From Cryobacterium sp. GrIS_2_6 (GTDB lineage: Bacteria; Actinomycetota; Actinomycetes; Actinomycetales; Microbacteriaceae): a stretch of DNA of 64,000 nt. Within the stretch, counting starts at the first letter, position 1; every line of letters starts with the position of its first letter. Both the position numbers and the translations under genes were made by a program. Below the pieces are notes generated by a model. It was given only the letters and a program-made list of their open reading frames with translations, ran no database searches and had not been told where the DNA came from. Location of the stretch: NCBI RefSeq assembly GCF_035984545.1, contig NZ_JAXCHP010000001.1:4154001-4218000 (forward strand), written 5' to 3'. Shown here piece after piece: positions 1 through 64,000 of the stretch.

Positions 1-114
1 GCGATGGCCCGTGGCGTCCAGAACGTTAACTCCTACATCAGGAACGTTGACTCGGTGATGCCGTCGCTCCTGAAGCGACGGCCAAAGACGCTGGTGAAGC
101 CGTGGAAGAACTGA
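1..114 (+). CDS. C-terminal end of an unidentified protein (cut by window edge)
   Basis: An open frame runs from base 1 to a TGA at 112-114. The last 37 residues end in a basic tail (LLKRRPKTLVKPWKN). The next gene starts at a GTG (102) inside this frame, so the two overlap by 13 nt, a layout typical of translationally coupled genes. Too little is present to identify a family. It may simply be an open stretch rather than a gene; the overlap and the lack of space for a promoter before the next gene are the only support. Confidence 0.4.
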   Translation, partial: AMARGVQNVNSYIRNVDSVMPSLLKRRPKTLVKPWKN

Positions 115-1298
115 GCCGCCTCATCTTCCGCAGCGCACACGGGGACCGCTACCTGGAGGCACGCGATTCCGACTCAATCGTCGACGTGTGCCGACGCTAC
201 AGCTTGCCGGTCACGCAGGTCTCGGTATACCGGGAGGGTGCGCGGGGCCAGCTGACTCTGCAGGTCCGGCCCTATGATCGCCTTCTGGACTATCGCGGCG
301 ACGACATGATTGTCGTCATCCCGAACCGGAACATTGACTACCACGCGCTGCTCGGCGGCCGCGACGTCGTCCGCGAGCGACCCGACGCCTCGACCTGGAT
401 ACGTCAGCGAGCCGACGACGGCGACGGGTTTGTCACAGAGTACCTCCGCCCGTCCGACGCGATGGATCTTGTCTCGGCTCAGGTTGCGACGGCACTCGAG
501 GCCAGCGGGGTCAAGGACGAACCGCTCATCGTCGGGGTGAGTGGTGGCGGCGATAGCAATGCCCTCCTAGAGGCGATCGTGCGATCCGGTGTCGTGGCGA
601 AGGAGAACATCCGACCAGTCATGATGCTCGGTATCCCCGACTGGGACCGTGGCTGGGAACGGGCCACCGCGATCTGTGACAGGCACGGCCTTGCTCTCCG
701 CACCGTGCAGGAGGACGAGACTGCGAGGATTCTGGGATTCGTGGAACCCCATGTGGACTGGGTCACGGCGTTCGAGCGCCAGTTCCCTGGCGACGATCTG
801 GAGGTGCTCGGAGTCTACGGCGTTCGACGTGTGCTCGACGCGGTCGCCCAGGAGCAGGGTGCCAGGCGGATCGTCATCGGCAGCAATCTGGAGGATTGTC
901 TGTCCGACACCCTGTACTACCTGGCCGCAGGGAAGGTTCCGTTCCCCAAGCCCGTTGGCCGGATGGGCGAGGTCGAGATCCTTTACCCGCTCTGGCTCAC
1001 GCCAAAGTCGTTGATTGACGGCTGCTTTCCGAAGTTCTCCCTGCAGAACTACGAGGCCCGGTACCCGAGCCGGATGTACGGCAGGGCCTACTTCTACTAC
1101 CTGGCGCAGATGATGGTCGATGCCTATCCAGGGGCAGCGCAGGATCTGTTACGAGGTTCCAGCCGCCTCGCGGCGGAAAAGTTCGACGAGCTTCTAAATG
1201 ATGACGAGTTTGGCACTCCTGTCGCCGCCCCCATTCCGCTGGATGTACGGGTCCGTCTGCGACGACTCTTTGGCCGTCAGGCGGGGGGCGTTCGATGA
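102..1298 (+). CDS. PP-loop ATP pyrophosphatase (TilS/TtcA-like fold) with N-terminal beta-grasp-like region
   Basis: This 398-aa protein starts at GTG 102. Residues about 145-152 carry the SGGGDS P-loop of the ATP-pyrophosphatase (adenine nucleotide alpha-hydrolase) family, which activates a substrate by adenylation, as in TilS, TtcA and N-acetyl-sugar amidotransferases. A second conserved stretch (GSNLEDCLSDTLYYLAAGK, about 265-283) fits the family's later motif. The first about 85 residues read as a small beta-rich module (LIFRSA near the start, DDMIVVIPNRNIDY near the end) resembling ThiS/ubiquitin-like folds; that assignment is by eye. The next gene, a methyltransferase, begins within its last codons (ATGA), so the two proteins probably act in one modification pathway. 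The substrate is unknown. Housekeeping TilS is unlikely because the TilS C-terminal domains are absent. Confidence 0.8.
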   Translation: MEELSRLIFRSAHGDRYLEARDSDSIVDVCRRYSLPVTQVSVYREGARGQLTLQVRPYDRLLDYRGDDMIVVIPNRNIDYHALLGGRDVVRERPDASTWIRQRADDGDGFVTEYLRPSDAMDLVSAQVATALEASGVKDEPLIVGVSGGGDSNALLEAIVRSGVVAKENIRPVMMLGIPDWDRGWERATAICDRHGLALRTVQEDETARILGFVEPHVDWVTAFERQFPGDDLEVLGVYGVRRVLDAVAQEQGARRIVIGSNLEDCLSDTLYYLAAGKVPFPKPVGRMGEVEILYPLWLTPKSLIDGCFPKFSLQNYEARYPSRMYGRAYFYYLAQMMVDAYPGAAQDLLRGSSRLAAEKFDELLNDDEFGTPVAAPIPLDVRVRLRRLFGRQAGGVR

Positions 1299-2266
1299 CC
1301 CCCTCCGACTCCACGCCCCCGCAATACGACCTGAAGCGTCTGAAGTGGATGGACCCGACGTCGGCAGAGAGATTCCGTCGGCGAGAGCTCGAACTCTCCA
1401 CGGGTGCAACTGACATGGACATTCTCGACGACATCGCCCGTCTGACCGACCGGCTGTTCGACGATCTATCAGTGCTCGGCCAGTCCCCAGAGGCCACAAG
1501 CCGAGGGGCTGAGGGCGATTCGCTCCTGGAGGTCGATTTGTCGAGCATTCGCGCTCGGCTGGCCCGAGCGCGCGACGAACTCGCGACTGGTTACTCCACG
1601 CTGCGGGCGGCCCGGGAAAAGTTCGTAGCCGAACAGCTCGAGGTGGTGCGGGCTGCGACGCGGCACGCGCCGACGCGGCTACACATCGGCTCTGGTGGGC
1701 ATCGACTCGATGGTTGGGTTAACATCGACGCCGGGGGCGACGACTTGGCGCTCAACGTGAACTGGGGCCTGCCATTCCCCGACGGGAGCGTTGCGTTTGT
1801 CTACGCGGCACACCTCTTGGAGCACATGCGATTTCGCGATCAGGCTCCCGTCCTGGTGGCCGAGATCCTCCGTGTGCTAGAGCCGGGCGGAACCGCCAGG
1901 TTCGTGGTGCCGGATGTCGGTCGGCTCCTCGAGGCGTATGTCTCCAAGGACTCGGGCTTCTTCGCGGCGCGGAATCGGTTCTACCCGCTTAGTGAGGGCT
2001 TCGTCGCGGACCAGGTGGCCACCCTCGACTACATACTGCTGTTCTGCGGGGCGGACTCGCAAACGATGAATTTTAACCACAAGTTCGGGTACGACAATAT
2101 TACGTTGCGCAAGTTGTTGATCGATGCGGGTTTCCGGGAGGCGACTGAGTCGGCATACCAGAGAAGCGCGTATCCGGAGCTGCGCGTCGATGACTATGGC
2201 TACAACGCGTCGACGACGAAAGGGGAGAACGAGCACTTTTCCCTCTTTGTTGAAGCGTCGAAGTAG
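1295..2266 (+). CDS. SAM-dependent class I methyltransferase
   Basis: This 323-aa protein starts at ATG 1295 and overlaps the PP-loop gene by 4 nt. Residues about 1-115 are helical and charged, possibly coiled coil. From about 124 a Rossmann-type methyltransferase follows: HIGSGGHRLDGWVNID is motif I, FPDGSVAFVYAAHLLEHM is the motif II/post-II region, and VLEPGGTARFVVPD is the following strand. This pattern is shared by predicted methyltransferases of polysaccharide and natural-product clusters. The target cannot be read from sequence. Coupling to a PP-loop adenylating enzyme suggests a two-step small-molecule or peptide modification. It may belong to the RiPP-like cluster at 4-7 kb, but a pseudogene and an IS relic separate them. 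Confidence 0.8.
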   Translation: MTPSDSTPPQYDLKRLKWMDPTSAERFRRRELELSTGATDMDILDDIARLTDRLFDDLSVLGQSPEATSRGAEGDSLLEVDLSSIRARLARARDELATGYSTLRAAREKFVAEQLEVVRAATRHAPTRLHIGSGGHRLDGWVNIDAGGDDLALNVNWGLPFPDGSVAFVYAAHLLEHMRFRDQAPVLVAEILRVLEPGGTARFVVPDVGRLLEAYVSKDSGFFAARNRFYPLSEGFVADQVATLDYILLFCGADSQTMNFNHKFGYDNITLRKLLIDAGFREATESAYQRSAYPELRVDDYGYNASTTKGENEHFSLFVEASK

Positions 2267-2271
2267 AGATT

Positions 2272-2851
2272 TCATGCGCCTGGCAACATCGTGCTGACCA
2301 TGGTGCGAAAGTATGAGCTGTACGTCGTCGGTACGTAGCCGAGGTACGAGAGATCCACCAGAAGTGCGTGGTGGATCTTGTCCCGCTGGGCGGGCGAGAG
2401 GTTGTTCAGATAAGACGCAGTAGTTGTGTTGCTGCCCCCAGTCCTCCGTGGTGCCTTTGATTGGCCCACCGAACAGCGCCATCTCGTGGGTCGCGGCCGG
2501 GAACTGGCCAATATCGCCAGACAGGACGCTCAGCGTGGATTTCTTGTCGAGGAGCGGGAGTAATTGCTTGGCAACGGCGTGCCCGTAGAAGTCGGTGCTC
2601 ATCAGGTCGACATTGAAGAGGAGCGCCATCTCCTGTCGGTCGCCGGTCGTTGGAACGAGCACGGGACTCAAGGCATTGAGCATCACGCTTTTGGCCGGCG
2701 ATGCAGTGGGGACAGTCGAGTCTGTATGGTCGATGAACGACGCGGAGGGTAATGTGCGGCTCTTCCTCACCGTGCCCGTTGCTGTTGAGCTCAATGGTTG
2801 AGCGAACTCTGTATCCATCACCTGGCGTGGCGAGGTCTGGCCAAGATTCAC
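2272..2851 (-). pseudogene. Frameshifted hypothetical gene, convergent with the methyltransferase
   Basis: Reading the minus strand from ATG 2851 (or 2818) gives a protein-like stretch (FIDHTDSTVPTASPAKSVML, then NVDLMSTDFYGHAVAKQLLP and ALFGGPIKGTTEDWG). Near 2440 the plausible protein jumps to a second frame (NTTTASYLNNLSPAQRDKI ...) that ends at 2272. The switch falls at a run of five C on the plus strand (2435-2439), so a one-base slip there would break a protein of about 190 aa. The first frame stays open into the methyltransferase gene only as GC-rich shadow. I do not recognise the family. It is either a true pseudogene or a single-base sequence error. Confidence 0.5.
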
Positions 2852-2895
2852 TTATCAACTCATTGACGCGCCGCCAGTTCGCAGTCTTGAGACCC

Positions 2896-3356
2896 TGTTA
2901 GCGGCCACGAAGAACTGCCCATACACGGCCACGGGCGAGCCCAAATACGGCCACCAGCCGATGACCGTCTGTGGGCAGGCCGTTCGTCGGAGCACCTGAC
3001 CGAATTGGTCCGCCGCAAATACTGTGAACCGGTCGGAATCCCCTCTCTGAGGTCTCCGTGTAGGCACGTTAATCTCGTGGAACGCTTCTCTCCGGCCCTG
3101 TCGCGGTTCCTTGCCGCCACACGCCACGGGGGCAGCTCCGGGACGTATCCCGCCACCTATCCGACGTCGAACCGGCGGCCCGCGGAGCCTGAACCCGATA
3201 CCGAGCGCGACGGCGTAGATCCGGAATCCGGGGCGTCCCTGCCGACTGAATCGGGCGTTCCCTTTGGCCGCCAGTGGGCAGCTCCAATGGCCATACGCAG
3301 CAAAAATCCCGATTCCCTATTGGCCGCGTATGGGCATTTTTCGATGGCCGCCGACA
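2896..3356. mobile_element. Internally deleted IS21-like element (MITE-like relic) with 6-bp target duplication
   Basis: The 461-bp segment begins TGTTAGCGGCCAC and ends GGCCGCCGACA, matching the 5'-TG...CA-3' ends of IS21-family elements. Both ends carry tandem subterminal repeats of the type TGGCCG-n-TATGGGCA, read outwards: about 2955-2904 on the minus strand and 3270-3350 on the plus strand. The bases AGACCC occur directly before (2890-2895) and directly after (3357-3362), as expected for a target-site duplication. No istA/istB reading frame survives, so it could move only with help from a full-length relative. The repeats and duplication are seen directly; the family name is from recalled IS21 end structure. 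Confidence 0.7.
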
Positions 3357-3481
3357 AGACCCTAGGGAACCGGGCCATGGTGCGGTTCGAATCGTAGCGA
3401 ATCGTGTCCAGATCTTTCTCGCGCATTGTGGAGCGAGCACGTAAAGATGGAGTCGTGAGAGACTTCGAGATCCTGAGCGCT

Positions 3482-4105
3482 ATGGCGACGACTCGATTGA
3501 CCTACGACGGCCTTACATTGCAGGCGATTTCCGTCAATGGCATCGAAGAACTGGCCGGTGCTGCGTCAGGTGTAATCCATTCGGATGATTACATGCCATT
3601 CGGATTCCCGTGGTCTGCTGGCACGCCAGAACAACGCGTCCACCACTTGCGGAGTTGGTATGCGGCTCGACTTCGGGAAGCGAACCGCGAGAGATGGACA
3701 TTGATCTTCAGCGTGCGTCTTGATGGCAAAATCGTTGGCTCCACGAACCTCTACGCGGACCATTTCTCGGACCAGCGCACGGTGAGCACAGGGTCCTGGT
3801 TATTGCGTGGTGTGCACGGTCGTGGGATCGGTACCTCAATGAGGCTAATGCTTCTTGATCTTGCTTTCGGACACCTCGGTGCGGACCACGCGACGAGCGA
3901 GGCCTGGGAGGACAACTGGCCGAGTCGTCGAGTCAACGAGAAGTGTGGTTATCTCCTCTGCGGTCAGTATGAAAAGGCTCGTGGAGACGGTACGGCGACG
4001 ATGCTTCAGTACTGTTTGCCGCGCGGCCGTTGGGCAACGGAGAGCTCCACGGCCCGACAGGCCATCGTTGAGATTGATCCACGGCTTGCCGCTGCATTGC
4101 TCTAG
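3482..4105 (+). CDS. GNAT-family N-acetyltransferase
   Basis: This 207-aa protein begins at ATG 3482 by domain fit; an in-frame GTG at 3455, preceded by GATGGAG, is an alternative start. It has the RimJ/RimL-type layout: an early PFGFPW segment, the core strand IVGSTNLYADHF, the acetyl-CoA binding loop GVHGRGIGTSM (a Q/RxxGxG/A variant) and the late SRRVNEKCGY motif. It would transfer an acetyl group from acetyl-CoA to an amine of a small molecule, peptide or protein. It converges with the YcaO-fusion gene, the two 3' ends overlapping by 4 nt. In this setting it could acetylate the cluster product or protect the host; this is inference. Confidence 0.8.
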   Translation: MATTRLTYDGLTLQAISVNGIEELAGAASGVIHSDDYMPFGFPWSAGTPEQRVHHLRSWYAARLREANRERWTLIFSVRLDGKIVGSTNLYADHFSDQRTVSTGSWLLRGVHGRGIGTSMRLMLLDLAFGHLGADHATSEAWEDNWPSRRVNEKCGYLLCGQYEKARGDGTATMLQYCLPRGRWATESSTARQAIVEIDPRLAAALL

Positions 4106-6207
4106 GAGAAGAAGTGCGGCGCGCTGTTGGGGTCGCGGGTGGGCTTCCAGCGACCGCCGAACCAGATCGCGCGTAAGCCCGTGTTCAGCGCACGGACCAC
4201 GACCAGGTCGGAATCGGATCCTATGTCGAGATCTACGAAGCAGGTGTGCGCATAGAGCTGCTTGTATGATCGCTGGTCCACGTCCGTGCATAGGTTGCCG
4301 CTTGGCCCGTCAAAGAACCACCTGACACTCGAAATACTGCCGGGGCGCTGGTACGCGACATAGTGACGCACGTGCGCGCCCGTGCCGGTACTCATTGCTC
4401 GCCTGGCTGTGAGGTAGGTCGCATACGCGTCCAGAAAAGCTTTCTCGATCGCTGCGTTCGCTGAGGTGTCTGCCGCCAGTCCGAACCCGAGCAGTGCGCC
4501 TTGGGCGCTGATGGCCGCGCAGAAAAACACAGGAACAACGGCGTCCAGTTGCCCGAATGCGACCTCGATGCCAAGTCCCTCTAGTTTCGCCAACTTTGAT
4601 GCGAAGATGCCGAGCGGAGGCCTGACACGTGCCGGAGGACGTTGAGCAATCCAATGCCTCACGAACGCGTCGCGCTCGATCAACTCAAGCAATGCCGACC
4701 TACGGGCCTCACGCAGGGTGGTGTGCGCCGCGACGCCGTTCGAGGTGGCGGTGCCGCAGAGCCTCCTGCCCATGTCCAGGGAATTGACAGGGAAGTAGAT
4801 GAGTTCGACGGGAACTATTGTTGGCCCGTCTGCCTCGCTTTCGCCGATCCGCCACTGATAGGAGCTATCCGAAGCGTCAAATGGTGCGAACTCAGACGGC
4901 TCCGCTGTGAACCCCGGGAGATCGTCGGGGAACAGCACTCGGGTGTCGAAAACGCGGTACCGCTCCTGAAGGATGTCCGCGGACCCGTGCACGTCTATCT
5001 GCAGGCGCCCGCAGGTCTGCCGTTCGACGAACTCCGATCGTGCTTTCACTCCTGCCAGGCTTTCGGCCCAATGAACTCCCGTCGCATACGCGCCGGATGG
5101 AGTGCCATCTGCGGCTACTATCGGGATCTGTGCCACGATGATGCCCGAAGGCTCGTTCTCGCTGTTGCTTGGATCACCAAATGACGAGAACGATGAGAAT
5201 GCCAGCGATGGCCGGTTTGGTTCCTTGACGAGCTCTCTGCTGTCGTCCACAAGTCCAAACCCTACGACTGTCGCAGGCGCGAACGAACCAGAGTCTGTGA
5301 GCCGCGCAAGTGCGCCGTCGTTGAACGCGCCCCACTCCAGGGCACCCAAGTTTCGCTCCACGGCTGCAAGATGGATCATCTGAGCAACGTGGCCGGCTTC
5401 GAGAATGCTGTATCGGTAGCCCCGGTTCGCGTATTTGGCTGAGTGAATCCGTGGATCGAAAGATATGATCGCGATCGCGGCCGCACCATGAAGGAGACTT
5501 GCGCTGTCGAGAGCATTTTGAAGCTCGCCAGTGTCGAGCGCCGGGGCATCACGAACTCTCAGCATCGCTCCAATGGGATCCCAACAGTATGAGCGCCAGC
5601 CGGAGTCGGTATCGGAACGGTGAAACAAATCTATTCGGCATGAATAAAGGCCTCCAGCTGAGGGTGTGGCCCGGATAGCTGCACTGTATGCAACTGCAAG
5701 CACGTCCCGGACCTCAGCGAGTGGCAGAGGGCGTACGGAGAATGAACGGCAACTGCGCCGACGGCTGGCAAGCCTGAGCAGCGGCCCTGACACATCACCA
5801 GGTTCCGAATGACGGGGCCAGGTGTGCAATCGAGCATGCGACACGACATCGGTATGGTCCATCGCCGACCCGAAATGCTGAGGGTTCACGGTTGTCGCAT
5901 GGAATGGACGCCAGAGCTGCTCGGCTGCGGCGATGGACCCTGCCTCAATCAGATACGTGACCAGCTGACCGACTGCACCCCCAGTCTCATAGGTATCGCT
6001 GAGGTCGCCCCAGGTCGTGCGACCGTCCATGGCTTCGAGTAATGCAGCAATGCGTCGTTCAGGGTCGCGCAGAATGGTCTTACGCTCCGTGCCGTCCACG
6101 GTCGTCGTTCCTTCATCGGGGTTATGAAGGATGAGCGCTGAAAGACGTGGGCGCAAAGTGAGTGGGAGCCCCTCTTTCGAGGAACTCCCACCATCGGGGT
6201 CAATCAA
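4102..6207 (-). CDS. Three-domain RiPP synthetase: leader-binding domain + SagB-like dehydrogenase + YcaO cyclodehydratase
   Basis: This 701-aa protein starts at TTG 6207; a stop lies six codons upstream in frame, so no better start exists. Residues about 15-95 look like a RiPP recognition element (LRPRLSALILHN, then LEAMDGRTTWGDL). Residues about 140-335 match SagB/ThcOx FMN dehydrogenases (RRSCRSF, TPSAGGLYSCRI, RGYRYSILEAGHVAQMIHLA), which oxidise azolines to azoles. Residues about 365-690 match YcaO (KARSEFVERQ and SALLELIERDAFVRHW, ATP-binding Sx3ExxER type), which cyclises Cys/Ser/Thr using ATP. No ThiF/E1-like partner and no C-terminal PxPxP tail is present; it ends APHFFS. The precursor-like ORF stops 5 nt upstream, so the two are probably cotranslated. 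The domains are recognised from motifs; the reaction on this precursor is inferred. Confidence 0.87.
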   Translation of the reverse strand: MIDPDGGSSSKEGLPLTLRPRLSALILHNPDEGTTTVDGTERKTILRDPERRIAALLEAMDGRTTWGDLSDTYETGGAVGQLVTYLIEAGSIAAAEQLWRPFHATTVNPQHFGSAMDHTDVVSHARLHTWPRHSEPGDVSGPLLRLASRRRSCRSFSVRPLPLAEVRDVLAVAYSAAIRATPSAGGLYSCRIDLFHRSDTDSGWRSYCWDPIGAMLRVRDAPALDTGELQNALDSASLLHGAAAIAIISFDPRIHSAKYANRGYRYSILEAGHVAQMIHLAAVERNLGALEWGAFNDGALARLTDSGSFAPATVVGFGLVDDSRELVKEPNRPSLAFSSFSSFGDPSNSENEPSGIIVAQIPIVAADGTPSGAYATGVHWAESLAGVKARSEFVERQTCGRLQIDVHGSADILQERYRVFDTRVLFPDDLPGFTAEPSEFAPFDASDSSYQWRIGESEADGPTIVPVELIYFPVNSLDMGRRLCGTATSNGVAAHTTLREARRSALLELIERDAFVRHWIAQRPPARVRPPLGIFASKLAKLEGLGIEVAFGQLDAVVPVFFCAAISAQGALLGFGLAADTSANAAIEKAFLDAYATYLTARRAMSTGTGAHVRHYVAYQRPGSISSVRWFFDGPSGNLCTDVDQRSYKQLYAHTCFVDLDIGSDSDLVVVRALNTGLRAIWFGGRWKPTRDPNSAPHFFS

Positions 6208-6212
6208 CGCGC

Positions 6213-6305
6213 TCAGTTGGGGTCAGAGCACTGGCAATCGAGAATCAGGCTGTGCGACTCAGCGCTAGTCGAGTGTGACATGTCGCTGAGGATGAGTTCC
6301 TTCAC
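6213..6305 (-). CDS. Putative RiPP precursor peptide (30 aa)
   Basis: The ORF runs from GTG 6305 to TGA 6213 and is too short for most gene callers. It has a strong Shine-Dalgarno (AAAGGAGA, 6311-6318) six bases from the start and ends 5 nt before the YcaO-fusion start. The peptide has an acidic/hydrophobic start (MKELILSD), then a Ser/Thr/His-rich stretch (MSHSTSAESHS) and a tail LILDCQCSDPN with two Cys. Seven Ser, one Thr and two Cys give ten potential heterocyclisation sites. Cysteine is confined to the last seven residues, as in a core following a short leader. No GG or AxA cleavage site is visible. Function is inferred from position, ribosome site and composition. Confidence 0.68.
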   Translation of the reverse strand: MKELILSDMSHSTSAESHSLILDCQCSDPN

Positions 6306-6310
6306 AATGG

Positions 6311-6318
6311 TCTCCTTT
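6311..6318 (-). promoter_or_regulatory. Shine-Dalgarno of the precursor ORF
   Basis: On the minus strand AAAGGAGA precedes GTG 6305, with six bases between GGAG and the start. It is far stronger than the site before the following TTG-started synthetase gene. This fits high expression of a small peptide and lower, coupled translation of the enzyme. Confidence 0.65.
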
Positions 6319-6380
6319 AGCCGGGTGCGCTCAGCCTAGTGACTCGTCGTGCCAGAACGCAATGCTCTAAGAGGTGCGAT

Positions 6381-7046
6381 CTAACCCCGCCCAATGTGGA
6401 GACCAAGAAAGCACTCACGCGCATCCAAACAAACCTCTGCGCTTCCACGCTGTTCGACAATCTCCCAAGCTCGGGCGTACGCCGGATGAGCGGCATGGCG
6501 GTCACGGTCCGCGTCAAGCACCGCGCGCAACTCTGGGTGGAGTGCCACATATTCATCCAGGAGTGCGAAGACCGGTACGTGGGTGAGTGTGACGAACGAT
6601 AATTCCGTACCCCAACGGAATCGCCACGCGTCGCTCAGGGAGCCGCTCCGTGAGCGGCCGATTTCATACGCATTATTTAGCGTGAGTAGTCGGTGCGCGA
6701 GTTCATGGAGCACGGTCATCTGCATCAGCAGCGGACTTCGCGTCGGATTCAGGATGCCGGGTTCGCTGATCGAACCGCCCACCCAGGGGCAGACGTAGAA
6801 GATGTGCGTTGCCTCCGATCCGTGCACCCCGAGGCAACGTTCGAAAAATCGCACGAACGCGACGCCGTCCCCTGCGGCGAAGGTATCGAGACTCGTGGCA
6901 ACGCGGCGAAGTTCACTGTCATTTGGATAACGGAGACCGTACTTTTTCGTCCAAGCGTCTTCGTGTTCACGCGGGAGCGACGTGAACAGGACGCTCGAGA
7001 AGCGAACGCTGACTAGTGCACCGGGTTGTGTCCGTCGTAGAGGCAT
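6381..7046 (-). CDS. HExxH zinc metallopeptidase-like protein of the RiPP cluster
   Basis: This 221-aa protein starts at ATG 7046. Residues about 134-142 read TVLHELAHRL, the HExxH zinc motif of gluzincin/metzincin-type peptidases, inside a helix. A later acidic helix (ALLDEYVALHPEL, about 180-192) could supply the third ligand. No signal peptide or membrane segment is seen, so it would act in the cytoplasm. It ends 75 nt upstream of the precursor ORF on the same strand, so peptidase, precursor and synthetase likely form one transcript. A role in removing the leader peptide is a reasonable guess. It could instead be an unrelated hypothetical; no named family is recognised beyond the motif. 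Confidence 0.68.
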   Translation of the reverse strand: MPLRRTQPGALVSVRFSSVLFTSLPREHEDAWTKKYGLRYPNDSELRRVATSLDTFAAGDGVAFVRFFERCLGVHGSEATHIFYVCPWVGGSISEPGILNPTRSPLLMQMTVLHELAHRLLTLNNAYEIGRSRSGSLSDAWRFRWGTELSFVTLTHVPVFALLDEYVALHPELRAVLDADRDRHAAHPAYARAWEIVEQRGSAEVCLDARECFLGLHIGRG

Positions 7047-7417
7047 TCGTGCGCATGACTATGAGGTGTCGCGCGCAAATTGTAAAGCCCCTCAACCACC
7101 GCGAAGGGCGCGAAATGGATTGGGGTGCTCGATTTTGTCGCTCCTCAATCCGTTCGTAGATACCTCCCAAACCTGCTGTCGTTTAGACAACACTCGCGAA
7201 TAATGAGTTGATGGCTCAGATGGACGGCACACAATTATATTTCGTGCGGGATGGCAATGCCTGTGACTATGGCGATCACGCTTCCTTTCGTGGGGGTTGA
7301 CTCCAGCCGATGGTTAGAGATTGATCCCCACGAACGAAGTGGCAGGTCATGGATGCAACGAGAGCCCTGGTGGCGAAGCGTTGAAAGCCTCCAGCCGACC
7401 AGGGTCTCGTCTGTCGC
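7047..7417. other. Intergenic region between the peptidase and RHH genes
   Basis: No convincing gene is seen. An imperfect inverted repeat, TTCGTGGGG (7287-7295) and CCCCACGAA (7326-7334), could fold as a stem with a long loop at the 3' side of the RHH gene, perhaps ending its transcript. The AT-rich part near 7225-7240 (AATTATATTT) could hold the promoter of the minus-strand peptidase operon. Confidence 0.35.
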
Positions 7418-7759
7418 TCAGTTGCCCGGAGTTTTGTCCTTGGCAGCGTCGCGACTCGGGGGAGTGACCTTTTTGGTGGGCTCCTTTGCGAAGATCGCCT
7501 CGATGGCGTTGCGCTTGGTCTGGGCCTCGCGCTCGATGTCCGCCCGGACCGTTTCGGCCCGCTTGAGCACTTGCGGATCGGACTTGCTGCGTTCGATCCA
7601 GTTCTCAAGGGCGACACGGATTTCTTCGGTGACGCTGCGGTCGTTGAGCTGGGCGATGACGTCCAACTGCGCCCGCAAGTCATCCGTGATGCGAACCGCA
7701 AGGGTACGCATCTGACTACTGGCTCCCGCGAACTGCGGGAGCCCCGATGCCTCACTCAT
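7418..7759 (-). CDS. Ribbon-helix-helix DNA-binding protein
   Basis: This 113-aa protein starts at ATG 7759, chosen because GAGGAGGTGG lies just upstream; longer in-frame starts lack a ribosome site. Residues about 17-60 (MRTLAVRITDDLRAQLDVIA, then RSVTEEIRVALENWI) fit an Arc/MetJ/CopG-type ribbon-helix-helix, which binds DNA as a dimer. The C-terminal half is a charged helix (LKRAETVRADIEREAQTKRN) followed by a Lys/Pro-rich tail. Such proteins are often antitoxins or small repressors, but no toxin-like ORF is adjacent. It lies upstream of and divergent from the restriction-modification operon and could regulate it; that is inference. Confidence 0.75.
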   Translation of the reverse strand: MSEASGLPQFAGASSQMRTLAVRITDDLRAQLDVIAQLNDRSVTEEIRVALENWIERSKSDPQVLKRAETVRADIEREAQTKRNAIEAIFAKEPTKKVTPPSRDAAKDKTPGN

Positions 7760-7950
7760 GTGAGCCACCTCCTCATTCTTGGTGCGGCCGACGAACCGGG
7801 ATGGTTCCTCTTGAAGCCGCACGGCAATGAGGAGCGGACCTCGAATTATGCTCCGATCGCGTAGGAGTTCAATCTTCCGATCGCGAGAATCTGTTGTAGA
7901 AATCGCAACTCAGGCTTGTCGGAGTCTCTCGATCCCAGTGCTCACCAGGG

Positions 7951-7979
7951 TTTAACGAATGTGCTGATCGTGTTATAAC
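7951..7979 (+). promoter_or_regulatory. Candidate promoter for the defence operon
   Basis: TTTAAC (7951-7956) and TATAAC (7974-7979) are separated by 17 bp, the usual sigma-70 spacing. They lie in the 447-bp gap (7760-8206) before hsdM, which holds no convincing gene. A 21-codon ORF (8148-8213, ATG ACG TAC...) overlaps the hsdM start and could be a leader, but support is weak. Confidence 0.3.
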
Positions 7980-8206
7980 TAAGGGCAGATTGCAGCGTAA
8001 GGTTCGAGGGAGCTCCCGGCTGCAAGTGAAACCGACTCGCGGGCCGGCCTGTGCAGAGGCCTCGTGTCGCAACTCGCCGGTATCGTTTTGATCAGGCTTG
8101 AGGAATATTAACGCGCACACATCTGTGCGGAGGAGATCACGCATTACATGACGTACCCAACAACGAACGAACGAGCACTGGCGAGCCTTTCTTCAAGGCC
8201 GGTGGG

Positions 8207-9781
8207 GTGGTAGTGGCTCCTACTACGAGGGAAGCCCAGCGCGCACAACTGCACAAGACGATCTGGCGCATCGCGAACGATCTGCGGGGCAGCGTTGATG
8301 GCTGGGACTTCAAGACGTATGTGCTGGGGATTCTCTTCTACCGCTTTATCAGCGAGAACCTCGCCGCATATTTGAACGGCCTCGAGCGAAAGGCTGGTGC
8401 GCCAGACTTCAGCTACTCGAAGCTTGCCGACTCTGAGGCAGAGTTCGGGCGGAAGGTCACAGTTGAGGAGAAGGGTTTCTATATCCTCCCGAGCGAGCTC
8501 TTCGAGAACGTGCGGAAGCGTGCGCCGCGTGATGAGAATCTCAACGAGACCCTTGAGAGGGCCTTCAAGAACATCGAGGGTTCCGCAGTCGGTGCGGACA
8601 GCGAAGACGACATTAAGGGTCTCTTCGACGACTTGGACGTGAACTCCGCCAAACTCGGGAATACCGTCGCCAAGCGCAACGAGAAGCTGGTCAAGCTGCT
8701 TGATGCGATCGGCGACCTGAACCTGGGTGACTTCGCAACCCATGAGATCGATGCCTTCGGCGACACTTACGAATACCTCATGCAGATGTATGCATCTGAA
8801 GCCGGCAAGTCTGGCGGTGAGTATTACACCCCCCAGGAAGTGTCTGAACTCCTGGCGCGCATCACTGTCGTCGGCAAGACCGAAGTCAACAAGGTTTATG
8901 ACCCAGCAGTAGGGTCTGGGTCTCTTCTGTTGAAATTCCAGAAGGTCCTCGGCCCGGGAAAGGTCCGGCAGGGCTTTTATGGTCAAGAGATCAATCTGAC
9001 GACCTATAATCTCGCCAGGATCAACATGTTCCTGCACGACGTCCCCTACGAGCAGTTCAACCTTGCTCACGGCGACACTCTGATCGATCCGCAGCACTGG
9101 GACGATGAGCCTTTCGAGGCCATCGTCTCCAACCCGCCGTACTCGATCAATTGGGAAGGTGACGCGAATCCGCTGCTGATTAATGATCCGCGTTTCGCCC
9201 CCGCGGGAGTGCTCGCTCCCAAGTCGAAGGCGGACCTCGCCTTCACCATGCACATCTTGTCATGGCTCGCCGTCAACGGTACAGCGGCGATTGTCGAGTT
9301 CCCCGGTGTCATGTACAGGAGCGGGGCTGAGCGGAAGATCCGCAAGTACCTCATCGATAACAACTACGTCGAGGCTGTCATCCAACTCCCACCGGACCTC
9401 TTCTTCGGCACCTCGATCGCGACCTGCATCCTCGTGCTAAAGAAGTCGAAGACGGACAACTCGGTTCTTTTCATCGATGCCTCCGCCGAGTTCGTGCGTG
9501 GTGGCAACAAGAACAAGCTGCTTGCTGCGAACCGGAATCGAATCCTTGACGCCTTCACTGCGCGGGAGGACATCGCCCACTTCTCGAAGCTCGTGCAGAA
9601 CAGCGAAATCGCCGGGCGCGAATACCTGATCTCCGTCTCGTCTTATGTCGAAGCAGAAGACACGCGCGTCGCCGTCGACATAACAGGGCTCAACATCGAG
9701 ATCGCCCAAATCGTCACGCGCCAGTCCGAGCTTCGCACTGCGATCGACTCGATCGTCGCGGACTTGGAGGGCGCATCGTGA
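8207..9781 (+). CDS. hsdM: Type I restriction-modification methyltransferase subunit HsdM
   Basis: This 524-aa protein methylates adenine in the recognition site as part of the M2S complex and protects host DNA. It has the HsdM N-terminal domain (WRIANDLRGSVDGWDFK, GILFYRFISENL), the SAM-binding motif I (VYDPAVGSGSLLL, about 233-245) and the catalytic NPPY motif (SNPPYSINWEGDAN, about 308). The start is GTG 8207 or GTG 8213; GGTGGGG just upstream may be the ribosome site. It is the first gene of a coupled operon: its TGA overlaps the GTG of hsdS by 4 nt. The form is close to the EcoR124I (type IC) group. Confidence 0.95.
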   Translation: MVVAPTTREAQRAQLHKTIWRIANDLRGSVDGWDFKTYVLGILFYRFISENLAAYLNGLERKAGAPDFSYSKLADSEAEFGRKVTVEEKGFYILPSELFENVRKRAPRDENLNETLERAFKNIEGSAVGADSEDDIKGLFDDLDVNSAKLGNTVAKRNEKLVKLLDAIGDLNLGDFATHEIDAFGDTYEYLMQMYASEAGKSGGEYYTPQEVSELLARITVVGKTEVNKVYDPAVGSGSLLLKFQKVLGPGKVRQGFYGQEINLTTYNLARINMFLHDVPYEQFNLAHGDTLIDPQHWDDEPFEAIVSNPPYSINWEGDANPLLINDPRFAPAGVLAPKSKADLAFTMHILSWLAVNGTAAIVEFPGVMYRSGAERKIRKYLIDNNYVEAVIQLPPDLFFGTSIATCILVLKKSKTDNSVLFIDASAEFVRGGNKNKLLAANRNRILDAFTAREDIAHFSKLVQNSEIAGREYLISVSSYVEAEDTRVAVDITGLNIEIAQIVTRQSELRTAIDSIVADLEGAS

Positions 9782-10962
9782 GTCGGATTGATGACTTGAT
9801 CGGAGAGCTCGCTCCGAAGGGGGTTCGATACAAGACGCTCGGAGACGTCGGCGATTTCATTCGTGGCAACGGTTTGCAGAAGAGCGACCTCACTTCAGAG
9901 GGTGCTCCTGCGATTCACTATGGACAGATCCACACCTACTACGGCAGGTGGACCAAGGCTACGAAGTCGTTTGTCAGGCCTGAACTGGCCGCGAAGCTTC
10001 GCCGGGCGAAGCCTGGTGATCTCGTAATCGCGACAACTAGCGAAGACGATGCAGCTGTGGCGAAAGCGACGGCTTGGATCGGCGATGACGAGGTCGCGGT
10101 AAGCGGTGATGCGTATATCTACCGCCATTCGGCCGACCCGAAGTACGTCTCCTACTTCTTCCAGTCCGAGCAATTTCAGGAGCAGAAGAGACGCCACATC
10201 ACGGGAACGAAGGTTCGTCGTATCTCGGGTGACTCGCTCGCGAAGATCCGAATCCCCGTGCCACCTCTCGATGTACAGCGCGAAATCGTGAGAATCTTGG
10301 ATCACTTTACGGAGCTGGAAGCGGAGCTGGAAGCGGAGCTGGAAGCGGAGCTGGAAGCGCGGCACCGTCAGTATGTCTTCTACCGGGATTCGCTACTCGC
10401 TATTGCCGATTCGAGTACTTTCTGGTCGCTGCTTGGTGATGTGGCGAGCGTGTGTGTGGGCCAAGCGCCACCGCTGGGAGTAATTACGGAGGTCGGTCCA
10501 TTCGCTTTCATAAATGCGGGGACGACCGAATCCGGCCGCGCGTCGGAGGCAAACACTGCCGGTGACGCAGTAACAATTCCATCGCGAGGCCAAGGAGGGG
10601 TTGGAATTGTTGGCTATCAGACTGAGTCCTTCTGGTGTGGTCCGCTTTGTTACCGAATCACCAGTTCCACTGACGGGCTGAGGACCCGCTACCTGTATTT
10701 CTATCTCAAGTCGATTCAGCCTTCGATCCGCGGCCTTCAGCAGGCCGGCGGAACGCCTGCGCTTAACAAGAAGGAGCTCGTACTCGTAAGGGTGCCAATA
10801 CCTCGGATCGAAGAACAGGACCGGATCGTTTCGCTTCTCGACAAGTTCGATGCTCTGGTGAATGATCTCAGCGTCGGCCTTCCGGCTGAGCTCGCTGCTC
10901 GTCGCAAGCAGTACGAGTACTACCGTGATCGCTTGCTGACGTTCGAGGAGGCTACAGCGTGA
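9778..10962 (+). CDS. hsdS: Type I restriction-modification specificity subunit HsdS
   Basis: This 394-aa protein chooses the DNA target for the methylase and nuclease. Two target-recognition domains are visible. The first spans about 1-170 and ends in a conserved helix (PPLDVQREIVRILDHF). The second spans about 210-355 and ends in PIPRIEEQDRIVSLLDKF. The central spacer contains ELEA repeated four times in DNA-perfect copies before the conserved RHRQYVFYRDSLL; the C-terminal equivalent is RRKQYEYYRDRLL. The start GTG 9778 overlaps the hsdM stop, and the hsdR GTG overlaps its stop. The bipartite target is not predictable by eye. Confidence 0.95.
   Translation: MSRIDDLIGELAPKGVRYKTLGDVGDFIRGNGLQKSDLTSEGAPAIHYGQIHTYYGRWTKATKSFVRPELAAKLRRAKPGDLVIATTSEDDAAVAKATAWIGDDEVAVSGDAYIYRHSADPKYVSYFFQSEQFQEQKRRHITGTKVRRISGDSLAKIRIPVPPLDVQREIVRILDHFTELEAELEAELEAELEARHRQYVFYRDSLLAIADSSTFWSLLGDVASVCVGQAPPLGVITEVGPFAFINAGTTESGRASEANTAGDAVTIPSRGQGGVGIVGYQTESFWCGPLCYRITSSTDGLRTRYLYFYLKSIQPSIRGLQQAGGTPALNKKELVLVRVPIPRIEEQDRIVSLLDKFDALVNDLSVGLPAELAARRKQYEYYRDRLLTFEEATA
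10311..10358 (+). repeat. Four perfect 12-bp repeats in the hsdS central spacer
   Basis: The unit GGAGCTGGAAGC occurs four times head to tail and encodes the repeating tetrapeptide ELEA. In EcoR124I/EcoDXXI-type HsdS the number of such four-residue repeats sets the length of the unspecified gap between the two half-sites. Perfect repeats expand and contract by slippage without breaking the frame, so the specificity could vary between cells. Confidence 0.9.
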
Positions 10963-13900
10963 CCGACACGATCCGGACCCACTTTGAGCCGATCGTGGTG
11001 TCGGCCGAGAGTACGGTCGTCGCTGAGTTCATTCCTGACACCGCTGCCGAGGCGGCCTATCAGTCCGAAGCGGGCCTTGAGCGCGAGTTCATCGAGCTCC
11101 TGCAGTCTCAGGCCTATGAGTACCTCCCGATCACGAGTGAGTCCCAGCTCGTTGCGAATCTCCGTACCCAGCTCGAGGCGCTGAACTCGACTAAGTTTTC
11201 CGACCCCGAGTGGGAAAATTTCTTCACTGACCGGATCGCTGGAGCAAACGACACGATCGAGGCGAAGACGATCCGTATTCAGGAGGACCACGTCCAGCTC
11301 CTGAAGCGCGATGACGGCTCGACGAAGAATGTCATGCTGATCGACAAGGCGAATGTCCATAACAACCGCCTGCAGGTAGTTAACCAGTACGAAATCGGCC
11401 AGGGCGAGGGCGGTGCCAGGCGCTCAAACCGTTACGACGTCACGGTCCTCGTCAACGGCCTTCCGTTTGTGCATGTCGAGTTGAAGCGTCGCGGGGTTGA
11501 CATCCGTGAAGCGTTCAACCAAATCGACCGCTACCAGCGCGACAGCTTCTGGGCTGGTTCCGGGCTCTTCGAGTACGTCCAACTTTTTGTCATCAGCAAC
11601 GGCACATTGACGAAGTACTACAGCAACACCACCCGCCGACAACATCTGACTGAGTTGTCATCAAGCTCGGCGGCTAGGGTGCGCGCGAAGAAGACGTCCA
11701 ACTCATTCGAGTTCAGTTCGTGGTGGGCGGACGCCACCAACAGGCCGATCCAGGACCTCACAGGCTTCACACGGACATTCTTCGCCAAGCACACTCTTCT
11801 TAACATTCTGACGAAGTATTGCGTCCTTACCGCTGATCGAATGCTGTTGGTCATGCGCCCGTATCAGATCGTCGCGACCGAGCGAATTCTGCAGAAGATC
11901 GACGTCTCGACCAACTACAAGCAGCTCGGCACTGTCGGCGCGGGCGGCTACGTGTGGCACACCACCGGCTCGGGTAAGACGTTGACCTCATTCAAGACCG
12001 CGCAACTTGCATCACGCTTGCCATCAGTCGATAAGGTCCTCTTCGTCGTCGACCGCAAAGACCTCGACTACCAGACAATGCGCGAATACGACCGGTTCGA
12101 GAAGGGGGCAGCGAACTCAAACACCTCGACTGCGGTACTCAAGAAGCAGCTTGAGAACCCAAACGCACACATCATCATCACGACGATTCAGAAGCTGGCG
12201 ACGTTCATCGGCGCGCCGGCAAGCAAGGGCCACGCCATCTTCGGTGGGCACGTCGTGATCATTTTCGACGAGTGTCATCGCTCGCAGTTCGGCGACATGC
12301 ACGAATCAATCACAAAGGCTTTCAAACGGTACAACTTGTTCGGTTTTACAGGCACGCCGATCTTCGCCGAGAACGCCGGGAGTGGTGGTAACCCAGCGCT
12401 GCGCACGACCGAGCAGGCATTTGGCGAGAAGCTGCACACCTACACAATCGTCGATGCGATCAGCGACAAGAACGTGTTGCCGTTCCGAATCGACTACGTC
12501 AACACCATCAAGCTGCCGGAAGGCATCACTGACAAGCAGGTGTCTGCGATCGACACCGAGCGGGCGCTGCTTGCGGTCGAGCGCATCCGTCAGGTCGCCG
12601 CCTACACGCTTGAACACTTTGATCAGAAGACCAAGCGCAGCAATGGCTACCAATTCTCTGGAGTCACCAACATTGCGGATGTGGCTGCGGGCAGAAACCG
12701 TGTTGATGAAGTCAAGGTGTCACGGCGAGTTAATGGCTTCAATGCGATCTTCGCGACCGCCTCGATCGACGCGGCCAAGCGCTACTACAACCAGTTTGCC
12801 ATCCAGCAGCGGGAGCTTCCTTCCGACCGCCGCCTGAAGATCGGCCTCATCTTCTCTTACGCAGCCAACGAAGCCGAAGGCGAGGGTTACCTCGACGAGG
12901 AAGGTTTCGAGACAAGCTCGCTCGACGCATCGTCGCGCGACTTCCTTGAGGACGCGATCCAGGACTACAACGACTTGTTCGGGACGAGCTACGACACCTC
13001 CGACGACAAGTTCCAGAACTACTACAAGGACCTCTCGCTGCGGCTGAAGAACCGCCAGCTTGACCTCGTCATTGTTGTGAACATGTTCCTTACCGGTTTT
13101 GACGCGACGACCCTCAACACTCTCTTCGTGGACAAGAATCTGCGCTCCCATGGGCTCATCCAGGCATTCTCGCGAACGAACCGAATCTTGAACTCGGTCA
13201 AGACATACGGCAATATCGTCAGTTTTCGGGACCTCGAGCGGGAGACGAACGACGCCATCGCGCTGTTCGGCAATAAGAACGCCCGCGGTGTCGTCCTTCT
13301 CAAGCCGTACGGCGACTACTACGGCGAATACGCGAGCAAGGTGCAGGATCTACTTGATTTCTACCCACTAGGTCAGCCGATTATCGGAGAGGCTGCGCAA
13401 AAGGAATTCATCGCACTCTTCGGCTCGATCCTGCGACTCCGGAATATTCTGACGTCCTTCGACGACTTCGTGGGAAACGAGATTCTGACCGAGCGCCAGG
13501 GTCAGGACTATCGCAGCATCTACCTTGACCTCTACGCCGAATTTCGCAAGGAAAAAGACTCCGAGAAGGAGTCGATCAACGACGACGTCGTTTTCGAGAT
13601 TGAACTCATCAAACAGGTTGAAATCAACGTCGACTACATCCTTATGCTCGTCCAGAAGTACCGTGACCAGCGCGGCGACGGAGACGACAAAGAGATTCGA
13701 GCGGAGATCACACGCGCCATCGACGCATCGCCTTCCCTCCGCAACAAGAAAGACCTCATCGAGGCCTTTGTCGATCGTGTGTCTGCGACCGGCGCCATCG
13801 ACGAGGAGTGGACCACTTACGTGGCAGCGCGGCGAGCAGCTGAGCTCGACAAGATCATCGAAGAAGAAGATCTTCGCGCTGACGAAACGCGCGAGTACGT

Positions 13901-14081
13901 TGAGCGTGCATTTCGCGATGGTGCGATCCAAACCAGCGGCACTGCAATTACACGTGTCCTTCCTCCGGCCTCCCGCTTTTCGCCCGAGGGTGGTCATGGC
14001 GAAACGAAGCAGCGCGTCTTGACGAAGCTCGGGGAGTTCTTCGAGAGATTCTTCGGGCTGAGCTCGAGCGGAGGACAGTAA
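10959..14081 (+). CDS. hsdR: Type I restriction endonuclease/translocase subunit HsdR
   Basis: This 1040-aa protein, almost the same length as EcoR124I HsdR, pulls and cuts unmethylated DNA. An N-terminal PD-(D/E)xK nuclease is visible (RYDVTVLVNGLPFVHVELKR, about 155-172). The SF2 helicase motor follows: Walker A HTTGSGKTLTSFK (about 332), DECHRSQFG (motif II, about 430) and FTGTPIF (motif III). A C-terminal helical domain binds HsdM. The GTG start overlaps the hsdS stop by 4 nt, and the TAA shares one base with the ATG of the next gene. All motifs look intact, so the system is probably active. Confidence 0.95.
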   Translation: MTDTIRTHFEPIVVSAESTVVAEFIPDTAAEAAYQSEAGLEREFIELLQSQAYEYLPITSESQLVANLRTQLEALNSTKFSDPEWENFFTDRIAGANDTIEAKTIRIQEDHVQLLKRDDGSTKNVMLIDKANVHNNRLQVVNQYEIGQGEGGARRSNRYDVTVLVNGLPFVHVELKRRGVDIREAFNQIDRYQRDSFWAGSGLFEYVQLFVISNGTLTKYYSNTTRRQHLTELSSSSAARVRAKKTSNSFEFSSWWADATNRPIQDLTGFTRTFFAKHTLLNILTKYCVLTADRMLLVMRPYQIVATERILQKIDVSTNYKQLGTVGAGGYVWHTTGSGKTLTSFKTAQLASRLPSVDKVLFVVDRKDLDYQTMREYDRFEKGAANSNTSTAVLKKQLENPNAHIIITTIQKLATFIGAPASKGHAIFGGHVVIIFDECHRSQFGDMHESITKAFKRYNLFGFTGTPIFAENAGSGGNPALRTTEQAFGEKLHTYTIVDAISDKNVLPFRIDYVNTIKLPEGITDKQVSAIDTERALLAVERIRQVAAYTLEHFDQKTKRSNGYQFSGVTNIADVAAGRNRVDEVKVSRRVNGFNAIFATASIDAAKRYYNQFAIQQRELPSDRRLKIGLIFSYAANEAEGEGYLDEEGFETSSLDASSRDFLEDAIQDYNDLFGTSYDTSDDKFQNYYKDLSLRLKNRQLDLVIVVNMFLTGFDATTLNTLFVDKNLRSHGLIQAFSRTNRILNSVKTYGNIVSFRDLERETNDAIALFGNKNARGVVLLKPYGDYYGEYASKVQDLLDFYPLGQPIIGEAAQKEFIALFGSILRLRNILTSFDDFVGNEILTERQGQDYRSIYLDLYAEFRKEKDSEKESINDDVVFEIELIKQVEINVDYILMLVQKYRDQRGDGDDKEIRAEITRAIDASPSLRNKKDLIEAFVDRVSATGAIDEEWTTYVAARRAAELDKIIEEEDLRADETREYVERAFRDGAIQTSGTAITRVLPPASRFSPEGGHGETKQRVLTKLGEFFERFFGLSSSGGQ

Positions 14082-16513
14082 TGCTCCGGCGGCTCGAGTG
14101 GATCAAGAACTGCGGAATCTTCGAGGACTACCGCTGGGAAACCGCGCTGCCAGAACTCGCACGGATCAACGTCATCTACGGGCCGAACGGTTCGGGGAAG
14201 ACATCGCTGGCCGGAGCACTCGATGGACTTCGAAATGCTGAGGACGGTGAAGGCTACAAACGCCTGTCGATCGCGCTTGACGACAGTGGCACCCAACGGG
14301 TCACTGCTGGGCAAGACGACGCACTCTTCGGTCGGGTCCACGTCTTCAGCGAGCACTACGTGGGTAGGAGCCACAAGTTCACGCCCGCCGAGGTCGAGAT
14401 GGACGCGGTTCTGACGATTGGCGAGAAGTCAGTGGACACGGAGGCAAGGCTTGAGGCACTCCGCGAGACCGTTAAGACGAAGACCGCAGACCGAGACGCT
14501 GCTGCTGCCTCGGAGCGCAGGGCAAAGCAGGCTGTCGACGCCGCATATGGGCAAGTGTCTCAACAAGTGGTCGACGCCGCGAGCCGCGCTGGTGGGCGGT
14601 GGCACTCGCGCAGCAACTTCAGCGCCGGGATGGTGCGGACTGCATTCGCCAACTCTCATGCATCATGGGCCGCGCTCTCCGAACAAGACCTGCGGGAGAG
14701 GATCAGCGTGATCAACTCCGATAAGTCAGACCCTCAGCCGGACGATCAGCTGGTCGTGCCGGCACTGGAGGATCTAGCTGCGCGCTTGTCGACGGCTTTG
14801 AGCCGTACCCCGTCAACGATCATTCTCGACACTCTGGCGGCTCACCCAGAGGCCACATCCTGGGTCGACGAAGGTCGCCACCTGCACGAGGGCATCGATG
14901 TCTGTCTCTTCTGCGGCTCACCGCTTACAGCCGAGCGCCGGGCTCTCATCGACCAGCACTTCTCCGACGAGGTCGAGCGACTTCAGGCCGGCCTCGGTGG
15001 GATCATCCGGGAGCTGACGGAGATGGAGACGGGCACGAGCACAGCGCTCACCAGCATCCCGAGCAGGGGACTGTTCTTCGAGGATCTGCGCTCGCGCTAT
15101 GACGAGGCTGCGAAGTCACTACGGGATGAACTTACGGCGTTGCGAACCTGGGCGTCCGCAGCTCGAGTGCGCGCCGAGGCCAAGGCGGCGAATGTACTTG
15201 CCACTGTGGAGGCCGGTGTCGATGAGTCGCCAACGGTTGCCGGATCAGAACTGATAAAACTCCGACAGGAGCACAACGACCGGGTCTCGAAGCACGGCTC
15301 GCTTGTGCAAGCTGCGGCAAAGGTCGTCGAACTTCACTACTTGAAGCGGGCCGAATCTGGCGTGAAGACAAACGCCGACCTTGCGGGCACCGATCATGTG
15401 AAGGTGGAGAAACTCAACGGTGAGCTGGTGGAACACGCCGCGGAGATCACGACGCTTGAGGCCGTTGATGGCGACCCGATGCCCAGCGCGAAGGTTCTCA
15501 CGGAGGAAGTCGCCCGACTGCTTGGGCGCAGAGAGCTGAAGTTCGAAGCGGTCGATGGCCGCTATCGCGTAACGCGCGATGGGCAGCCTGCAATCGGGCT
15601 CAGTATGGGTGAGCGGACTGCGATCACACTGATCCACTTTCTCGAATCGGTTGCGAAATTCGATGAATCCAAGGGCAAGGCGATAGTCGTGATCGATGAC
15701 CCGGTCTCGAGCCTGGACAGTGACATCTTCATGGGCATCTCGACATACATCTGGGCCGAGTCGGTTTCGAAAGACCATATCGCGCAGGTCGTTCTCCTCA
15801 CGCACAACTTCGAGCTGTTCCGGCAGTGGGATGTCCAGATCGAAGGGCTGCCCGGGCGTGGCGGAGCGAATTCCAAGTACCCGTCGTCGCTCTATGAGAT
15901 CCGGCCGACCCACGTCTTGGTCGCGGGCAAGTCGAAGCGACGGCCGCGACTCGTGGCATGGCCGTCGACGCCCGAAGTGCGCAAGAAGATGCGCTCGACC
16001 TATCAGCACGCATTCATGACCGTCGCGCAGGCGCTGCAGCATCTCCAGGCCGACGACTCGATGGAGCACAAGCTTGACGCGCAGCTGCTCTTTCCGAACG
16101 TGGTGCGACGCATGCTCGAAACGTTCCTCGCGTTCAAACATCCCGAATGGGTCGGCAACTTCACTGAGGCGATGCGGAAGTCGAAAGACCTCCTTGAAGC
16201 GGGCGGATACAAGGGGGATGCGGACGCCCTGCGGCTGAGGCTTACGCGCTATTCGCATGCGCACTCGCACAGTGAGACACCGTCAACTGACATCACGGTC
16301 AGCCCACACGAAGTAGCAACGGCGATCGGCGCTGCGTTCGAGTTCATGAACTGCCTCGACCCGGCTCACTTCACGGGTCTCTGCGAAGTTGTCGGGATTG
16401 ACCCGAGCGCACTTCTTCCGCCAGTCCCGGCTGAGGACGCCGAAGAGAAGGCCGTCGAGCTGGTGCTCGAGGAGGCGGAGCTGCTCGCGGCTGGCTTCAT
16501 AGGTCTCACTTGA
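14081..16513 (+). CDS. rloC: RloC-like anticodon nuclease (ABC ATPase with zinc hook)
   Basis: This 810-aa protein has Walker A GPNGSGKTS (about 32-40), an interrupted coiled-coil middle with a CxxC zinc-hook (CLFCGSPL, about 275), an ABC signature LSMGER (about 505), Walker B AIVVIDDPVSSLDS (about 530) and an H-loop LTHNFELF. The C-terminal domain has RRMLE (R-x3-E, about 673) and YSHAHSH (about 725), which fit the Arg-Glu-His triad of PrrC/RloC nucleases. RloC cuts a tRNA anticodon when the linked type I restriction system is inhibited or DNA is damaged, as a second line of phage defence. It shares one base with the hsdR stop, so it is cotranslated. An AAA_13 protein without nuclease activity is the main alternative. 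Confidence 0.8.
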   Translation: MLRRLEWIKNCGIFEDYRWETALPELARINVIYGPNGSGKTSLAGALDGLRNAEDGEGYKRLSIALDDSGTQRVTAGQDDALFGRVHVFSEHYVGRSHKFTPAEVEMDAVLTIGEKSVDTEARLEALRETVKTKTADRDAAAASERRAKQAVDAAYGQVSQQVVDAASRAGGRWHSRSNFSAGMVRTAFANSHASWAALSEQDLRERISVINSDKSDPQPDDQLVVPALEDLAARLSTALSRTPSTIILDTLAAHPEATSWVDEGRHLHEGIDVCLFCGSPLTAERRALIDQHFSDEVERLQAGLGGIIRELTEMETGTSTALTSIPSRGLFFEDLRSRYDEAAKSLRDELTALRTWASAARVRAEAKAANVLATVEAGVDESPTVAGSELIKLRQEHNDRVSKHGSLVQAAAKVVELHYLKRAESGVKTNADLAGTDHVKVEKLNGELVEHAAEITTLEAVDGDPMPSAKVLTEEVARLLGRRELKFEAVDGRYRVTRDGQPAIGLSMGERTAITLIHFLESVAKFDESKGKAIVVIDDPVSSLDSDIFMGISTYIWAESVSKDHIAQVVLLTHNFELFRQWDVQIEGLPGRGGANSKYPSSLYEIRPTHVLVAGKSKRRPRLVAWPSTPEVRKKMRSTYQHAFMTVAQALQHLQADDSMEHKLDAQLLFPNVVRRMLETFLAFKHPEWVGNFTEAMRKSKDLLEAGGYKGDADALRLRLTRYSHAHSHSETPSTDITVSPHEVATAIGAAFEFMNCLDPAHFTGLCEVVGIDPSALLPPVPAEDAEEKAVELVLEEAELLAAGFIGLT

Positions 16514-16543
16514 TGTTTGAAGAGTCGACGGTTGGGACGCAGC

Positions 16544-19500
16544 ATGGCGAGTATTGAGACTTCGCCAGAATCATGGTGGGACGCCACCCGCACAGAGGTG
16601 TTTCGGCTGCTGTCCGGTCTGGAGGACAAATCTCTCGCCGGTATGTACAAGCTGGCAATCGATTTGATGGCACATGATCCGGATGAAGGCCTCGAACGTG
16701 CGAGGCTTTCAAGCGTTGGGCACTCCTTTCGAGAGATTTTGAATAACCTCCCGGAAGCGCTAAACGACGTCCCGGGCGTACCCGCACGTGGGCATGATGA
16801 CGGCAACAGTGCCAAGCTTCTTGCTGCTCAGATCGAAGATGTTCTCCAGACCCAGGGTGCTCCCAATTTGGATGCGAGCGGAAGCGAGACGGATGTTAGA
16901 AACCTAAGTGCCCCGGGTGCTTTCTTCGATGCGATGAACCAATTTGCTACTGAACACAAGGAGGTCAGCAAGCGGGTAGCACGCCGAGATTCCGCTTCCG
17001 TTCTGGGGCGGGTCGATCCTCAAGATCCGGCGCTGAAACCTTGGACAGCTGCCCGAGCGTTCTTCATGAGAAGAACGCATCTAAACGTGGGCCAGACGAC
17101 CAAGAAGAGTTCGACGATTCCCTCCGACGCTGAATTCAAACTTCATATCTCGAATATCGAGGCCTCTCTAATAGCGCGGCTTGGCGCCTTTTTCGACACG
17201 GTCAAGTCACTCGAAGACATCCTCGATGTAGCAAATCGCCGACATCCCCAGACGGAGGACAGAGGAGTGAGCTCGCAGTCCAATGGCTTCGACCAGCCCA
17301 CGACATCTCAGGTCCATGCCGCACTAGCTCGACTGACGTCACTTCAGCTTCGTCGAGCGTTCTACTCAAAACTCGCAAACCCGTTGTGGGTGGCCCCACT
17401 GCACGCAGAAGGCGCGTTCTCAAACCCTCCGGCAATCGAACGCCTGGATGACGGGTCATACCGAGTTGATCCTTGGCCGGAGATCGACTATCTCGTCAAG
17501 ATGGCTTCACTCGCACCTGAAGAGGTCGTCATAGCCCTCAAGAATGCAGCGAACACTGACAATCCGTGGGTACGCCGTGGAATTTGGGAAGCAGCTACGT
17601 CTCTCCCCGCATCCTGCGCAGCGTTGCTTGCCCCAGAGATGCAGGGTTGGGTGCAGGAGAGTCTTGGCAACTCACGAACTGACCCACGGGACATCTCCCG
17701 CGTCATTGTGATTCTTCTCGAGGGCGGCGAACACAAGAAGGGCGCACGACTTGCTGACGCATTCTATGAGCCACGAGCGCCTAGGGAAAACCCCGAGTTT
17801 GGGTTGCCGGAACCAACCTCTGGAATTGAGTCCTACTGGTACGCCGATACTTTGCCGGGGATCTCCGCAGCGCTGGGTGCTGCTCGCCTCAGGACCCTCC
17901 GCAAATGGCTTGAAAAGTACCAGTTAGGTTCCAAGTCGTTCGATCCACAGACCAACGAAGACACCAGCTACGTATGGCGGCCTTATGCGACGGGCGGTTC
18001 TGCGCATCATGCGCATGAGATAGGTGACGCGCTTGTAGACGCGGTGCATTCGGCCGCTCTTGAGGCTGCGACGTCGGCGCCTGCCTCCCTCGATACGTTG
18101 TTCAAGAGTGCCCAACCGCTGTTGCGTCGCATCGCCATCGATGTGCTGAGTGAAGCGCTCATCGCCGAACGCATTAAGGTCGACGGCGACCAAGCGACGG
18201 AGTTGCGAAGATCAGAGTTGATTGCCCGAGCGGCCGCAGTTTTGACAGATGTGTCGTTTGTTGAAAACGCCTACCGACCTGAGTTCGTCAAGCTTATTAG
18301 GGCTTCAGCCCAATGGGGCACCGCTATCGATATGGCTCCCCTCATGGCGACCATCGAAGAAGGGCCGCCAGCCCTTCTTGATGAACGTCGTGGCCGATTG
18401 TCGAGGGAGGGAGACACGCCAGAGGAGACCGAGGCTCGGATTCAGAATTATTTCCAAAATTGGCAACATGTCCTACTCTCTGCGATCGGTCGTGACAGCC
18501 TTACGTCCCCCTTCGCAGATCTGCTCAACGAGCTTGACTATGCCAGAGGGGTAATCGAGCATCCGAATGAGCCAGCCTGGCAAGTTCAATCGTTCAGCGG
18601 TCCGACAAGCCCGCTGGATGCCGAGCAGGTCAAGAAGATGTCGGATGACGAGCTGCTAGCGCAGCTAGCCTCATGGCACCCCGACCCCAGCGAGTGGGCT
18701 GGCCCAACCCATGAAGGACAAGGGCGAGCGGTCACTGAGTCATTCACGACTCAATCAGGTCGTCTGGCGAGCCGAGCAGACGAGATCAAGGCGCTACGCC
18801 CGACATACGTCAGAGCGATACTTCGTGGTTGGGAGCTCGCTCATGAGTCCGGCGGAGATCTTCCATGGCACGAGGTGGTCGCCATCTGTATTTGGGCTGT
18901 CGACTTGAATGACAATGCAGTCGTGCTGAGCGAAGGCGACGACTTCGACGACGACGTCAACTATCGCAATCTCAAGTTTCAAGCTTTGCAGCTCCTTGAA
19001 TCCGGCCTCAACCGAGGGAACAAACCGGAGGGCTCACCGATCCCTGTGGGCGAGATCCCGGCAGTCGAAAGCGCGCTCACAATGCTCGTGGCTCACTCTG
19101 AGCCTTCCGTCGAATATGAGGCCAAGCATGGCGGAGACAACATGGACCCGCTCACCGTGTCGTTGAACACGATCCGACCGATGGCGCTCCGATCGCTGAT
19201 CAAGCTTGTGCATCGAGATGGGGAGTCGGCATCGGTGCCCACCGCGCTGGCAACGCTGGAGGCCCACATTGGAGATGCGGACCATAGCCTTGCTGTCGCC
19301 GCGGTTTACGGAGAGGGACTAGGTCGGCTTTATGACTCCGTCAAAGACTGGACTCTAGATCACATAGAGGAAATGTTCGGGACGGAGAAGTCTGTCACTC
19401 CGAAGCAACAAGTCGCGTTCTCGACTGCGCTAGCGGTTCACAGCTACCATCCCGCGTTGCTGAACACACTTAGGGTGCCGATCCTGGCAGCACTTAGGCA

Positions 19501-20173
19501 ACTTTCAAGTGGAGACCAAATCACTGGCTGGAAAGGGATGCGGTCCTTTGATCAGCTCATCGGAGACTGGATTCTTCTCGGCTTCGTGACGGGTTCCATC
19601 GAGCTTGACGACGAACTCATGATCGAGTGGCTCCGTTGCACAGGGGCGGAACTCAGGGGCAACGTCCTCGGCCATCTTGGTTGGCAGATGATGCATTGGA
19701 CGGAAGTGGATAAGACCGTATTGCAGCGCGCGATGGAGTTCTGGGATTCCCGTGTGGCGCACGTCAAAGCCACGCCTGCCGACGCGGCGGAGCTCTCAGA
19801 CTTCTACTGGTTCATTCGAAGTGGAAAGATTGAGGCGGTCTGGTGGCTTCCTCGATTGCTCGATGTTGTTGCGTTAGTTAGGGATTTCCGTCCACGCGGA
19901 ATGCTGGGGGAGCCGCTTGCTGAGGCTGGGTCTCATGACCCCGACACGGCGTTGGCCATTCTTGAACGGTTGATGAACGGAGCCGGGCCTGACGATCAGG
20001 TTTCGCGTTATGACCTATACGAGAATGCGATTCCGCAGGTGCTAGCCGCTGCCCTCGATGCCGGGCTTCCGGCTCTGACCAAGCGCGCCAACGATTTAAT
20101 GAATCAACTTGGTGCGGCCGGATTCATCGATGTGCTGGATCGCGTCAAGAGCCGTCGGATCTCCGGGAGCTGA
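16544..20173 (+). CDS. Large helical protein of unknown function in the defence operon
   Basis: This 1209-aa protein starts at ATG 16544; an in-frame TTG at 16517 is also possible. I do not recognise a family. It is almost wholly alpha-helical with repeated hydrophobic/charged blocks of HEAT-like spacing, for example AALLAPEMQGWVQESLG, LRTLRKWLEKYQLG and LVKMASLAPEEVVIALKNA. No Walker A, protease, nuclease or membrane motif is visible. The end (LAAALDAGLPALTKRANDLM) resembles C-terminal helical repeats of large defence ATPases, but the ATPase is missing. It begins 30 nt after rloC and is followed 23 nt later by a HEPN-like gene, so it is probably expressed with the restriction system. A scaffold or sensor role is inference. 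Confidence 0.75.
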   Translation: MASIETSPESWWDATRTEVFRLLSGLEDKSLAGMYKLAIDLMAHDPDEGLERARLSSVGHSFREILNNLPEALNDVPGVPARGHDDGNSAKLLAAQIEDVLQTQGAPNLDASGSETDVRNLSAPGAFFDAMNQFATEHKEVSKRVARRDSASVLGRVDPQDPALKPWTAARAFFMRRTHLNVGQTTKKSSTIPSDAEFKLHISNIEASLIARLGAFFDTVKSLEDILDVANRRHPQTEDRGVSSQSNGFDQPTTSQVHAALARLTSLQLRRAFYSKLANPLWVAPLHAEGAFSNPPAIERLDDGSYRVDPWPEIDYLVKMASLAPEEVVIALKNAANTDNPWVRRGIWEAATSLPASCAALLAPEMQGWVQESLGNSRTDPRDISRVIVILLEGGEHKKGARLADAFYEPRAPRENPEFGLPEPTSGIESYWYADTLPGISAALGAARLRTLRKWLEKYQLGSKSFDPQTNEDTSYVWRPYATGGSAHHAHEIGDALVDAVHSAALEAATSAPASLDTLFKSAQPLLRRIAIDVLSEALIAERIKVDGDQATELRRSELIARAAAVLTDVSFVENAYRPEFVKLIRASAQWGTAIDMAPLMATIEEGPPALLDERRGRLSREGDTPEETEARIQNYFQNWQHVLLSAIGRDSLTSPFADLLNELDYARGVIEHPNEPAWQVQSFSGPTSPLDAEQVKKMSDDELLAQLASWHPDPSEWAGPTHEGQGRAVTESFTTQSGRLASRADEIKALRPTYVRAILRGWELAHESGGDLPWHEVVAICIWAVDLNDNAVVLSEGDDFDDDVNYRNLKFQALQLLESGLNRGNKPEGSPIPVGEIPAVESALTMLVAHSEPSVEYEAKHGGDNMDPLTVSLNTIRPMALRSLIKLVHRDGESASVPTALATLEAHIGDADHSLAVAAVYGEGLGRLYDSVKDWTLDHIEEMFGTEKSVTPKQQVAFSTALAVHSYHPALLNTLRVPILAALRQLSSGDQITGWKGMRSFDQLIGDWILLGFVTGSIELDDELMIEWLRCTGAELRGNVLGHLGWQMMHWTEVDKTVLQRAMEFWDSRVAHVKATPADAAELSDFYWFIRSGKIEAVWWLPRLLDVVALVRDFRPRGMLGEPLAEAGSHDPDTALAILERLMNGAGPDDQVSRYDLYENAIPQVLAAALDAGLPALTKRANDLMNQLGAAGFIDVLDRVKSRRISGS

Positions 20174-20196
20174 GCCCGCGAGTATCGTGAATCGGT

Positions 20197-20724
20197 ATGA
20201 CCAGTGATCACGAATTTCCAGCGGGGATGTTTGGGTTCGTGCCCGGTTGGTTGCCGAACATAATCGGCCGGATAGTGATGGTTGCCGCACTCGTTGAAGG
20301 CAAGGTTGACAGCCTGCTCATGAACCTAAGCGGCAGGTTACAGAACACATACGCGGGCAAGCCCGTCGGTGGCAACATCGATCTGTGCCGTAAGGCGCTT
20401 GTATTGCTCGCAGATGACAACGCTGAGTTTGCGACGAGCACTCGTGCGTTGCTCGACGATGTCGAGTCGGCCCTGAAGCGGCGCAATGCCATTGTCCATA
20501 GCCTCTGGCCCGATAACTCCATCGAGGCCGCTCGAGGCTGGCGCAATCTGCCACCAGCGCAGAGAGAACCGTCCGTTCCGAGTGTCGAATCCGCTTGGAC
20601 GGAATGGGTTGAGATGGACCGCCACGGCTTCAACGACCTTGTGGCAACGCTCTTCGATCTCGTCGACCGGCTTGTTGACGCAATCGCCACTGCAGGTTCA
20701 ATTCCCGCTACTCGGAAGGTCTGA
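20197..20724 (+). CDS. HEPN-like small protein (candidate RNase)
   Basis: This 175-aa protein starts at ATG 20197. Residues about 97-103 read RRNAIVHSLW, an RN-x3-H motif (R-x4-H) in a helix, as in the catalytic helix of HEPN ribonucleases of Abi, RnlA-type and toxin systems. The rest is helical: MVAALVEGKVDSLLMNLSG before it and FNDLVATLFDLVDRLVDAI after it, giving the expected helical bundle. It follows the 1209-aa gene by 23 nt on the same strand. It could be the RNA-cutting effector controlled by that protein. Some HEPN-fold proteins only bind nucleotides or partners, so nuclease activity is inferred. Confidence 0.65.
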   Translation: MTSDHEFPAGMFGFVPGWLPNIIGRIVMVAALVEGKVDSLLMNLSGRLQNTYAGKPVGGNIDLCRKALVLLADDNAEFATSTRALLDDVESALKRRNAIVHSLWPDNSIEAARGWRNLPPAQREPSVPSVESAWTEWVEMDRHGFNDLVATLFDLVDRLVDAIATAGSIPATRKV

Positions 20725-21103
20725 GCAACGAGGCTGGACTCACCTCAGCGTGACAAAGGTCAGCGTTTGTTGACGTCTCCGGGAAGTACTTCAGTCCGAC
20801 CACTACCTTGGCTGGCGTGCCGCCCTCTCGCCAAAGTTCAAGCACGATGTTGAACTGTACGGTTCCATCAGCGGGGTTGGTCTGTAACCGATAGATGTAG
20901 TCGTTGCTCAGCTCCGCTTGGATGGCTGCGGCCAGCGCCTCGGGGGAGAGATCGTCGAGGCCGGCAAGCTTGAGGAGCCCGAGCTTGGAGTCCCCGTGGA
21001 GATAGTCGTTCTTGCCGTCTGGAAAGACGACCTCAAAGTTCTCGAGGGCTAGCGGCTCGTCCGAGATAGCGTTGAGTGACACTAGAGCGTCCTCTTGGTA
21101 CAT
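20708..21103 (-). CDS. Hypothetical protein, convergent with the defence operon
   Basis: This 131-aa protein starts at ATG 21103, and its 3' end overlaps that of the HEPN-like gene by 17 nt. It is acidic and soluble, with alternating strands and one helix (LSPEALAAAIQAELSNDYIY) and a C-terminal strand-rich part (FNIVLELWREGGTPAKVVVG). No domain is recognised. Its composition is protein-like and it is the only sensible frame over this stretch. It lies at the end of the defence island and might be a solitary cargo gene. Confidence 0.6.
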   Translation of the reverse strand: MYQEDALVSLNAISDEPLALENFEVVFPDGKNDYLHGDSKLGLLKLAGLDDLSPEALAAAIQAELSNDYIYRLQTNPADGTVQFNIVLELWREGGTPAKVVVGLKYFPETSTNADLCHAEVSPASLLRPSE

Positions 21104-21432
21104 CGGCAGTACCTCGATTGGATCTTGTAGCTGAGCAGCGGCGAGCGGAGCTGCGAGTTAACGCTCACGACCTTCAGGCCGTTCTCCACGAATGGGTTTC
21201 CGGTATCAAGGCGGCCTCTGTCGCTCCGGTCACCGCGCCGGCGCCGAAGGCGCAAACTAGTAGTTGTGATCCTAATTACTCGGGCGCCTGCGTCCCGATT
21301 GCCAGCGACGTTGACTGCGCGGGTGGCAATGGCAATGGCAATGGCCCAGCCTACGTGTCGGGTCCGGTGTATGTCATTAGGTCGGATATCTACGGCCTTG
21401 ATCGCGACGGCAACGGGGTCGGTTGTGAGTAG
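21076..21432 (+). CDS. Excalibur-domain protein, probably truncated
   Basis: The last about 55 residues form a clear Excalibur calcium-binding domain: CDPNYSGACVP, then IYGLDRDGNGVGCE with the DxDxDG-like loop and paired cysteines. These domains normally sit at the C-terminus of secreted or nuclease-like proteins. No signal peptide or membrane anchor precedes it here. The N-terminal part from GTG 21076 overlaps the start of the opposite-strand gene and does not look like a domain, so the gene has probably lost its 5' end. A Gly-Asn repeat (GGNGNGNG) lies inside the domain. It may be a pseudogene. Confidence 0.6.
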   Translation: MTLERPLGTSAVPRLDLVAEQRRAELRVNAHDLQAVLHEWVSGIKAASVAPVTAPAPKAQTSSCDPNYSGACVPIASDVDCAGGNGNGNGPAYVSGPVYVIRSDIYGLDRDGNGVGCE

Positions 21433-21444
21433 GAAGCGTGTCTT

Positions 21445-21870
21445 ATGAGCCAGGAACTAATCATCGGCGTGATTACGGCTGTGGCAGTAGTGTTTGCAGC
21501 TGGGATCAGTACGCCGCGGTTATTGCGCGACATCCGGACGACCATCGCGAAAGACATCGATATCTATAACGCGCTGCCGGACGCGTCTACGGCCAAGGCT
21601 GCGCTGCTGGCGCGGATCGATGTCCAGATCGGGGAGCTTGATACGCACGACAAAGCGCGCAGTCAACCCATCGGTATCGGGCTGGGCATTTCGTTCCTAG
21701 TGATCGGCGGCGCATTGCTCTGGCTGCTGATTCTGCAGGGCGGTTTGTGGTGGTGGGCATCGCCGATTGTGCTGACGATTCTGGTCTTTGGTCTGGCTGG
21801 ACTAATCATCTCGTCCCAGAAAGTGCTTCGTGACGAAAAGGGCAATCCGATTAAGGCTGTCAAGAAATAG
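21445..21870 (+). CDS. Small membrane protein with three predicted transmembrane segments
   Basis: This 141-aa protein starts at ATG 21445. It has an N-terminal hydrophobic segment (LIIGVITAVAVVFAAGI) and two more (IGLGISFLVIGGALLWLLIL, then ASPIVLTILVFGLAGLII), separated by a hydrophilic domain of about 45 residues (RDIRTTIAKDIDIYNALPDA). A basic C-terminal tail (KGNPIKAVKK) should be cytoplasmic. No family is recognised. It begins 12 nt after the Excalibur remnant, so the two may have been one operon. Confidence 0.7.
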   Translation: MSQELIIGVITAVAVVFAAGISTPRLLRDIRTTIAKDIDIYNALPDASTAKAALLARIDVQIGELDTHDKARSQPIGIGLGISFLVIGGALLWLLILQGGLWWWASPIVLTILVFGLAGLIISSQKVLRDEKGNPIKAVKK

Positions 21871-22007
21871 CTCGGAGGGATAAGTAGCCTGAATTATTTT
21901 CGGGTGGCCGCGTGCTTAGCGGCCAATACAGTGGGTGGCTCATTCCGCTTTCTTGTAGCTAGCGAGGTTTCGTTCTTCGTTGTCTCGTTCGGAGCATAGT
22001 TTGGCCG

Positions 22008-22655
22008 ATGACACGACTTACTCACACCACCTACCATCGCCAGCATTATCAACTTCGCCGTAAATGGCTCGATCGTCATGGCGACGCATTCACGATGTTG
22101 ACTGTCGCTCAATATGAAGTGCGGGCCGGTCGATGTGTCAATCGTGCGGCTTCCGGCCACCGCTCATGCTTGACGATTGGTCGCACTCGGCTCATAGTGA
22201 CTCGTCCAATGCCGCGCCTCACCGATATCGACTATCTAAAGAACCGCGCTGCGCTCCGCGAAGAGTGGGTCCTTCGAGATGGCACCGCATTCGTCATGCT
22301 TATCCCGACCGAGCAAGTCACGCTTCACGACTACTACGAGCCGGCGAGAGAGATGGGCTTTCTCGAGTCCGTCGAACATCGACGGCAGATTTCCCGGACG
22401 CGGCCATCGCTACCGCATCAGGCTGGTCGGGCGTTCGCCAGGATTCAGCCATTCCTCGACATGCCTATGTCGGAAATCAGCACGCCGCCACCAATGACCA
22501 ACATCCCAGGTAAGAAAAGGCGTCGAGTCAGCGTCTTTAGTCAGGTCAACGCGCATATCGATCCAGCGGTGATCGCCAAAATAATCATTGCCGCGGCCAA
22601 GGAAGACGCGCATCGAGATCGGCACGCAGCTGAGGAAAGGAATGACGTAGCCTAG
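22008..22655 (+). CDS. Hypothetical protein with an internal duplication
   Basis: This 215-aa protein starts at ATG 22008. Residues 1-35 and about 68-102 repeat the same pattern, RLT-x3-Y-x6-LR-x2-W-x2-R-x-G-x-AF-x-ML (TRLTHTTYHRQHYQLRRKWL against PRLTDIDYLKNRAALREEWV). This points to duplication of a small about 65-residue module. The C-terminal part is Pro/Arg-rich with a basic patch (GKKRRRVSVF) and a charged helix. No known domain is recognised. It converges with the HTH gene, the 3' ends overlapping by 4 nt. Similar Arg/His-rich small proteins are common cargo of actinobacterial integrated elements. Confidence 0.6.
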   Translation: MTRLTHTTYHRQHYQLRRKWLDRHGDAFTMLTVAQYEVRAGRCVNRAASGHRSCLTIGRTRLIVTRPMPRLTDIDYLKNRAALREEWVLRDGTAFVMLIPTEQVTLHDYYEPAREMGFLESVEHRRQISRTRPSLPHQAGRAFARIQPFLDMPMSEISTPPPMTNIPGKKRRRVSVFSQVNAHIDPAVIAKIIIAAAKEDAHRDRHAAEERNDVA

Positions 22656-23074
22656 CGCCCGAGTGCTGGCCGGATCCGTACTCCCGACATTCGTAGCGCC
22701 TTGATGATGGTGTGATTATCGAAGCCGAGTTGCTTACCGACAACCATGCTCGAGAGGCCATCTGCGTACAGATCGACCGTTCGAGCAATCTGCTCGGCGT
22801 TCATACTCTTTGTTGTCGCGATGCCACGATTGCCCAGATGCTTCGCGACCGTCGTACGCGACAGCTTGAACTCGACGGCAACTTGCCTGATGCTCTTTAG
22901 TCTCACGTAGCGAGCGACTAACTGGTCAATCTCTGCAGCGCGGAGCTGCCGCGCCGTCTTTGGACTACGTCGATCAGGTTCGCTCTTCCTCTGGTCGGCG
23001 CGAGCACGGGTCAGCAGTTCACCGGGATTAACGCCTACTGCGCAATCTTTGGAGTAGTTGTGCAAGACCCGCAC
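22652..23074 (-). CDS. Helix-turn-helix protein of resolvase/Hin C-terminal type
   Basis: This 140-aa protein starts at ATG 23074. It carries two predicted helix-turn-helix units: SIRQVAVEFKLSRTTVAKHL (about 60-79) and SSMVVGKQLGFDNHTIIKAL (about 108-127). These resemble the DNA-binding tails of serine recombinases and transposases (Hin/resolvase). No recombinase catalytic domain is present. Its N-terminal half is basic. It may be an excisionase-like or regulatory cargo protein of the adjacent island, since repeat copy A starts directly upstream of it. An IS-derived fragment is the alternative. Confidence 0.65.
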   Translation of the reverse strand: MRVLHNYSKDCAVGVNPGELLTRARADQRKSEPDRRSPKTARQLRAAEIDQLVARYVRLKSIRQVAVEFKLSRTTVAKHLGNRGIATTKSMNAEQIARTVDLYADGLSSMVVGKQLGFDNHTIIKALRMSGVRIRPALGR

Positions 23075-23275
23075 ACTTTTTCGGACCGGAACGGGCCTTA
23101 TTGGCGGTTTCGATTAGTTAGACAGACGATATCCGCCGCAACTCTTTGTTTCTATGTGTGTACTCATGTATGTACCAAATGGGGATTGGTTTGCACCCAG
23201 TCGGCAGGCCCGCGAGTCGGGGGATCCCTGCGTTCCTGAACGATCCGGCTGCACTCAGTGTGGCATCGACTCCCG
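23050..23275 (+). repeat. Partial third copy of the island-border repeat (copy A)
   Basis: Starting at GCACACTTTTTCGG (about 23071), this stretch matches the DNA that follows the tRNA-like sequences at 29.98 and 37.53 kb. Shared blocks are GGGCC-TTATTGGCG, GACAGACGATATCCGCCGC, ATGTGTGTAC, GGGGATTGGTTTGCACCCAGTCGG and the CGAACGATCCGGC-like block near 23240. The tRNA-like 54 bp and the GNAT segment are absent. No gene is seen between 23075 and 23354 apart from this repeat. Confidence 0.65.
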
Positions 23276-23354
23276 CCCGCCTGTCCGTCGTACATGGAAT
23301 ATGGGGACGTGGGCGAATGGCGGCCGACACTATCCGAGGATCAGGGCTGGAACC

Positions 23355-24161
23355 TCACGCAGGATCAGCGTGGAAGGTTCGTCCCGCGTAGCCGAGCTTC
23401 CTCGAAATGGCGAGAGCGGTTTGGTGCATCACGGGTTGAAGAGCCTTCATCCGCTCAGCTGGCATGTAGGGGGTGATGGCCGAGACGCTGATGGCTGCGA
23501 CGACGGCACCACTTCCATTGTGCACAGGTGCCGCAACACAGCGAATTCCTGGTTCATTCTCTTCTAGGTCGAGTGTTGAACCTTGTTTGGCGTACTTGGA
23601 CATGCGGGTCAGGAAGAGCTTTCGGACGTCATTCGGAGTATTGAGTCCGTGGTGCTCTCGGTCGAACACGGCTTCCCAGCGGTGCGGTTCGTCGAGGAGG
23701 AGTGCTTTCCCGATGCCCGTTTGGCTCAGAGGCATCCGGTAGCCGATGCGCGAGCGCATTTCCGCGCCGCGCGAGCCCGAGATCTTGTCAACATAGAGAA
23801 CCTGTCCTTCTTCCTCGATGGCCAGGTGAATGGTATCGAGGTACTTCTTGGACAGAAGTTCCAAGAAGGGGCGGGCAACGGTGGATGCCGGGCTTTGGTA
23901 CAGCGCCTGGAACCCGAGTTCGATGAGGGTCGGCCCAAGAGAATAGTCGGCGCCGTGAATACTGCGCAGATACCCGAACTGTTCCAAGAGTTGGACGAGA
24001 CGGTGAGCGGTGCTTCGGCCTATACCTGTCGCCAGACACACGGATTTCAAATCGGTGGCGCCAGTCGCCACTGCGCGCACTATTTCCAGACCGCGGGAGA
24101 GTGTTTGCGTTCCTGGCGGGTGGGATTCGACGTTGTTGGACGTTTGCACCGGGTCGGTCAT
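23355..24161 (-). CDS. IclR-family transcriptional regulator of galactonate catabolism
   Basis: This 268-aa protein has an N-terminal winged HTH (LSRGLEIVRAVA, DLKSVCLATGIGRSTAHRLV) and the IclR effector domain (VLYVDKISGSRGAEMRSRIG, MPLSQTGIGKALL, GIRCVAAPVHNGSGAVVAAI). It is transcribed away from the dgo operon across a 157-bp gap holding an inverted repeat. It most likely represses, or with a sugar acid activates, that operon. In Enterobacteria the equivalent regulator DgoR is of the GntR type, so the regulator family differs here. The ligand is inferred to be galactonate or a KDGal derivative. Confidence 0.88.
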   Translation of the reverse strand: MTDPVQTSNNVESHPPGTQTLSRGLEIVRAVATGATDLKSVCLATGIGRSTAHRLVQLLEQFGYLRSIHGADYSLGPTLIELGFQALYQSPASTVARPFLELLSKKYLDTIHLAIEEEGQVLYVDKISGSRGAEMRSRIGYRMPLSQTGIGKALLLDEPHRWEAVFDREHHGLNTPNDVRKLFLTRMSKYAKQGSTLDLEENEPGIRCVAAPVHNGSGAVVAAISVSAITPYMPAERMKALQPVMHQTALAISRKLGYAGRTFHADPA

Positions 24162-24206
24162 GTTTGCTCCCGCTGGTGGCAGACCGAGTAACTATTTCGT
24201 ATACGC

Positions 24207-24250
24207 ATGATCCCATTATATGAGACGGTGTTTGAATTATTGGGATGATC
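24207..24250. promoter_or_regulatory. Candidate IclR operator between the regulator and dgoK
   Basis: ATGATCCCATTAT (24207-24219) and ATTATTGGGATGATC (about 24236-24250) form an imperfect inverted repeat built on ATCCCA/TGGGAT, centred near 24228. It lies in the divergent regulator-operon gap, where an IclR dimer pair would bind. Confidence 0.4.
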
Positions 24251-24318
24251 CCGTCAATCTTGTTGTGCGGGCAGGGATGCACATTCCCCTCAGCGAATCA
24301 GCAGGGAACCAAGAGTCG

Positions 24319-25350
24319 ATGACGAATCAAAGCCGAGCCCGATTGATAGCACTGGACTGGGGGACCAGCTCGCTCAGAGCGTATCTGTTGGGCGCTGCCG
24401 GAATTGTGTTGTCGGAGCGTCGGCAAAATTCTGGTGTTCTGGCCGTGACGTCAGATGCGAATCGGGCCGGAATCGATCATAGGCAGGCCTTTGAACACTG
24501 CTTCGAGGCGCTCTGCGGCGATTGGCTCACGCTTTGGCCCAACGTTCCCGTCATCGCCTGCGGCATGGTCGGAAGCAATCAGGGCTGGGCCGAGACCCCG
24601 TATCGCAAGCTGCCTTCTGACCTTGCCACCGCGGGAATCCTGACTCCCGTTCCAACGAAGCGACACGTCATGGTTCACATAATTCCCGGATTGATCGCTG
24701 ATTCAGATTTTCCTGACGTTATTCGCGGCGAAGAAACTCAGGTACTTGGGGCATTGATGAGCGCCCCTCAGCTCAACGCTCATCAGCGCGACGAGCGGAT
24801 CGTTTTGTTGCCGGGGACCCATTCCAAGTGGGTGCGGGTTTCGGGAACGACCGTGACCGCCTTCACGACGTACATGACCGGCGAGTTTTTTTCACTGCTC
24901 GCGACTAAGAGCACTTTGTCCCTTCAAGCTGTCCGATCGCAGAAACCCGATTGGAAAGCATTCGCCGGGGGCCTCGAGGTCGCTGCGGCTCCGAATGGTG
25001 GAATCTTGATGACGGCGTTCGGAGCTCGCACGCTGGTCATGACCGGCAAGCTGCACCCGACCCAGGTTGAGGATTATCTTTCAGGCCTGTTGATTGGTAC
25101 CGAAATCGCCGGAATTCGAGCATCCTGGCTCGGCGAATTCTCCGGAGAGATCCTCCTTTGCGGTGAGCCCGACCTCAACGATCGATATCGGCGAGCACTC
25201 AAGAGGTTCGGTCTGCAGGTGGCACACGAGACGACTACCTCGGCTGTGGCAGGGATGTGGCACGCAGCCACTGCGGCCGGGCTCCTCTCCGAGACCAGGA
25301 TCCTGCCCTCCCAACCCTTCCAGCAACATCCTTCAATGTCGAAAGGCTGA
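24319..25350 (+). CDS. dgoK: 2-dehydro-3-deoxygalactonokinase
   Basis: This 343-aa protein starts at ATG 24319, chosen because the family motif IALDWGTSSLRAYLL begins ten residues in. Longer in-frame starts add sequence unlike the family. It phosphorylates 2-keto-3-deoxy-D-galactonate to the 6-phosphate with ATP. The nucleotide-phosphate loop DWGTSS, ACGMVGSNQGWAETPY, LLPGTHSKWV and the late GGLEVAAAPNGG and LCGEPDLNDRYRRAL segments fit the DgoK fold of the ASKHA superfamily. It is the first gene of the dgo operon, 2 nt before the aldolase start. Confidence 0.92.
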   Translation: MTNQSRARLIALDWGTSSLRAYLLGAAGIVLSERRQNSGVLAVTSDANRAGIDHRQAFEHCFEALCGDWLTLWPNVPVIACGMVGSNQGWAETPYRKLPSDLATAGILTPVPTKRHVMVHIIPGLIADSDFPDVIRGEETQVLGALMSAPQLNAHQRDERIVLLPGTHSKWVRVSGTTVTAFTTYMTGEFFSLLATKSTLSLQAVRSQKPDWKAFAGGLEVAAAPNGGILMTAFGARTLVMTGKLHPTQVEDYLSGLLIGTEIAGIRASWLGEFSGEILLCGEPDLNDRYRRALKRFGLQVAHETTTSAVAGMWHAATAAGLLSETRILPSQPFQQHPSMSKG

Positions 25351-25352
25351 AC

Positions 25353-26003
25353 GTGAAATCCACAACCGAAACACCCACGACCTACCCAGGTCTCATCGCG
25401 ATTCTTCGGGGACTGACGACGGAGGAGGCCCCCGAGGTCGGCGAGTGCCTGTACGACGCCGGCTTCCGTTCCCTTGAGGTGCCGTTCAACTCGCCCGACC
25501 CTCTCGCCACGATCACTGCCCTGCGCGAAAGGCTTCCAATGGATTGCCTGGTGGGTGCTGGAACTGTGCTCACAGTAGATCAGGTTCGTCAATGCCACGA
25601 CGCCGGGGGGCAGATCGTCGTCTCACCCAATACCGACACCGCTGTGATTGCAGAAACCGTGCGTCTAGGGATGCAGAGTTTCCCCGGAGCAGCCACGCCC
25701 AGCGACGCATTCGCGGCTATCGGCGCCGGCGCGAAAAATGTCAAGATCTTCCCCTCCGAACAGGTCGGGATCAACGGGCTCAAAGCCTGGACAGCAGTCG
25801 TTCCCAAAGAAATCCATCTAATTCCTGTTGGCGGCATTGAAGCAACCAACATCGAAATCTGGATGGCAGCCGGCGCAACCGGTTTTGGAATCGGCTCGTC
25901 ACTGTACAAACCAGGCATCGCTATCGGGGACCTCCGACAGCGCGCCATCGCCATGATTGCAGCCTGGAAATCGGCACTCGCCTCGACAAGGAAGTCAGCA
26001 TGA
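25353..26003 (+). CDS. dgoA: 2-dehydro-3-deoxy-6-phosphogalactonate aldolase
   Basis: This 216-aa protein starts at GTG 25353 with AAAGG upstream; longer in-frame readings run into dgoK. It splits KDGal-6-phosphate into pyruvate and glyceraldehyde 3-phosphate. It belongs to the KDPG/KHG class I aldolases: LIAILRG at the N-terminus, the catalytic Glu in SLEVPFNSP (about 42), GAGTVL, the Schiff-base Lys in NVKIFPSE (about 128) and VGGI near the end. It lies between the kinase and the dehydratase, whose ATG overlaps its stop by 4 nt. Confidence 0.93.
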
Positions 26004-27148
26004 AAATCACGAAACTCACCACTTACTCGGTACCACCGCGCTGGCTCTTCCTGAAAATTGAGACCGACGAGGGCATCATCGGCTGGGGTGAACCCGTGCT
26101 CGAGGGGCGCGCAGCAACTGTCGCCGCAGCGGTTGAAGAACTCTCCGACTACGTGATCGGCAAGGACCCCCGCAACATCGAGGACATCTGGACTGTGCTC
26201 TACCGCGCCGGCTTCTATCGCGGAGGCGGAATCCACATGAGCGCCCTCGCCGGCATCGACCAGGCGCTCTGGGACATCAAAGGCAAAGCGCTCGGTGTCC
26301 CGGTACACGAGCTGCTCGGTGGCAAGGTCCGCGACAAGATTCGCGTGTATTCCTGGATCGGCGGCGACCGTCCCTCCGATACGGCGAAAGCGGCAAAGGA
26401 TGCCGTCGAGCGCGGTTTCACCGCTGTGAAGATGAACGGCACGGAAGAGCTGCAGTTCATCGATACCTGGGACAAAGTCGAAAAGTGCATCGCGAATGTG
26501 ACGGCGGTGCGTGAAGCCGTCGGCAAAAACGTCGGCATCGGCGTTGACTTTCACGGTCGCGTCCACAAGCCGATGGCGAAGGTCTTGATCAAGGAGCTGG
26601 AGCCCTACAAGCTGATGTTCATCGAGGAGCCTGTCCTCAGCGAAAACGTCAGCAGCCTGCTGGACGTCATGAGGAACACCCCCACACCTATTGCCCTGGG
26701 CGAAAGGCTCTTCTCCCGTTGGGATTTCAAGGACATCATCGCCAGCGGGGCTGTCGATATCATCCAGCCCGACCCGTCGCACTGCGGTGGCATTACGGAA
26801 GTTCGAAAGATCGCGGCTATGGCCGAAGCGTATGACGTCGCCGTCGCGCTGCATTGCCCACTCGGGCCCATCGCGCTCGCCGCTTGTCTCCAGGTAGATG
26901 CCAATGTCTACAACGCCTTCATCCAAGAGCAAAGCCTGGGTATTCACTACAACAAGTCCAATGATCTGCTCGACTACGTGGTCGATCCTGGCGTATTCGC
27001 CTACAACGACGGTATGGTCGCCATCCCGAACGGGCCAGGCCTGGGCATCGAAGTCAACGAAGAGTATGTCCTCGAACGCGCCCAGGAAGGCGCCCGCTGG
27101 CGAAACCCAGTCTGGCGTCACACTGACGGTTCTTTCGCGGAGTGGTGA
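26000..27148 (+). CDS. dgoD: D-galactonate dehydratase (enolase superfamily)
   Basis: This 382-aa protein removes water from D-galactonate to give 2-keto-3-deoxygalactonate. Enolase-superfamily features are all present: an N-terminal cap ([20 protein letters not shown]), AVKMNGT, metal-binding GVDFHGR (Asp and His, about 183-185), FIEEP (about 209), LGERL (about 235) and the catalytic His region [13 protein letters not shown] (about 285). Positions agree with E. coli DgoD. It overlaps the aldolase by 4 nt and the transporter by several bases. Confidence 0.95.
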
Positions 27149-28476
27149 CCCGAATGCCAACCTCGACCGCAACACGTCCGGAAAGGCCCACCGCACTGGC
27201 GGGGACAACCAAAGTCCGCTACGTGATAGCGATAATGCTGTTCGTTACCGTGGTTATCAACTACATGGACCGAGCGAATCTCTCCGTCGCCGCACCACTC
27301 ATCTCCAAAGAATTTGGCCTGGACACAGCGCAGCAAGGACTCCTGCTATCTGCATTCGGCTGGACCTATGCCGCGCTTCAGCTCCCTGGTGGCTGGCTCG
27401 TAGATCGCGTCCATCCGCGCCTGCTGTACCCGGCGTGTTTGGTGCTCTGGTCAGCTGCAACGATCTTCATGGGCATTGTCGGCAGCTTCGCGGCCCTCAT
27501 CGTGCTCCGGCTCGCCGTCGGTATCTTCGAGGCTCCCGCCTATCCGATCAACAACAAGGTCGTCACGAGATGGTTCCCCGAGCGGGAACGCGCCACCGCT
27601 ATCGGGTTCTACACCTCGGGCCAGTTCATCGGCCTGGCTCTGCTCACACCTGTGCTGACGTGGCTCCAGTACGTGCTCAGCTGGCACTGGATCTTTGTTC
27701 TGACTGGTGCGGCGGGAGTGGTCTGGGCGCTTGTCTGGTACATCGTCTACCGCAACCCTCGTGAGTCGACGAAGGCCAACGCCCAGGAAATCGCATTCAT
27801 CAAAGAAGGCGGCGGTCTCGTCGACCTGGATGCGACGCCAGCCAAAGCCCCAAGAGAACGGATTGCCTGGGCGGACATGCTTATCGTTCTCCGCCGACGC
27901 AAGCTGTGGGGCATCTACCTCGGCCAATTCTGCCTGACGTCAACCTTGTGGTTCTTCCTCACCTGGTTCCCGAGCTACCTCGTGAACTACCGCCACATGG
28001 ACTACATCAAGAGTGGATTCCTCGTCTCGCTCCCGTTCCTGGCCGCACTCGTAGGGGTGCTTCTCGGCGGGGTCCTTTCCGACAACCTCGTCAAGAGGGG
28101 ATTCAACCTCGGGCTGGCGCGCAAGCTGCCGATCATCGCTGGTCTGCTCCTTTCAATGACCATGATCGGAGCGAACTTCACGGACGACACCACTCTCGTC
28201 GTCATGTTCATGTCGCTGGCGTTCTTCGGCAATGGCCTGGCATCGATTACGTGGTCTCTGGTCTCGGCAATGGCTCCAGCCCGTCTGATGGGACTGACCG
28301 GTGGCATGTTCAACTTCATCGGTAATCTCTCGTCAATCGCGACTCCCATCGTGATCGGCTTGCTCGTATCCAAGACCGACTTCGCCCCTGCGTTCGTCTA
28401 CATGACGCTCATCACGGCTGCCGGGATCTGCTCCTACGTGTTCTTGGTTGGAAAAGTTGAACGCGTGATCGAATAG
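27142..28476 (+). CDS. dgoT: MFS transporter, D-galactonate type (anion:cation symporter)
   Basis: This protein has about 440 aa and twelve predicted membrane segments. Three starts compete: GTG 27142, GTG 27145 or ATG 27154, the first two overlapping the dgoD stop. The signature [18 protein letters not shown] in TM1 and the [17 protein letters not shown] loop are those of ACS-family sugar-acid transporters such as DgoT and ExuT. The DR/ER-type loop motifs after TM2 and TM8 are present. It should bring galactonate in with protons. As last gene of the operon it completes the uptake-to-aldolase route. Confidence 0.9.
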
Positions 28477-28684
28477 CGTGACCGATCGAGACGTGCTTAC
28501 AACCGAAATGACATCGGGAGCACTGCACCCGAGGCGCTGGCATTGTTGCGAGAGCAGCGCACGGCGTCTCGGGTTCCGTCGTTTCGGCGACGTGCTCGGA
28601 GTTCGGTCGCCTCGAACCCCATAGTGGGGGACGAGGATGCCGGTCGCGTGCGGGTAGCGTCAGGCTACGGGGGTACGGGTGGCA

Positions 28685-29806
28685 ATGTCTGACAATGTGG
28701 ACGGGCGCGTTGACTTTGCGGGCATTCAGGCTTTGTGCTCGCGCGGAGCTGGCTACTCTGTGGCGGCGAAATGCCTACAGGTCCAGGCTGCCGCTGAGGC
28801 TCTCGATCCTTCCCTGCGGTCCTCCGCCGGGCTAACTCTGCATGCGGATGCCCGGTCCTGGTACGTCGGCGCTCTCGGCGAGATCGAGGTCGGCTTGCTT
28901 CTTGCTGCGCTAGGTCCGAAGTGGTTCATGCGGCATGCGGTGCCGATCGGTGCCGGCACCAAGGATGTGGACCACCTCGTCATCGGGCCCGGCGGAGTGT
29001 TCGCGATCAACACGAAGTACCACGCGGGCGCATCCGTTTGGGTGGGCGACTACGTGCTTCGCGTTAACAACGCGAACACCCGCCACCTGAAGCAGGCCCA
29101 GAGCGACACGATCGATGTGGGCCGACGGCTGACGGCAAAGGTCGGCTTCCCCGTGCCGGTCATTTCGGTCCTGGCCATTCTTGGTGCGAGGTCGATCAGC
29201 GACAAGCGGGCCCCCGACGCGGGCATGGTTTCTGTTGTGGATGCGAAGGAACTTGTCGCCTGGCTCGTGGCCCGGCCTCAGCACTTGAGTGACAGCGAAT
29301 TGGCCTTGATCGAGTTCGCAGCCGAAGAACCGGAAACCTGGCATGTCGACCCGAGAGCAGCAGACGCGCTGCGGGTGATGCCACGTTTCGAGCGACTCGT
29401 CGTTCAGGTCGGGACGCCGAGCGTTCCCACTGCGGTTCGCTCTCGAGCCAAGGCCGCGCCGACTCGAAGCACATCTCGCCCCGCGACCCATGCTCCCAAC
29501 CGCGCTCCGAATCGCGCTCCCGTCCGCAGCCGCGCGACTCCGCCCCGCTCCCCGGCACGACGGAAGGGCCGACAGCGAGTGACACTGAGTGACCTCGTCA
29601 AGCTGTGGCTCGCTTGCGGACTCATCATCACAGCGATGTCGGTGCTCCAAGGCGTCGCGAACCAGCCGTGCACCTCCACGGCCGGTTGCGTGCTGCCCTC
29701 GCTGCTCGTGGCGTTCGCTCCGCTCCTGCACCTTGGAGTGGTGGGCGTGATCGTTGCGGCTCTTGTCGGGTCGATTCTCTGGTTTGTTCGACGATTCACG
29801 CACTAG
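28685..29806 (+). CDS. NERD-domain membrane-anchored protein
   Basis: This protein of about 373 aa starts at ATG 28685 (GTG 28679 is possible). Residues about 60-180 form a nuclease-related domain: GALGEIEVGLLLAAL, then DVDHLVIGPGGVFAINTKYH, with the Asp and Lys of a PD-(D/E)xK-like core. A Pro/Arg/Ala-rich linker (APNRAPNRAPVRSRA) follows, and two membrane segments close the protein (LWLACGLIITAMSVLQGVA and LLHLGVVGVIVAALVGSILW). NERD proteins are thought to act on DNA or RNA but their role is poorly defined. It stands alone, 0.2 kb after dgoT and just before the island border. Confidence 0.82.
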   Translation: MSDNVDGRVDFAGIQALCSRGAGYSVAAKCLQVQAAAEALDPSLRSSAGLTLHADARSWYVGALGEIEVGLLLAALGPKWFMRHAVPIGAGTKDVDHLVIGPGGVFAINTKYHAGASVWVGDYVLRVNNANTRHLKQAQSDTIDVGRRLTAKVGFPVPVISVLAILGARSISDKRAPDAGMVSVVDAKELVAWLVARPQHLSDSELALIEFAAEEPETWHVDPRAADALRVMPRFERLVVQVGTPSVPTAVRSRAKAAPTRSTSRPATHAPNRAPNRAPVRSRATPPRSPARRKGRQRVTLSDLVKLWLACGLIITAMSVLQGVANQPCTSTAGCVLPSLLVAFAPLLHLGVVGVIVAALVGSILWFVRRFTH

Positions 29807-29928
29807 ACGATGTCGCGACCTGAGGTTGTGATCGCGGAGCCGCTATGTGTGTACTTCTGTGTACCTGGTAGAATTTGGGATTCTTAAATCCTGATCAAGG
29901 GCATATTTGCGTCGAAAGTAATATCGCT

Positions 29929-29982
29929 TTCGGTTGTGTCCTAAGGAAACGGTTGGGGGTCCGAATCCCTCCAGGGGCACAC
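29929..29982 (+). repeat. tRNA-like 3' half, left copy of a 54-bp direct repeat (candidate attachment site)
   Basis: The sequence holds TCCTAAGGAAACGG, then a T-arm (GGGGG-TCCGAAT-CCCTC) and CAGGGGCAC, which would be the 3' strand of an acceptor stem. T-CCT-AA fits a tRNA-Arg(CCT) anticodon loop, and the repeat begins near it, as is common for integrase sites. No 5' half of a tRNA is present, so it is a fragment. It matches 37480-37533 at 51 of 54 positions. Confidence 0.6.
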
Positions 29983-30492
29983 TTTTTTGGGCCGAAACAA
30001 GCCTTATCGGCGTTTTTGGTTACTTTGACAGTTGATATGGACCGTTTTTCTTCCTGGGCATGGGTGTATCCGTGTGTGTACCAAGCAGGGAATGGTTTGC
30101 GCCGGGTCAGAAAGCCCGTACGTCTGGGAATCCCCGCATTGCCGGAGGATCCAGTCGCCCGTCGCGATGGTCAACCCCACGGGGCCCTATCACGAGAGAT
30201 CTCTCAAAGGTCGCCTTGAGGCTCTCGTCGCCGCTACCCGGAAGCAGAGCCTCCGCAGAGTTCTTCGATAATTGAGGCGTAGCGAGGCTGAGCATCGTTC
30301 TTAGATGACGTATCCGAGGTGCTCGTTCATGCGGATGCTGCCGGCGTTGGACTGAGCGCCGCCCTTGCCGAAGATCCTGATGCCGTCGGCGGGTAGAGAG
30401 TTGATTGACGCGGCCTTGACGGCGACGGCGAGCCCTCTGCGCCTGAAGGAAGGGTGGACGGACGTGCATTCAGTTTCCGCGCGCACCAAGGT
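29983..30492 (+). repeat. Island-border repeat, copy B
   Basis: About 500 bp following the tRNA-like sequence align along their length with 37534-38025. Shared blocks include GGGAATGGTTTG, CATTGCCG, GCCTTGAGGCTCTCGT, GAGCCTCCGCAG, GATGACGTATCCGAG and TTTCCGCGCGCACCAA. The 3' half contains the end of a minus-strand GNAT gene. Apart from that gene no coding frame is convincing. Confidence 0.7.
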
Positions 30493-30651
30493 CACGCCGA
30501 TGACGCTGACGGCGACGAGCTGCCCGGAATTGATGTCGCCGAAGAAGTGGTGGCCGGACCGCCAGAGTTCGAGCATGTCGGATTCGTCGCGGTTCGGCAC
30601 TGCTCGGGTCGGTCGGAATGGCGACACCCCGCGCATGTACTCGGCACCCAT
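30301..30651 (-). pseudogene. GNAT acetyltransferase, shortened copy
   Basis: This 116-aa frame keeps the C-terminal half of an acetyltransferase: a strand LVAVSVIGVTLVRAE, the acetyl-CoA loop VHPSFRRRGLAVAVKAASI and the end SIRMNEHLGYVI. The related copy at 37.8-38.05 kb continues for about ten residues past GYVI, where this copy has a TAA. Intact relatives also have a longer N-terminal half. Both copies therefore appear to be decaying versions of one gene. It may still be translated. Confidence 0.55.
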
Positions 30652-31035
30652 ACCGTGCCGCCCTGAGAACCGAAGGTGTCTTCGACCTCAACTATCTCTG
30701 CCAACAACGAGGTCTACGACAACGCCTTTGGGGAGGAAGACGGTGTCGCTTGCCCTGAGGTACTCGTCCGAGACGGTTCGATTCTGTGAGTCTTCTTATC
30801 GACGCTGGATACGACCGCGGTGGGCGGTCAATCGAACTTACTTTGATGGACAACAGTTAGTAGCCGGCGATGAGGCAGGACCGCCCGCGCTCGGGCCTTT
30901 GGGCCCAGCAAATCGTCAAATCCCGGCGGGAGAGTTCTGTAGTAACCGCGCGTTGTGCTGAGCCGACAACGGTGCCAATCTTGATGAATGCAGTTCCCGG
31001 GCATTCCGGGAGGAACCACCGTTTGGGGAGCACCG
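30652..31035. other. Region without a recognisable gene
   Basis: The 384 bp between the GNAT remnant and the DUF6457 gene hold only short frames. A minus-strand stretch up to 30707 (EIVEVEDTFGSQGG) may be the shifted N-terminus of the GNAT gene. A plus-strand stretch near 30788 (SLLIDAGYDRGGRSIELTL) looks protein-like but is only about 25 codons. The promoter for the DUF6457 gene should lie near the right end. Confidence 0.35.
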
Positions 31036-31350
31036 ATGACCGATTCGTCCGATGAAGAGCTCGCACTAGCCCAATGGAGTCGCCGTCTCACTCAGGCGCT
31101 GCAGATCCTGGACCTGGAAGTCGATACCCAGGTGATCCTGCAGTTGGCCGAGGAATCCACGTCGGTGAGTCCCTCCGCCGGGCCCATCAGCGCCTTTGTC
31201 GTGGGCTTCGCAGCCGGACAGGCAACCAACAGCGGCAAGAGGGACGTTCAGTCCGCCGTCGACACGGCGGTACAGAAGGCCCGTGGCCTGGTCAGCGGCG
31301 GTACTCAGGACGGTCCCGACAGTAAGGGCTGGGTCGACTCAGCCCAATAA
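31036..31350 (+). CDS. DUF6457 protein (molybdoenzyme-associated)
   Basis: This 104-aa protein starts at ATG 31036, with GGGGAG ten bases upstream. It is a short helical protein (LALAQWSRRLTQALQILDLE, VILQLAEESTSVSPSAGPIS, AFVVGFAAGQA), matching the DUF6457 pattern found in Actinomycetota next to formate dehydrogenase and molybdenum-cofactor genes. The C-terminal part (DVQSAVDTAVQKARGL) is a further helix and a polar tail. A formate-dehydrogenase-type gene lies 0.8 kb away on the other strand, which supports a role in its cofactor supply or maturation. The biochemical function is unknown. Confidence 0.7.
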   Translation: MTDSSDEELALAQWSRRLTQALQILDLEVDTQVILQLAEESTSVSPSAGPISAFVVGFAAGQATNSGKRDVQSAVDTAVQKARGLVSGGTQDGPDSKGWVDSAQ

Positions 31351-31430
31351 GAACGCTGGGCGCCGCGAGGGCATGGGGAGTTCGCGAAGTCCGGTTTCAC
31401 GGCAGATCTGCCCACCTGTGCCGGCGTTGG

Positions 31431-32063
31431 TCATGCACGGTCGTTGTTCGGTTCCCAATCGTTTTGTGTACGTATTCTCGCAGCTTGATGCGGGCGTCTA
31501 GCGCCAAGGGCCATCTCGTTGGCGAGAGTATGACGAAATCGAGCGAGAAATCCGCGTACTGCTGGTACTGGAACTCCGAGTTTGCCTGCGATCACCGAGT
31601 AACTCAAGCCCGAGCACCCACGCATCAGCCACGCGCGCCGCCGATCGGCAGGCAGGCTGGCCAGCACCTTCGACAGTGCATCGCGTTGCCGGAGCAGTTC
31701 TGTAACCTGAAAAGGCCCGTTGCGGAGGACCTCTGGTGTGTTGTCATCAAGCGGGATGGCAGACGAAAGCCGCATCCGCACCCGATCCATACTCTTGTTC
31801 CGCCCGACCCGCATCAACCAGGACTTCACGCACTGGCCGTCATGCAACGTCGATAATTTTTGCCAAGCGATAATGCACGACTCCTGCACGACGTCGTCTT
31901 CAGTGCTGGAGCCGAGTAGCCGCAGAGCGTAAGAGCGCATCAGAGGTCGATGCCGGCGCAGAAGGATCGCAAAGGCAGGCTCGCTTCCCGCGACGGCGTA
32001 GTTGACAAGAACATCATCAGTGTTGTTCTCAAATTGCAGCGTACAAACGTCGTGGCGTGACAT
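31431..32063 (-). CDS. ECF-type RNA polymerase sigma factor
   Basis: This 210-aa protein starts at ATG 32063, chosen because sigma region 2 begins soon after; a longer frame to 32132 adds no domain. Region 2 is LLRRHRPLMRSYALRLLGSS with DVVQESCIIAWQKL. Region 4 is VLASLPADRRRAWLMRGCSG with YSVIAGKLGVPVPAVRGFLA. An ECF factor directs RNA polymerase to a small stress or cofactor regulon. No anti-sigma gene is adjacent. It lies downstream of formate dehydrogenase on the same strand, 104 nt away, so it may be cotranscribed with it. Confidence 0.88.
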   Translation of the reverse strand: MSRHDVCTLQFENNTDDVLVNYAVAGSEPAFAILLRRHRPLMRSYALRLLGSSTEDDVVQESCIIAWQKLSTLHDGQCVKSWLMRVGRNKSMDRVRMRLSSAIPLDDNTPEVLRNGPFQVTELLRQRDALSKVLASLPADRRRAWLMRGCSGLSYSVIAGKLGVPVPAVRGFLARFRHTLANEMALGARRPHQAARIRTQNDWEPNNDRA

Positions 32064-32167
32064 CACGTCAGCGCGGGCCGGGCCGCCCGTGGCAGAGTGC
32101 GACAACAAAACGCTGCCAGCGTGAAACCACACAATATGGGAGTTCGAATTTCAGGAACTCCCTGACG

Positions 32168-34531
32168 TTACGCCGGAGCGGCGGCGGCGGCCCCGGACGT
32201 TGCCGCCGCACCAGCCGTTTCAGTCTCGGCGGACCGGGGCAGCCGCAGACGAACGATGACGGCCTTCGAGACTGGCGTGTTGCTGCCATCCGCCACGTGA
32301 TCGAGCGGCACGAGGACATTTGCCTCCGGATAGTAGGCAGCGGCGCAACCGCGCGGTGTGGGGTAGGAGACCACGCGGTAATCGCGGAGTACCCGCTCCT
32401 TGCCGTCCTCGTACTCCCCATAGACATCCACCGGTTGACCGTCGGCCAAACCTAGTTCGGTGATGTCCTCGGCGTTGACCATGATGACGTGACGGCCTTT
32501 CTTGATTCCCCGGTATCGATCGTTGAAGCCGTAGATGGTCGTATTGAACTGATCATGCGAGCGCAGGGTCTGCAGGATCAGCGTCCCGGTAGGGCGTTCC
32601 ACCGCCTCAAGGTCGTTCGCCGTCAAAACTGCCTTGCCGGTCGGCGTATGGAAGGTGCGTGAGTCCCGAGGGCCGTTCTCCAGAATGAAGCCGCCGTCCT
32701 GACGGATCCGCTCGTTGTAGTTCTCACACCCTGCCACCACCCGGGAAATATGGTCACGGATCAAGTCGTAGTTCTTTTCAAAGCCGTCCCAGTCGGCGTT
32801 GATCTTGTTCCCGAGAGTCGCCTTGGCCAGCCGCGAGATAATCGACACTTCGGACAGAAGCGTGTGGGCTACCGGTTCGACCCTGCCCCAGGATGCGTGC
32901 ACGGCGCACACGGTGTCCTCAACTGAGACAAACTGCTTGCCGGTCTCCTGTATGTCAATCTCAGTGCGACCCATGGTGGGCAGGATGAGCGCTTCTTTCC
33001 CGGTGGAGATGTGGGACCGGTTGAGCTTGATGGAGATCTGGGCAGTGAAGTCGGTCCGTTCCATCGCCGCTTCCGCTGCGTCTGTGTCGGAGATCGCCGC
33101 CACGAGGTTTCCCCCGAGGGCCAGGAAGAACTTGATCTTTCCTTCCTGCATCCGGCGGATCGTTTCGACGGCGTCGGCACCATGCTCCCGCGGAGGTTCG
33201 AAGTCGAACTCCTTCCCGAGGGCGTTCAGGAATGCCGGCGGCATCTGCTCCCAGATGCCCATGGTGCGGTCGCCCTGCACGTTGCTGTGGCCGCGGATCG
33301 GGGAGGCGCCGGCTCCGGGCTTGCCGATGTTGCCCCGCAGCAGCAGGAGGTTGATGATCTCCTTAATGGTGGCGACCCCCTTCTTCTGCTGCGTGATGCC
33401 CATTGCCCACGTGATGATGACCCTGTCCGCTTTCAGGTACCGCTCGGCTAGCTCGTCGATCTCCTCGATCCGCAAGCCGGTCGCTTCGAGCACCTCCTGC
33501 TCGTCGAGTTGAGCTAGGTGCTCCTTCAGCTCCTCAAGGCCTTCGCAGTGCTCCGCCAGGAACTTGTGGTCAAGAACAGTGCCGGGGTTCCTGGCCTCGG
33601 CGTCGAGCACCCGCTTGGAAACCGCCTGCAGCAAGGCCATGTCCCCGCCCAGCCGGATCTGCAGGAACTGGTCGGCCAACTCGGTGCCCTTTCCTGCCAC
33701 GCCGCGAAGCTTTTGCGGGTTCTTGTACCGCTTGAGCCCCGCCTCCGGCAGTGGATTGACAGCGACCAAGGAGCCGCCGTTGCGCTTGCACGCCTCCAGC
33801 TCGTTGAGCATGCGGGGATGATTCGTGCCGGGGTTCTGCCCCATCAAAATGATCAGGTCCGCCGCCGCGTAATCGTCGAAGGTGACCGTTGCCTTGCCGA
33901 CGCCGATGGTCTGGCCCATCGCCCAGCCCGAGGACTCGTGGCACATGTTCGAACAGTCCGGCAAGTTATTAGTGCCATAGCCGCGCACGAACAACTGGTA
34001 CAGGAACGCCGCCTCATTGGATGTGCGGCCGCTGGTGTAGAAGGCCGCTTGATCCGGAGAGCCCAAGGCGTTTAGCCTCGTGGCGACCAGTTCGATGGCC
34101 TCGTCCCAGGTGATGGGGTGGTAGTAATCCTCGTCGGCGGGCTTGTAGACGGGCTCGGTCAGCCGGCCCTGCATGCCCAGCCAGTACTCGCTGCGTGCCC
34201 GCAGGTCGCTCACGGAATGCTCCGCCCAGAATTCAGAGCCGATGACGATGGGAGTCGCCTCCCAGGTGACGGCCTTGGCGCCCTCCTCGCAAAATTCAAA
34301 CGCTTTGCGGTGGTGCGGGTCAGGCCAGGCGCAACTGGGGCAGTCGAAGCCGTCTTTCTGGTTCATGGCGAGCACCGTTTCGCGGGTGCGGTTGACACCC
34401 ATGTGCTCGATCGCCGGCACCATGGAGTGCATTACGCCCGGGATTCCCGCGGCCCACTCCTCGGGTTCGCTGACCTCGAGTTCGCGCTCATCGGCTTCCT
34501 CGACCTTCGGATTCTTCCTCGCCATGGCCAT
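32168..34531 (-). CDS. Formate dehydrogenase-like molybdopterin oxidoreductase (FdhF/YdeP type)
   Basis: This protein of about 787 aa starts at ATG 34531 or 34525, behind GAGGGG. The open frame continues 153 codons further but that part is unlike the family. It belongs to the molybdopterin oxidoreductases that use bis-MGD and one Fe-S cluster: N-terminal DCPSCAWPDPHHRKAFEFCE with the cluster cysteines, and DCSNMCHESSGWAMG with Cys at the Mo-ligand position, so it needs no selenocysteine. GQNPGTNHPRML, the GAGASPIRGHSNVQG segment and a C-terminal MGD-binding domain (SHDQFNTTIYGFNDRYRG) also fit. It would oxidise formate or a related substrate in the cytoplasm. The C-terminus is Ala-rich. Confidence 0.88.
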   Translation of the reverse strand: MAMARKNPKVEEADERELEVSEPEEWAAGIPGVMHSMVPAIEHMGVNRTRETVLAMNQKDGFDCPSCAWPDPHHRKAFEFCEEGAKAVTWEATPIVIGSEFWAEHSVSDLRARSEYWLGMQGRLTEPVYKPADEDYYHPITWDEAIELVATRLNALGSPDQAAFYTSGRTSNEAAFLYQLFVRGYGTNNLPDCSNMCHESSGWAMGQTIGVGKATVTFDDYAAADLIILMGQNPGTNHPRMLNELEACKRNGGSLVAVNPLPEAGLKRYKNPQKLRGVAGKGTELADQFLQIRLGGDMALLQAVSKRVLDAEARNPGTVLDHKFLAEHCEGLEELKEHLAQLDEQEVLEATGLRIEEIDELAERYLKADRVIITWAMGITQQKKGVATIKEIINLLLLRGNIGKPGAGASPIRGHSNVQGDRTMGIWEQMPPAFLNALGKEFDFEPPREHGADAVETIRRMQEGKIKFFLALGGNLVAAISDTDAAEAAMERTDFTAQISIKLNRSHISTGKEALILPTMGRTEIDIQETGKQFVSVEDTVCAVHASWGRVEPVAHTLLSEVSIISRLAKATLGNKINADWDGFEKNYDLIRDHISRVVAGCENYNERIRQDGGFILENGPRDSRTFHTPTGKAVLTANDLEAVERPTGTLILQTLRSHDQFNTTIYGFNDRYRGIKKGRHVIMVNAEDITELGLADGQPVDVYGEYEDGKERVLRDYRVVSYPTPRGCAAAYYPEANVLVPLDHVADGSNTPVSKAVIVRLRLPRSAETETAGAAATSGAAAAAPA

Positions 34532-34989
34532 GCCCCTCAGATCCAGTATCGCCGCGGGCGCCCCAGATGGGGTGCCGCACCTTTGGATCAACAGTAAACG
34601 CCTCACGAGGGTTACCGGAAGAAGAAAGTGGTCGCGGGCCGGGAACGGTCGTGCGACTGCAGCGCCCGGCGCGGGCACCGCGAAGCTGCTGTAGGTGCTG
34701 GTGATCACGGCGGCGCACTGCGAGTAGGTCTCGGTCTGCCAGACCGGCTCGAGCATCCCCGGCATAAGGTCGCCGCGGCGGATGTTCTTCCAAACGGTGA
34801 TGCCGCCGTAGAAGTCGTAAGGCACGTCGGCGGTCTCATCGATGGTCGGTTCGACCTCCCCCGGGGTCGGCTGCGGAGAGAAGCTGTTCGCGGCCCCAAC
34901 CGGAGACCGACGTCCCTGGTCACCACTCGCACGAGAGGCCAACCCGTTGATATCGACACCCGCAGAACCGTTCCCCCGCATCGCCGTGC
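34532..34989. other. Open but unassigned stretch upstream of formate dehydrogenase
   Basis: The minus-strand frame of the dehydrogenase stays open to 34993. It includes a protein-like segment near 34800 ([20 protein letters not shown], then MLEPVWQTETYSQCAAV) that does not belong to the dehydrogenase family. It is probably a fragment of another gene fused in frame by deletion, as the neighbouring plus-strand DNA also consists of gene fragments. Confidence 0.4.
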
Positions 34990-35275
34990 GCATCTCGCGG
35001 CGGCCCGATTATCTGCGAGAGCACCACGCGGCGCCCTCCCTTCTGATTGGGCACTCGCTGGGCGGCGCCGCGGTGCTCGCCGTCACCGACCGCATCCCCA
35101 AGGTGTGCGACGTCGCGACAATCGGTGCGCCAGCCGATCCGGAACACCTCGCCCATCTGCGAGGTGAGAGCCGAGCCGAGCGTCAGCGGTTACGAGAAAT
35201 CGCCGCCACATGCCCCGTGCACCGTACCTTGCAATCCGAAATCGTCATCGACACGACCGTCTCCGACGACGGTGG
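34990..35275 (+). pseudogene. Remnant of an alpha/beta-hydrolase-OsmC fusion gene
   Basis: The plus-strand frame reads [19 protein letters not shown], with the GHSLGG nucleophile elbow, then [16 protein letters not shown]. It jumps directly to [19 protein letters not shown], the CPVHRTL redox-cysteine end of OsmC peroxidases. In intact fusion proteins of about 400 aa these parts are separated by more than 200 residues. An internal deletion has therefore joined them in frame, and the hydrolase N-terminus is also missing. Confidence 0.65.
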
Positions 35276-35499
35276 CGATCCAACAGCGACAAGGGATGAG
35301 CTGGATGTCGGTGACATATCGGCCTCGTCCGGAATACGGTCTGGTGGTGCCCATCTTCAGCGAGATCGTTTCCGGCTCCGTGGCCACGGGAGGGTCCGGG
35401 CGGCTCACCCTGTCGATGCCGGACACGATCACCGACGGCAGCTTGGCGAAATTGAGCCCGCCACACGAGAGTTCCTGATTGCAGGTGCCGATGCTGCCG

Positions 35500-35765
35500 C
35501 GCGCCAGCGGGAACAACCGGACAACGGCATCTGTGAAGTCCGCGGCGAGCCGCGGCACTTCCTCTCTTCGAAGCTGATGTGCTGGGTCGCGCTCGACCGC
35601 GCGATCAGCATGGCTGAGCAGTTGCACGCCGCCCACGCCGTTGACGAGTGGTCGTCGACGGCCGCCAAAATCCGCGCCGCCATCCTCACGCGGGGGTGGA
35701 ATGAGGAGGCTGGTGCGTTCACGCAGTGTAGGGTGCCTGACCGTGCCGGTGGCGCGACCGCTTAG
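35500..35765 (+). pseudogene. Fragment of a GH15 glucoamylase/trehalase-like gene
   Basis: The frame gives [20 protein letters not shown], then [20 protein letters not shown] and [16 protein letters not shown]. This is the conserved catalytic-domain block of glycoside hydrolase family 15, which starts WEVRG...[16 protein letters not shown] in intact members. Only about 80 of some 600 residues remain. The frame ends against the convergent SDR gene, so it is a relic. Confidence 0.65.
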
Positions 35766-36589
35766 ATGCTGCGGTGGTCGCGTACGGCGAGTTCGAGGGC
35801 CTCGAGGTTGGGTTCGAGGGCCGCATCCACCGCCAGGGGGTCAGTGATGTTCAGTTGCTGCATCGCACGGCGGCTTTCCGGTGCGGTGTTGATCTCATGC
35901 GCGCCGGCCTCCAGCGCGGCAATGAGCTCGGTGATGACGTCAGCCAGGCTGCTTCGTCCCCACCCGAGATCGGAACCGGCGTTCTGTGAGGTCATCATGG
36001 CCGTGTCGGTCGCTCCGGGATAGACGGTCGCAACATGCACTCCCGTTCCGATCAACTCGCGGCGAAGCGATTCTCCGAACTGCGAAATGCCCGATTTCGT
36101 TGCCGCATAGACCGCATAGAAGGGCATGCCGACGAGCGCAATCCCGCTGGAAACGTTTAGGAGGATGCTGCCGCGTTCCTTCCCGCTCTGCCGAAGCCTG
36201 GGCAGCAGGGTCTTGGTCAGCAGGATTGGGGCGGTGAGATTCAGACCGATCATCGAGTGGACATCCGCATCGGCGGTGAGGTCGAGCCTGCCCGCGCGCA
36301 CGTTGCCGGCGTTGTTGACGAGGAGATCGAGGCTGCTCCAGGACGCAACCGCGTGCGCGATCCGCTCCACGGCGCCGAGCTGGGTCAGGTCTTCGACCAG
36401 GATCTCGGTCGTTCCGCCCAGGGAAGCCACGAGCCGGGCGGTTTCGGTGAGCGTGGACAGCTGCCGGCCGACCAGTAGCAGGTGACCTCCGCGTTGACCG
36501 AATTCGAGGGCGAGCGCTCGACCGATGCCCTGTCCGGCACCCGTGACGATTCCGCGGCGATTGATGAGATCCAGGTGATTCAATTCCAT
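35762..36589 (-). CDS. Short-chain dehydrogenase/reductase
   Basis: This 275-aa protein starts at ATG 36589, where the SDR fold begins; an upstream in-frame start at 36673 would overlap the next gene. It has the NAD(P)-binding TGAGQGIG (about 14-21), NNAG (about 91-94), the catalytic Ser in LLNVSSGIA and [10 protein letters not shown] with the YxxxK pair. It oxidises or reduces a carbonyl/alcohol; the C-terminal part has no lipid- or sugar-specific sign I can read. It follows the haloacid dehalogenase gene by 34 nt on the same strand, suggesting a two-gene operon for an organic acid or halogenated compound. That pathway is inference. Confidence 0.88.
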
Positions 36590-36623
36590 GAGTGAGTTTA
36601 TTTCGTTGATTCGGGCTGGATGG

Positions 36624-37328
36624 TCAGTTTTCGCGGGTTGTGCGTACGGGGTCGTGTGCGAGGCGGGTGGCAAGCTCGCCGAGGGAGGTGATGGTGTAGT
36701 CCGGCGCCGCGAAATAGTCGGGGTAGCTCTCGGTGGTGCGGTTCAGCCACGCGGTGCGGAGGCCCGCCTGGGCCGCTCCGTGGATGTCCCAGGGGTGCAC
36801 GGCGACCAGGAGCATGTCGGCCGGTTGGACCCCACAGACATCAGCGGCATAGTCGTACGCGGCCCGTACCGGCTTCCACGCGGGTGCGTCCTCAACCGTG
36901 AGCAGGTCTTCGAAGTCGTTCCGGAGGCCCGCCCCGGCCAGCAAGGCCTCCGCCACCTGAGCGGACCCGTTGGAGAAGGTAAAGAGGCGCATTTCCATGC
37001 TCTTCAGAGCCCGGATACCCTCCGCGATGTCCGGGTGCACGCTCAATGTGCCGAAGCCGTCCATGATGTGATTCACCGCATCGTCGAGGCTGCGGGACAG
37101 GGCGGAGTCACGGAGGAATCCGCGCAGGATCTCGGAGCCAATGACGGCGAATTTCGCCGAGCCACCGGCGGCGGCGAGGGCGAACCCGTCCCTGAGCAGC
37201 GTGGCGAACCAGATCCGGGCCAGGTGCGCCGGGGCGCCGACATCCACGAACCGGGCTTTCAGGGGGGACATGTCGGAGAGGGTTTCGTTGACGTCGAAAA
37301 CGATCACCGACGGGGTGATGTATGTCAT
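36624..37328 (-). CDS. HAD-superfamily (S)-2-haloacid dehalogenase type II
   Basis: This 234-aa protein starts at ATG 37328. It has the nucleophile motif FDVNETLSD (Asp about 12), the type II substrate-specific Arg region (VGAPAHLARIWFATLLRDGF), motif II FSNGS (about 120), the Lys in PAWKPVRAAY (about 152) and motif III VAVHPWDIHGA. It is predicted to hydrolyse L-2-haloacids to D-2-hydroxyacids, although many family members have other phosphatase-like substrates. It is the first gene of a pair with the SDR, which could act on the hydroxyacid. It ends the repeat-bounded island. Confidence 0.85.
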   Translation of the reverse strand: MTYITPSVIVFDVNETLSDMSPLKARFVDVGAPAHLARIWFATLLRDGFALAAAGGSAKFAVIGSEILRGFLRDSALSRSLDDAVNHIMDGFGTLSVHPDIAEGIRALKSMEMRLFTFSNGSAQVAEALLAGAGLRNDFEDLLTVEDAPAWKPVRAAYDYAADVCGVQPADMLLVAVHPWDIHGAAQAGLRTAWLNRTTESYPDYFAAPDYTITSLGELATRLAHDPVRTTREN

Positions 37329-37479
37329 GGTCGGGTCCTTTTGAGGTTGGCGCAGGTGAGGAGAATCGGGGGCGGAGCCGTCGGGCGAACCAACGGATTC
37401 GCTACATAGTCTCTCCCTTAAAAACCGTTTGTCGAGCCTCGTATCCCCTCGAGCGCTGCGGACGCAAAAAGTGATCGAC

Positions 37480-37533
37480 TTCGGTAGTGTCCTAAGGAAA
37501 CGGTGGGGGGTTCGAATCCCTCCAGGGGCACAC
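37480..37533 (+). repeat. tRNA-like 3' half, right copy of the 54-bp direct repeat
   Basis: This has the same layout as the copy at 29929-29982, exactly 7,551 bp away, with three mismatches. Its T-loop is the canonical TTCGAAT, against TCCGAAT in the other copy, so this copy is closer to a functional tRNA end. No matching 5' tRNA half is found upstream. Confidence 0.6.
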
Positions 37534-38025
37534 TCTTTCGGGCCGAAACGGGCCTAATCAGCATTTTAGGTCAGTTCAACAGACGATATCCGCCGCTTTC
37601 CCGTGTTTTCATGTGTGTACCGGATAGGGAATGGTTTGAACGCAGTCGGTAGGCCGCACGTCGGAGAATCTCCGCATTGCCGAACGATCCAGCCGCCCGC
37701 TGCGATGATCAAACCCGCGGGGCCGTGTCAAGATCTCTCTCTGGCCGCCTTGAGGCTCTCGTTGCGGTGTCGTGGAAGTCGAGCCTCCGCAGTGTTCTTC
37801 TACTATTGCGGCAGCGCGAGGTTGAGCCATCGCCCTTCGATGACGTATCCGAGTTGCTCGACACATGCGCATGCTGCCGGTGCCGGACCGAGCGCCGCCC
37901 GTGCCGAAAATCCCGATGCCGTCGGCGGCCGGGGCATTGATCGACGCGGCATTGAGGTCAACGGCGAGCCCCCTGAACTCATAAGACGGTTCGACGGACG
38001 TGAAGCAAGTTTCCGCGCGCACCAA
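37534..38025 (+). repeat. Island-border repeat, copy C
   Basis: Diverged direct copy of 29983-30492, ending inside a degenerate GNAT gene. It shares GACAGACGATATCCGCCGC-type sequence with copy A at 23.1 kb better than copy B does, so A and C may be the older pair. Confidence 0.7.
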
Positions 38026-38052
38026 TTCATCGACAACGATGCACACGGCCAT
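37803..38052 (-). pseudogene. Frameshifted GNAT acetyltransferase copy
   Basis: The minus strand reads LVRAETCFTSVEPSYEFRGL, then AASINAPAADGIGIFGTGGA, and shifts frame near 37865 to VEQLGYVIEGRWLNLALPQ. It matches the GNAT remnant at 30301-30651. The acetyl-CoA loop has decayed (EFRGLAVDL instead of RRRGLAVAV). The N-terminal half is lost. Confidence 0.6.
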
Positions 38053-38091
38053 GCGTTCCTGACCGGTGTGATCACTCGCTCATCGCTCCCA

Positions 38092-38958
38092 TCACAGCCG
38101 CGTGGCCGGACCTGAGTCGAGGCGGATGTCACCCTTCGTCGTCTCGACGTAGTGCACGTTCACAGAGAGTTTGTCGAGTTCGGCCCGGTGCTCGGCGGAG
38201 AGCGTCGACTCAACGAAGATGTCGTCGAAGGCGCTGAGGTCGACCACGTGGTAAAGCCCTCTGGCTTCGAATTTTGTTGAATCCATGAGGAGGACCTTGC
38301 GGTCGCCCATGCCGATAACGGCCTTCTTGGTCAGGGCGGCTTCTGCGTCGGGGTGGAACAGTGCGTCATTTTTCAGCGATGTGGTGGAGACGAAGACGAC
38401 GTCGGCCGAGACCCGTTTGGTCTGTTCCACGACCACGCCGCCGAGGAAGGAGTCGGTTTCCGGGTAATACTGGCCGCCGAGGCCGACAAGGGTGATTTCG
38501 GGATGGAGCCTGGTGATGCTGTGCATAAGCCCCAGCGAGTGTGTGATGACGGCCGATGGGCGGTGGGCGTCGATCTGGTCGAACATCGCCGCGACGGTGG
38601 TGGAATCGTCGAAACCGACGATATCGCCGTCGTGGATGAGGACTGATGCCTCTCGGGCTAGAGCTCGTTTCTCCGCAACCTTTGTGCGGCGGCGTACGTG
38701 AACGTCCAGCTCTGAGAAGGCTTGGGGGAGGGTTCGGGCGCCGCCCCGCACGCGTTCGATGAGCCCTTCCCTGGACAGGACTTCAAGGTCTCGATGAATT
38801 GTCATCGAGCTCACTCCGAAAGCCCCGGCAAGGTCCTCGATCTTGGCCATATCGTGCGAATCGATGTAACGAATGAGTTCGCCGCGCCGTGCGGGCGCAG
38901 TCAGCCCGTCTCGAGATGCCGCGGTGGCATCGATGCCGGCGACCTTTTCAGTGTCCAT
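38092..38958 (-). CDS. DeoR-family regulator of the polyol operon
   Basis: This 288-aa protein starts at ATG 38958. The N-terminal winged HTH (RRGELIRYIDSHDMAKIEDL, then VSSMTIHRDLEVLSREGLIE) is typical of DeoR/GlpR. The effector domain (DGDIVGFDDSTTVAAMFDQI, VGLGGQYYPETDSFLGG, ALTKKAVIGMGDRKVLLMD) is typical of sugar-phosphate sensing. It diverges from the transporter-dehydrogenase-kinase operon across 125 bp with paired repeats. It most likely represses that operon until a phosphorylated intermediate appears. Confidence 0.9.
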   Translation of the reverse strand: MDTEKVAGIDATAASRDGLTAPARRGELIRYIDSHDMAKIEDLAGAFGVSSMTIHRDLEVLSREGLIERVRGGARTLPQAFSELDVHVRRRTKVAEKRALAREASVLIHDGDIVGFDDSTTVAAMFDQIDAHRPSAVITHSLGLMHSITRLHPEITLVGLGGQYYPETDSFLGGVVVEQTKRVSADVVFVSTTSLKNDALFHPDAEAALTKKAVIGMGDRKVLLMDSTKFEARGLYHVVDLSAFDDIFVESTLSAEHRAELDKLSVNVHYVETTKGDIRLDSGPATRL

Positions 38959-39008
38959 GTTGTCAATAATAGGTCAAATGTCAGATTGACGATGTCTTTT
39001 CACACGAA

Positions 39009-39037
39009 TGTGTTAGATCTGTGGCTTTGTGTGTTAG
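39009..39037. promoter_or_regulatory. Candidate DeoR operator: paired TGTGTTAG repeats
   Basis: TGTGTTAG occurs at 39009-39016 and again at 39030-39037, 21 bp apart (two helix turns), in the gap between the regulator and the transporter. Nearby TTCACAC (about 39000) and GTTCACAAAC (about 39048) could be inverted half-sites. Confidence 0.45.
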
Positions 39038-39083
39038 TTTTGGGGCGTTCACAAACTGATTGACCTTCGTAAGGACGCGAATA

Positions 39084-40460
39084 ATGGCATCTCAGGCAGT
39101 GCATCCACAGGCCATTAGGCCTCAGCAGCCCTCTCCGGAGGGGCTTATCGACCGGCTCGGACTACCCCGCCCCCTCATCTGGGGATTTGTTGGATTAGCA
39201 CTCTTCATGATCGGCGATGGTGTTGAAACTAACATCTTGTCGCCGTTCCTCAACCAGGATCACGGGTTCTCGATTCCCATGGTCGGCAGCCTCGTCACCG
39301 TGTACGGGGTCGCTGTCGCCATCGCGGCCTTCTTTTCCGCCGCTCTCTCCGACCTCTGGGGTCCGCGCCGGGTCATGATGATCGGCGCCGGCGTTTGGTT
39401 GTTCTTCGGACTCGCTTTCCTGGTCCTGGCACTGACGTCCAGCAACGTGGTACTCATATTTATCACGTACGGCATGCGGGGCTTCGGTTATCCGTTCTTC
39501 GCCTACGGGTTCCTGGTTTGGATTACCGCAACGTCGCCCGCCAAACACATGGCCAGCTCCATTGGCTGGTTCTACGTCGCTTTCACTTCTGGACTACCCA
39601 CACTGGGTGCCCTCGTCGCGACGACGACCCTCGACATCTTCCACCTCTCGATGTACCAGACCCTGTGGGTCTCGCTGGTGCTGGTCATGCTGGGTGCCAT
39701 CGTCTCGCTGGTCGGGGTGAAGGAGAAGATCGGTCGGGCGCCCTTGGTCGACAACCCAGACCAGGTGTTCACGGTACTGACCTATGGACTCAAACTGCTC
39801 GCGACCAAGCCCAAGGTGCTGCTGGTCATGCTCACCCGCATGATCAACTCGATCCCGACCTACGGAATGGCGATCTTCTTCCCCGCACTTTTCGTCGACC
39901 GGTTCCACTGGTCCATCGGGCAGTTCCTGATCCTGACGACCGTCATCTACGCCGTCAACATCCCGTTCAACCTGTTCTTCGGCGCGCTGGGTGATCGGGT
40001 CGGCTGGAGCCGCACGGTGGTTTGGTACGGAGCCGTTCTGTGTGCTGTTTCCATGCTGGGCCTCTACTTCGTGCCCGACTACGCAATCAGCCAGGGCTGG
40101 CCGTTCGCCTACGGCCTGACCCTCCTCGTCGGAGCTGTTTTCGGCATCGGCCTGGCCGGTTTCGTGCCGCTCTCGGCCATCGCCGTTTCCCTTGCTCCCA
40201 AGCAGCCCGGCGCCGCGATGAGCTCATACAACCTGGGCATCGGCGCGGCCGTGTTCGCGGGACCGCTGCTCGTCGCCTTGCTCTACAGCAGCCTCGGCGC
40301 GATGGGCCTCGTCATCCTGTTCTCGCTGCTCTACCTCGTCGCCGCCATCATGGCCGCCGTTCTCCGCGGGACTCAGCCCGGCTTCCATGGCGTTGCCGCC
40401 CGCGACACGAGCGACGACGACTGTCGAAGTGAGGCGGAACCCATCTTGATCGCCGGCTGA
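39084..40460 (+). CDS. MFS polyol transporter (RbtT/DalT/CsbX type)
   Basis: This 458-aa protein starts at ATG 39084, behind AAGGA. It has twelve predicted membrane segments. The segments GLALFMIGDGVETNILSPFL in TM1 and YGMRGFGYPFFAYGFLVWI in mid-protein are hallmarks of the ribitol/arabitol/CsbX transporters of the major facilitator superfamily. It would take up a C5 or C6 polyol by proton symport. It is the first gene of a three-gene operon with a polyol dehydrogenase and xylulokinase. Which polyol it carries is not visible; D-arabitol, xylitol or mannitol are the likely ones. Confidence 0.88.
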   Translation: MASQAVHPQAIRPQQPSPEGLIDRLGLPRPLIWGFVGLALFMIGDGVETNILSPFLNQDHGFSIPMVGSLVTVYGVAVAIAAFFSAALSDLWGPRRVMMIGAGVWLFFGLAFLVLALTSSNVVLIFITYGMRGFGYPFFAYGFLVWITATSPAKHMASSIGWFYVAFTSGLPTLGALVATTTLDIFHLSMYQTLWVSLVLVMLGAIVSLVGVKEKIGRAPLVDNPDQVFTVLTYGLKLLATKPKVLLVMLTRMINSIPTYGMAIFFPALFVDRFHWSIGQFLILTTVIYAVNIPFNLFFGALGDRVGWSRTVVWYGAVLCAVSMLGLYFVPDYAISQGWPFAYGLTLLVGAVFGIGLAGFVPLSAIAVSLAPKQPGAAMSSYNLGIGAAVFAGPLLVALLYSSLGAMGLVILFSLLYLVAAIMAAVLRGTQPGFHGVAARDTSDDDCRSEAEPILIAG

Positions 40461-40520
40461 CACGCGACCCGCAATCTCATACGCCTCTTCAATTTTCCGC
40501 GAACCACGTAAGGAAAGAAA

Positions 40521-42044
40521 ATGACCAAGCTACGTAATGCAAACCTGGACACACTGAGCAGCACCGTCACGGTGCCGAGCTACGATCGCACCGGACTCAC
40601 CGCCGGAATCATGCACTTCGGCGTCGGCGGCTTCCACCGCGCCCATCAGGCGCTCGTGATCGACGACCTGTTGAGCCAGGGCCTCGCCAGGGACTGGGCG
40701 ATCTGCGGGATCGGCGTCCTCCCGTCCGACGCCCACATGCGCGACGTGATGAAAGCCCAGGACGGCCTCTACACGCTCGTCGAGAAGCACTCGGACGGAC
40801 ACCTCGAGGGCCGCGTCATCGGCTCGATCATCGACTACATGTTCGCGCCCGACGACGTCGAAGCCGTCATTGAACGGATGGCCAGCCCGACGGTACGCAT
40901 CGTCTCACTCACCGTGACAGAGGGCGGCTACAACATCCACCCGGTCACCGGGGCCTTCGACCTCACCAACCCGCAGATCCAGGCCGACCTCATCCCTGAC
41001 AGCGCCCCGTGCACGTTCTTCGGCATCACGATCGAAGCACTCCGCCGCCGCCGGGACCGCGGCATCACGCCCTTCACCATCATGTCCTGCGACAACTTGC
41101 AGAACAACGGCGAGGTCGCCCACCGCACCTTCATCGCATTCGCCACGGCCAAGGACGCCGAACTGGCCGCCTGGATCGAAGCATCCGTCAGCTTCCCCAA
41201 TTGCATGGTCGACCGGATCACCCCGGTGACGACCGACGCCGACCGTGCACTCGTCGCCAGCACCTTCGGGGCCGAGGACCAGTGGCCGGTCGTCTGCGAA
41301 CCGTTCTTCCAGTGGGTACTGCAGGATTCCTTCACAGACGGACGCCCGCCCTATGAGGAAAGCCGCACCCAGCTCGTCAGCGACGTCGAGCCCTACGAGC
41401 TGATGAAACTGCGCCTACTGAATGCGAGCCACCAGGGCCTGTGCTACTTCGCGCATCTGATGGGCTACCGGCTCGTGCACGAGGCTGCCGGCGACCCGTT
41501 GATCGCCGAGTTCCTGCGGGCCTACATGGATCGCGAAGGAACACCGACCTTGAAGCCGGTTCCCGGGATCAACCTCGAGGACTACAAGACCGAACTCATC
41601 GAACGCTTCTCCAACCCGGGCGTGAAAGACACCATCGCCCGTCTTTGCAACGAGTCGTCCGACCGGATCCCGAAGTGGCTTCTCCCGGTCGTCACTGACG
41701 AACTCGCCGTCGGCGGCCACGTCGAACTGTCGGCCGCCATCGTGGCCAGCTGGGCGCGCTACGCCGAGGGCATCGACGAAGAGGGCGAGCCGATCGATGT
41801 CTGCGACCGGATCAAGGAACGGGTGATGGCCAGTGCCGCCGGGTATCCGACCGACCCGCACTCCTTCCTCCGGGACCGCGACCTCTTCGGAGACCTCATC
41901 GAAAACGTCATCTTCGTGACGGAGTACGACCGTGCCTTGGAGCTCCTGCACCGACTCGGTGCCCGCCACACCCTCGCCATCCTGCTCGGCCACGAGACCG
42001 ATCCGGCCGCGGCACCCGTCGCAGAAACCCTCGGTGCCCGATGA
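40521..42044 (+). CDS. Mannitol/D-arabitol dehydrogenase family protein
   Basis: This 507-aa protein belongs to the polyol-specific long-chain dehydrogenases. It has the N-terminal NAD-binding region ([20 protein letters not shown]), TVTEGGYN, the [10 protein letters not shown] segment and the catalytic [10 protein letters not shown] block (K-x4-N-x2-H). It oxidises mannitol to fructose or D-arabitol to D-xylulose. The xylulokinase gene that overlaps its end by 4 nt favours arabitol or xylulose production. AAGGAAAG precedes ATG 40521. Confidence 0.9.
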
Positions 42045-43477
42045 CGCTGGTCGCCGGGGTAGACTCCTCCACCCAAGCCTGCAAAATCGTCATCCGGGAC
42101 GCCGAAACCGGAGCCCTCGTCCGCACCGGGCGTGCGTCTCACCCCAACGGAACCGAGGTCAACCCCGACCACTGGTGGCACGCCCTCCAGGTCGCGATCA
42201 CGGATGCAGGCGGCCTGGCCGATGTCGCGGCGATCGCTGTCGGCGGCCAGCAACACGGAATGGTCACCCTCGACTCCGACGGCACCGTCGTTCGAGACGC
42301 GCTCCTCTGGAACGACACCCGATCTGCCCCAGCGGCTCTCGACCTGATCCGCGAACTCGGCGCCGGCGACCTTGTCGCGGGTGCCGCAGCCTGGGCGGAA
42401 GCCATCGGTTCGGTGCCCGTCGCGTCGCTGACTGTCACCAAGCTCCGCTGGCTTCGCGACGCGGAACCAGTGAACGCTGCGAGGGTGGCTGCGGTGGCCC
42501 TTCCCCACGATTGGCTCACCTGGCGCCTTGCCGGACACGGCCCTGGAACGGGAGCGGCTGGACTCGCACGTTTGACCACCGACCGTTCGGACGCTTCCGG
42601 CACCGGATACTGGTCGCCAATCAGCAACGACTATCGGCTCGACCTCCTTGAACAAGGCCTCGGGCACGGCGCGATCCTCCCGCGCGTCATTCCGGCGGGA
42701 GCCCAGGCCGGAAAGACTCCGGAAGGCATTGTGCTCGGCGCTGGAGCGGGTGACAACGCGGCCGCGGCCCTGGGCCTCGGCATGGTCGAAGGTGACGTCG
42801 CGATCTCGATCGGAACCTCGGGGGTCGTGTCGGCAATTTCCGCGACACCAACCGCAGACACCAGCGGCATGGTGACCGGCTTTGCGGATGCGACCGGCGC
42901 ATTCCTCCCGCTGGCCTGCACGTTGAACGCCGCCCAGGTCCTCGACGCGGCCGCCCGTATGCTCGGAGTCGACCACGCGGGACTCAGCGCGCTCGCACTG
43001 GCCGCACCCGCTGGAGCCGACGGGCTCGTTCTGGTCCCGTACCTCGAAGGCGAGCGCACACCCAACCGACCGAACGCGACCGGCGCCCTGCATGGACTGC
43101 GCGCCGTCAACACAACACCGGCACACTTCGCCAGGGCCGCCGTCGAAGGAATGCTCTGCGCCATGGCCGACGGACTAGACGCACTGCGCGAACAAGGCGT
43201 ACCCATCCGCCGTGTCTTTTTGATCGGGGGCGGCGCCCAATCCGAAGCCGTGCGCCGCATCGCGCCGGCCGTTCTCGGCATTACCGTGACCGTGCCCACC
43301 CAGGGTGAATACGTTGCCGACGGCGCGGCACGACAAGCCGCCTGGGCGCTGCTCGGCACTCTGCGACCGCCAGCTTGGGAACTGTCGGAGGGTGAAACCT
43401 ATCGATCCGCGTCAACGCCCCAAGTACGGGCACAGTACGCGGCCGTTCGCGAGCTCACGGCGGTGCGACCCGCGTAA
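42041..43477 (+). CDS. xylB: Xylulokinase (FGGY family)
   Basis: This 478-aa protein phosphorylates D-xylulose to xylulose 5-phosphate. The FGGY features are clear: [15 protein letters not shown] (ATP phosphate loop, about 4-18), [29 protein letters not shown], then [21 protein letters not shown] and the late [13 protein letters not shown] nucleotide site. Asp of GAGDNAAA is the expected base. The ATG overlaps the dehydrogenase stop, so the pair is coupled. The product enters the pentose-phosphate pathway. Confidence 0.93.
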
Positions 43478-43498
43478 TTTTCGGCGGTACCAGAAATG

Positions 43499-43544
43499 TT
43501 CGGCCCGGGCTCGACGTCTCGTCAGAGACCGATCCCGGGCCGAA
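43499..43544 (+). terminator. Strong hairpin after the polyol operon
   Basis: TTCGGCCCGGG and CCCGGGCCGAA form a perfect 11-bp stem, with a second small stem (GTCTC/GAGAC) in the loop, 22 nt after the xylulokinase stop. There is no T-run, as is usual for actinobacterial terminators. Confidence 0.7.
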
Positions 43545-43564
43545 TGATTTGACGATGCCTGCCC

Positions 43565-43774
43565 ATGGTGTCTACATCCATTGGTACAACAAGTTCGACG
43601 ATGAGCACCCACTACGGCCTCGCGGCCGGCAAAGCCGCCGAGAGGTCCGCGACCCTAGCTCGAGCCCGGGCTCGAAACCCTGAACGCTTCAGCACCAGCC
43701 TTGACCCCAAGTTCCTCGCCAGCCCCGACGCAGCAGCGCGGGTGGACACTCCTCGGCGGGTGAAGGCACGGTAG
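43565..43774 (+). pseudogene. Possible transposase 3' remnant
   Basis: One frame gives GVYIHWYNKF, a WYN-type end of an integrase core. An adjacent frame gives STHYGLAAGKAAERSATLAR followed by ARNPERFSTSLDPKFLASP, which resembles the C-terminal tail xPERF...PxxP of IS3-like transposases. The two lie in different frames over about 200 bp. No inverted repeats were found. The assignment is weak. Confidence 0.35.
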
Positions 43775-44440
43775 GTGGTCATCACGGTTTGCCCTGCTCG
43801 CGCAGATACGCACCGCCCCCGTTCCGAGTCATCGCGTCCTCATACGCGGCCAAATGATCAAGCTTCTGCACGGGCGTGAACGACCGCGTGGCTGTCGGAC
43901 CACCCGCACGCGGGCTGGGACTGCTGTTCTTTACTCATCGCACTATCGTCGCGCACGACGATCGAAGACGGGCTGGACATGATCGAAACTTCCTGATTCT
44001 CGGCTTACGTCACACAGCGGACTTGCTCTGAGCTACTGGTCTCAACTCACCCTGACACGTAGGGGTCGCGTGGAACGATTCGAGCGCACAACCGCCGATA
44101 TCGATGTTGTCGAATAAAACGGACAGACATGCACTAAAATTAAGATCATCACCAGAATCCCACCTGTAGGAGAGCCTCATGACCGTCGAACCGGTCACCC
44201 TGACCACCACCACGCCTAGAGCTCCACAACTCCGCGGAACAGGCACAGCCTGCACCCGATCGCCGGTCACGGGCGTGAATCGGCCGCTCGCATAGCGTCG
44301 CCCAGAAGACACCAGGTCATTGCATGCCGAACCTGGTCGGAGGACCTCACTGCTTAAGCACATGCGGTCTCGACATTGCGCAGCGCAGGGTCGAACCAAT
44401 CGGATTAATTGATGAGCGGCCACGCTCGAGGAGTGTCACG
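43775..44440. other. Long intergenic region before the denitrification genes
   Basis: No full gene is seen over 0.67 kb. It holds a possible 38-codon ORF (44179-44295) and an AT-rich promoter-like stretch near 44110-44150 (TGCACTAAAATTAAG). Dyads near 43900 (CCCGCACGCGGG) and 43950 (TCGTCGCGCACGACGA) may be regulator sites or decayed sequence. Control of the downstream nitrite/NO genes probably sits here. Confidence 0.4.
44179..44295 (+). CDS. Possible 38-aa leader or small protein
   Basis: ATG 44179 is preceded by TAGGAGAG at 44167-44174, a near-ideal ribosome site. The frame reads MTVEPVTLTTTTPRAPQLRG, then a Thr/Arg-rich tail, and ends TAG 44295. Its Thr-rich composition matches no family known to me. 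It lies about 145 bp before the NnrS-like gene on the same strand, so it could be a leader peptide or the start of a decayed gene. Confidence 0.3.
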   Translation: MTVEPVTLTTTTPRAPQLRGTGTACTRSPVTGVNRPLA

Positions 44441-45625
44441 ATGTCGCCCGAGTCCCACTACCTGCCGGCGCGGACCAGCCGGCGAAGCGGCGGCCGCCTC
44501 GTACTTCTCCTCCTCAGTGGCTTTGCCCTGCTTGCGGGACTCGACGGGGCACTCCTTCTGCTTGGCCTGCCGGCACCGGTGATCGCAGCCCGCCTCGCCG
44601 ACGTACACGGCCCGCTCATGGTCTTCGGCTTTGTCGGAACGGTCGTTGTTCTCGAACGCGCGGTCGCCATCCGTCGGACTTGGGCGTTCCTGTCTCCCGG
44701 TCTCCTCGGCGCCGGCGGAATTGCGCTTATGTCGCCGATTCCGCTCTTTGTCGGCCAGATCGCCCTCGTGGCCGGATCGATCGTGCTGCTCGCGATTTAT
44801 CGGTCGATCTGGGCGCGGCAGCCCTCGACTTCCAGTGCCGTTCAGGCCCTCGGGGCGTTGCTCGGCCTCGCCGCGACAATTCTTTGGTGGGGGCGTGTCC
44901 CGGTCCCTCACCTCATCCCGGCGATGACGCTCTTCCTTGTCCTGACTATCGCAGGGGAACGCCTCGAACTCGCCCGGATCTCACCAACCGTCGACGAGCG
45001 GGCCGAACGGTGGCTGCTCGCGGCGGCCCTGGCCCTGGCATCCGGCGTCGTGCTGGCACTGCTCTGGCCTGTCCTTGGATACCCCGTGCTTGGCCTCGCG
45101 CTGCTCGGTCTCGTCTCGTGGCTCCTGCGATATGACGTGGCGACGCGGCTTGTCAGGTCGAAGGGACTGCCGCGTTACATGGCCCTGTGCCTGCTCGCCG
45201 GCTACGGCTGGCTGGGTGTCGTCGGCCTAGTCTGGATCCTGTTGGGACCCGGATACGTCGGCCCGGCCTATGACGCCGTGGTGCACTCCGTCTTCCTCGG
45301 CTTCGTGATCTCCATGATCATGGCGCATGCCCCGACGATCCCGCCTGCCGTGCTGCGCCGGCCGCTGCCCTATCGTCCTTTGATGTACGGGCCGGTTGTC
45401 CTCCTGCACGCTTCACTGCTCGTTCGTGTCGTCGGCGGAGACGCCAGAGGGTTAGATGTTCTGGTGCAGTGGGGCGGCCTCGCGAATATCGTCGCCGTAC
45501 TGCTCTTCGCGGGGGTCTCCGTCGTCTCCGTGCTCGTGGGCGCGCCTCCGAAACCCGCCAGGCGTCCGTCGAGCACGGCCTCGCCGCGCGGCCGTGCCAC
45601 GATCTCACTGGGAACGCGCCGATGA
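44441..45625 (+). CDS. NnrS-like polytopic membrane protein
   Basis: This 394-aa protein starts at ATG 44441, with GAGGAG nine bases upstream. It has about ten to twelve membrane segments. The motif ADVHGPLMVFGFVGTVVVLE resembles the HxxLMVFGFVG segment of NnrS-type haem/copper membrane proteins linked to NO metabolism. A later His-rich segment (GFVISMIMAHAPTIPPAVL) is also NnrS-like. It is coupled by an ATGA overlap to the membrane-fused nitrite reductase and precedes NO reductase, so it probably helps handle NO or assemble these enzymes. The family match is partial and its function is not established. Confidence 0.65.
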   Translation: MSPESHYLPARTSRRSGGRLVLLLLSGFALLAGLDGALLLLGLPAPVIAARLADVHGPLMVFGFVGTVVVLERAVAIRRTWAFLSPGLLGAGGIALMSPIPLFVGQIALVAGSIVLLAIYRSIWARQPSTSSAVQALGALLGLAATILWWGRVPVPHLIPAMTLFLVLTIAGERLELARISPTVDERAERWLLAAALALASGVVLALLWPVLGYPVLGLALLGLVSWLLRYDVATRLVRSKGLPRYMALCLLAGYGWLGVVGLVWILLGPGYVGPAYDAVVHSVFLGFVISMIMAHAPTIPPAVLRRPLPYRPLMYGPVVLLHASLLVRVVGGDARGLDVLVQWGGLANIVAVLLFAGVSVVSVLVGAPPKPARRPSSTASPRGRATISLGTRR

Positions 45626-48252
45626 CCAGGCGGCTGTGGCACATCATCACCGGCATCCTCGTTCCGGCGTGGCTGTTCCTCGCCCTCGTGGTGGTGATCG
45701 TGCATCGGTTCCTTCCGGTCGCGCCCTGGCTGATGGTGCACCTGCTGCTGCTCGGTGCCGTCAGCAGCGCGGTCCTGATCTGGAGCCAGCACTTTGCAGA
45801 CACGCTGCTCCGGCACCCGGCTCCCGGCGGCCGCGTCTCCCTCGGCTGGCGCCTCGCGGCCCACACCGTCGGAGCCATGCTCGTGATCACCGGCATGATC
45901 GGCGGCTGGTGGCCCATCGTCCTCTCCGGTGGCATCCTCGTCGGCGCGAACGCGCTTGCGCACGCGACGATCCTTGCCGTGCAGTCCCGCGGCGCGCTGC
46001 CGTCCCGGTTCGCGCCACTCGTTCGCTACTACGTCGCGGCCGGAGCGTGCCTCGCCATCGGGGTGACCCTCGGCGTCCTGATGGCGCGCATGGACGACTC
46101 GGAGGACAGCTACGCGCGCCTCTTCATCGGGCACATCGGACTCAACCTGCTCGGCTGGGTCGGCCTGACTGTGATCGGGACGGTCGCCCTGCTGTGGCCG
46201 ACCATCCTGCACGTGCGGGTCGCCGACGGCACCCGCGCGGCGGCGCGGTGGACCCTTCCCCTCTTCCTCGCCGGCCTCGCCGTGCTCGGCCTTGGCTGCC
46301 TGCTCGGGGAACGACTCCTCGTGGGCCTCGGCGTGCTCGCCTATCTCGCCGGGCTTGCGAGGGTGCTCGCCGACATTCTGCGCTACGGGAGGGTCGCGCC
46401 GGCCGTGACGTTCGCTGGCTGGAGCATCGGCAGCGCCCTCGCCTGGTTCACCCTGTGCACGGCTGGCTTCGGCCTGCTCGTCAGCACCGCCTCCAGCTGG
46501 ACCGTCGCCGCCGATTGGATCGAACAGCTCATCCTCGCCTTTCTGGTCGGATTTGCCGCGCAGGTCCTGCTCGGCGCGCTGACATATCTGCTGCCGGTCG
46601 TTCTCGGCGGCGGCCCGCGCGTCTCGAAGGCGACCAGCCGCGAATTGGAGCGAGGTGCGCTGTTCCGGGTCGTCGTCGTCAATGGCGGTCTCGTGATTTA
46701 TCTCCTCCCGGTCCCGAGTCTCGTGAAGGTCGCGGTTTCCCTCCTCGTCGTCGCCACTCTGGCCTCGTTCCTGATCCTGATGATCCGGGCGCTCAAGACC
46801 AACCGTGTGCTGCGCAGCTCAACGGATGTTGTCGCCCCGGTTTCCGCGCCCATCCCCGGTGCCGGCCCGGTGCACCCGCGGCGCACCGGGTCGGTCGTCG
46901 TAGCGGCCGGCGCGCTCCTTCTCGCCATAACGATTGGGGTGGCCATGGAGCCCGCCTCCCTCGGTGTGGCCGGCGGGCTTGCAATCACGTCCGTGCCCAC
47001 GACCGGTCACACAACGACGATCGACGTGGCCATGGCCGGGATGAGGTTCAGCCCGGACTCCGTATCTGTCCCGGTCGGTGACACGCTCGTGATCAACCTG
47101 ACCAACGCGGACGACCGGGTGCACAACCTGGTCCTGGACACTGGCGTCACCTCCGGTTCAGTCAGTCCGGGAACGACCGCCGTCGTCAACGCCGGAGTCG
47201 TCGGCACAGCCATCAGCGGCTGGTGCTCGATCGCTGGCCACAAGCAGCTTGGAATGGTCTTCGCGATCGTCGTTACGGGGGCGGCGGCCGCGGGGACCGA
47301 GCAAGGTGGCATGGACATGAGCGGCGGTACCGGGTCGGGGTCCGGAGCGAGGGCGGCGCCATCCGCTGCGGATGACGTGGATCTGATGAAGAAACCCGCC
47401 GCCGACTTTGTCGCTCGCGATGCCAGGCTCACACCAGCATCCGCGGAGACCGTGCACACCCTCACGCTCACGGCGACCAACGTCCAGACGGAGGTCTCGC
47501 CGGGCGTGCAGCAGACCCTGTGGACCTACAACGGGACTGCGCCGGGACCGACCCTGCACGGGCGCGTCGGTGACGTCTTCGTGATCACCTTTGTCAACGG
47601 CGGAACCATCGACCACTCGATCGACTTCCACGCCGGCAGTCTCGCCCCGGACCGACCGATGCGCACCATCATGCCCGGGGAGAGCCTGACGTACCGGTTC
47701 ACGGCCTCACGGTCCGGGATCTGGCTCTACCACTGCTCGACAATGCCGATGTCGGCGCACATCGCGAACGGTATGTTCGGGGCCGTGATCATCGATCCGC
47801 CGGGTCTTGCCCCCGTTTCGGCGGAGTACGTCCTAGTGCAGTCTGAGTTCTACCTCGGGGCGCAGGGCGCGGAGGTAGACGCGGCGCGGGTCGCAACGCA
47901 ACAGCCCGATCTGCTCGCCTTCAACGGGTATGCCAACCAGTACGTCGACCGGCCGCTCATCGCCCGGGTTGGCGACAGGGTGCGCGTGTGGGTGCTCGAC
48001 GCCGGACCCAATGTTGGCAGTTCTTTCCACGTCGTCGGCGGCCAGTTCGACTCGGTCTTCAAGGAGGGCGACTACCTGTTACGCGCTGGCGGCAGTACCG
48101 GTACCGGTGGTGCGCAAGTGCTGGATCTCGCCGCTGCGCAGGGAGGATTTGTGGAGCTCAGCTTTCCGGAATCCGGGCACTACTCATTTGTCAGCCATGT
48201 GATGTCGGACGCAGAAAAGGGCGCTCGTGGCATCTTCGACGTGACCCCGTGA
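45622..48252 (+). CDS. nirK: Membrane-fused copper nitrite reductase with extra cupredoxin domain
   Basis: This 876-aa protein starts at ATG 45622, overlapping the previous stop; the longer frame is shadow. Residues about 1-395 carry roughly ten membrane segments. Residues about 461-555 form a cupredoxin (GMRFSPDSVSVPVGDTLVIN, CSIAGHKQLGM). Residues about 611-876 form the two-domain NirK that reduces nitrite to NO. Ligands are visible: DHSIDFH gives the T1 His, catalytic Asp and T2 His; YHCSTMPMSAHIANGM gives the T2 His, T1 Cys, His and Met; SSFHVVGG holds the catalytic His and SHVM the last T2 His. The Cys-to-His spacing is AniA-like. The fused cupredoxin probably passes electrons from the membrane to NirK. 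Confidence 0.88.
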   Translation: MTRRLWHIITGILVPAWLFLALVVVIVHRFLPVAPWLMVHLLLLGAVSSAVLIWSQHFADTLLRHPAPGGRVSLGWRLAAHTVGAMLVITGMIGGWWPIVLSGGILVGANALAHATILAVQSRGALPSRFAPLVRYYVAAGACLAIGVTLGVLMARMDDSEDSYARLFIGHIGLNLLGWVGLTVIGTVALLWPTILHVRVADGTRAAARWTLPLFLAGLAVLGLGCLLGERLLVGLGVLAYLAGLARVLADILRYGRVAPAVTFAGWSIGSALAWFTLCTAGFGLLVSTASSWTVAADWIEQLILAFLVGFAAQVLLGALTYLLPVVLGGGPRVSKATSRELERGALFRVVVVNGGLVIYLLPVPSLVKVAVSLLVVATLASFLILMIRALKTNRVLRSSTDVVAPVSAPIPGAGPVHPRRTGSVVVAAGALLLAITIGVAMEPASLGVAGGLAITSVPTTGHTTTIDVAMAGMRFSPDSVSVPVGDTLVINLTNADDRVHNLVLDTGVTSGSVSPGTTAVVNAGVVGTAISGWCSIAGHKQLGMVFAIVVTGAAAAGTEQGGMDMSGGTGSGSGARAAPSAADDVDLMKKPAADFVARDARLTPASAETVHTLTLTATNVQTEVSPGVQQTLWTYNGTAPGPTLHGRVGDVFVITFVNGGTIDHSIDFHAGSLAPDRPMRTIMPGESLTYRFTASRSGIWLYHCSTMPMSAHIANGMFGAVIIDPPGLAPVSAEYVLVQSEFYLGAQGAEVDAARVATQQPDLLAFNGYANQYVDRPLIARVGDRVRVWVLDAGPNVGSSFHVVGGQFDSVFKEGDYLLRAGGSTGTGGAQVLDLAAAQGGFVELSFPESGHYSFVSHVMSDAEKGARGIFDVTP

Positions 48253-48493
48253 CGGTGGCCTGAAACCCCCGGGAATCAGCCCCATACGGCGTGTCGCGGC
48301 TCAGGGCGAAAAGGATTCGCAGGTGTTTTCCGAGCGCCAAGTATCAATTTTTGGGCGAACTGTCAGGTATTTCTCTCGCTACTACGATGCGCAGGAATGA
48401 GCACGCCGAATTAAAATGATTTCCACCCGTTTAAATGAATGATAGTTTTTCCCCACCTCGCGTGACCCATTCGGGGGAAGAAGCGCGGTCGCT

Positions 48494-50971
48494 GTGTTCT
48501 GGCACCGATCGACCTTGAACCAGGCAACAGCGAGAGGGGCCGTCTTGGTCCAACTGAAATCCAGCGCCCGAAGAATTCGCTCCGAGCTCATGGTGTCCAA
48601 AGGCTGGTTGCAGGGCGTCGCCCTCGTAATGATCTTTGGATTCGCCGTCATGGGATTCCTCGCCATGATGACCTACACCGATTCCATGCCCCAGCCCAAG
48701 CAGGTCATCGACAAGCAGGGCGCGGTCGTCTTTACGGGAGCGGAGATCACCGCCGGACAGCAGATTTTCGTGCAGCGCGGTCTGCAGGAGTTCGGCTCGA
48801 TTGTCGGGCACGGCGGATATCTCGGTCCGGACTACACAGCCGACTACCTCCGAAGGTCCTCGACCTTCGTTCTGGATGCGCTCACGGCCTCGGGCATTCA
48901 GGACCCCCACGGCGCCCTCGTAACGATGATGCGCACCAATCGCTACGAGCCAGCAACGGGAAGCCTGATCTTCACCGACCTTCAGATCAGCGCCTTCGAG
49001 GCCGTCAAGAAGCACTACGCCGACTTCTTCGGCACCCCGACCACCCAAAACGGGTTGATCCCGAAGATGATCACCGACCCAGCCGAGATCCACGAGCTCA
49101 CGGCTTTCTTCGCCTGGACATCCTGGGGGGCTGCGGCCGAACGACCGGGGCACAACTACTCGTACACCAACAACTGGCCCGCAGAGAAGCTCGTCGACAA
49201 CGGTCCGACCGCAGACATCATCGTCTGGAGCGGGCTCTCACTCGTTTCCCTCATGGTTGCCCTCGGTGCACTCTTTGCTTTGTATGGCCGCTGGAGCAAA
49301 CGGATGGGCTGGCAGCATGGCGAGGAGACCCCGCCGCTCTCCTTCCGACAGCCGGGCGACGTCGCCGTCACGCCTGCTCAGTCGGCAACAGCTTGGTTTT
49401 TCTTCGTGGTCGCCTTGATGTTCCTCGCCCAGGCCTTCCTCGGCGCGGCCGTGGAGCACTACCGGGTCGACCTCACGAGCTTCTTTGGCATCGACCTCGC
49501 CCAGCTGCTGCCGATCAACCTAGCGAGGACCTGGCATGTGCAACTGTCCCTGCTCTGGACGGCCGCCTCGTTCCTTGCGGCCGGCATCTTCCTCGCGCCG
49601 TACATCTCGGGTCATGAACCGAAACGGCAGCACTGGCTTGCGTACATCCTTCTCGGCGCTCTCGCCCTGGTCGTGGCCGGCTCTCTCGCGGGCGAAGCGC
49701 TCAGCATCTTCGGCGTCTCCGCTGCCAAGGACTCACCGTTCTGGGGTATGCAGTGGGAGTACATCGACCTGCCCAAATTCTGGCAGGGTCTTCTCACTGT
49801 CGGGCTGTTCCTCTGGATCGCGATCATCTACCGCGGTATCCGCGCGCGCCTCAAGTCCGAACACCGATTCAACCTGCCGTGGCTCTTCTTCTACTCCGGA
49901 CTCGCCATCCCGGCGTTCTACGCCGTCGGGATGCTGGCAGGAAGCGAAGTGACGCTGAGCGTCGCCGAGTTCTGGCGTTTCTGGGTCGTGCATCTCTGGG
50001 TGGAGGACTTCCTCGAGCTTTTCACGACCGTCATGGTCGCCTACATCTTTGTCATGCTCGGCGTCGTGCACCGCCGGATCGCGATGCAGATCATCCTGCT
50101 TGACGTCATCCTTTATTCCGCCGGCGGAATCCTCGGGACGATGCACCACCTGTACTTCTCGGGCACCCCCGTCGAACACATGGCATTGGGAGCGTTCTTT
50201 TCCGCGCTCGAGGTGATCCCGCTGACGTTCCTGACCGTCGAGGCGTGGAGCTTCCTGCAACTGGGCGCACGCCAGCAATCCCGAAGCGCAGCTCCGTTCC
50301 CGCACCGCTGGTCGGTCATGTTCCTGGTCGCCGTCGGCTTCTGGAACTTCCTGGGAGCTGGCGTCTTCGGCTTCCTGATCAACCTGCCGATCGTCTCGTA
50401 CTACGAGATCGGCACGGCTCTCACCGCGAACCACGCCCACGCGTCGATGATGGGTGTCTACGGCATGATGGGCGTGGGCCTGTCTCTGTTCGCGCTGCGG
50501 TACCTGATCCCGGCCAACCGTTGGCCGGACCGGCTCGCCAAAATTTCGTTCTGGTCGCTCAACGTCGGCCTGGCCTGGATGACTTTCGCTACGCTCCTGC
50601 CGCTCGGCGTGCTGCAGTTGTGGCACTCCGTCAATGACGGTTATTTCGAAGCCCGCAGCATGAACTTCATCACCGGCACCGGCAACACGGTCCTGGAATG
50701 GCTGCGAATGCCCGGCGATTTGGTCTTCATCTTCGGCGGGGTTGTACCCTTCGTCTGGATCGCCTGGCTCGGAGTGCGATACCGGATCAAGGGAACCACA
50801 CAGGACGTCCCCATGGAGGCCCTGTTCGTCGAGACCCAACTCGTCGGTTCCACGGTGGCCAGGGGCACAGATGCCATCACAGACGTCTCCTCAGGACCCG
50901 GGTACGGCACGGGCTACGGCAGCCGTGCAGGTGAACGGGACGGTGACACGCGTCCAGACGGGGGTATGTGA
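48494..50971 (+). CDS. norB: Quinol-dependent nitric oxide reductase (qNor)
   Basis: The protein has 825 aa from GTG 48494, or 793 aa from ATG 48590 (MVSKGWLQG, nearer the usual qNor start). It reduces two NO to N2O using quinol. It has a TM1 followed by the periplasmic qNor domain (GAEITAGQQIFVQRGLQEFG, GHGGYLGPDYTADYL) and then the haem-copper oxidase core. The core contains ARTWHVQLSLLW, WVVHLWVEDFLELF, the MHHLYFSG metal ligands and TANHAHASMMGVYGMMG. The C-terminal tail is Gly/Asp-rich. It lies downstream of nirK (241-bp gap with its own likely promoter), so NO made by NirK is removed at once. Confidence 0.93.
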   Translation: MFWHRSTLNQATARGAVLVQLKSSARRIRSELMVSKGWLQGVALVMIFGFAVMGFLAMMTYTDSMPQPKQVIDKQGAVVFTGAEITAGQQIFVQRGLQEFGSIVGHGGYLGPDYTADYLRRSSTFVLDALTASGIQDPHGALVTMMRTNRYEPATGSLIFTDLQISAFEAVKKHYADFFGTPTTQNGLIPKMITDPAEIHELTAFFAWTSWGAAAERPGHNYSYTNNWPAEKLVDNGPTADIIVWSGLSLVSLMVALGALFALYGRWSKRMGWQHGEETPPLSFRQPGDVAVTPAQSATAWFFFVVALMFLAQAFLGAAVEHYRVDLTSFFGIDLAQLLPINLARTWHVQLSLLWTAASFLAAGIFLAPYISGHEPKRQHWLAYILLGALALVVAGSLAGEALSIFGVSAAKDSPFWGMQWEYIDLPKFWQGLLTVGLFLWIAIIYRGIRARLKSEHRFNLPWLFFYSGLAIPAFYAVGMLAGSEVTLSVAEFWRFWVVHLWVEDFLELFTTVMVAYIFVMLGVVHRRIAMQIILLDVILYSAGGILGTMHHLYFSGTPVEHMALGAFFSALEVIPLTFLTVEAWSFLQLGARQQSRSAAPFPHRWSVMFLVAVGFWNFLGAGVFGFLINLPIVSYYEIGTALTANHAHASMMGVYGMMGVGLSLFALRYLIPANRWPDRLAKISFWSLNVGLAWMTFATLLPLGVLQLWHSVNDGYFEARSMNFITGTGNTVLEWLRMPGDLVFIFGGVVPFVWIAWLGVRYRIKGTTQDVPMEALFVETQLVGSTVARGTDAITDVSSGPGYGTGYGSRAGERDGDTRPDGGM

Positions 50972-51630
50972 TGGAGCAGGTCAATCCCGACGTCTGGTTC
51001 GCGCTCGGATACGGCAGCTTCCTGCTGCTCGTTGCGCACGTGCTGGACGTGCTCGCCCGCCGCACTGCCGCGGCCACCACGAGCGCGCGCTCGGGTGGAT
51101 TCGAGTACCACGAGGGACATGACGCATGGACGTGCTCGGAGGACCAATGGCTCTGGCCGATCTCCTTTGACCCGGATAATCGGGTGACCCGGTACCGGGC
51201 TGCGCCCACCGTGTGCAATCCCTGCCCGGTCAAGGACGACTGCACACCATCCCATGCCGGGAGGGAGATCGTGCGGAACATCGATTCCTGGCCAAGCTCT
51301 GAGGCGGAGCGATTCCACCGTGGCATAGCTTGCTCGGTTGTCGTCCTCGCCGTGGTCTGGCCGATCGCCGTCATGTTCCAGGGTCGCACCGGTCTCGAAC
51401 TGGTGATCCTGAGCGCTGCATCCGCGTTGATCGCTGGGTGCAGTTGGCGCCTGTGGTCGCACTTGCGGCGCGCCCCCGCCCGCTTCCCCGATCACCTCGC
51501 GGCCCTCGGGCTCGAGGAGAACGAGCAGCAGAAAGCAGCCATCTCTGCGACAGAGCTCGCCCGGCGCAGCGGCTACGGCAGCATCCGCAAGACCGGACCG
51601 CGGGCGGTCCCCGAAAAGGAAGTCCGATGA
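50971..51630 (+). CDS. Membrane protein with a conserved-looking Cys/His segment, NorB-linked
   Basis: This 219-aa protein starts at ATG 50971, sharing one base with the norB stop; GTG 50968 is possible. It has an N-terminal membrane segment (WFALGYGSFLLLVAHVLDVL) and two more (IACSVVVLAVVWPIAVMF, LELVILSAASALIAGCSW). Between them lies a soluble stretch with four cysteines and several His/Trp: FEYHEGHDAWTCSEDQWLWP and VCNPCPVKDDCTPSHAGRE. The Cys set could bind a metal or Fe-S cluster. It is fully coupled to norB before it and slipin after it. I know no function for it; assembly or repair of NO reductase is a guess. Confidence 0.7.
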   Translation: MEQVNPDVWFALGYGSFLLLVAHVLDVLARRTAAATTSARSGGFEYHEGHDAWTCSEDQWLWPISFDPDNRVTRYRAAPTVCNPCPVKDDCTPSHAGREIVRNIDSWPSSEAERFHRGIACSVVVLAVVWPIAVMFQGRTGLELVILSAASALIAGCSWRLWSHLRRAPARFPDHLAALGLEENEQQKAAISATELARRSGYGSIRKTGPRAVPEKEVR

Positions 51631-52463
51631 TGGGAATACTCGTTTCGATCGGTGTCGTCGTCCTCGTGGTTGTAATTTGGCTGGCTGCGTCGTTCAAGGT
51701 CTTGCAGGAGTACGAACGCGGCGTCGCCTTCCGTTTCGGACGTTTAGGGCGGCTGCGCGAACCTGGCGTGCAGATGATTTACCTCGGCCTGGACAGGATG
51801 GTGCGAGTCGACCTGCGCATCGTCACCCTGACAATCCCGCCGCAGGATGTCATCACCAAGGACAACGTGCCTGCCCGGGTCAACGCCGTCGTGCTCTTCC
51901 AAGTCACCGACCCGGTCAGATCGGTGATGGCGGTCGCGAATCATGCGGTCGCCACCTCCCAGATGGCGCAGACAACGCTGCGATCCGTCGTCGGGCGTGC
52001 CGACCTCGACACCCTGCTGGCGCATCGTGCCGACCTGAACGAAGATCTCGCCAGGAGCATCAACGCACAGACTGAGCCGTGGGGAGTTGAGGTCAAGGTC
52101 GTCGAGATCAAGGACGTTGAAATTCCCCAGGCGATGCAACGGGCGATGGCGCGCGAGGCAGAAGCCGAGCGGGAACGTCGGGCGAAGATTATCAACGCTC
52201 ACGGCGAACTACAGGCCTCCGAAGAGCTCGGCCAGGCCGCGGAGATTCTCAGCCGCAACCCGGCCTCGCTTCAACTGCGCTACCTGCAGACCCTGCTCGA
52301 GCTCGGCGCAGACCACAACTCGACAGTCGTGTTCCCCCTTCCGATGGACATCATCGGGCCGTTCCTCAAAAAAGTCCCGCAGCTGCTGGACCAAACGAAG
52401 CCCGGGCAGACGGCCCAGCCTCCTGCCGACGAACAGAAGACGGATGTAACCAACAATGAATGA
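51627..52463 (+). CDS. Slipin (SPFH/stomatin-like) membrane protein
   Basis: This 278-aa protein starts at ATG 51627, overlapping the previous gene by 4 nt. It has an N-terminal membrane anchor (GILVSIGVVVLVVVIWLAAS) and the SPFH domain (EYERGVAFRFGRL, VDLRIVTLTIPPQDVITKDN, RSVVGRADLDTLLAHRADLN). A charged coiled coil follows (AMAREAEAERERRAKIINAH) and a polar tail. Slipins form ring-like assemblies that organise membrane domains and quality control. In this operon it probably scaffolds or protects the membrane-bound reductases. A partner NfeD-type protease is absent. Confidence 0.9.
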   Translation: MMGILVSIGVVVLVVVIWLAASFKVLQEYERGVAFRFGRLGRLREPGVQMIYLGLDRMVRVDLRIVTLTIPPQDVITKDNVPARVNAVVLFQVTDPVRSVMAVANHAVATSQMAQTTLRSVVGRADLDTLLAHRADLNEDLARSINAQTEPWGVEVKVVEIKDVEIPQAMQRAMAREAEAERERRAKIINAHGELQASEELGQAAEILSRNPASLQLRYLQTLLELGADHNSTVVFPLPMDIIGPFLKKVPQLLDQTKPGQTAQPPADEQKTDVTNNE

Positions 52464-52746
52464 TGCGTCAGCACACGACGGCCGAGCCACGCACGTGCCC
52501 GCGATGGGCTCGGCGCACGAGAGGACCCTCAGTATCCGCCTGATGATGACGGGGGTGCTTGTGGGGCTCTTTGGACCCATAGGCGGGTTCCTCGGCGGTG
52601 GAATCGTGAGCGCCGAGACCACGATCGTGGGACTCGAGCCCCTCTTCGTCTGGCTGTTCTTCGGGATGATCGTCGGAGGTGTCGGAGTTGCGATCGGCAT
52701 CCTGGGCGCCCTGCGCTGGGTCCGAGGGAACCACCACCTCGATTAG
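52456..52746 (+). CDS. Small membrane protein at the end of the norB operon
   Basis: This 96-aa protein overlaps the slipin 3' end by 8 nt. It has two hydrophobic segments (MMTGVLVGLFGPIGGFLGGG and PLFVWLFFGMIVGGVGVAIG) and a short polar N-terminus. The Gly-rich helices suggest tight packing in an oligomer or as a partner of the slipin. No family is recognised. Coupling indicates it is produced with the NO reductase genes. Confidence 0.65.
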   Translation: MNDASAHDGRATHVPAMGSAHERTLSIRLMMTGVLVGLFGPIGGFLGGGIVSAETTIVGLEPLFVWLFFGMIVGGVGVAIGILGALRWVRGNHHLD

Positions 52747-52928
52747 TGCGGCGCAGCAGGCTGCGAACCACCGCCCCGCGGAGACAAGCGACCTGCCCCC
52801 TGGCGGTATTTTTCAGGCTCTCTCAGGATCGAATACCTCGTCTTGGTCCGTCACGGTCGCCGCGGCCACTACGTACGGCGCGGCGATCGTCGTTAAGGCC
52901 AAGGACCAGGACGCTGGACAGGCGCAGG

Positions 52929-52972
52929 AACGGCGTCAGCCGCCGGTATGGAAACCGGTAGCTGACGCCGTT
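52929..52972. terminator. Bidirectional terminator hairpin
   Basis: AACGGCGTCAGC (52929-52940) and GCTGACGCCGTT (52961-52972) form a perfect 12-bp stem with a further CCGGT/ACCGG pairing in the loop. It lies between the convergent ends of the norB operon and the radical SAM gene. The rest of the 256-bp gap shows nothing else. Confidence 0.7.
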
Positions 52973-53002
52973 TGCCGTGTGATTCCTCAGCGGGTCAGGG
53001 CC

Positions 53003-54169
53003 TCAGGCGGAAATGGTCTCGGAAGTTACGGGCTGGTAGCCGCAGCTCGGGTCCTCAGCGAGCGGATCGCCGGTGAGCGCGTAAGCGTGAGAGCGGGAGC
53101 CTCCGCAGACCGTGCGGAACTCGCAGCGCCCGCAGCGGCCGCCAAAGGTATCCGGGGTGCGCAACTCCTGGAGTAGCTGCGCCTCCCGGTAGATTTCGGG
53201 GAACGGCTGCTCGCGAACCGATCCGACGGACACTGGTAGGAATCCGCTCGGGTAGACCGCGCCGACGTGGTCGATGAAGGCGAAGCCGCGTCCGGAGTTG
53301 ACGTCGATCGGTGCACGCGGCTTCCGCCGCCGGGGTTCGTCGCCGGTCAGTAGCTTGTCGGTAGCGCTGCGCAGCTGTGCGCGCAGCGGACCAACCGGGA
53401 AGGCGGCATCGAGGTCGGTCACGCCTGCGCGTTGGATGGCAACGCGTCGGTAATGCGGCGCCTCAGTCGTCTTGATCGCGACGAGCTCGGAAACATCATG
53501 CAGCCAGTGCAAAACCTCTTCGGCTTCGTCCGAGGTCAGGGCATTCAGGAGTTTTCCGCGTCCCGTGGGGACGAGAAAGAAGACGCTCCAGAGAGTTGTC
53601 CCGAGGTCGAGGACCGTCCTGAGGATCGCCGGCAGTTCGTGCACTGTGTCGCGGGTCACGGTTGTGTTGATCTGCAGGCGATACCCAACCTCGCGGACCA
53701 TTCGCGCGGCGATCATCGTATCGTCGAAGACGCCGGTGACACCGCGGAAGGTGTCATGAGTGGCCGCGCAGGCACCGTCGAGCGAGAGAGATACCGCCTT
53801 CGCACCTGCCTCGTGCAGCTCAACGAGGACCTCGCGGGTGAGCCTCGGGGTGACCGAGGGGGAGAGGGCCATGCTCAACCCCAGGCTGGTGCCGTGTGCG
53901 ACCAGCTCGGGCAGGTCAGGGCGTTCGAATGGATCGCCGCCGGTGAGGACGACAAGCGGGCGGGGCGTGCCGAACGACGCTAGATCGTCCAGGAGCTTTC
54001 TACCCTGGTCTGTGGTGAGTTCGAACGGATTGCGGGTGCGGATGGCATCCGCCCTGCAGTGGGTGCAGACGAGCTGGCAGGCTCGCGGGACCTCCCAGAT
54101 CACGATGAAAGGCCGCTCGCCGGCATCATGGCGTAGGTGTCGGATGGCACGCACGGGGGTCTCGCTCAT
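53003..54169 (-). CDS. Radical SAM/SPASM-domain protein (TIGR04053-like)
   Basis: This 388-aa protein starts at ATG 54169. The radical SAM cluster is CQLVCTHC (CxxxCxxC, about 31-38), followed by VVLTGGDPFERPDL. The C-terminal SPASM region holds extra cysteines (GGRCGRCEFRTVCGGSRSHA, then DPSCGY) for auxiliary Fe-S clusters. This layout is that of the NirJ/AhbD-type and TIGR04053 proteins found with nitrogen-oxide and haem genes. It likely modifies a tetrapyrrole or a peptide. It is divergent from an HTH regulator across 75 bp. The exact reaction cannot be read from sequence. Confidence 0.85.
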   Translation of the reverse strand: MSETPVRAIRHLRHDAGERPFIVIWEVPRACQLVCTHCRADAIRTRNPFELTTDQGRKLLDDLASFGTPRPLVVLTGGDPFERPDLPELVAHGTSLGLSMALSPSVTPRLTREVLVELHEAGAKAVSLSLDGACAATHDTFRGVTGVFDDTMIAARMVREVGYRLQINTTVTRDTVHELPAILRTVLDLGTTLWSVFFLVPTGRGKLLNALTSDEAEEVLHWLHDVSELVAIKTTEAPHYRRVAIQRAGVTDLDAAFPVGPLRAQLRSATDKLLTGDEPRRRKPRAPIDVNSGRGFAFIDHVGAVYPSGFLPVSVGSVREQPFPEIYREAQLLQELRTPDTFGGRCGRCEFRTVCGGSRSHAYALTGDPLAEDPSCGYQPVTSETISA

Positions 54170-54244
54170 GTGTTTCCTCGGTCCGGTCCGGCTTCAGTGC
54201 GCACCTCAGTTGTTTTTACCACACTTATAGGGAAAACTAGAGAC

Positions 54245-54946
54245 GTGCCTGATTTCGACGTCGACGCCCGTACCCACCGGGCCCTCTCCGGCGTGAGCCG
54301 ACTCGCCCTGCTTGAGCTGCTCCGTACCCAGCAGATGCCGATGGATGTCCCGAAGATCGCGGCGGCGGTCGGTTTGCACCCCAATACCGTCCGCTCGCAT
54401 CTTGATCGACTCCTCGAGGTCGGCCTCGTGGCCGAGGCGATCGAGGTGCGGACGCGTCCCGGCCGTCCTCGGATGCTTTATTCCGCGGTGCCCCGCGAGA
54501 TCGATCCCCCAGAAACCGGCCCCGGCCACTCGGTTGATTCCTACCAGCTCCTCGCGAGTATCCTCGCTGACGGTCTGGCTGAGGGCCCGACCACCGGACC
54601 TCCGCGCGGTAGCGAACGGGCCGTCGAGGCTGGGCGGCGTTGGGCGGACAGGTTTGTGCCGTCCGAGGATTCAACGTCTGTCCCGATGGACCGTGATGTT
54701 GCTGTCGAGCGTGTTGTCGCGATTCTCGATGTCGTTGGTTTTGCCCCGGTGCTGTCCGGCGATCACACCGAGATCGAACTGCGTCGATGCCCATTCCTGG
54801 AGGTTGCGAAGGAACACAGTACCATCGTGTGTTCGGTGCACCGCGGGTTGATGCAAGGCGCACTGGACCGGATGAATGCTCCGTCGATCGGCATCCTCCT
54901 GGAGCCGTTTGGCCGGCCAGGAGCGTGTCTAGCACGTGTGCTCTAA
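54245..54946 (+). CDS. HTH regulator with C-terminal Cys/His cluster motif (paralogue 1)
   Basis: This 233-aa protein starts at GTG 54245 behind AGGGAA; the longer frame runs into the divergent gene. The N-terminal winged HTH (ALLELLRTQQMPMDVPKIAA, LHPNTVRSHLDRLLEVGLVA, then RPGRPRMLY) is ArsR/SufR-like. Near the end lies CPFLEVAKEHSTIVCSVH, a C-x13-C-x2-H pattern, and another Cys in the last ten residues. Such cysteines suggest an Fe-S cluster that could sense NO or oxygen, as in NsrR or SufR. It probably controls the divergent radical SAM gene and perhaps the nar genes. Cluster binding is inference. Confidence 0.78.
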   Translation: MPDFDVDARTHRALSGVSRLALLELLRTQQMPMDVPKIAAAVGLHPNTVRSHLDRLLEVGLVAEAIEVRTRPGRPRMLYSAVPREIDPPETGPGHSVDSYQLLASILADGLAEGPTTGPPRGSERAVEAGRRWADRFVPSEDSTSVPMDRDVAVERVVAILDVVGFAPVLSGDHTEIELRRCPFLEVAKEHSTIVCSVHRGLMQGALDRMNAPSIGILLEPFGRPGACLARVL

Positions 54947-55002
54947 TACTCCCTTTGGGGGCTGCGGTGTCGGTCTGGCGACTGAGAGTGCATAGTTGAC
55001 CC

Positions 55003-55740
55003 ATGTCCTCCCGCCCGCCATCGAGTTACCGTACGCTCGCGTCGTTCAGCCGAATCAAACTGCTGTACTTCCTGCAACAGCGCGGGACGATGACCGTCAG
55101 CGACCTTTCTGAAGCGACCGGACTGCACCACAACACCACCCGGGAGCATTTGCAGCGGTTGATAAGCGACGGATTTGTCACCTGCGAGCCCGAAGAACGC
55201 GACGTCAAGGGGCGCCCAAGAATCCTGTATAGCGCTGCCGCCGGGGTGGACCACTACGCGGGCTCAATCCGGGTTGCGAAGGTCGAGGCCGCCGAACGCC
55301 GGGGCGACCAGGTGCGGCGGATGCTGCCTCTCACCGCGGCGATCGACTCACCGCTCCAGCGTCAGTTGGATGCCCTCGACGACCACCTCGACCAGACCGG
55401 TTTCGAGGCAAGGATCGATGCGGACGGACGTCACCTCACTCTGCACGAGTGTCCGTACAGCGAGATGGTCAAGGACCACCCTGAGGTATGCCGGGTGCAC
55501 CTCGGTCTGGTCCAAGGAATCCTGCAACAGGCCGGCGGTCCGCTAACGGCCGATGCGTTGCATCCGCTTACCGAGCCGGACACCTGCACTCTGGACTTGA
55601 ACTGGTCCCATCAGGGCGCAGAGTGTGAGGAAATCGAGGGAGACGACGGGGCGCAGCAGAGCGTCGACGTCGAGGTCGGTACCGATGACGTGCCCTCCGG
55701 CTTACGGGCGGTTATTTTTCACGGTGTTTTTCGCTTGTAG
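55003..55740 (+). CDS. HTH regulator with C-terminal Cys/His cluster motif (paralogue 2)
   Basis: This 245-aa protein has the same layout as the upstream gene: winged HTH (IKLLYFLQQRGTMTVSDLSE, LHHNTTREHLQRLISDGFVT, KGRPRILYS), then a ligand domain with CPYSEMVKDHPEVCRVHLGL (C-x12-C-x2-H) and DTCTLDL near the end. It is a tandem paralogue, 56 nt after the first. It lies directly upstream of narG in the same direction, so it is a good candidate for the nitrate reductase regulator. Sensing through an Fe-S cluster is inferred from the cysteines only. Confidence 0.78.
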   Translation: MSSRPPSSYRTLASFSRIKLLYFLQQRGTMTVSDLSEATGLHHNTTREHLQRLISDGFVTCEPEERDVKGRPRILYSAAAGVDHYAGSIRVAKVEAAERRGDQVRRMLPLTAAIDSPLQRQLDALDDHLDQTGFEARIDADGRHLTLHECPYSEMVKDHPEVCRVHLGLVQGILQQAGGPLTADALHPLTEPDTCTLDLNWSHQGAECEEIEGDDGAQQSVDVEVGTDDVPSGLRAVIFHGVFRL

Positions 55741-55818
55741 CCCGTTCGGGTGGCCGTGAGACTCAGTAGCGAGGTTATTGCTGACTGCGGTGATGCCCGG
55801 GAGTGCAAGGGGTACGTC

Positions 55819-58800
55819 GTGAAAACTCTCAAGGACTCGAGCTTTTCCAAGCGGAGCGTGGGCAAGCCGGGCACGAAGCCGGGTATCGACAGTCCGATTG
55901 CGGACAGCATCCTCAACCTCGGTCGGTTCCTGCGCCGAGGGGAGACCTCGCCGGATCTGCGGTCTCTGTTCCTCGAAGGTGGCCGCAACGCCGACAGCTT
56001 CTATCGTGATCGCTGGACCCACGATAAGGAGGTGCGGTCCACCCACGGAGTGAACTGCACCGGCTCGTGTTCCTGGAAGGTGTACGTCAAGGACGGGATC
56101 ATCACGTGGGAGACGCAGCAGACGGACTATCCCTCAGTCGGTCCGGACTCCCCGGAGTACGAACCCCGCGGCTGCCCCCGCGGCGCGGCCTTCAGCTGGT
56201 ATACGTACTCGCCGACCCGGGTGCGGTATCCCTATGTGCGCGGTGTGTTGCTCAACCTGTACCGCGAAGCCAAGGCGCGCCTCGGCGACCCCGTACTCGC
56301 ATGGGCCGACGTCACTGGCAACCCTGAGTCAGCGCGGGCGTACAAGAGCGCCCGCGGCAAGGGCGGCCTCGTGCGGGCCAGCTGGGATGAGGCCGCTGAG
56401 ATCGTCGCCGCAGCCCACGTGCATACCATTAAGACGTACGGTCCAGACCGGATCGCCGGCTTCTCCCCGATCCCGGCGATGTCGATCGTCTCGCAGGGCG
56501 TCGGCAATCGATTCATATCGATGCTCGGCGGCACGATGCTGTCCTTTTACGACTGGTATGCCGACCTGCCCGTCGCGAGCCCCCAGGTCTTCGGCGACCA
56601 GACCGACGTCCCGGAATCGGCCGATTGGTGGAACGCATCGTATTTGATCATGTGGGGCTCCAACGTTCCGGTGACCCGTACCCCTGACGCCCACTTCATG
56701 GTCGAAGCCCGCTACCGCGGCCAGAAGGTCATCACGGTCTCGCCGGACTACGCCGACAATTCCAAGTTCGCTGATGAGTGGCTCGCCGCACACCCGGGAA
56801 CCGATGGCGCCCTCGCGATCGCGATGGGCCACGTCGTGCTCAAGGAGTTTCTCGTTGACCGGCGCACCCCGCGTTTTGTCGACTACATGAAGCGGTACAG
56901 CGATTCCGCGTACCTGATCACGCTCACGAAGCGTGGCGACGCCTACGTCCCGGGCAAATTCATGACAGCGGATGCCCTCCCCGACACGGCGGCCACCGTC
57001 GCGAGTGCTGCGTTCAAGCCGATCCTGCTCGACCAGGATGGCCGCACCATCATCCCGAACGGATCCATCGGGCACCGCTTCTCCGAAACTGACGTCGGCA
57101 AATGGAACCTCGATCTCGAGGGAGTCGACCCGCTGCTCTCGATCATGGATGCGCCCGACTACGACGGTGCGTCCGCTGCCGTCGACATGCCCCGTTTTGA
57201 CATCTCGCCCATGACAGACGAGGCCGGCGAGCAGCAGGCCGGTGGCGCAGGCATCATCCGCCGAGGTGTGCCCGTGCGGAGCGTCGCCGGAGAACTCGTG
57301 ACAACCGTCTTCGACCTTCTCCTCGCCCAGTACGGCGTGGGCAGGGACGGGCTCCCCGGCGTCTGGCCGACCGGCTATGACGACGAAACCTCCCCAGGCA
57401 CCCCAGCCTGGCAGGAGGGCATCACCTCCGTGCCGATGCAGGCCGCAGAACGCATCGGGCGCGAGTTCGCACAGAACGCCGAGGAATCGGGCGGACGCTC
57501 AATGATCCTGATGGGGGCAGGCACGAACCACTGGTTCCACTCCGACACCATTTACCGCGCCTTCCTCGCGCTCACGACCATGACCGGCTGCCAGGGCGTC
57601 AACGGCGGCGGCTGGGCGCACTACGTCGGGCAGGAGAAGGTACGCCCCCTCACGGGCTACGGCCAGTACGCGTTCGGACTGGACTGGGTGCGACCGCCGC
57701 GCCAGATGATTGGCACCGGGTTCTTCTACCTCGCCACCGACCAGTGGCGTTACGACGGCCTCTCCGCCGACACGCTCTCGAGCCCGCTCGGGGTCGGCAC
57801 CTTCGCTGACCGAACCACGGCGGACTGCCTCGTGGAGTCGGCAAAGCGCGGCTGGATGCCCAGCTACCCGACCTTCAACCGCAACTCGCTCGACCTTGTC
57901 GACGACGCCGTCGCGGCCGGGGTCGACCCTGCCCAGTACGTCGTCGAGTCGCTTGAGGACGGCAGCCTCGCCTACTCCGTCGAGGACCCGGACGCCCCGG
58001 AGAACTTCCCGCGCGTGCTGGTGGTCTGGCGGGCGAACGTGCTCGGCTCTTCCGGCAAGGGCAATGAGTACTTCCTGAAGCACCTCCTCGGCACGACGAG
58101 TGCCGTGCGTGCGCCGGAGTCCCCGCCCGAAAAGCGCCCGAAGACGATGAAATGGCACGAATCCGCGCCAGAGGGCAAGCTGGACCTGCTCGTCACAAGC
58201 GACTTCCGGATGACCTCGACAACTATCTTCAGCGACGTGGTGCTGCCGCCGGCCACCTGGTACGAGAAGAATGACTTGTCGACGACGGACATGCATCCTT
58301 TCATTCACTCGTTCAACCCCGCGATCACCCCGCCGTGGCAGGCCAAGACCGACTTCGACATCTTCCACATCTTGGCGAAGAAGATTTCCGAATTCTCGGT
58401 CGAACACCTCGGTGTGCGGAAAGACCTCGTAGCCGTCCCCCTGAGTCACGACACCCCCGACGCGATGGCAACCCCGCACGGAACCGTGCAGTACGGCCAG
58501 CCACTGGTGCCCGGGATCACGATGCCCAAGCTCGTCGTCGTCGAGCGAGACTATCCGGCATTCGCCGACATGCTCGGTGCCCTCGGCCCGCTCACGGCGA
58601 AGCTCGGCATGGTGACCAAGGGCGTCAAGTTCAACCCCGATGTCGAGGTCGACTATCTCGGCAAGAAGAACGGCCTGGTCGAGAGCGGCCCGGCCGCCGG
58701 CCGTCCGCGCCTGACAACCGCGAGCCACGCATGCGAGATGGTGCTTGCACTCTCCGGCACCACCAACGGGCGCCTGGGCACCCAGGGCTTCCGTCAGTTG

Positions 58801-59607
58801 GAGGAGCGTACGGGTATGAAGCTCGCCGACCTCGCGAGCGACAATGAGGGCCGCCGGTTCACCTACTCGGATGTCCAGGGCGCGCCGGTCCCCGTGCTCA
58901 CGTCCCCGGAGTGGTCGGGCAGTGAGCACGGCGGCCGTCGCTACAGTGCCTTCACGATCAACGTCGAGCGGCTGAAGCCGTGGCACACCCTCACCGGGCG
59001 GCAACACTTCTACCTCGACCACGACTGGATGATCGAGCTGGGGGAGCAGCTGCCGATCTTCCGGCCGCCTCTCGACATGCACCGCCTATTTGACGACTCG
59101 ATCGTCGGCTCGACGGCGGCGACCGGTTCGACTGGGTCGAAGGGCCGCGCCGAGGTCGCCGTGCGCTACCTGACGCCGCACTCGAAGTGGTCGATCCACT
59201 CCGAATACCAGGACAACCTGATGATGCTCTCGTTGTCCCGTGGTGGGCCGACCATCTGGATGTCCCCGCAGGATGCCGCCAAGATCGGCGTGCGCGACAA
59301 CGAGTGGATCGAGTCGTACAACCGCAACGGAGTTGTCGTCGCCCGAGCGATCGTGTCGCATCGGATGCCGGAGGGCACCGTGTACATGTATCACGCGAAG
59401 GACCGTACGATCAACGTGCCGATCGCTGAAACGAGCGGCATGCGCGGCGGGACAAACAACTCGCTGACCCGAATCCTGCTCAAGCCCAGTCACCTGATCG
59501 GCGGCTATGCCCAGCTGTCGTTCGCCTTCAATTACCTCGGCCCGACCGGGAACCAACGCGATGAGGTCACCGTGATCCGTCGACGCAGCCAGGAGGTTGA
59601 GTACTAA
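55819..59607 (+). CDS. narG: Respiratory nitrate reductase alpha subunit
   Basis: This 1262-aa protein starts at GTG 55819 (AAGGGG seven bases upstream); the open frame to 55750 has no ribosome site. It is the catalytic molybdopterin subunit that reduces nitrate to nitrite on the cytoplasmic side. The N-terminus carries THGVNCTGSCSWKVYVKDGI, the His/Cys set binding the FS0 cluster. The Mo-binding region reads YDWYADLPVASPQVFGDQTD and MWGSNVPVTRTPDAHF. The C-terminal domain (LTPHSKWSIHSEYQDNLMML) completes the fold. It is followed without a gap by narH. Confidence 0.96.
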   Translation: MKTLKDSSFSKRSVGKPGTKPGIDSPIADSILNLGRFLRRGETSPDLRSLFLEGGRNADSFYRDRWTHDKEVRSTHGVNCTGSCSWKVYVKDGIITWETQQTDYPSVGPDSPEYEPRGCPRGAAFSWYTYSPTRVRYPYVRGVLLNLYREAKARLGDPVLAWADVTGNPESARAYKSARGKGGLVRASWDEAAEIVAAAHVHTIKTYGPDRIAGFSPIPAMSIVSQGVGNRFISMLGGTMLSFYDWYADLPVASPQVFGDQTDVPESADWWNASYLIMWGSNVPVTRTPDAHFMVEARYRGQKVITVSPDYADNSKFADEWLAAHPGTDGALAIAMGHVVLKEFLVDRRTPRFVDYMKRYSDSAYLITLTKRGDAYVPGKFMTADALPDTAATVASAAFKPILLDQDGRTIIPNGSIGHRFSETDVGKWNLDLEGVDPLLSIMDAPDYDGASAAVDMPRFDISPMTDEAGEQQAGGAGIIRRGVPVRSVAGELVTTVFDLLLAQYGVGRDGLPGVWPTGYDDETSPGTPAWQEGITSVPMQAAERIGREFAQNAEESGGRSMILMGAGTNHWFHSDTIYRAFLALTTMTGCQGVNGGGWAHYVGQEKVRPLTGYGQYAFGLDWVRPPRQMIGTGFFYLATDQWRYDGLSADTLSSPLGVGTFADRTTADCLVESAKRGWMPSYPTFNRNSLDLVDDAVAAGVDPAQYVVESLEDGSLAYSVEDPDAPENFPRVLVVWRANVLGSSGKGNEYFLKHLLGTTSAVRAPESPPEKRPKTMKWHESAPEGKLDLLVTSDFRMTSTTIFSDVVLPPATWYEKNDLSTTDMHPFIHSFNPAITPPWQAKTDFDIFHILAKKISEFSVEHLGVRKDLVAVPLSHDTPDAMATPHGTVQYGQPLVPGITMPKLVVVERDYPAFADMLGALGPLTAKLGMVTKGVKFNPDVEVDYLGKKNGLVESGPAAGRPRLTTASHACEMVLALSGTTNGRLGTQGFRQLEERTGMKLADLASDNEGRRFTYSDVQGAPVPVLTSPEWSGSEHGGRRYSAFTINVERLKPWHTLTGRQHFYLDHDWMIELGEQLPIFRPPLDMHRLFDDSIVGSTAATGSTGSKGRAEVAVRYLTPHSKWSIHSEYQDNLMMLSLSRGGPTIWMSPQDAAKIGVRDNEWIESYNRNGVVVARAIVSHRMPEGTVYMYHAKDRTINVPIAETSGMRGGTNNSLTRILLKPSHLIGGYAQLSFAFNYLGPTGNQRDEVTVIRRRSQEVEY

Positions 59608-61272
59608 ATGCGCGTAATGGCCCAAATGTCGATGATCATGAATCTCGACAAGTGCATCGGCTGCCACACCTGCTCCGTCACCTGCAAGCAGGTGTGGACA
59701 AACCGCACCGGCGTCGAATACGTCTGGTTCAACAACGTCGAGACCCGGCCGGGCCTCGGATACCCTAAACGTTACGAGGATCAAGAGAAGTGGAACGGCG
59801 GCTGGATCCGCAACAAGCGAGGACGCCTGAAACTGCGTTCCGGCGGTCGACTCAAGCGGCTCGCGACCATCTTCAACAACCCGGACCTGCCCGTCATCGA
59901 CGACTACTATGAGCCGTGGACTTACGACTACGACATGCTCACCAAGGCACCCCTGAGCACCGAAAGTCCCGTCGCCCGGCCCAAGTCCCTGCTGACGGGC
60001 AAGAACATGGATATCAAATGGTCGGGCAACTGGGATGACGACCTCGGCGGCTCTCAGGAGACCGCAGCTGACGACCCCATTCTCGCGACGATGAGCGAGC
60101 ACGTGAAGATGGAATTCGAGAACACCTTCATGTTCTACCTCCCGCGGATCTGCGAACACTGCCTGAACCCGGCCTGCGTCGCGGCGTGCCCGTCCGGTGC
60201 CATGTACAAGCGCCAAGAGGACGGCATCGTCCTCGTCGACGAGGATGCCTGCCGTGGCTGGCGGATGTGCGTGTCGGCCTGCCCGTACAAGAAGGTCTAC
60301 TTCAACCACAAGACCGGTAAGGCGGAGAAGTGCACGCTCTGCTATCCGCTGATCGAACAGGGCAAGCCGACCATCTGCTCGGAGACCTGTGTCGGCCGGT
60401 TGCGTTACCTCGGCCTGATGCTCTACGACGCTGACGCCGTTCTCGCAGCCGCGTCGATCGAGAACGACCAGGACCTGCTCGAGGCCCAGCGCGGGGTATT
60501 CCTCGACCCGTTCGACCCCGAGGTCATCGCCGCGGCGAAGGCGGAAGGCATGGAGGACGACTGGATCCTCGCCGCCCAGAACAGCCCGATCTACAAGCTC
60601 ATCTCCGAGTACAAAGTCGCACTGCCCCTGCACCCCGAATACCGCACGATGCCGATGGTCTGGTATATCCCGCCGCTGTCCCCGGTCGTTGATGTCATCT
60701 CGACGACGAACAACGACGGCGAAGATGCTCGCACTCTGTTCGCCGCGATCGATAAACTCCGCATCCCGGTCGAGTACCTTGCCGGGCTGTTCTCGGCAGG
60801 CGACGTTGTGCCCGTTGAGTCCTCGCTCCGAAAACTCGCCGCGATGCGCTCATACATGCGCGACATCAACCTCGGGCGCGACCGCGACGAGTCCATCCCC
60901 GCCGCGGTCGGCATGACCGGAGCCGAGATCGAGGCGATGTACCGGCTCCTTGCGATCGCCAAGTACGAGGATCGCTACGTCATTCCCAAGGCGCACGTGG
61001 AAACGGCTCGCGAGCTCGAAGAGCTGGCATGTTCGCTGGACACGGACGGGGGACCAGGCATGGGCGGTCCGACCTCGACCGCGGGACCATATGGCAAGAC
61101 TCCGGGGATGCCGTTCAACGCTACCGTCGACAACTACAACGAGATGGTCGGTAAAGGCGGAGAGAAAACCAAACCGACAACCCCTGGCCGGATCAACCTC
61201 CTGAACTGGAACGGCGGTGGCCGACCGGACGGCTTATTCCCGCCCGTAGCAGACGCCGGGAGCCCCGCATGA
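59608..61272 (+). CDS. narH: Respiratory nitrate reductase beta subunit
   Basis: This 554-aa iron-sulfur subunit moves electrons from NarI to NarG. Four cluster motifs are visible: CIGCHTCSVTCKQVW (about 17-31), CEHCLNPACVAACP, CRGWRMCVSACPYKK (Trp replacing one Cys, hence a 3Fe-4S cluster) and CTLCYPLIEQGKPTICSETC. The ATG lies directly after the narG stop, and the narJ ATG overlaps its stop by 4 nt. Confidence 0.96.
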   Translation: MRVMAQMSMIMNLDKCIGCHTCSVTCKQVWTNRTGVEYVWFNNVETRPGLGYPKRYEDQEKWNGGWIRNKRGRLKLRSGGRLKRLATIFNNPDLPVIDDYYEPWTYDYDMLTKAPLSTESPVARPKSLLTGKNMDIKWSGNWDDDLGGSQETAADDPILATMSEHVKMEFENTFMFYLPRICEHCLNPACVAACPSGAMYKRQEDGIVLVDEDACRGWRMCVSACPYKKVYFNHKTGKAEKCTLCYPLIEQGKPTICSETCVGRLRYLGLMLYDADAVLAAASIENDQDLLEAQRGVFLDPFDPEVIAAAKAEGMEDDWILAAQNSPIYKLISEYKVALPLHPEYRTMPMVWYIPPLSPVVDVISTTNNDGEDARTLFAAIDKLRIPVEYLAGLFSAGDVVPVESSLRKLAAMRSYMRDINLGRDRDESIPAAVGMTGAEIEAMYRLLAIAKYEDRYVIPKAHVETARELEELACSLDTDGGPGMGGPTSTAGPYGKTPGMPFNATVDNYNEMVGKGGEKTKPTTPGRINLLNWNGGGRPDGLFPPVADAGSPA

Positions 61273-61961
61273 GGCTCCCGAAGCTTCCGCCCCGTAAAGT
61301 CACGGCAATCCCGCTCAGTGCCGAGGACGGGGCCATTGCACACATGGCCGCGTCGATCCTGCTCGACTACCCGACCGCCTCGCGTCGTGCTCGCTTCGGG
61401 ACGGTCGCGGAGTCTGTTACATTGCTGCCGCATCCGCTTCGGACCGCTTTCGAAGCGTTCTTGACCGCCGCGGGGGAGATGGGCCAGCAGGAGCTTGAGG
61501 TGCATTTCACGGCGACCTTCGACCTCAAGCGCAAGTGCTGCCCGTACCTCTCGTACTACGCGGCCGGCGATACGCGCCGCCGCGGCATGGCCCTCGTGCG
61601 TTTTATCGAGGCGTATCACGCGGCTGGCTGGGAGGTCGCGGCGGACGAACTACCCGACTACCTGCCCATGGTTCTTGAATTCTCGGCCCTCAGCGATTCA
61701 CCCATCGCGCAGGAGCTGCTCGCGGCTCATCGGGACGGCATTGAGGTGCTCCGCACCGCACTCGAAACCATCGAGAGCCCCTACGCGCACGTCGTTGAGG
61801 CTGTGTCGCTCTCGCTTCCTGCCATCGATGAGGAAACTCGGGAGCGATATCTCAACCTCGTCAACGAGGGCCCGCCGACCGAAACAGTCGGTATGACCTT
61901 CCTTGGCAATCTGAAACCATTTTCGCCGTCCGGCATCGCGAGTGAGGAACTCAGGGTATGA
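61269..61961 (+). CDS. narJ: Nitrate reductase assembly chaperone
   Basis: This 230-aa helical protein needed for insertion of the molybdenum cofactor into NarG is not part of the final enzyme. The family core is present: ASILLDYPTASRRARFGTVA, then VHFTATFDLKRKCCPYLSYY and RRRGMALVRFIEAYHAAGWE with DELPDYLPMVLEF. It overlaps narH and narI by 4 nt each. Confidence 0.94.
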   Translation: MRLPKLPPRKVTAIPLSAEDGAIAHMAASILLDYPTASRRARFGTVAESVTLLPHPLRTAFEAFLTAAGEMGQQELEVHFTATFDLKRKCCPYLSYYAAGDTRRRGMALVRFIEAYHAAGWEVAADELPDYLPMVLEFSALSDSPIAQELLAAHRDGIEVLRTALETIESPYAHVVEAVSLSLPAIDEETRERYLNLVNEGPPTETVGMTFLGNLKPFSPSGIASEELRV

Positions 61962-62731
61962 ACCCGATGGACTTTCTATTGTGGGTGGCGTTCCCTTACG
62001 CGGCCATGGCCGTCTTCGTGGTCGGCCACATTTTCCGCTATCGGCACGACCAGTTCGGCTGGACCTCCCGCTCGAGCCAGGTCTACGAAAACCGGCTACT
62101 GCGCTGGGGATCGCCGATGTTCCACTACGGCATCCTCATGGTGCTGGGCGGTCACGTGGTCGGCCTGCTCGTGCCCAAGGAATGGCTCGAGTTCGTCGGT
62201 GTCTCCAATGAGATCTACCACGTGGGCGCCACCTGGCTCGGTAGTATCGCGGCCGTGCTCACTCTCGCCGGGCTCGCCATCCTGATCTACCGGCGCAGGC
62301 TCAATACCCGGGTGCTGCTCGCGACCACGGTGATGGACAAGGCCATGTACGCCCTCCTGGGGACGACCCTGCTCTTTGGGACCACCGCGACGGTTCTCTT
62401 CCAGGTACTTGGTGCCGGATATGACTACCGGGGCACGATTTCGCCGTGGGTGCGCGGCCTCCTCTCCGCGCAGCCCGACCCAGCCCTGATGGCCAACGTG
62501 CCATTCTTCTTCCAGCTGCACGTTCTGAGCGCGACACTGCTGTTCCTGCTGTGGCCCTTCACCAGGCTTGTGCACGTCTTTTCCGCGCCGATCGGATATT
62601 TTGTGCGACCGTACATCGTGTACCGCTCGCGGGATACCCACCGGGGATCCGGGGCTCGTAAGGCCCGACGCGGTTGGGAGAAGAGCGTGCTGCCGACATC
62701 CGCCCGTGACAAGGATGCCGCCCGCCGCTGA
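61958..62731 (+). CDS. narI: Respiratory nitrate reductase gamma subunit (cytochrome b)
   Basis: This 257-aa protein has five membrane segments and oxidises quinol, holding two haems b. Candidate axial histidines are in MFHYGILMVLGGHVVGLLVP and in FQLHVLSATLLFLLWPFTRL followed by VHVFSAP. The C-terminal tail (RSRDTHRGSGARKARRGW) is basic and cytoplasmic. It closes the narGHJI operon and converges with a chlorite-dismutase-like gene. Confidence 0.95.
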   Translation: MNPMDFLLWVAFPYAAMAVFVVGHIFRYRHDQFGWTSRSSQVYENRLLRWGSPMFHYGILMVLGGHVVGLLVPKEWLEFVGVSNEIYHVGATWLGSIAAVLTLAGLAILIYRRRLNTRVLLATTVMDKAMYALLGTTLLFGTTATVLFQVLGAGYDYRGTISPWVRGLLSAQPDPALMANVPFFFQLHVLSATLLFLLWPFTRLVHVFSAPIGYFVRPYIVYRSRDTHRGSGARKARRGWEKSVLPTSARDKDAARR

Positions 62732-62749
62732 ATCGGCCGATCTAGCGGC
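62724..62749. terminator. Short hairpin between narI and the convergent gene
   Basis: GCCGCT (62724-62729) pairs with AGCGGC (62744-62749), spanning the stop codons of both convergent genes. The stem is short, so the support is modest. Confidence 0.3.
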
Positions 62750-63281
62750 TGAGACGAATATCGACCTCACGCTCGACGTAGTCCCATTCGCGACTCGTGC
62801 GCAGCCGTGCCAGGAGTTCCTCGAACGCGGACGCGTCCCCGGCCGCGTATTCGAACCAGGTTAGGAAGTCGAAGGGTTCACCCAGATCACGGCTGTGGTA
62901 GAGCTGCCGAGCGACCGCAGGCAGGTATTCGAGCCCGACCGCGATGTGGTGGCTCGTCTCCTCGAATACCGCCCTCCGCTCATCCTGGGGGAGATCCCAC
63001 CAGCGGGCGGTCTTCGTGATCGGGATGAGCGCGGCGCACCGGGCCTCTGGTCGGCCGAGGGCAGGCTGGACGGCGACGAGAGCTGCCTGCTCGGAGCGCT
63101 CCGTGTAGCGCTTGTAGCTCGTCGCGCCACTTAGCATCCACGCGGATTCTGGGCTTACGGTCCGCGGTAGCGCTGACACCTCCAGGCGTTCGGCCGTGGC
63201 AAGCGAGGGACCCGTGACAGCGAGAATGCGATCGATCTGCCAGGTTCCAGTGGCGCCTGCGGTGAATCGCGTGAGCGCCAT
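62742..63281 (-). CDS. Chlorite dismutase-family haem protein (short, clade 2-like)
   Basis: This 179-aa protein starts at ATG 63281. It shows the family block WWDLPQDERRAVFEETSHHI, then GLEYLPAVARQLYHSRDLGE and PFDFLTWFEYA. The second His of SHHI is the likely haem ligand, and 13 residues later an Arg (VARQL) sits where chlorite dismutases keep their catalytic distal Arg; coproheme decarboxylases (HemQ) have Gln there. The length fits the short dimeric clade. It would convert chlorite to chloride and O2. Nitrate reductases make chlorite from chlorate, so its place between narI and narK suits a detoxifying role. Confidence 0.8.
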   Translation of the reverse strand: MALTRFTAGATGTWQIDRILAVTGPSLATAERLEVSALPRTVSPESAWMLSGATSYKRYTERSEQAALVAVQPALGRPEARCAALIPITKTARWWDLPQDERRAVFEETSHHIAVGLEYLPAVARQLYHSRDLGEPFDFLTWFEYAAGDASAFEELLARLRTSREWDYVEREVDIRLSR

Positions 63282-63292
63282 GCTTCGACGTT

Positions 63293-63339
63293 AGCAGGCC
63301 CGCCGCGCGGCCAGATAGGCCAGGGACGGCGGGCCTGCT
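63293..63339 (-). terminator. Hairpin terminator after narK
   Basis: AGCAGGCCCGCCG (63293-63305) and CGGCGGGCCTGCT (63327-63339) form a perfect 13-bp stem, with additional GGCC pairing in the loop. It lies between the narK stop and the chlorite-dismutase-like gene start. Confidence 0.65.
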
Positions 63340-63376
63340 CTCCGGGGTTGAGCTCGCTCGCATCAGCCTGCTCAGG

Positions 63377-64000
63377 CTAACCGGGGAAGGGAGCGCCCGG
63401 TCGTGCGTAGAAATGCCAGGTCAGCCAGGTGCAGAAGACGCAGAAGACTGCGCAGGCGACGAAGAACGAGGTCGGGCTGACCAGGGTCAGGGCGATACCC
63501 ACGATGAATGGACCAAAAGCTGCGATTGCGGAAGTCCAGGCGATTGCGCCGCCGGCCTGACGCTTCGGGAAGATCATCGGCATCTGCTTGAAGGTGCCCG
63601 CATTAGCGAAGCCAGCAAAGAAGAAGATCGCGATCATCCCGCTGAGAAAGCCCCAGAATTGGTCGACGCTCGTAGGTGCCAGGAAGAATGACGTGAACAC
63701 AGTGCCGGCGACCATTCCCACGGCGCCAATGAGAGTGAAGATCGCGCCACCCCATCTGTCGCAGAGGGGGCCGCACGCCGCGCGGACGGCGGCGCCGACG
63801 AGCGGGCCGATGAAGGCGAAGGCAAGCGGGTTCGGCGCGTGTGGGAAATGGCCGTAGACGTTCAGGATGATCAAGCCCATCTGGGCAGCGAGGCCACTGT
63901 ACAGCCCGAAGCTCATCAGGTAGATCGCCGTCATGAGCCAGGTGTGCTTGATGCGGAAGATGTCCATCTGCTGGCGGAAGTTGGCCGTCACGGGTACCCG
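63377..64000 (-). CDS. narK: Nitrate/nitrite MFS transporter NarK, C-terminal half (cut by window edge)
   Basis: The frame is open to the right edge, so the start and the first half of the protein lie outside; the ATG/GTG at 63991 is internal. Six membrane segments are visible, with HTWLMTAIYLMSFGLYSGLA as the start of the second half. The nitrate signature region NAGTFKQMPMIFPKRQAGGA is followed by IAWTSAIAAFGPFIVGIAL. It imports nitrate with protons or exchanges nitrate for nitrite. It lies beside narGHJI, as in most nitrate respirers. Confidence 0.92.
   Translation of the reverse strand, partial: RVPVTANFRQQMDIFRIKHTWLMTAIYLMSFGLYSGLAAQMGLIILNVYGHFPHAPNPLAFAFIGPLVGAAVRAACGPLCDRWGGAIFTLIGAVGMVAGTVFTSFFLAPTSVDQFWGFLSGMIAIFFFAGFANAGTFKQMPMIFPKRQAGGAIAWTSAIAAFGPFIVGIALTLVSPTSFFVACAVFCVFCTWLTWHFYARPGAPFPG

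Follow-up and report, generated by a model that had tools for sequence, protein, structure and literature searches.

The closest described systems to the locus reported here are those of microcin B17, trifolitoxin and the cyanobactins. The microcin B17 synthetase McbBCD contains a SagB-type dehydrogenase and a YcaO cyclodehydratase, and the core of its precursor McbA is rich in Gly, Ser and Cys. In trifolitoxin (TfxA, TfxB, TfxC), the SagB-like and YcaO proteins are separate and a short precursor carries a small C-terminal core. The heterocyclase LynD has an E1-like domain in the place where the protein described below has SagB. An FMN dehydrogenase (B protein) is found in many azol(in)e clusters. 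An E1-type C protein is not universal, as the YcaO proteins of trifolitoxin and bottromycin are believed to work without one (PMC4603692). Neither an RRE-SagB-YcaO fusion nor a link between DUF2268 and RiPPs was found in the accessible text of the literature consulted (including PMC4603692, PMC7470986, PMC12710340 and PMC11055893), which does not imply that they are absent in print.

In the window, i.e. the whole 64-kb stretch of DNA that was analysed, an HExxH gene lies upstream of a 30-aa ORF and a fused synthetase gene on the same strand:

6381..7046, minus strand: HExxH (HELAH) protein, 221 aa, putative leader peptidase; motif invariant in 6 aligned sequences
6312..6318, minus strand: Shine-Dalgarno (SD) sequence AAAGGAG, 6 nt before the GTG of the 30-aa ORF; duplex energy -8.0 kcal/mol
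6213..6305, minus strand: 30-aa ORF, candidate precursor peptide, from its GTG start, SD, placement and gap shuffles
4102..6207, minus strand: synthetase, 701 aa, TTG start, from the ORF, Pfam domains and start alignment
5923..6153, minus strand: RRE-like domain of the synthetase, residues 19-95, from the predicted fold and LynD/ThcOx/BmdC alignments
5233..5790, minus strand: SagB-type FMN dehydrogenase domain, residues 140-325 (PF00881, E 1e-15; McbC)
4105..5097, minus strand: YcaO domain, residues 371-701 (PF02624, E 1.2e-28; LynD, McbD)
3404..4105, plus strand: GNAT-type acetyltransferase gene (PF13302, E 4.4e-14), which runs towards the synthetase gene and overlaps the end of it by 4 nt

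The synthetase would work like the microcin B17- and cyanobactin-type azole-peptide synthetases. The YcaO domain scores 100.8 bits with PF02624 (cut-off 25.7) and matches the folds of McbD and LynD, while the dehydrogenase domain scores 58.7 bits with PF00881 (cut-off 23.5) and matches McbC with an E-value of 1.1e-20. Lys258-Tyr259 of the SagB domain is invariant across 24 sequences. The synthetase stays below the curated NCBIfam cut-offs for SagD (TIGR03604, 92 of 219.25 bits) and SagB (TIGR03605, 51.6 of 78.4 bits); its relatives at loci L007 and L051 pass the SagB model (115.4 and 84.3) and fail the SagD model (174.7 and 142.1). Neither the synthetase nor the HExxH protein has a match in PADLOC.

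At the N-terminus an RRE-like fold is predicted, with its elements in the order expected of an RRE (strand-strand-strand, helix-helix-helix). The alignments to LynD, ThcOx and BmdC start at residues 17-21 and PF05402 does not match the domain. In the four close homologues that retain this part its conservation is similar to that of the catalytic parts, with 78, 69, 82 and 48% compared with 75, 73, 84 and 52% for SagB. For dehydrogenase-fused RREs elsewhere a vestigial role has been suggested (PMC7470986), and by analogy the RRE-like domain of this synthetase may be vestigial too.

Compared with microcin B17, both McbC and McbD have counterparts here by profile and by fold; however, a single chain carries both the dehydrogenase and the YcaO, no McbB-like E1-type protein was found, and the candidate precursor has 30 residues and no Gly. 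Pfam detects no E1-type protein in the fusion, and a genome search with TIGR03882 as the E1-type model gives one match below the cut-off (33.3 of 36.9 bits); matches of this kind occur in 11 of 14 control genomes as well. The locus resembles trifolitoxin in that the YcaO of the latter is believed to be independent of a C protein (PMC4603692). It differs in that the trifolitoxin proteins are separate and the precursor is longer than the window's. From the LynD/TruD heterocyclases and the ThcOx oxidase it differs by a large rmsd, i.e. the domains are placed differently, and in the precursors.

The 30-aa ORF (minus strand 6305-6213, GTG start, TGA stop) encodes MKELILSDMSHSTSAESHSLILDCQCSDPN, with seven Ser, one Thr, two Cys and no Gly, and both Cys are found within the last seven residues. 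The sequence-only reading had described this ORF as unannotated, with a GTG start, a strong SD and a stop 5 nt ahead of the synthetase start. The start signals and the spacing are confirmed: the spacer GCGCG separates the TGA from the TTG at 6207. That reading gave no strand and mentioned neither the RRE-like domain nor the HExxH neighbour nor the lack of an E1-type partner. The description as unannotated agrees with a database search using the peptide, which returns zero matches, the ORF itself included. Among the 842 starts of ORFs of 24 aa or longer in the window, 2.0% have an SD energy of -8.0 or below, and so do 15% of the 33 long-ORF starts. The cores of azole-cluster precursors contain 45-65% Gly/Cys/Ser/Thr, according to Cox et al. 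2015 (PMC4603692). The window peptide falls narrowly below this range, with 9 of 21 (43%) in residues 10-30, the core boundary being assumed. An Rfam search of the window gives zero matches, and a promoter and terminator scan gives counts no higher than in shuffles. Loosely set, a scan for small candidate ORFs that covers the window plus the 20 kb left of it returns many of them, mostly within genes.

The close homologues of the synthetase, P0002-P0009, all of them metagenome proteins, align with it at 49-82% identity. Besides the own genome, no close homologue is found in 57 genomes of the genus and no match in 398 genomes of the family (E <= 1e-20) or 396 of the phylum (E <= 1e-30). Among 396 genomes of the order (E <= 1e-10), 23 others have partial matches, in most cases reading frames that encode SagB or YcaO separately. 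None of these samples, which overlap and each count the own genome, contains a full-length relative outside it. The viral contigs and phages searched contain no match to the synthetase. The search of genome contigs gives one locus, L007 from an Uhrbacteria MAG, and that of plasmids three records, of which the one opened, a Rothia nasimurium plasmid, encodes a 714-aa fusion. Of 379 Patescibacteria genomes, 10 match at E <= 1e-40; the YcaO part is present in seven of these, and the other three have SagB only. The synthetase is a single chain in L007, L051 and L053 and is split into RRE-SagB and YcaO in L055 and L056, while L052, whose contig is only 4.5 kb long, and L054 have broken or split frames.

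The HExxH gene recurs together with the synthetase. In the window protein, H114, E115 and H118 are invariant in 6 sequences. Pfam assigns it to no family up to an E-value of 1, and a structure model built from these 6 sequences (pLDDT 74.8) has no useful match in the PDB. Besides itself, it has three relatives in the database, P0026-P0028. In L007, the 214-aa ORF immediately upstream of the fusion is homologous to it (27% over 160 residues, pairwise E-value 2e-5), with HPxYxRAWEIV common to both. At each of the seven Patescibacteria YcaO loci, the synthetase has an HExxH gene at most 300 nt away. In six of these seven genomes, genes of DUF2268 (PF10026), a family of predicted Zn-dependent proteases, are found near the synthetase. 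The window HExxH protein, in contrast, has no PF10026 match. In L007, this nearby gene is the one related to the window protein and two DUF2268 genes are found further away, and the HExxH gene of L053 shares 16% aligned identity with that of the window and is missed by its profile. These two DUF2268 genes of L007 and another HExxH-bearing ORF lie within a few kb, at 8067-8834 (minus), 14954-15607 (minus) and 12426-13157 (plus).

The ten synthetase-matching genomes contain seven DUF2268 copies, each no more than about 3 kb away from the synthetase, and the three genomes with SagB only have none. Above its cut-off, DUF2268 is found in 12 of 239 Patescibacteria genomes, three of which are synthetase genomes. 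At the eight loci checked out of the nine outside synthetase genomes, there is no match to the synthetase in the 16 kb fetched; G1320, a fragment at a contig end, was left out, and G1419 falls below the cut-off. The recurrent pairing of the synthetase with an HExxH protein, DUF2268 in most cases, suggests a role for an uncharacterised family.

Precursor-type peptides are found at the Rothia plasmid and at three of the seven Patescibacteria YcaO loci. On the plasmid (L037), two tandem peptides at 5269-5385 and 5435-5581 (plus) lie upstream of the RRE-SagB-YcaO-type fusion and have a common leader and differing Cys-bearing cores; their SDs are modest (-4.6 and -4.3). The pair is missing from the gene list of the plasmid table. 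The Gly/Ser/Cys-rich, microcin-like candidates in Patescibacteria are L053:4540-4686 (plus), L055:7387-7539 (minus) and L056:2857-3036 (minus), with good SDs of -7.1, -8.0 and -12.0. They are reminiscent of McbA in their cores, as are the Rothia peptides. The L055 and L056 peptides sit between YcaO and DUF2268, i.e. in the slot of the 30-aa ORF, while that of L053 is just past the protease on the opposite strand. An initial look upstream of the Patescibacteria synthetases gave no precursor and the three came from wider scans, which revealed no precursor-type ORF in L007, L051, L052 and L054. A Cys-rich ORF of L007 (8806-8991) was set aside for its low codon score of -0.22.

In a strict scan by composition that covers 20 sequences (357,801 bases), just four peptides pass. 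All four come from YcaO loci, namely from 4 of the 8 that relatives have, and there are 0 from the 11 loci without YcaO; the Rothia peptide 5269-5385 fails the scan. The five peptides of relatives resemble each other in several pairings, largely via their Gly-rich cores. No similarity to them was found for the window peptide, with 75.6% to 99.1% of 1000 shuffles reaching an equal score. The proposal, made from the letters of the DNA, that a RiPP precursor lies next to a YcaO synthetase stands for the enzyme, which is SagB plus YcaO. For the precursor it gains from the azole-type peptides of relatives, two of which occupy the slot of the 30-aa ORF, and it is weakened by the window peptide, which has no Gly-rich core and resembles none of those five.

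Distant relatives of the cassette have clear precursor peptides, and therefore the 30-aa ORF is probably the precursor of a compact azol(in)e-peptide cassette in which no E1-like partner is detected. We suggest that protease, precursor and synthetase would be expressed from a single transcript. The RRE-like domain would hold the N-terminal part of the peptide, while the YcaO domain would cyclodehydrate Cys and possibly Ser/Thr, with the DCQCS stretch at the C-terminus as the most likely site. The SagB domain would then oxidise the azolines to azoles with FMN, and the neighbouring HExxH protein would cleave off the leader. The precursor ORF could in addition couple its own translation to that of the synthetase from the TTG.

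Coupling could also be all that the ORF does. It would then be translated for this reason only, with ribosomes restarting at the TTG 5 nt on, and the true precursor would be encoded elsewhere in the genome. This is possible because the synthetase has hardly any SD of its own (-1.5 at the TTG), while that of the 30-aa ORF is strong. The dissimilarity of the window peptide to the precursors of relatives points the same way, and in some azole clusters the precursor is known to be encoded at a distance (PMC4603692). Other small Cys-bearing ORFs with a good SD do exist. One is a 68-aa ORF (L072:19189-19395) that ends in CSPTCHG and is some 11 kb away from where the synthetase begins. In the first 16.5 kb of the window, 3 other starts of 83 candidates have an SD as strong as or stronger than that of the 30-aa ORF, and one of them (2564-2752, plus) also has two Cys in its second half; it is on the opposite strand and beyond the acetyltransferase gene. 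However, the same slot is filled by Gly/Ser/Cys-rich peptides at L055 and L056, and the strict scan of the 64-kb window, which the 30-aa peptide fails, gives 0 peptides. A coupling ORF also has no need for two Cys in its last seven residues or for a Cys-x-Cys-Ser ending. We consider pure coupling unlikely, while it is the explanation to which we would turn if the ORF were not the precursor.

It is less probable still, and in our opinion improbable, that the ORF is a chance frame without purposeful translation and that the synthetase begins at a later GTG, codon 37. When the 173-nt gap is shuffled 5000 times with its dinucleotides preserved, 42% of the shuffles contain an ORF of 25 aa or longer. 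The codon-usage score of 0.03, mildly on the coding side, is in the lower fifth of 554 gene windows (0.19 +/- 0.19; 20% score lower), while 9% of 290 small ORFs (-0.30 +/- 0.24) score higher. The database entry for the synthetase (P0001) indeed has the GTG start 36 codons later and 665 aa. However, the SD is among the top 2.0% of starts, and the shuffles contain an ORF of this length with an SD of -8.0 or below in 0.8% of cases, and one whose stop is in addition at most 10 nt from the synthetase in 0.16%, with thresholds set after the ORF was seen. The 36 residues ahead of the GTG align with P0002, P0003 and P0007, and the predicted RRE-like fold starts inside them; P0003 is likewise 701 aa long with its start co-aligned to the TTG.

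That the peptide is a precursor for another chemistry, e.g. a thioamide or amidine, is the least probable alternative, given the SagB with its Lys-Tyr motif on the same chain, which points to azoline oxidation (PMC11055893), the Gly, Ser and Cys in the peptides of relatives, and the relatives P0014 and P0019, which end in PHPFP and PHPLA.

Taking the 30-aa ORF as the precursor, it can be speculated, with about as much doubt as confidence and slightly more of the former, that the locus is a self-contained azole system. It would consist of an RRE-SagB-YcaO synthetase without an E1-like partner, an HExxH leader peptidase and a 30-residue precursor whose leader is shorter than about 20 residues, and the Patescibacteria units would be similar. 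If this holds, a single chain acting on a very short precursor would recognise the leader, form the rings and oxidise them. This would offer a simple test of how YcaO enzymes act when no E1-like protein assists them, and peptide engineering would gain a compact tool. Judging from the Patescibacteria loci, microcin-like azole peptides may be encoded by bacteria with small genomes. As synthetase, protease and precursor occur there as units with microcin-like peptides, very small genomes would therefore make azole peptides with a minimal kit.

The GNAT-type acetyltransferase might modify or detoxify the product, and it is uncertain whether its gene is part of the cassette. Just left of the window (L072:15610-19395), histone-deacetylase-like, TauD-like and histidyl-tRNA-synthetase genes are followed by the 68-aa ORF, which has a good SD. 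After it, a 398-aa gene without a Pfam match and a methyltransferase gene are found at 102-2266 of the window, and together these genes possibly form another peptide or natural-product cluster. Further left, a large serine recombinase gene and a type IV coupling-protein-like gene (L072:3902-5776 and 8138-10294, both minus) are present, and they give that part the appearance of an integrated mobile element. On the other side of the cassette, 8207-16513 contains Type I restriction-modification genes and then an 810-aa ATPase-like protein matching the PADLOC candidate family PDC-S06. Finally, a radical SAM/SPASM protein at 53003-54169 (minus) scores 517.7 bits with TIGR04053 (cut-off 395) and lies near genes read by eye as denitrification genes.
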